DNA of 41,722 nt from Candidatus Omnitrophota bacterium (GTDB lineage: Bacteria > Omnitrophota > Gorgyraeia > 2-01-FULL-45-10). A program made the position numbers and the translations under genes. Each line of letters opens with the position of its first letter. The first letter of the stretch is position 1. The notes under the pieces are model-generated. The model saw only the letters and a program-made list of their open reading frames with translations, did no database searches and was not told the DNA's origin. Below are positions 1 through 41,722 of this stretch, piece by piece. The DNA lies in assembly GCA_017993955.1 (NCBI GenBank), contig JAGOLR010000009.1:1-41722 (forward strand), in the 5' to 3' direction.

Positions 1-1468
1 AACCGTTTTCAGGAACATCTTCCGGATCGCGTTTTGTAAAAAGACTGTCATACAGCCTCACCTCTGCCTCGCCGGCCGAGCCGGCATATACCCAGTGTAT
101 GGTGGCCTTCACCTTGCGCCCATCCGGTGAATCACCGCCTCGCGTGGCGGGGTCATAAGTGCAATGTATCTCCAAAATCTCCCCGGTATTATTATCTTTA
201 ACGACCCCTGTGCATTTTACGAAATAAGCGTAACGCAGCCTTACCTCTTTGCCCGGAGATAGCCGGAAAAATTTGGGCGGCGGAACTTCCCGAAAATCTT
301 CCATCTCGATATAGAGCTCCCTGCCAAAAGGGATCTTCCTTGTGCCGAAAGAGGCGTCCTCGGGGTTATTCACGGCATCCAGCTCTTCGGACTTGCCCTC
401 CGGGTAATTGGTTATCACAAGTTTTACCGGTCTTAAGACAGCCATGGCCCTTCTGGCGGTCTTATTCAGCTCTTCCCTTACGGAATTTTCCAACACACCC
501 AGTTCCACTATAGAATTCATCTTTGCTACGCCTATGCCATCGCAAAAATTCCGTATAGAAGACGGGGTGTATCCCCTCCGCCGCAGACCAGACAATGTCG
601 GCATCCGCGGGTCATCCCACCCGTCTACGCGCTTTTCGTTAACTAGTTGCAGAAGCTTTCTTTTACTCAATACGGTATTACTAAGATTAAGACGCGCAAA
701 CTCTATTTGTTGCGGATGGTAAACACCCAGTGTATCGAGTATCCAGTCATACAGGGGGCGGTTATTCTCGAATTCCAAAGTGCATATGGAATGCGTTATC
801 CCCTCTATGGAATCGGAAATACAATGCGCAAAATCGTACATTGGGTATATGCACCACTTATCTCCCGTTCTATGGTGGTGCTCGCGTTTTATGCGATATA
901 TAACCGGGTCCCGCATTATAATATGGGAGCTGGCCATGTCGATCTTGGCCCTTAGGACTTTGGATCCGTCCCCGAACTCTCCCCCGCGCATACGGCGGAA
1001 AAGGTCCAGATTCTCATCGACAGTCCTATCGCGATACGGGCTATTTTTACCCGGTTCTTTAAGCGTACCGCGGTATTCGCGTATCTGGTCAGATGTAAGA
1101 TCACATACATATGCCTTGCCAAGTTTTATAAGCCCAACGGCATAATCATATATCTTTTCGAAATAGTCTGAGGCGTAAAACAACCTGTCATCCCAGCTGA
1201 AACCCAGCCATTTCACGTCGTTGATTATCGAATTTACATATTCGACCTCTTCCTTTTCCGGATTTGTATCGTCCATGCGTAGGTTACATAGACCATGGTA
1301 ATCGCGGGCGATACCGAAATTAAGACATATAGACTTTGCGTGGCCTATATGAAGATAGCCGTTCGGCTCGGGCGGGAAACGCGTATGCACCTTGCCGCCG
1401 AATCTGCCGGTCTTTATATGCTCGTCTATTATCTCGCGTACAAAATTTGTGGTTCTTGTCTCTTCCAT
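1..1468 (-). CDS. glnS: Glutaminyl-tRNA synthetase, C-terminus cut by window edge
   Basis: Charges tRNA-Gln with glutamine in the cytoplasm. The start ATG (1468-1466) lies 3 nt after the gltX stop, so the two genes are co-transcribed. The N-terminus reads METRTTNFV-like residues followed by [15 protein letters not shown], the class I HIGH signature in its GlnS form, and then a MDDTNP motif. The KMSKS-type loop reads VLSKRKL near 640-670. The last visible residues ([18 protein letters not shown]) match the anticodon-binding beta-barrel region of GlnS. The frame is open to base 2, giving about 489 codons; roughly 60 C-terminal residues are probably missing. Its presence together with gltX suggests direct Gln-tRNA charging rather than dependence on GatCAB. 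Confidence 0.95.
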
Positions 1469-1471
1469 ATA

Positions 1472-2752
1472 TTATCCGAGAACCTTATCCATCCGTTCGA
1501 CGACTTTATCTTTCCCCAAGACCTCCATCATCTCAAAAAGTCCCGCCCCGGTGGTCTTTCCGCTAAGCGCTACCCTTGTAGGGTGTATTATCTGAGAGGC
1601 TTTAAGCTTTCGCTCTTCCGCCATCGCCCGGCATACATCCTCGATAGAACTATGGGAGAAATCTGTCAATCCCTTAAGCTTCGAGGCAAAAGCCCCGACT
1701 ACCTCTTTATTTTCTTTTGAAGAGAGGTATTTTTCTACCCCCTTCTCTTCAACGGAATATGCATCGGAAAAGAAATAATCTGTCATAGCAACTATCTCGG
1801 ACACGGTCTTGATGCGCACTTTGTATAGCTCTATGATTCTCGTCAATTTTGCGTCGTCGCAGGTTACGGCCTTACCGGCATCCTCCATACACTTCTTTAC
1901 ATAAGGCAAAAGTTCCTCGGCCTTTTTAGACGCTATGTATTCCCCGTTCATCCACCGGAGTTTTTGGATATCGAATTTGGCCTGCACTCCCTTCATATTA
2001 TTTATATCGAATGCCTTAACGGCTTCGCCTAAAGGTATCACTTCCTTGTCGTTCCCGGGCGACCAGCCAAGAAGTAAGAGATAGTTGACCAGGGCTTCGG
2101 GCAAAAAGCCTTCTTTTTTGTATTCCTCTACCGATACTCCTCCGTGCCTCTTCGAAAGTTTGGCGCCGTCCTGCCCCATTATAAGAGGCATGTGGCCGAA
2201 TTTCGGTATCGTAAGCCCAAGCGCTTCGTAGAAAAGTACCTGTTTGGGAGTATTGGAAAGATGGTCGTCGCCGCGTATTATATGCGTTATCTTTAAATAC
2301 GCATCATCGACAACGCAGCAAAAATTATAAGCGGGTGAACCGTCCGATTTGATCATTACCTGGTCTTTTATGTCGTCGGTATTAAATACCACCTTGCCGT
2401 GTATCATGTCGTCTATTTCTATAACGCGGCCCTTCTCCACTTTGAATATATAGGCCTCTCCCTCCCGGTAGGCCTTGCCCGACTCGACTAAACGGGAAGC
2501 CGCTTCACGGTATACGTCGAAGCGCTGACTTTGATGTATGGGCTCTTCATCCCAGCCTATCCCCAGCCATTTAAGATCGAGCATTATCTCTTCGAGGAAC
2601 TTCTTTTCGGAACGCGCCATGTCGGTATCCTCGATGCGTAAAATGAACGCACCGCCGTAATGGCGCGCGTACACCCAGTTAAAAAGGGCGGTGCGGGCGC
2701 TTCCTATGTGTAGATACCCAGTCGGACTTGGGGCGAATCTTACGCGAACCAT
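1472..2752 (-). CDS. gltX: Glutamate-tRNA ligase
   Basis: Charges tRNA-Glu. This is a class I synthetase with FAPSPTGYLHIGS at residues 7-18 (HIGH-type motif), LRIEDTD for glutamate and ATP recognition, and KLSKRHGG (KMSKS loop) near residue 200. At 426 aa it is somewhat shorter than the common 460-490 aa, mostly in the C-terminal anticodon-binding part. It is the penultimate gene of the minus-strand run, after korC and a palindromic spacer and 3 nt before glnS. It could in principle be a non-discriminating enzyme, but the neighbouring glnS makes ordinary GltX more likely. Confidence 0.95.
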   Translation of the reverse strand: MVRVRFAPSPTGYLHIGSARTALFNWVYARHYGGAFILRIEDTDMARSEKKFLEEIMLDLKWLGIGWDEEPIHQSQRFDVYREAASRLVESGKAYREGEAYIFKVEKGRVIEIDDMIHGKVVFNTDDIKDQVMIKSDGSPAYNFCCVVDDAYLKITHIIRGDDHLSNTPKQVLFYEALGLTIPKFGHMPLIMGQDGAKLSKRHGGVSVEEYKKEGFLPEALVNYLLLLGWSPGNDKEVIPLGEAVKAFDINNMKGVQAKFDIQKLRWMNGEYIASKKAEELLPYVKKCMEDAGKAVTCDDAKLTRIIELYKVRIKTVSEIVAMTDYFFSDAYSVEEKGVEKYLSSKENKEVVGAFASKLKGLTDFSHSSIEDVCRAMAEERKLKASQIIHPTRVALSGKTTGAGLFEMMEVLGKDKVVERMDKVLG

Positions 2753-2781
2753 AAAACTCCTTTAACAATAATGACAAATGT

Positions 2782-2872
2782 CGTCATTGCGAGCGAACAA
2801 AGCGAGCGAAGCAATCTAAAAACAGATTGCTTCGTCGGACAAAAATATCACAGTATCCTCCTCGCAATGACG
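2782..2872. repeat. REP-like palindromic intergenic element
   Basis: The outer arms CGTCATTGCGAG (2782-2793) and CTCGCAATGACG (2861-2872) are perfect inverted complements. The inner arms GAAGCAATCT (2808-2817) and AGATTGCTTC (2824-2833) form a second stem. GAGCGAACAAAGCGAGCGA lies in the left half. This TCATTGCGAG...GAAGCAATCT type is familiar as a dispersed palindromic repeat in many bacteria. It lies between korC and gltX, and no coding sequence is visible in it. Confidence 0.75.
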
Positions 2873-2888
2873 AGGAAGATGTCATTGT

Positions 2889-3443
2889 CTATAACTTGAA
2901 CCCTGTCTCCACCGCTTTTTTATTGAGCGCGAATAGCTCCGGCTTGTCCTTAAATGACTCTTCCAGGGCTTTTATGACATTTTTCAAAGCTATAAATTTT
3001 GAACGCTTCGCTATCGCGCCGACAACCACCATATTGGCGGCCCTGACATCTCCGAGCTTTGAAGCCATGGCGGTAAACGGCGCGTTGACTATATTTATAT
3101 CCCTTCTTCTTTCTATCTCTCCGGCAAGCGATTTATTGGATATCAATATGCCTCCGGCCTTAACGGCTGACTGGTATTTTAATAGCGAGGGCCTGTTCAT
3201 GACGACAAGTATGTCGGGACTTATAACCACAGGACTTGGTATGGCCGTTTCCGATATCTTGGTCATCGAATAAGCCGTCCCGCCCCTGACTTCTGCGCCG
3301 TAAGACGGCATCCACGTCACCTCATACCCCCCGGCCAAACCTGCGGCCGCCAGGAGCTTTCCCATGAACATTATGCCCTGTCCGCCGAAACCGGCGAAGA
3401 ACATATCCTCGCATTTGGTCTTAGCGGAAGCCTTTGTCGCCAT
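2889..3443 (-). CDS. korC: 2-oxoacid:ferredoxin oxidoreductase, gamma subunit
   Basis: Gamma subunit of a CoA-acylating 2-oxoacid:ferredoxin oxidoreductase, probably the 2-oxoglutarate (Kor) type or the branched-chain (Vor) type. The 184 aa begin with the family's GFGGQGIMFMGKLLAAA glycine-rich segment, then YGAEVRGG near residue 50 and VVISPDILVVMN; all are typical of the gamma domain. It starts 2 nt after the korB stop and is the last gene of the D-A-B-C set on the minus strand. Substrate preference cannot be read from this subunit. Confidence 0.9.
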   Translation of the reverse strand: MATKASAKTKCEDMFFAGFGGQGIMFMGKLLAAAGLAGGYEVTWMPSYGAEVRGGTAYSMTKISETAIPSPVVISPDILVVMNRPSLLKYQSAVKAGGILISNKSLAGEIERRRDINIVNAPFTAMASKLGDVRAANMVVVGAIAKRSKFIALKNVIKALEESFKDKPELFALNKKAVETGFKL

Positions 3444-3445
3444 CG

Positions 3446-4243
3446 TTAATATCCTTTCACCACGCCGAGCGGATAGAATGTCGATACCTCGTTCTTTATC
3501 CTATCGGCGGATTGGAGCGGCGTCATGCCCCAGTAGGTAGGACACATTGACAGGACCTCTACCATTGAAAAACCCTTATTATCTATCTGTAGTTTGAATG
3601 CCCTCTGTATGGCGCGCTTCGCGCGTAGGACCTCCTGCGAGGAGTGTACGGAGACCCTCTCCAGATACTTAACTCCCGGAAGGACCGCCAACATCTCCAG
3701 CATCCTCAGGGGATAACCTTCTCGCCTAAGAGACCTGCCGTGCATTGTAGTGCTCGTCTTTTGCCCAGCCAAAGTGGTCGGCGCCATCTGTCCGCCCGTC
3801 ATACCATATACTCCGTTATTCACGAATATAACGGTTATGTTCTCTCCGCGGTTGGCGGCGTGTATTATTTCGGCGGTACCTATTGCCGCAAGATCGCCGT
3901 CTCCCTGATAAGTAAAGACTATATTGTCCGGCCTTACCCTTTTTATACCGGTAGCAACTGCCGGGGTCCTGCCGTGCGCGGCTTCCGTGACATCAAAATC
4001 CCAATAATCGTAGGCGATAACCGCGCATCCTACGGGCGCTACGGCGATCGTCCTCTCTCTTATCGCAAATTCATCTACCGTTTCGGCCACCAGACGGTGC
4101 ACGATGCCATGGCCGCACCCGGCGCAATAATGCATCTCCATGTCCCTCAAAGAAGCGGGCCTGCCGAATACCCGGGCCACCTCTTTGGGAGGATTTGCCG
4201 ATATATTTTTTTCTTTCTTTTTCATCACCTTTTTCGATCTCAT
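3446..4243 (-). CDS. korB: 2-oxoacid:ferredoxin oxidoreductase, beta subunit (TPP-binding)
   Basis: Thiamine-pyrophosphate-binding catalytic subunit of the same ferredoxin-dependent enzyme. MHYCAGCGHGIVHRL near residues 37-51 is the Cys-rich start of the beta fold. GDGDLAAIG near residue 115 followed by NNGVYGMTGGQ is the TPP/Mg site (GDG...N pattern). The usual family length is 250-290 aa and this is 265. Its start overlaps the korA stop in an ATGA arrangement (4240-4243), indicating translational coupling. The lysine-rich first 30 residues are unusual for the family, so the true start may be an internal Met. Confidence 0.92.
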   Translation of the reverse strand: MRSKKVMKKKEKNISANPPKEVARVFGRPASLRDMEMHYCAGCGHGIVHRLVAETVDEFAIRERTIAVAPVGCAVIAYDYWDFDVTEAAHGRTPAVATGIKRVRPDNIVFTYQGDGDLAAIGTAEIIHAANRGENITVIFVNNGVYGMTGGQMAPTTLAGQKTSTTMHGRSLRREGYPLRMLEMLAVLPGVKYLERVSVHSSQEVLRAKRAIQRAFKLQIDNKGFSMVEVLSMCPTYWGMTPLQSADRIKNEVSTFYPLGVVKGY

Positions 4244-5313
4244 GCTGTCCCCACCATCAAGTTCTCGATCTCACGCAGTATCTCGTCGTCTGAAGGAATA
4301 CCCCCTCCCATGCGTCCGTAAAAAGATACCTCGGCCCTCCCTTTCACGGCGAGCTTCACGTCTTCCAGCATCTGACCCGAGCTCATCTCGACCACCAAGA
4401 TCTTTTTAGCCTTCGAGGTAGCCGATTCTATTGCTTTTTCCGGAAAAGGCCACAAGGTTATGGGCCTTATTAATCCGACCCGCATACCCTTGGCCCGGGC
4501 TTTTTCCATCGCAGCCTTTGCTATTCTTGCCACAGACCCGTACGCCACTATCACGATGTCGCTGTCGGATGAATGCAGGCATTCGCACCTGGTCTCGGCG
4601 TTTTTTATCAGATTGAATTTGGCTTGTAACTTTTTATTGTGTTCCTCTAAAGCAAAATCAGCTAATAATAAAGACTTTACGATATTTGGTGAGCGGTCCC
4701 TACAGCCTGTCAGGGCCCATGGCTTATCGGGTATTTGGGGCGCATCGAGTTTTATAGATATCGGTTCCATCATCTGCCCCAATAGCCCGTCGGCAAGTAT
4801 AAAAGCGGGGTTCCTATATTTATCGGCAAGGTCAAAGGCAAGATAGGTATACTCCAGAAGTTCCTGGACCGACGAAGGGGCCAGGACTATAAGCTTGTAA
4901 TCGCCATGGCCTCCGCCTTTCACCGCTTGAAAATAGTCCGACTGGGATGGCGCTATGTTCCCAAGGCCCGGACCGCCTCTTTGAACATTAACTATTACGC
5001 ACGGAAGTTCGCAAGCGGCAAGATACGATATCCCCTCCTGCTTAAGGCTTATGCCGGGGCTCGACGATGAAGTCATTGCGCGGACTCCGGCCACGGCAGC
5101 CCCGAAGACCATATTTATAGCGGCAAGCTCCGATTCGGCCTGTATAAATACGCCGCCGGTTTCATACATGCGTTTAGACATGTAGCTTGTGAGCTCGTTT
5201 TGCGGCGTTATCGGATATCCGGCGTAGAATTTACACCCGGCCAATATCGCGCCTTCGCCGCACGCCTCGTTTCCGCACATGAGTATTTTACGCGTCATAG
5301 TTCTTTCGTCCAT
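4240..5313 (-). CDS. korA: 2-oxoacid:ferredoxin oxidoreductase, alpha subunit
   Basis: Alpha subunit (357 aa) of the Kor/Vor family. GNEACGEGAILAGCKFYAGYP and TPQNELTSYM near the N-terminus, then ESELAAINMVFGAAVAG and TSSSSPGISLKQEG, are the alpha-domain pyrimidine-binding segments. It oxidatively decarboxylates a 2-oxoacid to acyl-CoA while reducing ferredoxin, and works with the beta and gamma chains and the ferredoxin encoded just upstream. An internal Met six codons in is an alternative start, because no clear ribosome site precedes the first ATG. The gene follows a repeat-rich spacer that separates it from the ferredoxin gene. Confidence 0.92.
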   Translation of the reverse strand: MDERTMTRKILMCGNEACGEGAILAGCKFYAGYPITPQNELTSYMSKRMYETGGVFIQAESELAAINMVFGAAVAGVRAMTSSSSPGISLKQEGISYLAACELPCVIVNVQRGGPGLGNIAPSQSDYFQAVKGGGHGDYKLIVLAPSSVQELLEYTYLAFDLADKYRNPAFILADGLLGQMMEPISIKLDAPQIPDKPWALTGCRDRSPNIVKSLLLADFALEEHNKKLQAKFNLIKNAETRCECLHSSDSDIVIVAYGSVARIAKAAMEKARAKGMRVGLIRPITLWPFPEKAIESATSKAKKILVVEMSSGQMLEDVKLAVKGRAEVSFYGRMGGGIPSDDEILREIENLMVGTA

Positions 5314-5381
5314 CGTATATCGTTTATCGTATATCGTTTATCGTTTTACGATCAACGATGGACGATCCACGATAAACGAAC
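5312..5381. repeat. Direct plus inverted short-repeat spacer
   Basis: The unit CGTATATCGTTTAT occurs twice in tandem (about 5314-5342). The right half carries the complementary sequence CGATAAACGA. The whole spacer between the ferredoxin and korA genes can fold back on itself. No gene is seen here. Confidence 0.6.
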
Positions 5382-5582
5382 TTACCTATAAACTTCGATT
5401 ATGCATTCCGGGCACACGATCGCGCACATTGCGCAGCCCGTGCATTTCCCACCCGAAAAATAAACAGCCTTGACCCCCTTGACGCCGAGTTCCGGAGATA
5501 TCTTGATAAGGGCGTTGGGACAGTTAGCTACGCACAGGTAGCATCCTTTGCATCTGTCTTTATTTATCTTGATTTTAGCCAT
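5382..5582 (-). CDS. korD: 2x[4Fe-4S] ferredoxin, delta subunit of the oxidoreductase
   Basis: Small 66-aa bacterial-type ferredoxin with two full cluster motifs, CKGCYLCVANCP (residues about 13-24) and CTGCAMCAIVCP (about 47-58). Such delta subunits take electrons from the TPP enzyme. It precedes korA, korB and korC in the same direction, giving the D-A-B-C order common for Kor/Vor complexes. The upstream spacer to dxs is only 27 bp, so it may be read from the dxs transcript. Confidence 0.92.
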   Translation of the reverse strand: MAKIKINKDRCKGCYLCVANCPNALIKISPELGVKGVKAVYFSGGKCTGCAMCAIVCPECIIEVYR

Positions 5583-5609
5583 ATTTAGCGTAGAGCGTTT
5601 AGCTAATCC

Positions 5610-7478
5610 TCATATTAGTTCTCTTACAATTACATCGCAAATAGCGTCGGGTGTCAAGTTATACTTTGCAAAAAGCTCGTTTCTGGCTCCATGTTCTATA
5701 AATTTATCCGGAACGGCAAAAATGCGCGATTTTACACCCGCCTGCGGGAGTCTCTCGAGTTCCTCAAGCACAGCCGAACCGAATCCGCCCTGCGCGGTCC
5801 CATCTTCAAGTATTGCTATACGCTTTACGCGTCTTGCTATGTCCGCAACCATTTTATCGTCGAGAGGTTTTATAAAACGCGCATTGACCACGGTCGCGGA
5901 TATCCTTTTTTTCGCCAGACGCTCCGCAAGCGGAATGGCCATCTCAAGCATAGAACCTATGGATATTATAGCCACGTCCTTACCTTCCGTCACAATCTCT
6001 GATTTACCCAGTTCCAGCGGGCTCATGGGCCTGTCGGGTACGGATACGGACCCTTTGGGATATCGGATCGCTACGGGGCGCTCCAACTTTATGGCAAGGT
6101 CCAGCATGGCCTTAAGCTCGGATGGCGTAGCCGGGGCCATAAAGACGAGGTTCGGTATGTGCCTAAGGTAAGCCATGTCAAATACACCGTGGTGGGTGGG
6201 GCCATCCTCTCCCACGATCCCCGCGCGGTCAAGGCATAATATAACCGGCAAGTTCTGCAGGCAGACATCATGTATCATCTGGTCGTACGACCTCTGAGCA
6301 AAGGTTGAATACAATGCTATTACGGGCCTTAAGCCTCCTCTGGCCAATCCGGCGCCCAGTCCAACCGCGTGCTCCTCGGCGATACCCACATCGAAAAGTC
6401 TGTCCGGATAGGCCTGTGCGAATTTATTAAGCCCGGTGCCGTCTAGCATAGCGGCTGTGATGCAGACAACCCTCTTATCCAGGCTGCCAAGCTCCAGCAT
6501 CTTATTGCCAAAGGCTTCGGTGAAAGTCTCTGTGGAAGAAGGCTTCTTTTTGGATCCATTCTCTATTTCAAAAGCCCCTGTTCCGTGGAATTCGGCGGGG
6601 CTCTCTTCCGCGGGTTTATATCCTTTACCCTTTTTTGTTATGACATGGATGATGATAGGTTCTTTGAGGTCCATGAGATTCCTGAAGGCCGTTATCAGCG
6701 TATCGATATTATGACCGTCTATGGGGCCGAAATACCTGAAACCCATCTCCTCGAAAAACATACCTGGTATGAGAAGGTTTTTTAAGCCTTCCTCGAGTTT
6801 TCTTGCGGCGCGGTAGGCGCGGAAACCGAACCTGGGTATCCTCTTTACAAGTTTTTCCACGTCTTTGCGTATCTTGTTATATTTCGGGTTTATGATTATG
6901 CTGTTAAGGTATTTACTCAACGCCCCGACGCTTTGGGATATGGAGCGCTCATTATCGTTCAATATTACGATGATATCCTTGTTCTCGTGGCCCGCGTGGT
7001 TCATGGCCTCAAAAGACATACCGCCTGCCAATGACGCGTCCCCGGTAACGGCCACTATCTTACTGGCGGAGCCTTCAAGGTCGCGCGCGATCACAAGACC
7101 CAATGCCGTAGAGATCGACGTCGAGCTGTGGCCGCATGTAAAAATATCGTAATCCGGGCTTTCTTCCTTGTTAGGGAATCCGCTCAAACCGCCCAATTGC
7201 CGAAGGCTGGAAAAATTCTTCATCCGCCCCGTCAGGATCTTGTGAGGATAAGCCTGATGGCCTACATCCCATACCACTTTGTCCGACGGCGTATTAAATA
7301 CATAGTGTATTGCTATAGCCAACTCTACGGCGCCAAGGCTGGATGCCAGGTGACCTCCCGTTTTAGAGACGGTATCGATAATCGCTTCGCGTATCTCACG
7401 GGCAAGGCCCGGAAGTTCTTCCGGCTTCAGCTTCCTGAGGTCGGAAGGATATTCTATGGAGTCTAGAATTCTACCCAT
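5610..7478 (-). CDS. dxs: 1-deoxy-D-xylulose-5-phosphate synthase
   Basis: Condenses pyruvate and glyceraldehyde-3-phosphate to DXP, the first step of the MEP isoprenoid pathway. The 622 aa match family length. Visible motifs are VWDVGHQAYPHKILTGR, the TPP site GDASLAGGMSFEAMNHAG with ILNDNERSIS, GPIDGHN, GIAEEHAVGLGAGLA in the pyrimidine-binding domain, and the C-terminal transketolase domain with AILEDGTAQGGFGSAV. The start lies 4 nt after the ispA stop, so isoprenoid precursor supply and chain elongation are transcribed together. Confidence 0.96.
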   Translation of the reverse strand: MGRILDSIEYPSDLRKLKPEELPGLAREIREAIIDTVSKTGGHLASSLGAVELAIAIHYVFNTPSDKVVWDVGHQAYPHKILTGRMKNFSSLRQLGGLSGFPNKEESPDYDIFTCGHSSTSISTALGLVIARDLEGSASKIVAVTGDASLAGGMSFEAMNHAGHENKDIIVILNDNERSISQSVGALSKYLNSIIINPKYNKIRKDVEKLVKRIPRFGFRAYRAARKLEEGLKNLLIPGMFFEEMGFRYFGPIDGHNIDTLITAFRNLMDLKEPIIIHVITKKGKGYKPAEESPAEFHGTGAFEIENGSKKKPSSTETFTEAFGNKMLELGSLDKRVVCITAAMLDGTGLNKFAQAYPDRLFDVGIAEEHAVGLGAGLARGGLRPVIALYSTFAQRSYDQMIHDVCLQNLPVILCLDRAGIVGEDGPTHHGVFDMAYLRHIPNLVFMAPATPSELKAMLDLAIKLERPVAIRYPKGSVSVPDRPMSPLELGKSEIVTEGKDVAIISIGSMLEMAIPLAERLAKKRISATVVNARFIKPLDDKMVADIARRVKRIAILEDGTAQGGFGSAVLEELERLPQAGVKSRIFAVPDKFIEHGARNELFAKYNLTPDAICDVIVRELI

Positions 7479-7482
7479 TCGG

Positions 7483-8295
7483 TCAGATGATCCTTTTGGA
7501 AAGATTTTCCGCGAACTTTTTTAAAAAAACGGCTTTTTCGCCGAATATGCTCAACGACTGCTTTGCTTTTTCTGTATATATGCGGCCCTCGCGCTTCGAG
7601 TCCTCTAAGCCCATGATGCCTACGTACCCGTCTCGGTCCAGGCAATCGTCTACTATCTGAAATTCCATGCCGAGCATCGCGCCGTATTTAGCCATCGCTT
7701 GTATCTTTCGTGGCGAAGCGCCTGCCGTTATGGCACCCAGCTTTGCTGAGGCTTCAAAAAAACGGGCCGTCTTCAAATAGTTTATCCGGTCCAGCAAGAC
7801 CTTGTTTTTCTTCCTATCCTGATAAGCTATATCCAGCACCTGGCCTCCGGCCATGCCTCTTGTGCCTATCGCCTCCGAAAGCTCGGATATAGCGGCGGTA
7901 CCCCTTTTCGGCTCCAGGCCTTGGGCCATTACCCCGAAAGCCAGCGTCAGTAACGAATCCCCGGCGAGTATAGCGTTGGCCTCCCCGAAAACCTTATGGC
8001 ACGTGGGTTTCCCCCGCCTATAATCGTCGTCGTCCATCGACGGCAAGTCATCGTGTATAAGAGAATATGTATGCACGAACTCTACCGCTATGGCAGCAGG
8101 TATGGCGTCCCTTATTCCGCCTCCGCAAGCAATACAAGAGGCAATTACTATAACGGGCCTTATCCTTTTGCCACCCGAGAATACGCTATAACGCATCGCC
8201 TTGTGGATAAGCCTCGGTTCCGCGGACACGGAAGGAAGGTACCTGTCGAGTTCGCGTTCTATTTTCAGTTTTGTCTTTTCAAAAAATTTTTCCAT
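7483..8295 (-). CDS. ispA: Short-chain polyprenyl diphosphate synthase (farnesyl/geranylgeranyl type)
   Basis: Elongates allylic diphosphates with isopentenyl diphosphate. The chosen start (MEKFFEKTKL) lies 1 nt after the xseB stop. A further upstream ATG would add a 25-residue arginine-rich run that is only xseB read in another frame. From this start the protein is 270 aa. The first Asp-rich motif is HDDLPSMDDDD near residue 80 and the second is DDCLD near residue 215. GGKRIRP for substrate binding is near residue 45. The xseA-xseB-ispA-dxs order is a well-known conserved neighbourhood. Product length (C15 or C20) is not decided by what can be seen. Confidence 0.93.
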   Translation of the reverse strand: MEKFFEKTKLKIERELDRYLPSVSAEPRLIHKAMRYSVFSGGKRIRPVIVIASCIACGGGIRDAIPAAIAVEFVHTYSLIHDDLPSMDDDDYRRGKPTCHKVFGEANAILAGDSLLTLAFGVMAQGLEPKRGTAAISELSEAIGTRGMAGGQVLDIAYQDRKKNKVLLDRINYLKTARFFEASAKLGAITAGASPRKIQAMAKYGAMLGMEFQIVDDCLDRDGYVGIMGLEDSKREGRIYTEKAKQSLSIFGEKAVFLKKFAENLSKRII

Positions 8296-8296
8296 T

Positions 8297-8566
8297 TTAC
8301 CGCTTCTTTTTAGTCTCCTTAGCCGGCGCGTCCTCTTGGACCTTCTTCTCCTCGAATGGCTCGAGCTCAAAAGTACCGTCCTCGGATTTAAGCAATATCT
8401 CCACCTTCTTCTTCGCCGTCTCCAATTTTTTTGCGCAAACTTTCGACAGGCGTATACCCTCCTCGTACCTTTCTAGAGACTCGTCGAGCGGCAGGTCGCC
8501 GTCCTCCAGTTCCTGGACTATCTTTTCAAGTTTTTTGATCGCTTCTTCGAATTTCATCTCAGCCAT
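8297..8566 (-). CDS. xseB: Exodeoxyribonuclease VII small subunit
   Basis: Small helical subunit that binds XseA to form ExoVII, which trims single-stranded DNA. The signature MKFEEAIKKLEKIVQELEDGDLPLDESLERYEEGIRL covers the two-helix family core. The start is set at the second of two adjacent ATGs because GGAGG lies 5 nt before it. A GTG 21 nt further upstream would put the ribosome site inside the coding region. The C-terminal tail is very charged (EEKKVQEDAPAKETKKKR) and overlaps nothing. It is followed 1 nt later by ispA. Confidence 0.9.
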   Translation of the reverse strand: MAEMKFEEAIKKLEKIVQELEDGDLPLDESLERYEEGIRLSKVCAKKLETAKKKVEILLKSEDGTFELEPFEEKKVQEDAPAKETKKKR

Positions 8567-8589
8567 CATAACCTCCGCGTTATACACAC

Positions 8590-8697
8590 GTTAGTTTAAA
8601 GCGTAAAGAGAAAAGTGTAAAGTGGTGATGCCATTAGGGCCTGAATATCTAATGTCGCGAAACGATACATAGGTTTTCCGCTTTGCGCTTTACGCTA
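8590..8697. repeat. Inverted-repeat spacer of AAAGCGTAAAG-type units
   Basis: AGTTTAAAGCGTAAAG on the left and GCGCTTTACGCTAA on the right are inverted complements around a short central loop, between xseA and xseB. The right edge touches the xseA stop. It has the same style as the iscU-iscS spacer at 14041-14170, which uses almost the same AAAGCGTAAAG words. Confidence 0.55.
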
Positions 8698-9900
8698 ACC
8701 CACGCTTTCAACTCTGCCGACAAACTTACCCGTCGCGAGTTTTGTTTCTACCTTATCGCCTTCTTTTAATCTGGAAGCGTCTTTGACTATAAAACCATCC
8801 GCCAAATTTGTGGTTATGCTATACCCTCGGTTAAGTATAGCCAGCGGGTTTAGGACTCCCAATTTTCCCGCAAGCAAACGGAAATTCTCGCCCCTCATAT
8901 CTACTATATGCCCCATCCTGTCAGCCAGGTCTTTGCGGAGATCGTCTATGCGCTGTTCGTGTTGCTCAATTACGTTCAGCGGTTGCCTTAATATATAACT
9001 ATCCGATAGGGCCTTGACCCGCTCTTCCAGTATATCGATCTTGGCGATCAGGGCGTGCTTAAGCCTCACGACAGCCGATTCGACGGCGGTTGAAAGGTCT
9101 TCTTTTCTGGGGATAACAAGTTCCGCGGCGGCAGAAGGGGTCGGAGCCCTCAGGTCGGCTACAAAATCCGATATCGTATAATCGACCTCATGCCCGACAG
9201 CGCTTATTACCGGCAACTCCGAGTCGTATATCGCCCTGGCAACCACCTCTTCATTAAACGCCCACAGGTCTTCAAGGCTTCCTCCGCCACGGGCCACTAT
9301 CATAACATCTATGGCGCCGAATCTGTTAAAATCCCTTATGGCCTCGGCTATCTCGTCTTTGGCGCCTTCGCCCTGAACCCGGACAGGGTTTATTATTATC
9401 TCTATATTGGCAAACCTGCGTCTAACCACATTCAATATATCATGGATAGCGGCGCCCGTGGGGCTGGTAACTATTCCGATCCTCGTTGGAAGATGCGGTA
9501 CCGGGATTTTGTGGGATTCGTCAAAAAGCCCTTCTTTCATGAGCTTTTCTTTCAGCTCCTGGAATTGCAGCTGAAGCGCTCCCACGCCTTTGGGCTCTAT
9601 ATCTTCTACGATAAGCTGATAATCGCCGCGCGGTTCGTAAAGACTCATCTTGCCGAAACATATGACCTTCATCCCGTCCTTGGGCCTGAATTTCAGCTTG
9701 GCGTTGGCCCTGCTGAACATCGCGGATTTCAGTACGGCATTTGAGTCTCTGAGGCTGAAATACATATGGCCCGAGGAGTGCAGGACGAAATTCGAGATCT
9801 CGCCCTCGACCCATACGGCCGGGAAAGAGTCTTCTATGATCGCGCGCATATACCGCGTGATCTCGCTTACGGTATATATATGCTTCTCTTCTTTATTCAT
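8695..9900 (-). CDS. xseA: Exodeoxyribonuclease VII large subunit
   Basis: Catalytic subunit of ExoVII. The N-terminal OB-fold carries FPAVWVEGEISNFVLHSSGHMYFSLRD. The central nuclease region has RIGIVTSPTGAAIHDIL, then ARGGGSLEDLWAFNEE and SAVGHEVDYTISDFVADLRAPTPSAAAE, all hallmark segments. A coiled-coil region follows, then a C-terminal barrel segment with LNRGYSITT. The length of 401 aa is near the usual 400-450. The start ATG follows a long palindromic intergenic element; no strong ribosome site is seen. Confidence 0.95.
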   Translation of the reverse strand: MNKEEKHIYTVSEITRYMRAIIEDSFPAVWVEGEISNFVLHSSGHMYFSLRDSNAVLKSAMFSRANAKLKFRPKDGMKVICFGKMSLYEPRGDYQLIVEDIEPKGVGALQLQFQELKEKLMKEGLFDESHKIPVPHLPTRIGIVTSPTGAAIHDILNVVRRRFANIEIIINPVRVQGEGAKDEIAEAIRDFNRFGAIDVMIVARGGGSLEDLWAFNEEVVARAIYDSELPVISAVGHEVDYTISDFVADLRAPTPSAAAELVIPRKEDLSTAVESAVVRLKHALIAKIDILEERVKALSDSYILRQPLNVIEQHEQRIDDLRKDLADRMGHIVDMRGENFRLLAGKLGVLNPLAILNRGYSITTNLADGFIVKDASRLKEGDKVETKLATGKFVGRVESVG

Positions 9901-9959
9901 AATTCATAAATTTTTGCTTAAGATATAGCCCATCACCTGCGAGCTGATATTTAATATTA

Positions 9960-10122
9960 AAATTTCGGGTCCTGCCACTACCTCGTCTTTTATTCTATAG
10001 GGGCTTTCAACGGCCTCGAGGCGTATATCAACGCCTTTATAGGACTACCGATCCGGTCGTGTCCCCTCCAGCGCCGTAGAGCCCCTATGCGACAAAAGTC
10101 TCGGTAGTGTCACCCGAAATTT
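9960..10122. repeat. Large nested cruciform (element A, first part)
   Basis: Outer arms at 9960-9982 and 10103-10122 pair (AAATTTCGGGT...CACTACC against GGTAGTG...ACCCGAAATTT). Inside them, ATAGGGGCT...ACGGC pairs with GCCGTAGAGCCCCTAT, and inside that AGGCGT pairs with ACGCCT. Three stems are thus nested within about 165 bp. It lies with 10166-10387 in the 513-bp gap between ymdB and xseA; no coding sequence is supported in the gap. Confidence 0.7.
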
Positions 10123-10165
10123 TTCTGTTTTCACTATGAAAATTTTTACGCATGCATAGGACGGA

Positions 10166-10387
10166 ACTTTTGGGTGCTCCCTGGAGCGAATCTTGAAATT
10201 TTTGATACCTTGTCCAAAATTTTACATAGCAAATTTTGGGTTTTACCATAGCTATGGGATAGTCCAGATTTTGCCATGTCAAAATCTGGACCTTATGCCG
10301 ATTCAGGTTTTATCATCGAAAATTTCACGACAGCGAGCGAGGATGGCTAATCCGAGCGAGCGGCGAGCGGAAGGGACACCCAAAAGT
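10166..10387. repeat. Terminal-inverted-repeat intergenic element, copy A, with an 80-bp palindromic insert
   Basis: The ends ACTTTTGGGTGCTCCCT (10166-10182) and AGGGACACCCAAAAGT (10372-10387) are inverted repeats. Internal TTGAAATTTTTGAT pairs with ATCGAAAATTTCA. The same element recurs at 16056-16195 with near-identical ends and core. Copy A has an extra 80 bp (10212-10291) that starts GTCCA and ends TGGAC and itself contains three stems: CCAAAATTTT/CAAATTTTGG, CCATAG/CTATGG and CCAGATTTTG/CAAAATCTGG. A short reading frame through it is shared between copies only because the DNA is shared. Confidence 0.8.
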
Positions 10388-10413
10388 AAACGCTGTCTAA
10401 TAAAACGAAAAAG

Positions 10414-11193
10414 CTATAGCTTCTCTTGAATGCGCTTTATGGAGTTGGCCCGCCCTGTCTTTTCGTCTATATCGATTATAACTCCGTGCAGCTGGATGTC
10501 GCCTTCGGCCATTTCGAATTTCATCGGCATCTGGGTAAGAAATCTGGCAAGTATCTGCTCTTTCTTCCTGCCTATAACTCCGTCGAAAGGCCCTGTCATC
10601 CCGGCGTCGGAAATGAAAGCCGTTCCTCCCGGCAGGATCTTCTCATCCGCTGTTTGAATATGCGTGTGGGTGCCTATCAGGGCGCTGACCATGCCGTCGA
10701 GATACCACCCCAAAGCTACCTTCTCGCTGGTAGCTTCCGCGTGAATATCCACTATGATGACGCGGGCTTTGGACTTTATACGTTCTATCTCTTTACGGGC
10801 AACCTTAAACGGGCAATCAAGCGGCTGCATGAATACCCGGCCTATAAGATTGATAACTCCCACGGCAATCCCGGATTCCGACTCCACCACGGTAGAACCT
10901 GCGCCCGGCGCGCCTTCCGGGTAATTGGCCGCGCGAAGGAGACGGCTGTCGGATTCGATCTTATCCACTATCTCTCTGCGCTTCCATATATGATCGCCGG
11001 TAGTTATAACATTGACGCCAAAATCAAAAAGATCGTCCACGAGCGCGGGAGTAAGCCCGCTTCCACCGGCTATATTCTCGCCATTTGCTATAACCAGCTC
11101 TATCTCCGAACGCTTGACTATCTTAGGGACGAGTTCCCGGACGGCATGGCGTCCCGGCTCGCCTACGATGTCGCCTATAAATAATACACGCAT
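10414..11193 (-). CDS. ymdB: YmdB-family metallophosphoesterase
   Basis: TIGR00282-type phosphodiesterase; characterised members hydrolyse cyclic nucleotides such as 2',3'-cAMP with a di-iron centre. The 259 aa match family length. Metal and active-site segments are visible: FIGDIVGEPGRHAV at the start, ANGENIAGGSG, TTGDHIWKRRE, DIHAEATSEK and LIGTHTHIQTADE. It lies directly downstream of rny on the same strand, the conserved rny-ymdB pair, which suggests a shared role in RNA metabolism or signalling. Confidence 0.92.
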   Translation of the reverse strand: MRVLFIGDIVGEPGRHAVRELVPKIVKRSEIELVIANGENIAGGSGLTPALVDDLFDFGVNVITTGDHIWKRREIVDKIESDSRLLRAANYPEGAPGAGSTVVESESGIAVGVINLIGRVFMQPLDCPFKVARKEIERIKSKARVIIVDIHAEATSEKVALGWYLDGMVSALIGTHTHIQTADEKILPGGTAFISDAGMTGPFDGVIGRKKEQILARFLTQMPMKFEMAEGDIQLHGVIIDIDEKTGRANSIKRIQEKL

Positions 11194-11202
11194 ATAGCCC
11201 CG

Positions 11203-11281
11203 TCAGTTGTCAGTTCTTAGTTGTCAGCTGCTGGTAAAATTCTGGCTTCTAACCAGCAACTGTCGACTAGGAACTGAGAAC
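11203..11281. repeat. Inverted-repeat spacer between rny and ymdB
   Basis: CAGTTCTTAGTTGTCAGCTG on the left and CAGCAACTGTCGACTAGGAA on the right, followed by CTGAG, are imperfect inverted complements separated by about 20 bp. GTTGTCAG is also repeated directly on the left arm. Possible roles are an mRNA hairpin or a decayed dispersed repeat; no gene is present. Confidence 0.5.
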
Positions 11282-12858
11282 TATTTCGCGTACTCTACCG
11301 ACCTGGTCTCCCGGATAACGGTAACCTTTATCTGGCCGGGATATTCTAACCCCTCTTCGATCTTTTTGGTAATATCACGCGCAAGCACAGCGGCCTGGGC
11401 ATCGGTTATCTTGTCAGGCTGTACCATTACCCTGATCTCGCGGCCGGCCTGTATGGCATAGGCCTTCTCTACGCCTTTGAATGAATCGGCTATAGACTCG
11501 AGCTTTTCTAGCCTCTTAACATACGTCTCCAGGGTTTCGCGTCGCGCTCCCGGCCTGGAAGCGCTTATAGCGTCCGCGGCCTGCACGAGTACCGCTAAAA
11601 GCGTCTTGGGTTCTATATCCTGGTGGTGCGCTTCGATCGCGTGGCATATGTTTTCCGATTCGCTATATTTACGCGCGAGGTCCGCGCCCAGTTTCGAATG
11701 CGTGCCCTCGACCTCGTGGCTTATAGCTTTGCCTATATCGTGGAGGAGCCCTATGCGTTTTGCAAGATTGAAGTCCAATTTCAATTCGCTGGCCATAACT
11801 CCCATAAGGGCGGCCACCTCTTTTGAATGCTGCAGGACGTTCTGACCGTAGCTAGTCCTGTATTTGAGACGTCCCAGAAGCTTTATTATCTCCGGGTGAA
11901 GGCCGTGCAATCCCGTGTCGAAAAGGGCTTTTTCGCCCTCCTCGCGTATGGTATTCTCCATCTCCTTTTTGACCTTCTCCACCAATTCCTCTATCCTGCC
12001 CGGGTGTATGCGCCCGTCCTGGAGAAGTCTCTCCAGGGTGATCTTGGCTATCTCACGCTTTATAGGGTCAAACCCAGAAAGTATGACCGCCTCCGGAGTA
12101 TCGTCTATTATGACGTCTATTCCTGTGGCTATCTCTAGGGCGCGTATATTACGACCCTCACGCCCTATAATCCTGCCTTTCATCTCATCACTGGGCAGGT
12201 TGACGACGCTGACCGTCGTCTCTACCGCGTGTTCTGCCGCGCAACGCTGTATAGCAAGGCCTATGATCTTCCTGGCTTCTTTGTCGGCCTTCTCCTTAGC
12301 CTCTTCCTCTGTCCTTTTTATCATTATCGCGGCTTCCTGCTTGACTTCATCCTCGAGCTTCTTCAGCAGAAGGTTTCTGGCTTCGTCCCGGGTCATTCCG
12401 GAGATATTCTGCAGTTTATCCTTCTCCTCCTGCAAAAGCCTGTCGAATTCCTTCTCCTTGCCGTGGACTTGCTTCTCCTTCTCAACCAGGGCATGATCGC
12501 GTCTATCGATATCCTTATCCTTACGGTCCAGGATGTCGACTTTGCGGTCCAGGTTCTCTTCTTTCTGGATAAGGCGTTTTTCCAGAACTATCAGTTCCTG
12601 CCGCCTGTCCTTTGTCTCTTTTTCGAATTCCGCCCTCAGTTTCAATAACGTGTCTTTTGCCTGAAGTTCCGCCTCGTGTTTGATGCGTCCCGCCTCCACT
12701 GCGGCGCCGTCAACCATCTTCTTGGCTTTATCTTCGGCGTTCTTTAATTTGGTCTTTGCATGGATCTTGCGTAAAAGATACCCAACCCCCACAAAAAACA
12801 GAGAGGAGATGGTGGCAAGCCCTATGTAGACCAGCGTAGTATCGCTATGGTGCTGCAT
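11281..12858 (-). CDS. rny: Ribonuclease Y
   Basis: Membrane-anchored endoribonuclease that starts mRNA decay. An N-terminal membrane helix ([21 protein letters not shown], about residues 9-29) is followed by a long charged coiled coil to about residue 190. A KH domain with [15 protein letters not shown] comes next, then the HD domain with [12 protein letters not shown] near residue 370, and the C-terminal RnaseY domain. The 525 aa match the family. A strong ribosome site (GGAGAAGGAG) precedes the ATG. It is downstream of fau and upstream of ymdB. Confidence 0.96.
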
Positions 12859-12879
12859 ATACGGCTCCTTCTCCTTCGG

Positions 12880-13015
12880 CAGGGCTGTGATAAAACCACG
12901 AGCCTTGTCAAAGGGTATCGTTAAGGTATAAAGGCGGAAGGTAAGATATCGTCAAAGCGGCTTACTCAAAGGCGTTTAAAAGGCGATGCCTCGACGATTA
13001 AGTCCCTGCTGCCTA
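12880..13015 (-). other. Possible structured RNA or structured leader between fau and rny
   Basis: The 167-bp gap contains, on the minus strand, CAGGGACT near its 5' end and AGCCCTG near its 3' end, which can close a long stem, plus internal ATCGTCGA / TTTGACGAT pairing. A long imperfect hairpin next to a fau gene recalls the usual 6S RNA neighbourhood. The characteristic 6S central-bubble sequence was not recognised, so this could equally be just the rny leader. Confidence 0.2.
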
Positions 13016-13025
13016 TGATACCGGA

Positions 13026-13574
13026 TTACGCCGTGATAGTTTTCCAGACGGGGATATCGTGTGAGTCCTGAGGTAGGTGATCGACAACCTGGAAGTCGAA
13101 CGCAAGGCCTATGGCCTTGGTGCGGACGGGAAGCGAAGATAGAAACCTGTCATAATAGCCGTGCCCCCTGCCAAGCCTTACATTCTTATTGTCAAAGGCA
13201 ATACCGGGGACAACGACAAGATCTATATCTTCTAAAGGAACCTCTTCCACTCTGCCTGATTTAGGCTGATAGATTCCGAAATGCTGCTTTTCCAAGTCTT
13301 CTTTCCGATCTTTAATGCCTCCCGCGATCAACCGTTTCTCTTCCAGTATGATAACGGGGACACACACACGTTTACCCGCCTTGATGGCCTCGTCGATCAT
13401 ATCAAGCGTATTGACTTCATCCTTCAACGAGACGTAAAACATCACGACGTTAGCTTTTTTAAACACTTCTTCGTTAAACAACTTACGCTTTATTATATCA
13501 CTTTTTTCCGATTTTTCAAGCTCGGAACAGCATTTAAGCTTCTCTTTTATGGTTTTTCTTATAATATGTTTCAT
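13026..13574 (-). CDS. fau: 5-formyltetrahydrofolate cyclo-ligase
   Basis: Converts 5-formyl-THF to 5,10-methenyl-THF using ATP, recovering the folate pool. The 182 aa are family length. Diagnostic segments are VVPGIAFDNKNVRLGRGHGYYDRFL (folate and ATP site) and the C-terminal HDIPVWKTIT (the usual HD.P.D.. / T ending). The N-terminus (MKHIIRKTIKEKL) is lysine-rich and has no obvious ribosome site. It sits 48 bp after iscU and upstream of rny. Confidence 0.92.
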   Translation of the reverse strand: MKHIIRKTIKEKLKCCSELEKSEKSDIIKRKLFNEEVFKKANVVMFYVSLKDEVNTLDMIDEAIKAGKRVCVPVIILEEKRLIAGGIKDRKEDLEKQHFGIYQPKSGRVEEVPLEDIDLVVVPGIAFDNKNVRLGRGHGYYDRFLSSLPVRTKAIGLAFDFQVVDHLPQDSHDIPVWKTITA

Positions 13575-13622
13575 ATAATATGTTCGTGGTACAATCGTTA
13601 AGAACCGGGAGTATAAAAATCT

Positions 13623-14015
13623 TTAGAGCTTGCCTTCTTTCTTCCTTTTAATATAGTCATCTATAGCCGATCTTAAGGCTTCCTCGGCCAAGACCGAGCA
13701 ATGCATCTTTATCTTTGGCAATCCCCCCAATGCTTCAGCCACCGCATGGTTAGATATCTTAAGCGCGTCCGGGATCGTCTTGCCCTTCACCAGTTCCGTG
13801 ACCATGCTTGAAGTAGCTATCGCGGCCCCACACCCGAATGTCTTGAACTTGGCTTCAGTTATGACCTCGTCCTTATCGACCTTGATATACAATCTCATTA
13901 TATCCCCGCATACGGGATTGCCGACATTGCCTATACCGCTCGCATCGGGTATCTCGCCCACGTTCCGCGGGTTCTTAAAATGTTCCATCACCTTCTCTGA
14001 ATATTGGCCTTCCAT
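13623..14015 (-). CDS. iscU: Fe-S cluster assembly scaffold IscU/NifU N-terminal type
   Basis: Scaffold on which IscS delivers sulfur to build [2Fe-2S] clusters. The three ligand cysteines are present: C36 in GNPVCGD, C62 in TFGCGAA and C106 in MHCSVLA. D38 keeps the usual Asp after the first Cys. At 130 aa it is a stand-alone scaffold without the extra NifU domains. GAGGAG lies about 7 nt before the ATG. It follows iscS after a 157-bp palindromic spacer. Confidence 0.93.
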   Translation of the reverse strand: MEGQYSEKVMEHFKNPRNVGEIPDASGIGNVGNPVCGDIMRLYIKVDKDEVITEAKFKTFGCGAAIATSSMVTELVKGKTIPDALKISNHAVAEALGGLPKIKMHCSVLAEEALRSAIDDYIKRKKEGKL

Positions 14016-14040
14016 CGTATTCTCCTCACGTTAGCTTCTT

Positions 14041-14170
14041 TAGTTTAAAATTTAAAGTGCAAAGCGTAAAGTTAAAACTTAAAACTAAATGCGCAACTTA
14101 AAAATTGAAAAACTCTAACTTTAAACTTTTGACTTTAACTTTGCGCTTTTCCCTTTACACTTTAAATTTA
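14041..14170. repeat. Long AT-rich inverted-repeat spacer between iscS and iscU
   Basis: AAATTTAAAGTGCAAAGCG on the left and GCGC...CTTTACACTTTAAATTT on the right are inverted complements. Inside, GTTAAAACTTAAAAC-type words face ACTTTAAAC/GACTTTAAC words. The spacer is a degenerate array of AAAGT/TTTAA words arranged as a palindrome. It could form an mRNA hairpin that tunes iscU relative to iscS. Confidence 0.55.
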
Positions 14171-14172
14171 CT

Positions 14173-15342
14173 CTATTTTTTCCCCTCATACAACGGCGAC
14201 ATGTCACGAAGCCGCTGGATTATGGACGGCGTTACGCTTAAAACGTAATCTATGTCCTCTTTGGTGGTCTCCCTACCCATAGAAAATCTGAGCGACCCTT
14301 GAGTATCTGCAGGATCCACGCCCATCGCCGTCAGGACATGAGAAGGCTCGAGGCTCCCAGAGGTGCATGCTGAGCCGGTAGAGGCCGCCACGCCTTCCAT
14401 ATCGAGGTTCAAAACTATCGACTCCCCTTCCAGATACTTAAATCCTACGTTCAAAGTGTTCGGCAGTCTATTGGTCGGATGGCCATTAAGATTCACGTCC
14501 TTTATCTTATCGGTAAGACCTTTATAAAAGTAGTCTCTTAGCTCCGTGAGCCTATTACTCTCTTGGGTCATCTCTTTCTTGGCAAGTTCCGCCGCGAGGC
14601 CAAATCCTACTATCCCGGGAACGTTTTCCGTGCCGGCGCGCTTACTCATTTCGTGGTGACCGCCAAGGGCCTGAGGGGTTATCTTAGTCCCCTTCTTTAT
14701 ATATATGGCGCCTATGCCTTTTGGCCCGTATATCTTATGGCCGGAAACGGCTACAAGGTCTATGCCCAAGGACTTTAAGTCAAATGGGACCTTGCCGAAT
14801 GCCTGCACCGCATCGGTGTGAAAATACACGCCTTTCTCTTTTGCTATCTTGGCTATCGCTTCTACCGGTTCGATCGTACCGACTTCGTTATTGGCGAACA
14901 TGGCGCTTATAAGTATCGTTTGAGGCGTTATAGATCTGGCGAGTTCTTCGAAATTCACAACACCGTTCCTGTCGACACCTATATAAGTCACCCTGGCGCC
15001 GTTCTTTTCCAGGTATTTACATGTATTAAGAACTGCGGGGTGTTCGATGGCCGAAGTTATGATGTGGTTACCTTTGTTCTTAAGCGCTTCTAAAACGCCT
15101 TTAAGCGCGAAATTATCCGACTCTGTGCCGCCTGAAGTGAATATGACCTCTTCCGGGCTTGAGGCTCCTAAAAGCGACGCCACTTGGGCGCGCGCCCGAT
15201 CGACAGCCGTCCTTGCGACGCGTCCGAAGGCGTGTACGCTTGAGGCGTTGCCGTAACTCTCGGTGTAAAAAGGCAGCATCGCCTCTACTACTTCGGGACG
15301 GGTCCTTGTGGTGGCGTTATTATCTAGATAAACTTTTCTCAT
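14173..15342 (-). CDS. iscS: Cysteine desulfurase IscS
   Basis: PLP enzyme that removes sulfur from cysteine and passes it to IscU. The N-terminus is YLDNNATTRTRPEV, the signature of the NifS/IscS family. HTDAVQAFGK binds the cofactor, the PLP lysine lies in SGHKIYGPKG near residue 200, and the mobile-loop cysteine is in GSACTSGSLEPS near residue 324. At 389 aa it is a typical group I enzyme. Its start lies inside the end of iscR (23-bp overlap), so translation is probably coupled. Confidence 0.95.
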   Translation of the reverse strand: MRKVYLDNNATTRTRPEVVEAMLPFYTESYGNASSVHAFGRVARTAVDRARAQVASLLGASSPEEVIFTSGGTESDNFALKGVLEALKNKGNHIITSAIEHPAVLNTCKYLEKNGARVTYIGVDRNGVVNFEELARSITPQTILISAMFANNEVGTIEPVEAIAKIAKEKGVYFHTDAVQAFGKVPFDLKSLGIDLVAVSGHKIYGPKGIGAIYIKKGTKITPQALGGHHEMSKRAGTENVPGIVGFGLAAELAKKEMTQESNRLTELRDYFYKGLTDKIKDVNLNGHPTNRLPNTLNVGFKYLEGESIVLNLDMEGVAASTGSACTSGSLEPSHVLTAMGVDPADTQGSLRFSMGRETTKEDIDYVLSVTPSIIQRLRDMSPLYEGKK

Positions 15343-15793
15343 AGGTCTTCCTTCCTGATCGTGCGGATCCGTTTTTGCGCGCTTCCGTACAAAGATCCTT
15401 TAACGTCACAGATTTCAGACAATCGCTTATCGCAGCGGCCAGCTTTACCCACATAAGCTTTGGGACGCAGCTATCGCGTCTTTTACATAAACTTGAAACT
15501 GGCTCTGACGCCTTTACGCAGTGCACTGGATATATATCTCCCTCCAGCACCGTCACAATATCTTTCACGGTTATATCGGATGAGCTTCGAGATAATACAT
15601 ATCCTCCTTTAGGCCCGCGAATACTATCGATAAGTCCTCCATGCCGCAATTTATTCAAAAGTTGTTCAAGATACGCTACCGATATCCCTTCGCGTTCGGC
15701 AATGTCAGCTATAGAGGTGGCATTTCCTTCGGATGCAAGGGCAATATTCAACATCGCCCGCAATCCATATGTAGATTTTGTCGATAGGTTCAT
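15320..15793 (-). CDS. iscR: Rrf2-family regulator IscR
   Basis: Fe-S sensing transcription factor that represses isc genes when cluster-loaded. MNLSTKSTYGLRAMLNIA is the standard Rrf2 N-terminus, and the winged helix has ISVAYLEQLLNKLRHGGLI followed by RGPKGGY. Three candidate cluster cysteines are present, C92, C103 and C109; the first spacing (10 residues) is wider than in E. coli IscR. The gene leads iscS and iscU. The promoter sits so close that the mRNA should begin at the ATG itself. Confidence 0.92.
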   Translation of the reverse strand: MNLSTKSTYGLRAMLNIALASEGNATSIADIAEREGISVAYLEQLLNKLRHGGLIDSIRGPKGGYVLSRSSSDITVKDIVTVLEGDIYPVHCVKASEPVSSLCKRRDSCVPKLMWVKLAAAISDCLKSVTLKDLCTEARKNGSARSGRKTYEKSLSR

Positions 15794-15799
15794 AATGAG

Positions 15800-15828
15800 A
15801 TTATATCAAAGTTGACTAAACTTGTCAA
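15800..15828 (-). promoter_or_regulatory. iscR promoter with Rrf2-type operator
   Basis: On the minus strand TTGACA (15828-15823) and TATAAT (15805-15800) are separated by exactly 17 bp, a consensus vegetative promoter. TTGAC-N7-GTCAA (15812-15828) is a perfect inverted repeat covering the -35 box, well placed for autorepression by IscR. Only 6 nt separate the -10 from the ATG, so the predicted +1 is the first base of the start codon. Confidence 0.8.
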
Positions 15829-15831
15829 GTT

Positions 15832-16011
15832 AATGAATTTTTGCTGCCATGAGTCGTCCCCTCTCGGGGTGGGTATTTCGCGGGGACGTGAATTTCCCAA
15901 AGGGAAATTCCCTCCGTAAAACCAAATTTTGTCTTATCAAAATTTGGTTTTAAGGCCCCGCTCCACACCCACCCCTCGGGGGCCTCTGTAAGCGCGAGGC
16001 AAAAATTCATT
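15832..16011. repeat. Large nested cruciform (element B, first part)
   Basis: AATGAATTTTTGC (15832-15844) pairs with GCAAAAATTCATT (15999-16011). Inside, CGGGGTGGGT pairs with ACCCACCCC, GCGGGG with CCCCGC, GAATTTCCC with GGGAAATTC, and AAAACCAAATTTTG with CAAAATTTGGTTTT. The layout matches the cruciform at 9960-10122 although the stem sequences differ. Like that one, it is followed by the ACTTTTGGGTG element. Confidence 0.7.
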
Positions 16012-16055
16012 CTCTTTCTTCTATGGGAAATTTTTTCGCTTATACATAAGGAGAA

Positions 16056-16195
16056 ACTTTTGGGTGGTCCCTGAAGCGAATCTTGAAATTTTCGATACCT
16101 TATGGCGATACAGGCTTTATCCATCGAAAATTTCACGACAGCGAGCGAGGATGCCTAATCCGAGCGAGCGACGAGCGGAAGGGACACCCAAAAGT
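16056..16195. repeat. Terminal-inverted-repeat intergenic element, copy B
   Basis: The ends ACTTTTGGGTGGTCCCT (16056-16072) and AGGGACACCCAAAAGT (16180-16195) are inverted repeats, and the internal stem TTGAAATTTTCGAT / ATCGAAAATTTCA is near-perfect. It is homologous to 10166-10387 but lacks that copy's 80-bp palindromic insert. It lies between the ATPase stop and the cruciform upstream of iscR. No transposase is encoded. Confidence 0.8.
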
Positions 16196-16228
16196 AAACG
16201 CTGTCTGACGGGGAGCGAAAAAATTTCC

Positions 16229-17341
16229 TCACTCCCTCATCAGGTCGACACCGAGCTTTTGCATGATCCATTTTACAAGTTCGAACCATACAACGCTGCA
16301 GATACCGGCCGCTATAAAAACGGCGTAATCGGCCGGATGAAGCGGCCCGAAATGGAATAGTTTTTGGAGGAATGGCACGTATATGGCAAGCGCCAGGAAT
16401 ATGGCGGCACCGATGACTACGCCCACCAGGGCCTTATTGACAACGAATAGCGAAGCTACTATGCTCCTGGACCAGGATCGGTTTGTCAGTATTAGGCAGA
16501 TGTTGGATACCAAAAGGGTCGCGAACGCAAGCGACCGGGCAGCCGGTTCCGATTGGCCGTATGATAAAGCTATTTTAAACACGGCCATTACTACGACCAG
16601 GGAAAAAATCCCCTGCATAATGCTGAGGATCATAAGTCTCTTACCGAATAACGATTCTTTCGGGTCGCGCGGCGCTCTAGACATGACATTCTTCTCGGCG
16701 GGTTCTGATTCAAATACTATAGAACAGGCCGGGTCTATGATAAGTTCCAGAAAGACTATGTGCGCCGGAAATAACACCAACGGCCAGCCCAGTAAAACCG
16801 GGACTAGAGAAACTCCGGCTATTGGCACATGAACGCTTATTACGTAGGCCATGGCTTTTTTAAGATTATCGAATATGCGCCTGCCCATCTTTACGGCCTC
16901 GACTATCGATGAGAAATCGTCGTTCAAAAGAACAAGCCCGGACGCCTCACGCGCGACATCCGTTCCCCTCTCGCCCATAGCCACGCCGATATTGGCGGAT
17001 TTAAGCGCCGGCGCGTCGTTCACGCCGTCACCGGTCATGGCCACGATATCGCCGTTGGCTTTCAAGGCGTTGACTATGACAAGTTTTTGTTCGGGCACAA
17101 CTCTGGAAAATATATTTACATCCTTTATGCGCTGTTGCAATTTTTCAGGCGGCATATTTTCGAGCTCAGGCCCCGTAATGACCTTATCGGGATTTGCAAG
17201 CCCTATCTGCCTGGCTATATTCTGGGCCGTCACGGGATAGTCCCCGGTTATCATCACCACCCTGACGCCGGCATTATAACATTCGCGAATGGCAACGGGT
17301 ACGGTTTCGCGTATCGGATCAGCCAAAGCGATAAACCCCAA
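16229..17341 (-). CDS. P-type cation ATPase, C-terminal part (after frameshift)
   Basis: Second half of the ATPase gene that starts at 18798. It holds the P-domain hinge (MITGDYPVTAQNIARQIGL, MTGDGVNDAPALKSANIGVAMG with the Mg-binding aspartates) and the C-terminal membrane segments M5-M10 (LELIIDPACSIVFESEP and following helices). Homologous sequence continues upstream to about 17383 in this frame without a start codon, so this is not an independent gene. The likely original product is one protein of about 856 aa pumping Ca2+ or another cation. Confidence 0.75.
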   Translation of the reverse strand: MGFIALADPIRETVPVAIRECYNAGVRVVMITGDYPVTAQNIARQIGLANPDKVITGPELENMPPEKLQQRIKDVNIFSRVVPEQKLVIVNALKANGDIVAMTGDGVNDAPALKSANIGVAMGERGTDVAREASGLVLLNDDFSSIVEAVKMGRRIFDNLKKAMAYVISVHVPIAGVSLVPVLLGWPLVLFPAHIVFLELIIDPACSIVFESEPAEKNVMSRAPRDPKESLFGKRLMILSIMQGIFSLVVVMAVFKIALSYGQSEPAARSLAFATLLVSNICLILTNRSWSRSIVASLFVVNKALVGVVIGAAIFLALAIYVPFLQKLFHFGPLHPADYAVFIAAGICSVVWFELVKWIMQKLGVDLMRE

Positions 17342-18798
17342 AAATTTAAATTCGAAATCATGCTGGGAAGAAGGTAGCTTTTCTTTTTAAATGACGATTT
17401 CGCTACGCCCAGGACTCGCAATCCTTCTCCGGCTAGCTGCAGGATATTTGCATGAAGCTTTTCTTTTTCTGCCTTGGTAAAATGGCACAGGTCCTCTATG
17501 GCCTCGGGCGCTCCTTTGGCCGATACGATGTATTCAACCCCGTCGGGCGTTTTCCATACATGAGAAAGCGCCATCATCTCTTTGGATAAAGGATACTCCT
17601 CCACTAACGGCCAATCGGTATGTATATGTTCGGTATCATACAGGATTTTATAGCCTAGGTCCTTGAGCGCCTTTTCCATCGGGTCAAACGGGTCTTTTTT
17701 GCTTGCCAATATCCCGTATTCGACGAGCTCGTGAAAACCATCCGGGAGATCGTATTTATTATCCTCGCGTATTTCGAAAAATTCTTTGCCGTTAAATAGT
17801 TTCTTTATGGACATCCTGTTCTGGGTAAGAGTACCTGTCTTGTCGACGCACAGGACTCCCGCGGAACCTAATATCTCGACCGCGGATATCTTCCTGGTCA
17901 ATACGTTATGTTTGGACATGCGCCAGGCGCCTAGCGCCAGGAATATCGTGAGCACGACGGGGAACTCTTCCGGCAGCATAGCCATGGCCAGCGTTATCCC
18001 GGAAAGAAATGCATTAAGAAGGTCTTTTCTGGTTACCCAGTAGGCGGCCACAACTATAATGCAAAGGATAATGGCTATGATAAATATATTTTTTACAAGC
18101 CTGCCGGTCTCTCTCTGAAGGAAGGTCTCCTCTTTTTCTATATCCTTGAGCATCGCGCCTATCTTGCCCATCTCGGTAGACGCTCCCACAGACGTTACTT
18201 CGGCTATCCCCTGCCCCTGAACGACAAGGCTTCCGGAAAAAAGAACCGGTATATCATCACCTCCGGGGCATTGTGAATGAACATCCGCTTGTCCTGCGGG
18301 AAGTTTTCTCACCGGTACGGACTCCCCGGTTAGGAGGGATTCGTCCACGGTCATATTTATGCCCCAGCGCAGGATAGAGTCGGCCGGCACCCTGTCGCCT
18401 TCCCTTAATACTATAATATCCCCCACCACGACTTCTCTGCCGGCTATTCTCTTTTGAAAGCCATCTCTTATGACAAGGGCGCGCGGACTGGACAAGTCCC
18501 GGAGCGCTTCTATGGCTTTCTCGGTCTTCCCTTCCTGGTATACGGTGATACCTATTATCACAAAAACGAAGCCCAATAGCATCAAAGCTTCGCCGACGTC
18601 TCCCAGTATAAGATATATCGCTCCGCATGCTATCAGGAGCGCAAACATCGGTTCTTTTATGACTTCTAGGATTATTTTAAATATGCCGCGCCGCCGGCCG
18701 GAAGGCAATTCGTTAAAACCGTCTCTCTTAAGGCGCAGGGCAGCCTCTTGTTCGGATAGGCCTTTTATCTTTTGCGGGTCTATACCATGATTATTCAT
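17254..18798 (-). CDS. P-type cation ATPase, N-terminal part (frameshifted)
   Basis: First half of a P2-type ATPase: N-terminal GLSEQEAALRL cation-ATPase motif, M1-M2, actuator domain with DESLLTGESVPV, M3-M4 with MLPEEFPVVLTIFLALG (PEEFP instead of the PEGLP of classical SERCA-like pumps), then the phosphorylation site DKTGTLTQN near residue 320. Homology ends after SSFKKK near 17383-17391. The last 30 or so residues are out-of-frame translation. A one-base deficit in an A-rich tract explains this (KKEKLPSS expected). The start was chosen at the ATG giving the normal N-terminus. Confidence 0.75.
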   Translation of the reverse strand: MNNHGIDPQKIKGLSEQEAALRLKRDGFNELPSGRRRGIFKIILEVIKEPMFALLIACGAIYLILGDVGEALMLLGFVFVIIGITVYQEGKTEKAIEALRDLSSPRALVIRDGFQKRIAGREVVVGDIIVLREGDRVPADSILRWGINMTVDESLLTGESVPVRKLPAGQADVHSQCPGGDDIPVLFSGSLVVQGQGIAEVTSVGASTEMGKIGAMLKDIEKEETFLQRETGRLVKNIFIIAIILCIIVVAAYWVTRKDLLNAFLSGITLAMAMLPEEFPVVLTIFLALGAWRMSKHNVLTRKISAVEILGSAGVLCVDKTGTLTQNRMSIKKLFNGKEFFEIREDNKYDLPDGFHELVEYGILASKKDPFDPMEKALKDLGYKILYDTEHIHTDWPLVEEYPLSKEMMALSHVWKTPDGVEYIVSAKGAPEAIEDLCHFTKAEKEKLHANILQLAGEGLRVLGVAKSSFKKKSYLLPSMISNLNFWGLSLWLIRYAKPYPLPFANVIMPASGW

Positions 18799-18967
18799 GC
18801 AGGATATCTTTCATATATAGTAGATAATGTTATAGTACTACTTTTCCCGCCTTCCTGCAATAATGCACTTTGTTATCGCTTTTGCCGATCCGCTACGCTA
18901 TAATGCATAGCTACGGTATGGTAGATTTAAACCTGCCATACTATTAATACTTAAAAAAGGCAAATAT

Positions 18968-19963
18968 ATGGAAATATCGAAATTGGCCGCGATCGTTAAC
19001 GGCATCGTAGACGGCGACGGCTCGATAGACGTAAGGGACATGAGCGGCATCGATGATGCCGAGCCGGGAGAGATGAGTTTCGCAATAGACGAAGCGCGAT
19101 TAGGCTCTGCTGAAAATAGCATGGCCTCGTGCATACTCACTACCGTTAATATGCGAAAGTCTTCCAAACCGCTTATCCGGGTAAAAGATCCCAAGTACGC
19201 CTTTCTCGTTCTTTACAATGTGTTGAATAAATATAAAATGCGCGTCGCTTTCACCCACCCCTCTGCGACAATCGCCCCATCCGTAAAGATGGGCGAGAAT
19301 GTGTGGATAGGGCCTAACGTATCAATAGATGAAAATGCGGTGCTGGATAACGAGGTAGTCATCGAAAGTAACTCCGTGATTAAGAAAAATTGCCGCATAG
19401 GCTACAGGTCTCGCATCCACCCAAATGTCACTTTATATGCGAAAACTATAGTGGGTAAAAATGTCACTATACACAGTGGCGCAGTAATAGGCTCGGACGG
19501 TTTTGGATACGTGAAAGAGAAGGGCGAGATATTCAAGTTCCCGCAGCTTGGCAAGGTCATCATCGAAGATGAAGTAGAGATCGGGGCCAATACGACGATA
19601 GACCGGGGTTCTTTAAGCGATACTGTAATAGGTGCGGGCACCAAGATCGACAACCTGTGCCAAATAGCCCACAACGTAAAAATAGGTAAGAATGTCCTTA
19701 TCGCGGCCCTTACAGGGATCTCGGGTTCTACCGTTATAAAAGACAATGTCACTATGGGCGGTCAGGTCGGAATAGCCGATAATCTCACCATACACGAAGA
19801 CGTCCGCATAGCCGCTAAAAGCGGCATAATCGGTGACATAGAAAAAGGCGAGACTATCTGGGGCATCCCGGGGCGGCCTATATCCCAGACAAAGCGCCAG
19901 ATGGCGGCCCTTTCATGGCTTGCGAAAAATTTCCAGGCCGTATCAAAACTTATTAAAAAATAA
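18968..19963 (+). CDS. lpxD: UDP-3-O-acylglucosamine N-acyltransferase
   Basis: Third step of lipid A synthesis, N-acylating UDP-3-O-acyl-glucosamine from acyl-ACP. The N-terminal uridine-binding domain (residues about 1-100) is followed by left-handed beta-helix hexapeptide repeats ([19 protein letters not shown] onward). The catalytic His is in QIAHNVKIG near residue 235. The length of 331 aa is typical. A TATAAT at 18899-18904 is a possible -10 but has no convincing -35. It is divergent from the ATPase and 18 bp before the cstA-like gene. It is the clearest evidence here for an outer membrane. Confidence 0.95.
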
Positions 19964-19981
19964 GCCGTTTAAAAGATCGCG

Positions 19982-21748
19982 ATGAACGCACTTACACTCC
20001 TCACGGTAGGACTACTCTTATTCGCCATCACCTACAGGTTCTACGCCAAATTCATCATAACCAAGGTCCTTGTATTTAATAATAACATACCGACCCCAGC
20101 GCACACGCTTAAAGACGGCCATGACTACCACCCCACAAACCGCTATGTATTATTCGGTCACCATTTCGCCGCCATATCCGGCGCGGGACCTCTGGTCGGG
20201 CCTGTCCTTGCAGCGCAGTTCGGATACCTGCCGGGGTATCTTTGGATATTGATAGGCGCATGTCTAGGCGGGGCAGTACATGACATGGTGATATTATTCG
20301 CCTCCGTAAGGACAAAAGGCCTGTCACTCACACGACTGGCGAGAAAATACGTAAGCAGGCCTGCCGGGATCGTTACGGGAATAGCTATATTATTCATCAT
20401 TATAACGGCGCTGGCGGGACTTGCTCTAGTCGTCGTAAATGCCCTTAATGAAAGCGCCTGGGCCACATTCACCATCGCCGTCACCATACCGGCGGCTTTA
20501 ATAGTTGCGTTATATATGTACAGGCTGCGGCCCGGCAAGATAGTAGAGGCATCCATCATAGGGGTCATCATAGTAATGGCAGGCGTAGTATTGGGCGAGC
20601 CTATAGCCAAATCCCCGTTCGGGCAATTTTTCTTATTATCCAAGCCTGCGCTTTCCCTGATACTTCCCATATATGGATTGATAGCATCGTTACTACCGGT
20701 ATGGCTCCTCCTCTGCCCGAGAGATTATCTGAGCTCTTACATGAAACTCGGGACCATAGCCCTCCTGGCTGTCGGAATATTCGTAGTCAACCCATCGCTA
20801 AAGATGCCGGCGATAACACCTTTCATACACGGCGGCGGCCCTATAATACCGGGGAAGGTATGGCCTTTTGTCTGCATAACTATCGCCTGCGGGGCTATTT
20901 CGGGATTTCACGCTCTGGTAGCATCCGGGACTACTCCAAAGATGATAAATAAGGAGTCCGACATCCGCATGATAGGATTTGGCTCCATGCTCGTGGAAGC
21001 TGTCGTATCCATTATGGCCCTGATAGCCGCGACTGTATTGCTTCCGGGAGATTATTTCGCCATAAATGTCCCGGTCGATCTCTTCCAGAAATTGGGGCTT
21101 GGCACCACACAGCTCGCGGAGATCGAAAGGATGACCGGCGAGGCCCTGGCGGGCCGGGCAGGCGGCGCGGTATCGCTGGCCGCCGGCATGTCACTGATAT
21201 TATCTTCGATACCCGGTATGAAACATCTTATCGGATACTGGTATCATTTTGCTATAATGTTCGAAGCGCTATTCATATTGACCACCGTCGACACGGGAAC
21301 ACGCGTGGGGCGTTACATATTCCAGGAGATGATCACCATAAACAATCCGCGTTTCAGCAGGGCAAGACGCATCCCGATAATAATGATAAGCGGGGTGATG
21401 ATAAGCTTCTTCTGGGGTTATCTGGTATATAACGGAGATATATCTACGATATGGCCTATGTTTGGTGTCGCAAACCAGCTTCTGGCTACATTGGCGCTTG
21501 CGGTAGGTACGGTTTATATACTGCAAAAAACGAAAAACTGGAAATACGGCCTGATAACTTTCCTGCCATGTCTTTTCATGTTCGCCACCACCGTTGTGGC
21601 AGGCATAGATACCATAATATATAATTACATGCCCAAACATACCTTCCAGGGCAACCTCAATGCCTTGCTATCAGCCATAATGATAATGCTGGTAGTCATA
21701 ACCATTTACGAATCGGTAAAAAAGATAGCGCTTATACTCCGAACCTAA
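19982..21748 (+). CDS. cstA: CstA-family carbon starvation / pyruvate-peptide transporter
   Basis: Integral inner-membrane protein of 588 aa with many helices. The family signature TNRYVLFGHHFAAISGAGPLVGPVLAAQFGYLPG lies near residues 51-84, followed by LWILIGACLGGAVHDM. Later FHALVASGTTPKMINKESD and TVDTGTRVGRYIFQE are also CstA-type. Characterised members take up pyruvate or peptides during starvation. It is shorter than E. coli CstA (about 700 aa), as in many other bacteria. It follows lpxD by 18 bp and is probably co-transcribed. Confidence 0.92.
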   Translation: MNALTLLTVGLLLFAITYRFYAKFIITKVLVFNNNIPTPAHTLKDGHDYHPTNRYVLFGHHFAAISGAGPLVGPVLAAQFGYLPGYLWILIGACLGGAVHDMVILFASVRTKGLSLTRLARKYVSRPAGIVTGIAILFIIITALAGLALVVVNALNESAWATFTIAVTIPAALIVALYMYRLRPGKIVEASIIGVIIVMAGVVLGEPIAKSPFGQFFLLSKPALSLILPIYGLIASLLPVWLLLCPRDYLSSYMKLGTIALLAVGIFVVNPSLKMPAITPFIHGGGPIIPGKVWPFVCITIACGAISGFHALVASGTTPKMINKESDIRMIGFGSMLVEAVVSIMALIAATVLLPGDYFAINVPVDLFQKLGLGTTQLAEIERMTGEALAGRAGGAVSLAAGMSLILSSIPGMKHLIGYWYHFAIMFEALFILTTVDTGTRVGRYIFQEMITINNPRFSRARRIPIIMISGVMISFFWGYLVYNGDISTIWPMFGVANQLLATLALAVGTVYILQKTKNWKYGLITFLPCLFMFATTVVAGIDTIIYNYMPKHTFQGNLNALLSAIMIMLVVITIYESVKKIALILRT

Positions 21749-21754
21749 GGCGTT

Positions 21755-22777
21755 CTATTTCCCGCCCAGCATGAAATTTATATAAGCACCTATGACAAAT
21801 ACGACGATAAGCCATATGGCGTAATTACTTAAGCCCAGCTTCGTTTTATTTTTCGGTTTCAATATTATTCCCGCCATCAATACCGCCGTCATCAGGACGA
21901 CGATAAATGCGGTAAAGATATGCTGCTGGGACAGGACCGAAAATATAGGGGCCTTTCTGTATAAGATATCGTTTATGAATATTATGGTGATGTTAAAAAG
22001 GTTTGAACCTACCATATTGGCTACAGCCAGTTCCTTGGCTCCCAAGCGTATGGCGGCGATAGATACCGTGATCTCCGGGAGCGTAGTAGCAAACCCTAGA
22101 AAAAGACTCCCTACAAAATTTTTCCCCAGACCAAACACCACCGAAAGGTCATCTCCTATATAGGCCAGCCATATCCCCGCCGCCGCTATTGCAAGGGCCG
22201 CGATCGCATAACGCATGGAGGCCGTTTTTAACGATATGTCTTCGTACTTTAGCACTTCCTCCTCTTCTTCGCGCAACTCTCCTATTATTTTGCGTTTCTT
22301 TTCAAAGTTATAGATGGCCCTGGTACACACAGCATACGAAGCCAATATAAGCATACTGTATAAGCTTATATTTAATATGTCGGTATTTGGTAATTTCGGG
22401 GTTAAAAATATGCCCATCGCCGCTATAGACAATGGTATTAGGCTGAATACTGCAGTCAATAACTGTCCTGAGGAGACAGAACTCAGGAGAGGGCCTCCTT
22501 TATGCAATAAATCTAGGGTGGCTATGTTAACCAGATTGTATGAATTGGCTCCGAATAGATTCCCCACGCTTAGATCGGGCGCATCGACAAATAAAGTGCT
22601 CCCGACGCCGGTAAAGAGCTCCGGAAGGCTCGTGGCGATCGATACGAGTATCACCCCTATCCAAAGGCCGCCAAGGCCGGTCTTCTCGGCTATGGCATCT
22701 CCGTACCTGGCGACTCTTTTGCCGAAATAAAATATGACTGCGGTACAAATAAGGAATTTTAAAATGACCGATATCAT
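21755..22777 (-). CDS. Na+/Ca2+ exchanger (CaCA) family protein
   Basis: Membrane antiporter of 340 aa with the two inverted alpha repeats of the CaCA superfamily: SIATSLPELFTGVGSTLF followed by DLSVGNLFGANSYNLV, and GFATTLPEITVSIAAIRLG followed by AVANMVGSNLFNI. The acidic residues in TSLPE and TTLPE are the ion ligands. A hydrophilic loop with EEEEE lies mid-protein. A GGAGG ribosome site precedes the ATG. It is convergent with the cstA-like gene, 6 bp apart. Exact ion preference is unknown. Confidence 0.9.
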   Translation of the reverse strand: MISVILKFLICTAVIFYFGKRVARYGDAIAEKTGLGGLWIGVILVSIATSLPELFTGVGSTLFVDAPDLSVGNLFGANSYNLVNIATLDLLHKGGPLLSSVSSGQLLTAVFSLIPLSIAAMGIFLTPKLPNTDILNISLYSMLILASYAVCTRAIYNFEKKRKIIGELREEEEEVLKYEDISLKTASMRYAIAALAIAAAGIWLAYIGDDLSVVFGLGKNFVGSLFLGFATTLPEITVSIAAIRLGAKELAVANMVGSNLFNITIIFINDILYRKAPIFSVLSQQHIFTAFIVVLMTAVLMAGIILKPKNKTKLGLSNYAIWLIVVFVIGAYINFMLGGK

Positions 22778-22853
22778 AAAACCTCCGCTTCAGTTAATAA
22801 AAGGATATACCAATTCCGTGATTTTGCAAGAAATTTGAATGGTTAAAAAAGGC

Positions 22854-22882
22854 TTGATAGAAATCGGCTCTGATTATATAAT
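22854..22882 (+). promoter_or_regulatory. Promoter upstream of tRNA-Asp
   Basis: TTGATA (22854-22859) and TATAAT (22877-22882) are separated by 17 bp. No coding gene follows on the plus strand before tRNA-Asp at 23103, so this is the best candidate tRNA promoter; its transcript would carry the nested palindromes at 22891-23098 as a 5' leader. Confidence 0.6.
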
Positions 22883-22890
22883 AGCGGTGC

Positions 22891-23098
22891 TTTCATAGAA
22901 ATGGCATAGTTCCAAAACCACTCTTTAGAATTTCAATCTTTCGATGATACAAGATTGAAATTCAATGATTCGCTTTTGGAACGAAATTTGCATAGCTTTG
23001 ATTTTTGGCCTTTCGGCTCCAATTGTTTTTATTCTGCTTAATGATAGCAGAATAAAAACAGAAATAAGAGGCCTCAAGGCCAAAAATTTCATAGAAAT
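22891..23098. repeat. Nested palindromes flanked by a 12-bp direct repeat
   Basis: TTTCATAGAAAT occurs at 22891-22902 and again at 23087-23098. Between the copies are two nested hairpin units: TTCCAAAA...TTTTGGAA enclosing GAATTTCAATCTT / AAGATTGAAATTC, and ATTTTTGGCCTT / AAGGCCAAAAAT enclosing TTTTTATTCTGC / GCAGAATAAAAA. This accounts for most of the 325-bp gap before tRNA-Asp; nothing coding is seen. Confidence 0.75.
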
Positions 23099-23102
23099 TT
23101 TT

Positions 23103-23179
23103 GGGGACGTAGTTCAGTTGGTTAGAACGTCAGATTGTCGATCTGAAGGTCGCGGGTTCGACCCCCGTCGTCCCCGCCA
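23103..23179 (+). tRNA. tRNA-Asp (GTC)
   Basis: Complete cloverleaf: acceptor GGGGACG pairs with CGTCCCC, the anticodon arm TCAGA-TTGTCGA-TCTGA gives anticodon GTC, the T-loop is GGTTCGACC, the discriminator is G and CCA is encoded. Its last 19 bases plus the following T form the left attachment repeat of the integrated element, and the tRNA remains intact on this side. Confidence 0.97.
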
Positions 23180-23180
23180 T
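23161..23180 (+). other. attL, left attachment repeat within tRNA-Asp
   Basis: 20 bp identical to 34628-34647. The match stops at both sides (G versus A to the left, A versus T to the right). It covers the tRNA T-arm to CCA end, the usual crossover region for tRNA-specific tyrosine integrases. Confidence 0.9.
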
Positions 23181-23210
23181 ATAAACAAGCACAAGTAGCA
23201 TTTTAAGATT

Positions 23211-23260
23211 AAAACCCTATTTATCGTCGGTAAGCGACGGTGAGTAGGGTTTTTTATTTT
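23211..23260 (+). terminator. Rho-independent terminator after tRNA-Asp
   Basis: AAAACCCTA (23211-23219) pairs with TAGGGTTTT (23245-23253), with an inner CGTCG/CGACG stem and a T-rich tail. It lies inside the element's left end and would stop tRNA transcription and also shield or attenuate the left-end genes. Confidence 0.8.
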
Positions 23261-23326
23261 CATTGAAATCTTGGAAATTGGATAGTTTCTGTTACGTTTT
23301 GTTACGTTGCGAGGGGGTGATTCAAG

Positions 23327-23494
23327 ATGAAGTGTGTGATATGTGGTGGAGACATAAAAGCTAAGAAAACCCCAGATGGTAAGGTGCGTTTTAGTAATGG
23401 CAATAATGCTGAACCAGTAAAGGCAGGTCGATGCTGTGATGCCTGTAATGAGGCTCGAGTTATTCCAGCAAGACTAAGATTATTGAAAAAGTAA
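23327..23494 (+). CDS. Small zinc-ribbon protein
   Basis: A 55-aa protein too short for ordinary gene calling but well supported. It has CVICGG at residues 3-8 and CCDACN at 36-41, two CxxC knuckles that could bind one zinc, and the central segment NNAEPVKAGRCCD followed by VIPARL. Small proteins of this layout are common in phages and integrative elements; their function is largely unknown. A purine-rich GAGGGGGTGA ribosome site lies about 8 nt upstream. It is the first gene of the element after the terminator. Confidence 0.7.
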   Translation: MKCVICGGDIKAKKTPDGKVRFSNGNNAEPVKAGRCCDACNEARVIPARLRLLKK

Positions 23495-23631
23495 TGGGTT
23501 GTTTTTGTTTATTAAGAGTCTGCTATATAGTATTGCGAAGTAAAGCAACTTGGTAGAAATAAGAAAACCAGCGTTGCTTGAATCATTCTTTTCAAGAGAG
23601 TAAGTCAAGCTGGATGCAGGGAGGCAATGTT

Positions 23632-24021
23632 ATGAGGGTGCTGAATAAAGAGCATTTACAAGAAACTGGCAATTGGCTAAGTAATCTTCTCGCTTGGAAT
23701 AGATATTGCACCTTTACATTCCCAGCTGATAGGACGCCAACCTCAGCGAATAGGGCGGTTGGAGAGTTTATACGGCGTCGTGACCCTAAAGCGAAGTATG
23801 TCCTTGTGGCTCAATTACATAGGTTCAGGCGTTGTGCTCATGTTCATGCCTTGGTGCAGGGGCTAACGCAATATAGATGTATGCATCTTGTGAAGGCATG
23901 GGAAAAAAGGTGTGGGGGTTTTGCGAGAATATATCCGTATGAGCCGCAAAAGGGCGCAGCATATTATCTCGTTAGGCATCTTCAGTGTGAATCAACGGAG
24001 CTTGACTTTGGGAACATGTAA
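23632..24021 (+). CDS. Probable HUH-type Rep endonuclease (rolling-circle replication initiator-like)
   Basis: A 129-aa protein. The start is chosen at the ATG with GGGAGG 6-7 nt upstream, rather than an ATG 54 nt earlier. Motif order fits a minimal HUH endonuclease: YCTFTFP (motif I-like) near residues 25-30, AHVHALVQG (His-hydrophobic-His) near 69-75, and AAYYLVRHL near 107-115 as the candidate catalytic tyrosine motif. Rep proteins of this kind nick a replication origin and remain joined through the tyrosine. The usual lysine of YxxxKY is an arginine here, and the protein is short, so activity is uncertain. Confidence 0.55.
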   Translation: MRVLNKEHLQETGNWLSNLLAWNRYCTFTFPADRTPTSANRAVGEFIRRRDPKAKYVLVAQLHRFRRCAHVHALVQGLTQYRCMHLVKAWEKRCGGFARIYPYEPQKGAAYYLVRHLQCESTELDFGNM

Positions 24022-24132
24022 ATAGGTAATATTGGAGCATTAGAATAAACTAAAATCATAACTTATTGTGAAGCAATGCATTATATCATCAACAACTGGC
24101 TTTATTAACCCGTAAAGAGGATGGTGATTGCC

Positions 24133-24765
24133 ATGAAAGCGATTATCTATGCACGATGTAGCACTGACGAGATAAAACAAGATGTTGAAGTCCAGCTAAA
24201 GGAGCTTAGGCGCTACTGCGATGCTTACGGATGGCAGCATGATGAGGTGTTTGAGTATTGTAGTGGCTACAAAGGCGACCAGCCTAAACTGGCTGAGGTT
24301 ATAGAGAAGATACGCCTTAAGCACTATGATGTTATGCTCGTCCACTCAATAGACAGGTTTAGCCGAGAGCATCCGAGCAAGACCGATGAAACGCTGAATC
24401 GTATAGTGCATCTCTACAAGTGCAGGTTTATCAGCCTCGCTGAGGGTATTGATTCCGAAGACGACGTGAAGTGGCACATAGTCAGGCACCTCTTTACATA
24501 CTTCGCCAATATGTTCAGTCGTAACCTGAGCATTAAGGTCAAAAACGGCATTAAGAACAAGAAGGATAAAGGGCTATACTCAGGAGGTCGCCCGAAGAAG
24601 GATATCGACTACAAGAGGTTATTGGACATAAAAGGGACAGGTTTATCAGTGCGTAAGGCAGTGGAGGCGTATAATAGCGGTCTGCCACGGAAGATGTGGA
24701 TTAGCAAGTCAAAGATGGCTCAGGCATTATCAGCACAGATAGCTGAGCAAGGCAAAAGCTATTAA
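24133..24765 (+). CDS. Serine recombinase (resolvase/invertase family)
   Basis: Site-specific recombinase of about 210 aa. The catalytic serine is S10 in YARCSTDE, with R8 nearby; the second core motif HSIDRFSRE (D74, R75, R78) is intact. The long helix region (FSRNLSIKVKNGIKNKKDKGLYSGGRPKK) leads to a C-terminal helix-turn-helix (GLSVRKAVEAYN). The size fits a small resolvase rather than a large serine integrase. A start 12 nt upstream is possible but has the ribosome site abutting the ATG. It could resolve multimers of the circular form or invert DNA. Confidence 0.85.
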   Translation: MKAIIYARCSTDEIKQDVEVQLKELRRYCDAYGWQHDEVFEYCSGYKGDQPKLAEVIEKIRLKHYDVMLVHSIDRFSREHPSKTDETLNRIVHLYKCRFISLAEGIDSEDDVKWHIVRHLFTYFANMFSRNLSIKVKNGIKNKKDKGLYSGGRPKKDIDYKRLLDIKGTGLSVRKAVEAYNSGLPRKMWISKSKMAQALSAQIAEQGKSY

Positions 24766-24781
24766 AAAAGACGAAGCCAGC

Positions 24782-24809
24782 TTGACCTTGCTATTTATCA
24801 CGCTATAAG
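24782..24809 (+). promoter_or_regulatory. Promoter of the three-gene PIN cassette
   Basis: TTGACC (24782-24787), a 16-bp spacer and TATAAG (24804-24809) lie between the recombinase stop and the first cassette gene. The predicted start near 24816 gives a leader of about 34 nt, with AGGA ahead of the ATG. Confidence 0.5.
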
Positions 24810-24849
24810 GTAAAATTAAACAGCTGCATTTCCAACCCCAGGATATAAA

Positions 24850-25464
24850 ATGGATGAACTGGTAAAGCATCTTAAAGAACCATTTTTTTATTATGTCAAT
24901 TTCATTACAGACGTTTTTCTTTCTAAGTCAGAATTTGATAATTTTAAAGCTATTGACCAAAAGAAGAGAAAGTATTTTAGTCTCCAGAAATTATCTCAAA
25001 GCAAGGATGATAAAGCCCTCTGTCGTTTCAAAATTACGTTAACATCTATTGATAAAGATACTGATTTTAATGAGAAAGATTTCTTGGAGGTTTTCGAATA
25101 TTTTAAGAGCATCTTTAAAAAGGAGAGGATTAGTTGCTTTGCACGAATCGTCTATCATTATCCAGAACAAGAGTTTAAGACAGACCCTCCCATACCAATA
25201 GTTTTGGAAGAAAAAGACGAAAAGGTTGGCAAGATAGAATTGACTGGGGTTAGATTGGCTTTTTCCAAAGCTGAGCGAGGCATTGATTCAGTAATTCTGG
25301 ATTTACAGGAATGCGAAAAATGCAAAGCGAAAGACTATTTTATAACGGTTCTAATGTCTAAATCAACTATTTGTGGTATTTCGGAGATAACGCAACTTCT
25401 ATCTGAGGCAAAAACTTTTTCTGGAAAATTCATAATCAAAACAAAGGCAACAAAAGATGCTTAA
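24850..25464 (+). CDS. Uncharacterised protein, first gene of the PIN cassette
   Basis: 204 aa, not recognised. It is rich in Lys, Asp and Phe, with no signal peptide or membrane helix. The N-terminal half looks alpha-helical (MDELVKHLKEPFFYYVNFITD; EVFEYFKSIFKKE); the C-terminal half has beta-like stretches (KIELTGVRLAFSK, GIDSVILDLQ) and a CEKC pair (C155, C158). Its end overlaps the next gene by 8 bp and it has its own promoter, so the three genes behave as one operon. Base composition is clearly more A+T-rich than the housekeeping genes. It may be a sensor or partner of the nuclease, but this is only inference from position. Confidence 0.7.
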   Translation: MDELVKHLKEPFFYYVNFITDVFLSKSEFDNFKAIDQKKRKYFSLQKLSQSKDDKALCRFKITLTSIDKDTDFNEKDFLEVFEYFKSIFKKERISCFARIVYHYPEQEFKTDPPIPIVLEEKDEKVGKIELTGVRLAFSKAERGIDSVILDLQECEKCKAKDYFITVLMSKSTICGISEITQLLSEAKTFSGKFIIKTKATKDA

Positions 25465-25819
25465 TAAGACGCATAGTTCAAAAATTGATACTGATATAAA
25501 ACTGGATGTATGGTATGTAAAAGAAGACAAAGACGTTATGCTTATCAGCGACGAAGATATAAAACTGACTACAAGGAAGCAAATATTGGAAGGGTATTTA
25601 AAAAGTGTTAGTGAGAAATTGATTAAGCATAATGAAGTTGAACGTATCAGGACAAAATTGAAATCAAGATATAGAGTGCTTGTTGATAACGCTTTGAAGG
25701 ACGATGATAAGTATAAAAAAATGAAAGAGGAGTTAAGTAAGCATCCCCTAAGTATAAATGATAAAAAATTCATCCAAGAAGACTCAAGCGGTGATTTGTA
25801 TGTCAGCAACGATTTATGA
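25457..25819 (+). CDS. Uncharacterised charged protein, second gene of the PIN cassette
   Basis: 120 aa, not recognised. It starts 8 bp before the previous stop, and the PIN gene starts within its last 20 bp. The middle (TTRKQILEGYLKSVSEKLIKHNEVERIRTKLKSRYRVL) should be helical and basic, and the ends are acidic. Size and position directly upstream of a PIN nuclease fit an antitoxin, but there is no recognisable DNA-binding fold at either end, so that reading is weak. Confidence 0.65.
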   Translation: MLNKTHSSKIDTDIKLDVWYVKEDKDVMLISDEDIKLTTRKQILEGYLKSVSEKLIKHNEVERIRTKLKSRYRVLVDNALKDDDKYKKMKEELSKHPLSINDKKFIQEDSSGDLYVSNDL

Positions 25820-26462
25820 TTTCAAAGAAGTTAGCCTACCCGATTTTAAATTTCCAGAATTTATTTTTCTTGATACAAGTTTTTTAATCAATGCATTTTG
25901 TCCAGTCCCTGAAAAACCTGGACTTCCATCGGATACAAATGAGAAATGCTCTGAATTTTTAGATGTTCTGAAGAAAAACGCCCGTGAAGGTAAGACCTGC
26001 CTAATTACCTCTGACCTAGTGGTGAATGAGTTTTTTCATTTTATTTTAAAAGAAAAGGCAGAGTATGTGGAGCTGGAAGGTGCTTTTAAGAATCATCGGC
26101 ATAGCTACAAGAAGAACCCATCAGTTGAGTTAATGAAAGACCACCCAGATTTAATAGGTAAATATCATTCGTCGCTTACTCTATATAAAGAGTTAATGAT
26201 AAAGACTCCTATAGATATATTGGAACCCAATGATTTAGGTGGCTCTGAAAATCAAGCCGCTACATTTGTTGGTGGTATGATGGATGCTATAAAGAACTAT
26301 AACGTTTTACCATCCGATGCGTGTAATATTGCGATTTCAAAGCTTCTCGAAATAGATACTTTTGTCGTGTTAGATAAAGACTATTACCGTGTTGATGGTA
26401 TTAACGTTTATACTTGCTTTTCAAAAATGGCAAGGACTTGCAGTATTTGCAAACCGTCGTAA
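25800..26462 (+). CDS. PIN-domain ribonuclease-like protein
   Basis: About 220 aa from the ATG at 25800, chosen because GGTGAT precedes it and upstream residues are non-homologous in character. The four PIN acidic positions are visible: D near residue 24 in FIFLDTSFLINAF, E near 76 in LVVNEFFHFIL, D near 172 in LPSDACNIAIS, and D near 191 in FVVLDKDYY. The domain is larger than in VapC toxins (about 130 aa) because of a long middle insertion (about residues 85-160). PIN proteins are Mg-dependent RNases, often toxins. A C-terminal CSIC pair is also present. Confidence 0.8.
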   Translation: MSATIYDFKEVSLPDFKFPEFIFLDTSFLINAFCPVPEKPGLPSDTNEKCSEFLDVLKKNAREGKTCLITSDLVVNEFFHFILKEKAEYVELEGAFKNHRHSYKKNPSVELMKDHPDLIGKYHSSLTLYKELMIKTPIDILEPNDLGGSENQAATFVGGMMDAIKNYNVLPSDACNIAISKLLEIDTFVVLDKDYYRVDGINVYTCFSKMARTCSICKPS

Positions 26463-26635
26463 TAGCCACAGCAGTATTTCTTCGGAACTCTTAACCAAAT
26501 AAACGACTGATTGTTTGCCCTCCAGAAACCAGCTACATAGTTCTGTCCAGAAAACATTACCCAAAATATAAGCATAAAAACAATTATAATATTCCTGTCC
26601 TGAATAGAGGTGTTAAATGGACAGGAGGTAGAATG

Positions 26636-26670
26636 TTGACCGATTCGCCTTTCTTTGTTATACTATAACA
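26636..26670 (+). promoter_or_regulatory. Promoter and palindromic operator of the type I RM operon
   Basis: TTGACC (26636-26641), 17-bp spacer, TATACT (26659-26664). TGTTATA-C-TATAACA (26656-26670) is a perfect 15-bp palindrome centred on the -10 box. The predicted start near 26671 leaves only about 4 nt before the ATG of the HTH gene. This is the arrangement expected for autorepression of a restriction operon. Confidence 0.75.
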
Positions 26671-26674
26671 ACAT

Positions 26675-26890
26675 ATGCAAGCCACAAACGGGAAAGTATA
26701 CACTACGGTTCAAGTTGCAAGAAAACTCGGTGTTCATAAGAACACCGTTTTTTATTGGTTGAAGACCGGGAAGGTCAAAGAACCTATGCGGGATAGCCTT
26801 TTCAACGGGCGTATCTGGACAGAGGAAGACTTGACAGAATTGACGAATATGAGGCAGAAAGGACTTATCTCTAATGGCAAACCAGAATAA
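26675..26890 (+). CDS. Small MerR-type HTH protein, likely controller of the RM operon
   Basis: 71 aa comprising essentially one winged-helix DNA-binding domain: YTTVQVARKLGVHKNTVFYWLKTGKV (helix-turn-helix) followed by GRIWTEEDLTELTNMRQKG, as in MerR/excisionase-like folds. It has no effector domain. Its end overlaps hsdM by 17 bp, so it is the first gene of the RM operon. A palindrome over its own promoter suggests it acts like a restriction controller protein, though it is not the XRE-type C-protein family. There is no clear ribosome site; the mRNA is nearly leaderless. Confidence 0.75.
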   Translation: MQATNGKVYTTVQVARKLGVHKNTVFYWLKTGKVKEPMRDSLFNGRIWTEEDLTELTNMRQKGLISNGKPE

Positions 26891-28424
26891 CGATAAAGAA
26901 AAATCCCTAGAGTCGTGGATGTGGGATTCGGCTTGTGCTATACACGGAGCTATTGACGCTCCAAAATACAAAGACTATATCTTGCCGCTCGTATTCGTTA
27001 AGCGTCTCTGCGATGTGTTTGATGATGAGGTTGAGCGTATCGCTAATAAAGCGGGCAATAAGACGAATGCTATCAAACTTATTGATAAAGACCCCAAGCT
27101 TGTCCGTTTCTATCTTCCTATACGAGCCAAAGACCTTGAGAAGGACGATACCTGGTCAGTAATACGGACTCTTACCAAGAAGGTCGGCGAAGAGCTTACC
27201 AGTATTATGCGGGAGATAGCCAAGTATAATCCTCGCATAAAGGGAATCATTGACCGTATCGACTTCAATGCTACTACACACGGTCAAAGAGAGATATCTG
27301 ATGATAGCCTAATTAAGCTTATAGAGGGTATCAGCAAGAAACGGCTGGGATTGGATGATGTTGAGCCAGATATTATTGGCAGAAGCTATGAGTATCTTAT
27401 CCGTAAGTTTGCCGAAGGTGGTGGTCAGAGTGCAGGTGAGTTCTATACGCCAAGAGAAGTTGGTATGATTATGGCTATGATTATGAACCCAGAGCCGGGT
27501 ATGGAGATATACGACCCCTGCTGCGGTTCTGCCGGGCTTCTCATAAAGTGCGAGCTGGTTTTGGACGAGAAGATGAAATCCAAGAAGTATTCGCCCCTTA
27601 AGCTTTATGGGCAGGAGTCGATACCTACAACCTGGGCTATGGCGAATATGAATATGGTTATTCACGATATGGAAGGCGAGATTGAGATAGGTAATACGAT
27701 GCTTGACCCAAAGTTTCGTGTCGGTAATAAGCTCAGGAGATTCGATGTAGTTGTTGCTAATCCTATGTGGAATCAGGATGTCTTTACTGAGAAGGACTAC
27801 GAGAACGATGAGTTAGAGCGATTCGGGGCGGGTATTCCTCCAAAAAGTAGTGCCGACTGGGGCTGGGCACAGCATATATTGGCACACCTTACGGATAGTG
27901 GAAGGGCAGCAATAGTTCTCGATACGGGGGCTGTTTCAAGGGGGTCTGGCAACGCTGGAAGCAATAAGGAGAAGGATATCAGGAAATGGTTTATTGACCA
28001 AGACTTGGTTGAAGGTGTTTTATTTCTTCCAGATAATCTTTTTTATAATACTACTGCCCCTGGTATTGTGTTATTTCTTAATAAACACAAACCGAGCAAC
28101 AGAAAAGATAAGCTGTTCTTGGTGAATGCTTCATTAGAGTTTGAGAAGGGCTCTCCCAAGAACTTTATTCCCGAAGCCAATCAGAAGAAGATAGCCGATG
28201 CGTTTCTCAAGTGGAAAGAGATAGAGAAGTTCAGTAAAGTCGTCAGCAAGGATGAGGTTATCAAGAACGACTACAATATTTCCCCATCCCGATATATCCA
28301 TACCGCTGATGCCGAAGAGCACCGTCCGATAGCCGAGATAGTCGAAGAGCTGAACGAGCTTGAGAATACGGCGAAGCAGGTTGATAAGGATTTGAAGGAC
28401 ATACTGAAGAAGATAGGGTGCTAG
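26874..28424 (+). CDS. hsdM: Type I restriction-modification DNA methyltransferase subunit
   Basis: 516-aa N6-adenine methyltransferase subunit. The HsdM N-terminal helical domain (KSLESWMWDSACAIHGAIDAP) is followed by the SAM-binding motif I in YDPCCGSAGLL, and catalytic motif IV reads ANPMW where most relatives have NPPF/Y. AGEFYTPREVG precedes motif I as usual. It works with HsdS to methylate the target and with HsdR to restrict unmodified DNA. The hsdS ATG directly follows its stop. Confidence 0.95.
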   Translation: MANQNNDKEKSLESWMWDSACAIHGAIDAPKYKDYILPLVFVKRLCDVFDDEVERIANKAGNKTNAIKLIDKDPKLVRFYLPIRAKDLEKDDTWSVIRTLTKKVGEELTSIMREIAKYNPRIKGIIDRIDFNATTHGQREISDDSLIKLIEGISKKRLGLDDVEPDIIGRSYEYLIRKFAEGGGQSAGEFYTPREVGMIMAMIMNPEPGMEIYDPCCGSAGLLIKCELVLDEKMKSKKYSPLKLYGQESIPTTWAMANMNMVIHDMEGEIEIGNTMLDPKFRVGNKLRRFDVVVANPMWNQDVFTEKDYENDELERFGAGIPPKSSADWGWAQHILAHLTDSGRAAIVLDTGAVSRGSGNAGSNKEKDIRKWFIDQDLVEGVLFLPDNLFYNTTAPGIVLFLNKHKPSNRKDKLFLVNASLEFEKGSPKNFIPEANQKKIADAFLKWKEIEKFSKVVSKDEVIKNDYNISPSRYIHTADAEEHRPIAEIVEELNELENTAKQVDKDLKDILKKIGC

Positions 28425-29594
28425 ATGGCAACTATTGAAACGAAGGAATTGGGCGTTATTCCAGAGGACTGGGAATTAAAAAAACTCGGCGACATAGCTG
28501 ACAACTTTGATAAAAAGAGAAAGCCTATTAGCGGTCTTGAGAGAGCAAAAATTCAAGGAGATTATCCTTACTGCGGTGCCAACGGAATTGTGGATTATAT
28601 AAACTCTTATATTCTCGATGGTGAATATGTTCTCTTGGCTGAGGATGGCGGTTATTGGGGAAAGTGTGAGAGTTCAAGCTATATTATGAAAGGAAAATTT
28701 TGGGTTAATAACCACGCCCACATTCTTTTAGCCAAAGACAGAGTGACAACGAACAACTTTCTGATGCACATACTAAACTATCTTAATCTTGACCCTTATA
28801 TTGGTGGAGACGCAAGGGGTAAGTTGACTCAAGCAATTATGAAATCTCTGTTAATACCGCTCCCTTCCTTTGTAGAGCAATGTAATATAGCCCATATTCT
28901 TTCCACAATTCAATCTGCCGTAGAGACCCAAGAGAAAATCATAAAGACGACGACGGAGCTCAAGAAAGCCCTGATGCAAAAACTTTTTACTGATGGATTG
29001 CACGGAGAGTCGAAGAAAAAAACCGAAGTAGGTTTAATCCCACAAAGCTGGGAAGTCGTTGAATTAAATGATGTCTTTCAGCTGACAAGCGGGAAGGAGC
29101 GACCATCTCAACTGTCTCCAGATAGAAGTAATGGCTATATTTATCCCGTATATGGTGGCAATGGCATATTGGGTTATTCAAAAGAGTGTCTTATTGATTT
29201 TCAGACTATTGTTTTAGGCAGAGTGGGAGTATACTGCGGTAGTATATTTCTTACCAGCGGAAGAAGCTGGATATCTGATAACGCTTTATATGCAAAGAAA
29301 ATGTTGCGACAATGCAATCTTTCTTACTTATCCATTGCTTTACAGCTATTGCAGTTGAATAAATTTAAAAATACAGGGGGTCAACCTCTTATATCTCAAT
29401 CTATTGTTTACTCGAAAAAGATAGCGATTCCGAGCCTACAAGAACAGAATGAACTTGCAAATGTATTTGCCAATATCGAAAAATCTCTGAATAATGCCCA
29501 AGAAAAAGAAGTTAGATTGCAGGAACTGTTTAAATCTATGCTCCACAATCTTATGACGGGACAAATCAGGGTTAAGGATATAAGGTTCTCATAA
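28425..29594 (+). CDS. hsdS: Type I restriction-modification specificity subunit
   Basis: 389 aa with two target-recognition domains, each introduced by the same pattern (GVIPEDWELKKLGDI at residues about 10-24 and GLIPQSWEVVELNDV at about 206-220) and each followed by a conserved helix (IIKTTTELKKALMQKLFTDG and the C-terminal KEVRLQELFKSMLHNLMTGQ). The two domains set the two halves of the recognition sequence. The first TRD contains GEYVLLAEDGGYWG and the second GILGYSKE. The recognition site cannot be deduced by eye. Confidence 0.93.
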   Translation: MATIETKELGVIPEDWELKKLGDIADNFDKKRKPISGLERAKIQGDYPYCGANGIVDYINSYILDGEYVLLAEDGGYWGKCESSSYIMKGKFWVNNHAHILLAKDRVTTNNFLMHILNYLNLDPYIGGDARGKLTQAIMKSLLIPLPSFVEQCNIAHILSTIQSAVETQEKIIKTTTELKKALMQKLFTDGLHGESKKKTEVGLIPQSWEVVELNDVFQLTSGKERPSQLSPDRSNGYIYPVYGGNGILGYSKECLIDFQTIVLGRVGVYCGSIFLTSGRSWISDNALYAKKMLRQCNLSYLSIALQLLQLNKFKNTGGQPLISQSIVYSKKIAIPSLQEQNELANVFANIEKSLNNAQEKEVRLQELFKSMLHNLMTGQIRVKDIRFS

Positions 29595-29595
29595 T

Positions 29596-32511
29596 ATGTC
29601 AGAACGGACTGGTGTCCAAAAGCCAATACTTAAATACGCTCAAGACCTGGGCTGGGAGATAGTCTCTCGTGCCGATGCCGAGACTCTGCGTGGATTTAAC
29701 GCTATTGGCGGAACGGTGCAGGAGCGAGCCAAAAACTCATCTTTATTCTTCGACGATATTCTCTACCAGAAAGCCAAAGAATTTAATCCCAAGCTTGAAG
29801 ATAAGAAGGGAGAACTCGTCAGAAAGCTTAGTGTATTGCAGAACGACATTAAAGGTAATAGGGATTTCTTGGAATATCTTAAAGGCAACAAGACATTCTT
29901 TTCCAGAAAAGATAACAGAGAATACAACCTTACTCTTATCAACTTTACGGAACCAGACAAGAATGTATATAAAGTAACGGACGAGTATTACTTCAATAAT
30001 GGTCGTTATGGAAATCGTGAAGATATAGTATTTCTTATCAATGGCATACCTATCGTTGTCGTAGAATGCAAAAGTGCCACAGTTGATGAGGCTATCGCCA
30101 TAAGCGTTGACCAGCTTCGGCGTTATCATTCCGAAACCCCAGAGATGATGGTTCCCCAGCAGATGTTTACCGCTACCGAATCTCTTGGATTCTCATATGG
30201 CGTCACTTGGAACCTGAGCAGAAGGAGCATATTTAACTGGAAACACGAAGAGGTTGGTAGGCTTGAGGATAAAGTAAAGTCGTTCTTCGCTAAAGAACGC
30301 ATACGTGCTTATCTTAAAAACTATATCTTATTCGTTGAAAAAGAAGAGGAGCTTAATAAGTATATCCTAGCACAGCATCAGGCACACGCTATCGAGAAAG
30401 TCATAGAGCGGGCACACGATGCTAAGAAGTATCGGGGGCTGGTATGGCATACTCAAGGTTCAGGCAAGACCTTTACGATGATAAAGATAGCCGAGACGCT
30501 TTTTAAAGCACCTGAATCCGAAAAGCCTACCATCTTGATGATTATTGACCGCAATGAGCTTGAAGACCAGCTCATACGCAACCTTAAATCTGTTGGTATA
30601 GACCACGCAGAAAGAGCGGACAGGATTGATGCTCTCAATAGGCTTCTTAAGGATGACTATAGAGGCATCCTAGTTACGATGATACACAAATTTCAGGGTA
30701 TGCCTGCCAATGTAAATCTTCGGAAGAATATCTATGTCCTTATTGATGAAGCACATCGCACAACATCGGGCGACCTTGGTAATTACCTGATGGCGGCTAT
30801 CCCCAACGCTACCTTCATTGGGTTCACCGGGACTCCAATCGATAAGACAGCTTATGGTAGGGGGACGTTCAAGACCTTTGGCATCGACGACAAGAAAGGG
30901 TATCTAGATAAGTATTCTATCGCCGATTCTATTAAAGACGGCACGACTGTAGACCTATTTCATTCATTCGCTCCTAACAACTTACTGGTTCCCAAGGATA
31001 TTCTTGAAAAGGAGTTCTGGAGCCTTGCAGAAGCCGAGGGCGTTAGTGACATAGAAGAGCTCAATAGGATTCTCGAGAGGGCGATAAATACTCGCAATTT
31101 CCTGAAGGGCAAAGAACGAGTTGATAAAGTCGCTAAGTTCGTTGCAGACCACTATCAGAACTATGTTGAATCGCAGGGCTACAAAGCATTCCTGGTCGGT
31201 GTTGATAGAGAAGCCTGTGCATTATATAAGAAGGCGTTAGACAAGTATTTGCCGCCAGAGTATTCCGCCGTAGTTTACACAAGCGGACATAATGACCCGC
31301 CTCATCTTAAAGAGTTCTACTTATCAGAAGACGACGAGAAGAAGCTCAGGAAAGCATTTGTTAAACAAGACACCCTTCCTAAGATTCTTATCGTGACCGA
31401 GAAGCTTCTTACTGGATACGACGCACCTGTCCTTTATGCGATGTATCTGGATAAACCGATGCGTGACCATACGCTTTTACAGGCAATCGCACGAGTGAAT
31501 CGTCCTTATGAGAACGAAGAAAAGAATATGAAGAAGCCTCACGGTTTTGTTCTTGACTTCATAGGCATATTTGACAGGCTGGAAAAAGCTTTGGCATTTG
31601 ATTCTGAGGAGGTGAGTGCGGTTATCAAAGACCTCAATCTCCTGAAGGGCATATTCAAGAAGAGAATGGAGAATAATGCCCCTGCTTATCTAAAGCTGGT
31701 ATCCCGACCGATGACAGATAAGGACACGGATAAGCTTATAGACTATTTCAAGAACGAGTCGAGGAGAAAAGAGTTTTATAAGCTCTACAAGGAGCTGGAA
31801 TCTCTGTATGAGATTATTTCTCCCGATGTTTTTCTTCGCCCATATGTCGAAGACTATGGCTTTCTTACTGAGATATATTTCATCGTCAGAAATGCCTTCG
31901 CCAAAAAGATTAATGTTGATAGAGAATTCTTGCGGAAGACCAACCAATTGGTAAAGGATAGGATAGGCATAGACGGGATAACTGGCGGAGTCGAAATATT
32001 TCCTATCAATGAAGACACGCTAAAGACTATAAAGAACAAGAACCAGGGTAACAATGTAAAGATTATCAACCTCATCAAGAGTATAGAAAAATATATAGAC
32101 GAGAACTCAGGCGATATCACTCTTATTCCGCTTGCGACACGGGCTCAAGAGGTCGAAGAGAAATACGAAAGACGGCAGGAAGAGACAGCGAGGGTCTTGG
32201 AGGAGTTGACAGCACTTATAGAGAATGAGCTCGAACGAAAGAAGGAGCAGAAGGCGAAAGGATTCGATGACCTGACATCCTTTGTATACAGCGTTCTCGT
32301 GGATAAGAAGATTAAGATGCCTGAAGAGACAGCCAAAGAAATACGCACTAAGTTCGATGATTTTTTGCATTGGCGGTCAAGTAAGCAGGAAGAACGAGAT
32401 TTGAGACTGGCTCTATATGAAGTATTGAATTCCGTGGTAGGTGATTTTGACATATGCGTTCCTGTCATTGACCATCTGTTTGAGATGTTAGAGAAGGCAT
32501 CCGGGGATTAA
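29596..32511 (+). CDS. hsdR: Type I restriction endonuclease subunit R
   Basis: 971-aa motor and nuclease subunit. The N-terminal nuclease has IPIVVVECKSA, the ExK part of the PD-(D/E)xK site. SF2 helicase motifs follow: HTQGSGKTFTMI (Walker A, near residue 290), LIDEAHRTTSG (DEAH box, near 382), GFTGTP (motif III) and QAIARVNRPY (motif VI). A coiled-coil C-terminus (KYERRQEETARVLEELTALI) contacts the methylase. It starts 1 nt after hsdS. All key motifs are intact, so the system appears functional. Confidence 0.95.
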   Translation: MSERTGVQKPILKYAQDLGWEIVSRADAETLRGFNAIGGTVQERAKNSSLFFDDILYQKAKEFNPKLEDKKGELVRKLSVLQNDIKGNRDFLEYLKGNKTFFSRKDNREYNLTLINFTEPDKNVYKVTDEYYFNNGRYGNREDIVFLINGIPIVVVECKSATVDEAIAISVDQLRRYHSETPEMMVPQQMFTATESLGFSYGVTWNLSRRSIFNWKHEEVGRLEDKVKSFFAKERIRAYLKNYILFVEKEEELNKYILAQHQAHAIEKVIERAHDAKKYRGLVWHTQGSGKTFTMIKIAETLFKAPESEKPTILMIIDRNELEDQLIRNLKSVGIDHAERADRIDALNRLLKDDYRGILVTMIHKFQGMPANVNLRKNIYVLIDEAHRTTSGDLGNYLMAAIPNATFIGFTGTPIDKTAYGRGTFKTFGIDDKKGYLDKYSIADSIKDGTTVDLFHSFAPNNLLVPKDILEKEFWSLAEAEGVSDIEELNRILERAINTRNFLKGKERVDKVAKFVADHYQNYVESQGYKAFLVGVDREACALYKKALDKYLPPEYSAVVYTSGHNDPPHLKEFYLSEDDEKKLRKAFVKQDTLPKILIVTEKLLTGYDAPVLYAMYLDKPMRDHTLLQAIARVNRPYENEEKNMKKPHGFVLDFIGIFDRLEKALAFDSEEVSAVIKDLNLLKGIFKKRMENNAPAYLKLVSRPMTDKDTDKLIDYFKNESRRKEFYKLYKELESLYEIISPDVFLRPYVEDYGFLTEIYFIVRNAFAKKINVDREFLRKTNQLVKDRIGIDGITGGVEIFPINEDTLKTIKNKNQGNNVKIINLIKSIEKYIDENSGDITLIPLATRAQEVEEKYERRQEETARVLEELTALIENELERKKEQKAKGFDDLTSFVYSVLVDKKIKMPEETAKEIRTKFDDFLHWRSSKQEERDLRLALYEVLNSVVGDFDICVPVIDHLFEMLEKASGD

Positions 32512-32513
32512 CT

Positions 32514-32816
32514 GTGGGTAAGTGGAAAAATAAGCAAGAGTTCAGAAATAGGGTCTATCACTTTGCCCAAGAGATAGACATACCCGTAAGGTCATTATAT
32601 ATAAGACCTATGAGGAGTAAGTGGGCATCGTGTTCTACAGGTGGTAATCTAAATTTTAATGATGAGCTACTTGGGCTGGACAAGGAGATAGGCAACTATG
32701 TCATTGTTCATGAGCTATTGCATTTCCGTGTCCCTAATCACGGTAAATTATGGAAAAGCCTGATGCGGGCATATCTGGGAGATTACGAGAAAATAGAAAG
32801 AAGGCTAAAGAGCTAA
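32514..32816 (+). CDS. YgjP/SprT-like zinc metallopeptidase (DUF45)
   Basis: 100 aa starting at GTG, 2 nt after the hsdR stop. HELLHFRVPNHGKLW is the zinc site (HExxH plus a downstream His), preceded by the family's MRSKWASCSTGGNLNFN. DUF45 proteins often follow hsdR in type I operons; their job there is unknown, possibly proteolytic control of HsdR. This one is short compared with stand-alone YgjP (about 170 aa or more), consisting of little more than the catalytic core. Confidence 0.88.
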   Translation: MGKWKNKQEFRNRVYHFAQEIDIPVRSLYIRPMRSKWASCSTGGNLNFNDELLGLDKEIGNYVIVHELLHFRVPNHGKLWKSLMRAYLGDYEKIERRLKS

Positions 32817-32842
32817 CCAGCATTTGGTAATAAAATAAGACA

Positions 32843-33151
32843 TCAACTCTTAGTATATTTTATTGAATGAGTTTTAATATAGATGCCATCGTTGACAAAG
32901 GCAATTATATCTGGGTATTTTTTAGTATAATATAACTTCTTAAACTTATACCTCAGCTTTTTCAAGCTCTCTCCTGTCGTTAATGCGTTTACAATCTTTT
33001 CAAATATATGAGAACTCGGATAGATATCCTCATTTTCAAACCGTGTAATATATGACCTATTGATACCGACTTTGCTTGCCAGTTCTTCTGTTGTATAACC
33101 GCACTTCTTCCTCTGTGCTTTAATCATTAGACCCAAAGTTATTTTTTCCAT
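32843..33151 (-). CDS. XRE-family HTH repressor of the element
   Basis: About 102 aa from MEKITLGLM. The start is fixed by a promoter whose -10 ends 6 nt before this ATG; a start 27 nt upstream would lie before the predicted transcript begins. The N-terminal HTH reads MIKAQRKKCGYTTEELASKVGINRSYITRFENEDIYPS with the second and third helices clear. The C-terminal half is basic and small with no peptidase domain, so induction by RecA-type self-cleavage is unlikely. It is convergent with the RM operon and divergent from xis-int, which it probably represses. Confidence 0.85.
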   Translation of the reverse strand: MEKITLGLMIKAQRKKCGYTTEELASKVGINRSYITRFENEDIYPSSHIFEKIVNALTTGESLKKLRYKFKKLYYTKKYPDIIAFVNDGIYIKTHSIKYTKS

Positions 33152-33157
33152 AGCAAA

Positions 33158-33186
33158 AGTATAGCACGAATACGGCATGAGGTCAA
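33158..33186 (-). promoter_or_regulatory. Promoter of the XRE repressor
   Basis: On the minus strand TTGACC (33186-33181), 17-bp spacer, TATACT (33163-33158), then 6 nt and the ATG. The predicted +1 is the start codon, so the mRNA should be leaderless. Confidence 0.75.
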
Positions 33187-33191
33187 ATAAA

Positions 33192-33208
33192 TGTTAAATA
33201 ATTTAACA
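33192..33208. promoter_or_regulatory. Operator 1, between divergent promoters
   Basis: TGTTAA-N5-TTAACA, a perfect inverted repeat, lies 5 bp from the -35 box of the repressor promoter and 6 bp from the -35 box of the xis promoter. It has the same half-sites and spacing as operator 2. Confidence 0.75.
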
Positions 33209-33214
33209 ATATAC

Positions 33215-33243
33215 TTGACACGTCAGCCTAGGTCAGGTATACT
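33215..33243 (+). promoter_or_regulatory. Promoter of xis-int
   Basis: TTGACA (33215-33220), 17-bp spacer, TATACT (33238-33243): near-consensus. The start is predicted near 33250, inside operator 2. Confidence 0.8.
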
Positions 33244-33248
33244 TAAAT

Positions 33249-33265
33249 TGTTAATACTTTTAACA
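33249..33265. promoter_or_regulatory. Operator 2, over the xis-int transcription start
   Basis: TGTTAA-N5-TTAACA again, extended by two further paired bases on each side, placed 57 bp centre-to-centre from operator 1 and covering the predicted +1. Occupancy by the XRE protein would block integrase expression. Confidence 0.75.
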
Positions 33266-33295
33266 ATTTGTGGATAGACATCAGGGAGGCGCACG

Positions 33296-33484
33296 TTGAC
33301 ACTAATAAATGCGAAGATTATTTCGGAACGATACAGCATACCTCTCGGGACTGTCTATTACTATGTCTCAAAAGACCAGATACCCCATTATCATATCCGT
33401 GGACGAATAAAGTTTAATCCAGCCGAAATTGAGGTATGGATTAAGCAGGGTAAATCAGCATATGCCAACGAGAAAATTTGGTGA
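33296..33484 (+). CDS. xis: Excisionase-like small HTH protein
   Basis: 62 aa with a TTG start preceded by GGGAGG at 33284-33289. AKIISERYSIPLGTVYYYVSKDQIPHYHIRGRIKFNPAEIEVWIKQGK is a MerR/Xis-type winged helix with a recognition helix (PLGTVYYYVSK) and a wing ending in EIEVWI. It overlaps the integrase gene by 23 bp. Such proteins bend attachment-site DNA and bias integrase towards excision. Confidence 0.82.
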   Translation: MTLINAKIISERYSIPLGTVYYYVSKDQIPHYHIRGRIKFNPAEIEVWIKQGKSAYANEKIW

Positions 33485-34541
33485 CATATATAGACGGTGC
33501 GACAGCCCGTTCTGGTGGCTCTGGTATTATGATTCATCTGGTAAGCGTAAGCACGAAAGCACGCAGACCGCAGATAGAGCCATAGCACGTGAGATATTAC
33601 GTAGCCGAATAACGGAGTTTGACCAATTGAGACACAATATAAAGGAGGTTAGCGATATGCCATACAAGCACTTCTCGGAAGGGTTTCTGAGACACTATGA
33701 AGCACGTTATCCATATGAGACCTACAAGTCACACAAGAGCGCAGTTAATGAGTTCACTAAGTTCTTGGAGTCCTCAGGCATAACACGGTTGTCTGAGATT
33801 ACAACCGCAGTAGTTAATAATTATGTTACCTATTTGCGGACTACAAAAGGTGACCGTGCAAACACATGTAATAATCACCTGAAGAATCTGCAAACGCAGT
33901 TTAACTTTGCCATTAAGAATGGAGGGCTTATGAAGAACAATCCAGCTAAGGATGCTAAAAAGGTGGAGATAAACGACGCCAAGAAAAAAGGCGCATTATC
34001 AGCAGAGGAATATCAACGATTTATGGAAGTCGCCGAGGAAAGACACCTGTTCTACTACCCTATATTCTACACCTTCTTACACACAGGACTACGTTTTACA
34101 GAGCTCATAAGCCTCAGGTGGGAGGACATAGACTGGAAGGCAAAGACATTGTGGGTGATGAAGCCGAAGGGCAAGAAGAAGCCAGAGCCTATATCAATAC
34201 ACGACAGCTTAATAAAGACACTTCAGTCATTACCCAAACGAGGCGACTATGTGTTTATGGATGAGGATGGCAAGCCGTTTTGTGCGAGGACACGTAAACT
34301 GGTAAGACGGTTGAAGGACATATTAAAGGAAGCTGGCATCACAAGTATAAGCACACTACATGAGCTTCGCCATACATACTGTAGCCAACTATTCAGGGTA
34401 GGTTTCAACCCAAGAGAAGTGCAGAGGCAGATGAGGCATAGCGAATTAGGTGTTACTGAGGGCTATGCCCATATATTTATGCCAGAATATAACAAGAAGA
34501 TTGACCGATTACAGCGATTAGATAAACGGAAAAAAGGTTAA
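33462..34541 (+). CDS. int: Tyrosine site-specific integrase
   Basis: About 359 aa from MPTRKFGDIYRRCDSPFWW; an ATG 33 nt upstream is entirely within xis and less likely. The N-terminal arm-binding segment is followed by a SAM-like core-binding domain (residues about 60-150). The catalytic domain has R in HTGLRFTELISLRW near 210, the basic beta-hairpin WVMKPKGKKK, LHELRHTYCSQLF near 300, MRHSELG and the nucleophile Tyr in TEGYAHIF near 335. All catalytic residues are present. It lies 87 bp from attR and presumably recognises the tRNA-Asp 3' end. Confidence 0.95.
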   Translation: MPTRKFGDIYRRCDSPFWWLWYYDSSGKRKHESTQTADRAIAREILRSRITEFDQLRHNIKEVSDMPYKHFSEGFLRHYEARYPYETYKSHKSAVNEFTKFLESSGITRLSEITTAVVNNYVTYLRTTKGDRANTCNNHLKNLQTQFNFAIKNGGLMKNNPAKDAKKVEINDAKKKGALSAEEYQRFMEVAEERHLFYYPIFYTFLHTGLRFTELISLRWEDIDWKAKTLWVMKPKGKKKPEPISIHDSLIKTLQSLPKRGDYVFMDEDGKPFCARTRKLVRRLKDILKEAGITSISTLHELRHTYCSQLFRVGFNPREVQRQMRHSELGVTEGYAHIFMPEYNKKIDRLQRLDKRKKG

Positions 34542-34574
34542 AAGCTGTTACGTTATTCGTTACGCTCTTTTTCA

Positions 34575-34602
34575 TTGACTTTGTGGTCTCCGACGATATA
34601 AT
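34575..34602 (+). promoter_or_regulatory. Outward promoter crossing attR
   Basis: TTGACT (34575-34580), 16-bp spacer, TATAAT (34597-34602). It points out of the element across attR. A 20-codon basic reading frame (ATG at 34609) begins exactly 6 nt after the -10 and runs through the attachment repeat. In the excised circle this promoter would instead read into the left-end genes. Confidence 0.5.
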
Positions 34603-34627
34603 AGGTTTATGGTGAGGAGGCGGATTA

Positions 34628-34647
34628 ACCCCCGTCGTCCCCGCCAT
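34628..34647 (+). other. attR, right attachment repeat
   Basis: 20-bp exact copy of the tRNA-Asp 3' end at 23161-23180. Downstream sequence, including the terminator at 34776, is presumably the original 3' flank of the tRNA gene. Confidence 0.9.
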
Positions 34648-34775
34648 TCTGCTTCGTCATTCAACATGTAAAGCTCTGGGTATGACTTCGCAGAAATTGC
34701 AGCAAGTTAGAAGGAGAATGTCCCTGCGAAGCCTTACCGTTGCTTGAGCGCAGAAGGGTGAAGAAGGACAGCATT

Positions 34776-34804
34776 AAAACGCCGCTTAGATAGCGGCGTT
34801 TTTT
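34776..34804 (+). terminator. Rho-independent terminator, probably the original tRNA-Asp terminator
   Basis: AAAACGCCGC (34776-34785) pairs with GCGGCGTTTT (34793-34802), and the T run continues to 34804. The 400-bp gap 34542-34941 otherwise holds attR, the outward promoter, a CTTCGCAG/CTGCGAAG inverted repeat (about 34689-34736) and an 11-bp partial att-like copy at 34868-34878. Confidence 0.85.
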
Positions 34805-34941
34805 ATTACGCACCAGACGCAACCGCTACGAAGCACCTAGTTGTTAGCTTGTTGATTGCGAAGTAGGGTCGTCCCCGCTAATCTCCTAACGCCGTAAATT
34901 GCGCTTCTTTTTTTTCTTGCTTACCTGTATAATATATTTGT

Positions 34942-35481
34942 ATGGATTACGCTAAAGCATTTCACATTGTTGCAAAGGCTTCGAAGAGATCGCATGTGCC
35001 ATGCGTCCTGATAGGCGGTTTTGCGATCAACTTCTATAAGGTTACGCGTAATACGTTGGATATAGATTTTTTGATCACAAAGGATGATTTCGAAAAAATA
35101 AAAGGCGCGCTCATCGATGCGGGGTATTCGGAAGAGTTCGCTACAGACGTCACGATACGTTTTTCGAGTAAAAAAGACGCCCTAGACATCGATTTTATGA
35201 TAGTTGACACACGAACAAGGGCAAAGATAATAGAAGATGGCAAAACAACCGAAGTTGTAGGCGAAAAATTAATTATTCCGTCAATTTATCACCTGATAGC
35301 CCTCAAGCTCCATGCGATAAAAAATAACCAGAAAAACAGAATGTGGAAGGACTTGCCGGACATCATGAGATTGATCCAGATGAACAAAATAGACTACAAA
35401 AAGAAATCCTTTAAAGATCTCTGTCTAAAATATGGTAATAGCGAAATTTATCGCACTATAACGAATAGTTGCGGATCATGA
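34942..35481 (+). CDS. Nucleotidyltransferase-fold protein (AbiEii/MNT-like)
   Basis: 179 aa. CVLIGGFAINFYKVTRNTLDIDFLI near residues 22-46 is the nucleotidyltransferase motif (GG followed by hDhDh: DIDF), with a third acidic strand ALDIDFMIVD near 92. The C-terminal region (SIYHLIALKLHAIKNN...KDLPDIMRLI) is the helical segment seen in AbiEii/DUF6036-type proteins. Such proteins transfer nucleotides to RNA or proteins and often act as toxins or their partners. A TATAAT at 34928-34933 is 8 nt before the ATG, so its mRNA may be nearly leaderless. Its TGA overlaps the next start. Confidence 0.8.
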   Translation: MDYAKAFHIVAKASKRSHVPCVLIGGFAINFYKVTRNTLDIDFLITKDDFEKIKGALIDAGYSEEFATDVTIRFSSKKDALDIDFMIVDTRTRAKIIEDGKTTEVVGEKLIIPSIYHLIALKLHAIKNNQKNRMWKDLPDIMRLIQMNKIDYKKKSFKDLCLKYGNSEIYRTITNSCGS

Positions 35482-35651
35482 AAACTCTAAAACTCCCCCT
35501 ATTCATCGAAACACAGGAAAAATACAAATGGCTGTCCATGAATGACTACCTCGAATTCCTAAAATTCAACTCCACTCATTTTCCAAAACGGCGCGGCACA
35601 AAAAAGGACGGGGCCGTCATGCGAGTCAGCGCTCCCTTTTCGATACAGTAA
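35478..35651 (+). CDS. Small basic protein coupled to the nucleotidyltransferase
   Basis: 57 aa starting at the ATG of an ATGA overlap with the preceding stop, which supports a real, coupled gene. Not recognised. It contains IETQEKYKWLSMNDYLEFLKFN, a helical aromatic-rich stretch, then a basic tail ending RVSAPFSIQ. The overlap and size fit an antitoxin or a partner peptide, but no family was identified. Confidence 0.6.
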   Translation: MKTLKLPLFIETQEKYKWLSMNDYLEFLKFNSTHFPKRRGTKKDGAVMRVSAPFSIQ

Positions 35652-36124
35652 CAGACACGATATTTTGGGACCTATCGACCTATCGGGACGTTCCCTAAAG
35701 GGGCACCCTTTGATATTTTATCGTATTGAAAAACAATTGGTTATAACGCAATTGTAACATATTACCATCCATATAGATAGAACGCGAAAGCATGGTACCT
35801 CGGGAAACGTCCCCGCTCACGTCCCCGTCCTCAATCGATCGAGGGTATTTTTATTTGCCCATCGAATGCTAGCGAGACAAATTTTAAGCCAAAGGTGCGA
35901 AATTCGGCCGTCGCCTATCTCCTTGTTACCCGGTTAATGATTTATACACATAGCTACCAAAACCAACACTCCGCTATACCACGGTCTGTCATACCTTAGA
36001 TGTCTTCAAGCACATTTTTAAATAATTACAAAGTCAGTTTACCTGGCACGATTACTGCTTTATATAATAATATGAATTAATTTTTATCTTTCTCGAACTA
36101 TTCATTATAAGAAAGGGAATATGT
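35652..36124. other. 473-bp gap with a decayed inverted repeat
   Basis: GGGACGTTCCC (about 35687-35697) faces GGGAAACGTCCC (about 35800-35811), with CAATTG words between, giving an inverted repeat about 125 bp long. This type recalls dispersed REP/IS200-like palindromes. Further right only a possible -10 (TATAAT, 36063-36068) and the AAAGGGA ribosome site of the next gene are seen. No coding sequence is supported. Confidence 0.5.
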
Positions 36125-36949
36125 ATGAAAAATACGTTGTGCGCAGTAGCGGCATTGGTTGTATTTTTAGTAGGGGCAACTGCTTCCTTTGCAACCGAGA
36201 CCCGTCTCTATCCGGTAAGTGATACTTATGTAGCTTTTGACTATGAAAACGGGCCTACAAACTATACCCCTGCCACCGATTTCGACCCTTCTAACGGAGA
36301 TGGTACTAGTTATAGCGATCTTACAACCTTAATAACCGGATATCATGGCAATTACTGGAACGCCTTGATCCAGTTCGACCTATCATCCATACCCAGTACG
36401 GCTACGATAAATGACGCGACTCTATCTTTAATGTGCATCGGATCGACCGGAACTGGTGATGACTATACCCCAACATTTACCATCCACGATATAACCAGAT
36501 CATGGAATGAAGATACGGTAGTATATTCCGGTGATTTGGGAGGCACTGATAATATTTATTTCAATTACATTGCGGCAGACAGATGGCAACTCGGGAACAA
36601 CAATTTTTTCAATCCTACCGCTATAGCGCAAGGGCAACTAGGGAATTATCCTATACCCCTCGAATTTAATCTGACGGCTACTGCAACTCAGTGGCAGACA
36701 GGAAATAATTATGGGATATTATTAAAAGAAGGCACCTTGAATAACTTCGGCAGCATCTTCTTTGCTTCAAGTGAAAACGATTGGTTGTATTTTGTGGATG
36801 ATAACTACTTCTCTGTTAAGCCTACATTACGCATAAACTATACCGATGGCAGCGGTAATACTACCGTCCCCGAGCCCGCCACTATGGCGCTTTTCGGCAT
36901 CGGCAGTGCGTCGATGGCATTTGCGAGAAGGAAGAAAAAGGCCTCGTAG
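36125..36949 (+). CDS. PEP-CTERM exported protein with DNRLRE-type domain
   Basis: 274 aa. Signal peptide at residues 1-23 (hydrophobic AVAALVVFLVGATASFA). The mature part (LYPVSDTYVAFDYENG through NALIQFDLSSIPSTATINDATLSL) resembles DNRLRE/CBM96-like beta domains with an outward aspartate-rich face. The C-terminus is a PEP-CTERM sorting signal: VPEPATMALFGIGSASMAF followed by RRKKK. Such proteins are cut by an exosortase and released to the surface or matrix; no exosortase gene lies in this window. Confidence 0.88.
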   Translation: MKNTLCAVAALVVFLVGATASFATETRLYPVSDTYVAFDYENGPTNYTPATDFDPSNGDGTSYSDLTTLITGYHGNYWNALIQFDLSSIPSTATINDATLSLMCIGSTGTGDDYTPTFTIHDITRSWNEDTVVYSGDLGGTDNIYFNYIAADRWQLGNNNFFNPTAIAQGQLGNYPIPLEFNLTATATQWQTGNNYGILLKEGTLNNFGSIFFASSENDWLYFVDDNYFSVKPTLRINYTDGSGNTTVPEPATMALFGIGSASMAFARRKKKAS

Positions 36950-37047
36950 TATCTATCACATAGTTTCTTAGGAGAAAAAAGCAGGCGTCCTATTTAGGTA
37001 CTGTTTTAAATAAGCTTATGGGAAATGAAAACCAAGCGGAGGATGTC

Positions 37048-37641
37048 ATGAAAAATATGTTATCGTCTATATTCGCAATAGTTGCGGTATGCGTGTTGTG
37101 TGTGGGCGTTTCGCACGCTTCGGTAATAATCAATTTCGATGAATTGGAAATTGCCGGGACCGGAAATACTATTATGCCAAGCTACTCAAAAAGCGGGTAT
37201 ACACTGACGAGCACAGGTAGTAACGGGTTTGCAAGCGCGCAGCAGAGCCATCACTTTTATTTCAATAGCGCAAGCCTGACAAACAACACCGATGTTGCAT
37301 TGACTACGCTCACCAAATCAGGCGACCCGTTTACCATAAGCTCGATAGATGTTCATGCTCTGTGGAGTTATCCGGCACCGTTCGATTTTTACGCTTATTC
37401 GGGCAGCAGCCAAGTAGGCCATTTGAGTTATTCTATCACCGATTACGAGTGGAATACCGTGAATTTTGACTCCGGTTTTGAGAATATTACCTCGTTAAAA
37501 TGGGTGCAAGCCTATCCATATCATAGTTTCGACAATCTCGTATTGAGCGGCAGCTCAGCCGTCCCCGAGCCCGCCGCTATGGCGCTTTTCGGCATAGGCT
37601 CCGCAGCATTTGCCTTTGCGAGGAAAAGGAAGCGGGCATAA
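37048..37641 (+). CDS. PEP-CTERM exported protein
   Basis: 198 aa from the ATG with GGAGG 5-6 nt upstream; a start 30 nt earlier would put charged residues before the signal peptide. Signal peptide MKNMLSSIFAIVAVCVLCVGVSHA. The mature domain is beta-rich (VIINFDELEIAGTG...FTISSIDVHALWSY...FDNLVLSG), resembling the lectin-like domain common in PEP-CTERM proteins. The tail VPEPAAMALFGIGSAAFAF plus RKRKR is nearly identical at DNA level to that of the preceding gene, while the rest is unrelated. Confidence 0.87.
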   Translation: MKNMLSSIFAIVAVCVLCVGVSHASVIINFDELEIAGTGNTIMPSYSKSGYTLTSTGSNGFASAQQSHHFYFNSASLTNNTDVALTTLTKSGDPFTISSIDVHALWSYPAPFDFYAYSGSSQVGHLSYSITDYEWNTVNFDSGFENITSLKWVQAYPYHSFDNLVLSGSSAVPEPAAMALFGIGSAAFAFARKRKRA

Positions 37642-37665
37642 CACGTTGTAACATATATCTTACAA

Positions 37666-37700
37666 GGGCTTGAGCTCAACCGCTCAAGCCCTCTTTGTTT
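37666..37700 (+). terminator. Rho-independent terminator after the PEP-CTERM genes
   Basis: GGGCTTGAG (37666-37674) pairs with CTCAAGCCC (37683-37691), followed by TCTTTGTTT. It closes the two-gene PEP-CTERM unit. The remaining gap to 37901 holds a perfect palindrome CTCGGCTAGCCGAG (37814-37827) and nothing coding. Confidence 0.85.
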
Positions 37701-37901
37701 CTATTAAACTCATCGGATATTAAAAACATATTCAGCCAAACAGAATGGCAAAGTTACAGCGCCAAAAATCGTTAAATCCAACCGCGGTAAAATTTAATAA
37801 GCTGTAAAATATTCTCGGCTAGCCGAGGTCGATCCCAAAAGACACGCCTAGTCGATGACCTAACACTGTAAGACCTGACCCCGTAACTTTCCCGCACCCT
37901 T

Positions 37902-38591
37902 CTATTGCCCGTACATAACCTTAAGCTGCTCCACCTTCGGGAATTCGGGATAATATTCCCCCTGCGGGCCGACAAATCCTGTCCCGGATTTTTTAAGAAC
38001 CACGGGGGTGTAAGAGCCTTGTGTATTCGGGATATTTACAGTAAACTGATCCTCTGTACAGGCAGAGGGCGCCGGAACTGCCTGCGGGACTGCTGGTTGA
38101 GTGTTTTCTGAGACGGTATTATAATTTTTTATTATGATAGTCTTGGGTTGCGGAACGACTTTATACCCTGACGGCGTGAACATATAAGTAACGCCGTTTA
38201 TATTGTAATAGGCCACCCCGTCCACCATAACAGGCTGAGAGCCCTGAGGTATGGCGGTCACTACGGCACCGACAGGCGCGGGAACTACTACATACCTATT
38301 TGACATCATCCTGTAAAACATTCCCTCCCAATAAAAATACTCCAGTCCCGCAAAGATAAGCCGCATATACCCTCTGGGCAACTCATGGCTTTCTCTACCG
38401 CAAGACATGTAATGCGGCGTATAATAGTTATGGTGATCGCTAGACCTCTTTGGTTGCGGTTCCCTGCCGCGAGGTCTCGATTCGCGAGGCCCAGGTCCCC
38501 AGGCATATAGATCAGATACCTGCGCTATTAAAAAAGCTGCTGACAATATAGCCGCGCTTGTAACTTTCACAAATTTATTACTAGATATCAT
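37902..38591 (-). CDS. Exported DUF6515-like protein
   Basis: About 229 aa. The start is set at the second ATG because GGAGG is 6 nt upstream of it and abuts the first. Signal peptide to about residue 30 (AAILSAAFLIAQVSDLYA). A His/Arg/Pro-rich stretch follows, then a region with PAPVGAVVTAIPQGSQPVMVDGVAYYNINGVTYMF, the repeat-like pattern of DUF6515 proteins (VV..P.G...V.G..YY..GV.Y). A Pro/Ala linker leads to a C-terminal segment ending VGPQGEYYPEFPKVEQLKVMYG. Probably periplasmic or outer-membrane; function unknown. Confidence 0.75.
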   Translation of the reverse strand: MISSNKFVKVTSAAILSAAFLIAQVSDLYAWGPGPRESRPRGREPQPKRSSDHHNYYTPHYMSCGRESHELPRGYMRLIFAGLEYFYWEGMFYRMMSNRYVVVPAPVGAVVTAIPQGSQPVMVDGVAYYNINGVTYMFTPSGYKVVPQPKTIIIKNYNTVSENTQPAVPQAVPAPSACTEDQFTVNIPNTQGSYTPVVLKKSGTGFVGPQGEYYPEFPKVEQLKVMYGQ

Positions 38592-38684
38592 AACCATCCT
38601 CCTTTTTTTATCCTGCTTAAAAGTGTCCGCTTCGGATGGTTAGACAAAAGTGCCGGGATAAAAGTTCCGCGCTCTTTGGATGGA

Positions 38685-39614
38685 TCAGGATATTACGCTT
38701 CCGAGGATTTTAAGATTGGTGAGTTCATTGGCTGCCGCAATGGAAGGAGCGGATAATCCCGCCGCTTTTATATTATGAGGGTGGTTAAGTCGCAATATGG
38801 CGTTTTTTAACATGCCGTCGGTACGAACCGGAGAATAGTCGCCGGTAATATCCATACCGACTATCTCGCGATTATCTTTTATCATCTTCAATATTTCAAT
38901 AAGGCAATCCAGCGGCATCTCCCCCTGGTCCCAATTGGTAAGCGCCGCCTCATCCGCTAGACAATCTTTATCTATAGTTATATACACCTTATCCGTAGGC
39001 AGCCGATCTATTACGCCAAGAAAGAATTCCTTTATATTTTTGCCTTTCAGTTCATTCCAGAATATCCTGGTAAGAAACGGATATTCCTTTTTCGCGATAG
39101 AGATATTGTCGGGGACGGACTTGAAAAATACTGCGCCCGGTTTGGATGAATAAGGATATATTTCGAGCCTGTCGTCTTTGAGAAGAGCGAGATCTCCTGC
39201 CTGAAGAGAGAAAAAAGAAAAATCTTTTGAAGACGCTCCGAGGATCACGCATTTCCTTATATTTTGCCTCCCCATGGCTCTTGAAACCCATGACCCGCAG
39301 TGTAATGTTGAAGAGGTTGAGTCCCAATCCTGATGAAAGTCAAAATCTACCAAAGAGACCGGTTCTTCAAAACGACTAAGCAATAATTCAGTGACGTGAT
39401 GAAAATCTCCCGAACCCAGGAAGGTTACGCGACCTCCTCCCCTTTCCGGGATACGCCGCAAAAGCTCTTCCCTTATGCCGCCACCCATCCAGAACCTGAC
39501 TTTAGGTCCGAGGTCGGTAAGATCTATGATCTCGGTCTCGTAGCCGGCGGCCAGAGCCCTTTGCGCTGTAACGCTATTATCAAGATTAAGTATGCGGATT
39601 CTCTTTTCAAGCAT
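38685..39614 (-). CDS. Arginase/agmatinase-family (ureohydrolase) protein
   Basis: 309 aa with the family's metal-binding segments in divergent form: LGSGDFHHVTE (for GGDHS), VDFDFHQDWD (for DAHxD) and TIDKDCLADE (for SxDxDxxDP), then GMDITGDYSP. It should bind two Mn and hydrolyse a guanidino group. It is divergent from homospermidine synthase, which uses putrescine, so an agmatinase-like role supplying putrescine is plausible but not shown. TATAAT (39624-39619) lies 4 nt before the ATG without a clear -35. Confidence 0.8.
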   Translation of the reverse strand: MLEKRIRILNLDNSVTAQRALAAGYETEIIDLTDLGPKVRFWMGGGIREELLRRIPERGGGRVTFLGSGDFHHVTELLLSRFEEPVSLVDFDFHQDWDSTSSTLHCGSWVSRAMGRQNIRKCVILGASSKDFSFFSLQAGDLALLKDDRLEIYPYSSKPGAVFFKSVPDNISIAKKEYPFLTRIFWNELKGKNIKEFFLGVIDRLPTDKVYITIDKDCLADEAALTNWDQGEMPLDCLIEILKMIKDNREIVGMDITGDYSPVRTDGMLKNAILRLNHPHNIKAAGLSAPSIAAANELTNLKILGSVIS

Positions 39615-39675
39615 CGTTATTATAAAATAATATCATATATTATAAGGAAAAACATAAAATAAAATTTTTGCGGAT

Positions 39676-39704
39676 TTGACAACTTGCACGGACATCATTA
39701 TACT
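39676..39704 (+). promoter_or_regulatory. Promoter of homospermidine synthase
   Basis: TTGACA (39676-39681), 17-bp spacer, TATACT (39699-39704). Only 6 nt follow before the ATG at 39711, so the predicted +1 is the start codon. Confidence 0.8.
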
Positions 39705-39710
39705 TGTAGC

Positions 39711-41156
39711 ATGAAATTCAAAAATAAAGTTTTAATGATAGGCTATGGTTCCGTCGCGAAATGCGCCCTCCCCCTACTCTTAAAGCATATCGACATCCCT
39801 TACAAAAATATCACTATCATAGATTTCGTAAATAAGCGCTCCGAGCTTAAGCCATGGATCGACAGAGGCATAAAATACTGCCAGGAGCGTATCACGCCCA
39901 TCAATATGGCGCAGATACTCTCAAAGCACGTTGAGGCAGGCGGTCTCATCATAGACCTGGCCTGGAATATAGACTGCATAGATATGCTTAACTGGTGCCA
40001 TGACAACAAGGTGTTATATATAAATACTTCCGTCGAGGAGTGGGACCCTTATGCAAATATACATAAAAAGAGCCCGTTCGAAAAATCCCTATATCATAAA
40101 CAGGTCACGATAAGGAAGATGACTTCCGGCTGGGACCGCGATACGACCGCCGTATTGGACCACGGCGCCAATCCGGGTCTCATCACGCACTTCACGCGCC
40201 AGGGTCTTGTAGACATAGCCAGAAAGACCCTCAAGGATAATTCTTCGACCAAAAAAAATAAAAAGATACTGGAAAAATACATTAAAGAACGCATGTTCGC
40301 TCACCTTTCTATGAAACTAGGCGTCAAGGTGATACACATAAGCGAGCGCGATACCCAGATGAGCAATACACCGAAAAAGGTGAACGAATTTGTGGGCACC
40401 TGGAGCATAGAAGGCCTGCGCGAAGAAGGCATAGCCCCTGCGGAACTCGCCTGGGGCACGCACGAGAAAGAGCTGCCGCCCATGGCGAGCTTCCCGCCTT
40501 CCGGCCCTCACAATCAGATCTTCATATCCCAGATGGGGATGAATACCTGGGTAAGGTCCTGGGTCCCGAACCAGGAGATAATAGGCATGGTGATACGACA
40601 TGCGGAGGCATTCAGCATATCCGATGACCTCACAGTATGGAAAAAAGATAGAGTCGTATACCGCCCTACAGCGCATTACGCATACATGCCGTGCGACGAT
40701 ACCATAGCATCGCTATTTGAACTGCGCTGCAGGAATTACGAGCTCCAACCCAGGTTACGGATAATGAGCGACGAGATCTGCGGAGGGGAAGATACCCTGG
40801 GGGCATTAATAATGGGCCATAAATATACCTCCTGGTGGACTGGCAGCATCCTCAGCATAGCCGAATCGAGACGTCTCGTCCCGCACCAGAATGCCACGAC
40901 TATGCAGGTAGCCATAGGGGTTGTGTCCGGAACTATGTGGATGTTGGAAAATCCCGGTGAAGGCGTATGTGTGCCGGATGACCTGCCGCATGATTATATA
41001 CTGCGGATAGCCAAACCATATTTGGGCCGGTTCGTCTCCTCCCCGTCAGATTGGTCGCCTTTTAAAAATTACCAGATATTTTTCAAGGAAAACCCGGAAT
41101 CCCATCTAGATAAAAAACACCCGTGGTGTTTTAAAAACTTCCTCCATAAAGATTAA
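39711..41156 (+). CDS. hss: Homospermidine synthase
   Basis: NAD-dependent enzyme that makes homospermidine from two putrescines (or spermidine plus putrescine). About 481 aa. The N-terminal Rossmann motif is VLMIGYGSVAKCALPLL, followed by GGLIIDLAWNIDCIDMLNWC, NTSVEEW and DHGANPGLITHF, typical of bacterial Hss in the saccharopine-dehydrogenase-like fold. The start was placed at MKFKNK because a promoter ends 6 nt before it; an ATG 27 nt upstream lies inside that promoter. Confidence 0.93.
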   Translation: MKFKNKVLMIGYGSVAKCALPLLLKHIDIPYKNITIIDFVNKRSELKPWIDRGIKYCQERITPINMAQILSKHVEAGGLIIDLAWNIDCIDMLNWCHDNKVLYINTSVEEWDPYANIHKKSPFEKSLYHKQVTIRKMTSGWDRDTTAVLDHGANPGLITHFTRQGLVDIARKTLKDNSSTKKNKKILEKYIKERMFAHLSMKLGVKVIHISERDTQMSNTPKKVNEFVGTWSIEGLREEGIAPAELAWGTHEKELPPMASFPPSGPHNQIFISQMGMNTWVRSWVPNQEIIGMVIRHAEAFSISDDLTVWKKDRVVYRPTAHYAYMPCDDTIASLFELRCRNYELQPRLRIMSDEICGGEDTLGALIMGHKYTSWWTGSILSIAESRRLVPHQNATTMQVAIGVVSGTMWMLENPGEGVCVPDDLPHDYILRIAKPYLGRFVSSPSDWSPFKNYQIFFKENPESHLDKKHPWCFKNFLHKD

Positions 41157-41181
41157 GCCTTAATGCGGGAAAGCCGTACTT

Positions 41182-41722
41182 ATGCGAAAAAAAATTAGCA
41201 CATACGATCATAAGGCCGTGGTGATAGACATAGTATCCATTTCGATACTTATGATACTAATATTTATTGCCGCGTCCACGTTTGATATCCATGAGAAATA
41301 TGAAAAATTACTGTCTTCAACAACCAAAGGCGGTTTTCATAACGCTGTGCAGCTAATCGTCGTATTCGCCTTATCGTCATTTCTATTTTTGATATTTTCG
41401 GTGCGAAGGCTCTTGGAGGCTAGGAATGCGGCTATAGAACTACGAAAACACAAGGATCGCCTGGAATCTATGATCTTGGAACGCTCCGGGGAATTGGCAG
41501 AGTCCCATAGGCAAATAGAATATATACTGGGAGCCACTCAAACAGGGCTGGATATAATAGATACCGATTATAATATAGTGTATATCGATCCGTCCTGGAA
41601 AAAGGTGTACGGCGACCCAAAAAACAGAAAATGTTAGGAATATTTTATGGATCGTACCGAGGCCTGCCCCAACTGCGGGGTTGCCAAAGCGCTATCCACC
41701 AAAAAACCGCTTGTGACCGAAG
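41182..41722 (+). pseudogene. PAS-domain membrane sensor protein interrupted by in-frame TAG, cut by window edge
   Basis: The first 151 codons encode two membrane helices (VIDIVSISILMILIFIAAST and AVQLIVVFALSSFLFLIF), a coiled-coil linker and the start of a PAS domain (ILGATQTGLDIIDTDYNIVYIDPSWKKVYG). A TAG at 41635-41637 follows KNRKC, but the same frame continues EYFMDRTEACPNCGVAKAL to the window end. That is the normal continuation of this PAS subtype (KCYEYF...CP.C), with TAG standing where Tyr is expected. It is probably a sensor histidine kinase or diguanylate-cyclase-type gene broken by one base change; a sequencing error is also possible. Confidence 0.7.

Follow-up and report, generated by a model that had tools for sequence, protein, structure and literature searches.

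What might three tightly overlapping genes, two of them without recognisable relatives, be doing beside a type I restriction-modification (RM) operon in an uncultured bacterial phylum? The genes lie in a stretch of 41,722 nucleotides (hereafter the window) from a Candidatus Omnitrophota bacterium (assembly GCA_017993955.1, contig JAGOLR010000009.1) and form a co-directional trio of 1.6 kb, P1-P2-PIN (Table 1). Here, we propose that the trio is a tripartite toxin-antitoxin-like (TA-like) module, tightly overlapping and moving horizontally, a reading to which we give about an even chance.

Table 1. The P1-P2-PIN trio and the features of its host element in the window
Feature	Position	Strand	Description and basis
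tRNA-Asp(GTC) gene	23103-23179		insertion target of the element; 3' end repeated at 34628-34647
attL	23161-23180	.	tRNA-Asp(GTC) 3' end plus one base; 20-bp exact direct repeat
Small serine recombinase, resolvase N-terminal domain	24121-24765	+	PF00239, E 1.8e-24; phrog_125 DNA invertase
P1	24850-25464	+	204 aa, orphan family, first gene of the trio; no family match, homologue in CP070837.1
P2	25457-25819	+	120 aa, orphan family, second gene of the trio; antitoxin candidate by position
PIN-domain protein	25800-26462	+	220 aa, effector candidate; weak PF01850 match plus bridge protein
Type I RM operon hsdM-hsdS-hsdR with YgjP-like metallopeptidase	26874-32816	+	co-cargo of the trio
Tyrosine integrase	33429-34541	+	adjoins attR; PF00589, E 8e-27; phrog_1 integrase
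attR of the 11.47-kb element	34628-34647	.	20-bp exact repeat of 23161-23180

The trio consists of three real, conserved genes in a fixed order. It recurs, in the same order, in Candidatus Omnitrophota bin103 (CP070837.1, a metagenome-assembled genome, G050), with protein identities to the window of 34% for P1, 32% for P2 and 47% for PIN, and tblastn E-values of 6e-31, 3.5e-13 and 1.4e-48, respectively, among the loci searched. Adjacent genes overlap by 8 bp (P1/P2) and 20 bp (P2/PIN) in the window, and by exactly the same lengths in CP070837.1. The second of these values takes ATG 25800 as the PIN start; an alternative ATG at 25758 would give a P2/PIN overlap of 62 bp. ATG 25800 is preferred because conservation with the CP070837.1 homologue begins at M[SP]ATIY, which is kept from 25800 on, with nothing conserved upstream of that point. 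Between the two genomes, codon position 2 is better conserved than position 3 throughout (0.69/0.43 in P1, 0.65/0.34 in P2 and 0.70/0.40 in PIN). Chance reading frames are thus excluded, since the proteins are kept in a second genome, position 2 exceeds position 3, and the overlaps are identical. That these overlaps persist at 32-47% protein identity suggests selection on operon architecture, and hence that the coupling by overlap may itself be selected.

The preliminary description had listed the same three overlapping genes, and its coordinates and overlaps hold. The low G+C that it reported is likewise borne out: the trio has 32-36%, below most of the remaining element (38-46%, with an HTH gene at 33%) and the left flank (48.7%), which fits a foreign module. 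Less can be said for the promoter it assigned to the trio, which rests on one sigma-70 promoter-like match (9/12, at 24788-24816, 5' of P1). Such matches are about as frequent in shuffled sequence (11 found in the region, 7.3 +/- 2.6 expected), so a promoter is not established.

The trio is cargo of an 11.47-kb element integrated in a tRNA-Asp(GTC) gene, as defined by 20-bp direct repeats and a nearby tyrosine integrase. The element contains a small open reading frame with an HVHAL motif, a resolvase-type serine recombinase, the trio, the type I RM operon with its YgjP-like peptidase, an HTH gene and the integrase. The trio does indeed sit between a serine recombinase and the RM operon, as previously described; this recombinase is a protein with a resolvase N-terminal domain, and it is more probably the tyrosine recombinase that serves as the integrase of the element. 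The 147-aa HVHAL reading frame (23578-24021), which later carries YYLVRHL, has no family match in Pfam or PHROGs and may encode a small replication initiator of the HUH type for the element.

The copy in CP070837.1 lies on a different element. There, the trio is flanked by a DUF5677 gene and a large serine recombinase of 545 aa, and upstream of it lie genes for a GmrSD_N-HNH nuclease protein and an adenine methylase of the EcoRI type (PF13651, E 1e-138). Repeats of CCGGGGACGCCATC, which corresponds to a tRNA-Arg 3' end plus two bases, lie at 737, 11016 and 14425 of this locus (L007). With a tRNA-Arg target, its own repeats and a large serine recombinase, this element differs from that of the window. 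The same cassette is thus carried by two unrelated elements that differ in recombinase and tRNA target and that both include restriction-type genes. The proposed linkage to restriction cargo in a mobile element is in this way seen twice, and a survey of the recurrence of the trio beside defence genes comes to these two complete copies. With two complete copies, the association with restriction and defence genes is suggestive and not statistical.

Two further features of the CP070837.1 locus may be recorded. The three copies of the tRNA-Arg 3' end suggest a tandem array of segments integrated by serine recombinases, the second of which includes a phosphoglycerate-mutase-like gene (assigned by eye). 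In addition, positions 469-748 hold a tRNA-Arg(TCT) gene with its anticodon loop split by a 203-nt insert, removal of which leaves a perfect tRNA. The terminal T of the 5' exon and the terminal G of the insert are those of a group I intron; the insert has no intron match in Rfam.

How widespread is the trio? PIN carriers number 3 among 384 genomes of the class and P1 carriers 2 among 384 genomes of the phylum, and a second phylum draw with a three-row PIN profile added just two weak PIN matches. In total, the overlapping draws (up to 384 Omnitrophota genomes each, with fewer distinct genomes than their sum) gave two complete trios and one truncated PIN. The truncated copy, in genome G092, consists of the C-terminal 107 PIN residues, 63% identical to the window PIN, at the first bases of a contig whose far end does not hold the missing half; this copy was cut by the assembly. 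Wherever context is complete, P1 and PIN are seen solely within the trio. No relatives of either were found in plasmid, phage or IMG/VR collections, where five IMG/VR pattern matches reached at best E 0.2 and were rejected, and interrupted weak matches in two genomes (G056 and G346) were dropped as further copies. The scan of genome contigs used two peptide patterns and is not exhaustive.

The third gene of the trio can be firmly assigned, from sequence comparison, as a predicted PIN-domain (PF01850) protein, via a bridge protein and its acidic residues. Direct matches to PF01850 fall just below the cut-off of 23.6 bits (21.7 bits, E 3e-4, in the window; 22.2 bits in CP070837.1). The bridge protein, a PIN of another Omnitrophota genome (G019, locus L032), matches PF01850 at 1.7e-10 (41.9 bits) and aligns with the trio PIN over 173 columns in hhalign (92% probability, E 5e-7). 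The acidic residues D25, E77, D173, D192 and D194 show no variation in the available sequence, which in the PIN at L009 covers just the C-terminal ones. The full acidic set, the insertion and the larger size than VapC that were noted earlier are all confirmed. The window PIN carries the insertion ELMKDHPDLIGKY and a C-terminal C-x7-C-x2-C, a tail that the trio PINs have in common (one residue shorter in CP070837.1). An insertion around [HK]P[DE]LI is also found in larger Omnitrophota PINs (G019/L032 and G171/L036), which resemble the trio PIN in their V/I-Y/W-T terminus as well. The G019 PIN matches the trio PIN along its full length in profile comparison and differs from it in context, preceding a proteasome-like gene and lacking P1 or P2. 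At L034 7786-9312 of G019, the gene after a large PIN gene is proteasome-like (Ntn hydrolase, 268 aa).

In contrast to this known effector class, neither P1 and P2 nor the arrangement of the three genes matches anything in the libraries searched. P1, P2 and their homologues have no match above chance in Pfam, NCBIfam, PADLOC, PHROGs or PDB sequences, which agrees with the earlier statement that they belong to no known family. Had the trio been unconserved, or had its partners belonged to housekeeping or phage structural families, the earlier reading of a defence or toxin-antitoxin module would have been refuted; the trio recurs, and Pfam and PHROGs gave no match to either partner. P1 has a conserved Q-x-C-x2-C-K-A motif and matched no domain and no DNA-binding family. 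A SecB-like chaperone, as in toxin-antitoxin-chaperone systems, was considered for P1 and rejected on the lack of a Pfam match, the sole test. P2 is not markedly charged (25 K+R and 24 D+E), and neither a known antitoxin fold nor a DNA-binding family was recognised in it. Structures predicted from two-sequence alignments were too poor to use (mean pLDDT 49.8 for P1 and 51.6 for P2); in Foldseek against the PDB these low-confidence models gave nothing below E 0.001, and their matches were given no weight.

In light of these findings, what might the role of the trio be? In a tripartite TA-like module, the PIN protein would be a metal-dependent RNase that arrests growth when free, and P2, as the small gene directly 5' of PIN, would be an antitoxin that binds it. 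P1 would be the third component, either a regulator comparable to omega in omega-epsilon-zeta and to PaaR in paaR-paaA-parE, or a sensor controlling PIN release. On mobile elements such a module could stabilise the element, act as an abortive phage defence beside RM genes, or both. In its favour are the fixed order and overlaps, the invariant acidic residues, the two unrelated carrier elements with restriction-type genes, and the presence of more distant PINs of the class in TA-like operons. One of these (L037), weakly similar to the trio PIN (14% probability in profile matching), has an overlapping 61-aa antitoxin-like gene directly before it, and another (L024), of VapC type, is the last of three genes in an operon, after TIGR04255 and a 76-aa gene. 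Against it stand the lack of an antitoxin fold in P2, a PIN larger than VapC with a conserved insertion and Cys tail, and a P1 that is domainless by search. By analogy, the small gene overlapping the PIN start and the status of the trio as mobile cargo support the TA-like reading, which we regard as the best reading of the trio. A plain P2-PIN addiction module, concerned with element maintenance only, in which P1 either regulates transcription or is a hitchhiker with no relation to it, would likewise draw on the TA-like pairs formed by PINs of the same class and on the integration of both carriers. We consider it improbable: P1 and its 8-bp overlap are conserved in both copies, which makes a hitchhiker unlikely, and P2 has no TA family match.

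The main rival to a tripartite TA-like module is a true defence function outside the TA class, which seems to us on the unlikely side. P1 and P2 would form a sensor complex that responds to a sign of infection by recruiting PIN, or activating it, against phage RNA; PIN would lack constitutive toxicity, and a classical antitoxin would be absent. Two orphan partners, one of them exceeding the typical antitoxin in size, a large PIN and the occurrence of the trio on two mobile elements, each time beside restriction-type genes, are consistent with such a function, and the C-x2-C of P1 and the Cys tail of PIN could together form a joint metal site. Yet the trio matches no PADLOC model of known anti-phage defence systems, its linkage amounts to two copies, and a small overlapping gene before PIN is typical of TA loci. 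As a tentative possibility, two new protein families in the trio may detect infection and govern a large PIN RNase, which would make it a three-protein defence system not described before and so far seen solely on Omnitrophota mobile elements. PIN domains also function in RNA maturation, and every copy of the trio is on a mobile element or at a contig end, so that a role in RNA processing or element regulation (such as excision or copy-number control), with no toxin or defence function, might be entertained. However, the recombination machinery of the two carriers is unrelated, which argues against element-specific regulation, and we hold this last explanation to be very doubtful. If our proposal is true, it would add two orphan protein families that keep a PIN nuclease under control; it would also give an uncultured phylum, whose phage defences are little studied, a mobile module for defence or addiction.

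Other Omnitrophota operons offer a parallel in layout. TIGR04255 genes at seven loci (L018, L019, L021-L024 and L026) are followed by a small, mostly overlapping gene and then by a third gene whose product varies: a VapC-type PIN, a 95-aa protein, or a protein of 185-218 aa in which a C-D or C-C motif is conserved. Three of these operons (L018, L019 and L024) resemble the trio in having a first gene of ~230-250 aa, an overlapping small second gene and a variable third, and P1, in its low-confidence model, has a roughly similar order of helices and strands to TIGR04255 proteins. Membership of P1 in TIGR04255 was nevertheless rejected: hhalign gave a probability of 0.2%, not significant and no better than the control of PIN against TIGR04255, and the TIGR04255 model did not detect P1 of the window or of CP070837.1 (no NCBIfam match at E up to 5-10; G000 and G050 negative). 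TIGR04255 is not named in the literature searched, and the operons that it leads are possibly a modular TA or defence family in their own right.

How, then, does the trio compare with known systems? Like VapBC, it has a PIN with acidic active-site residues, a small overlapping gene directly upstream and a mobile context. Unlike VapBC, its PIN is 220 aa long and has a Cys tail and a conserved HPDLIxKY insertion, P2 and its homologue match no antitoxin family where VapBC has a known-family antitoxin next to the PIN gene, and a further conserved gene, P1, heads the operon. The known tripartite TA loci omega-epsilon-zeta and paaR-paaA-parE (PMC4803016) run in the order regulator-antitoxin-toxin, which is the candidate order of the trio. 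The trio differs from these in its effector, a putative PIN nuclease and not a zeta kinase or ParE, and no sequence relation to them was found. Like tripartite type II TA systems, it is a three-gene operon, and its gene order and overlaps would fit such a system if P1, P2 and PIN, as the candidates for these roles, were regulator, antitoxin and toxin.
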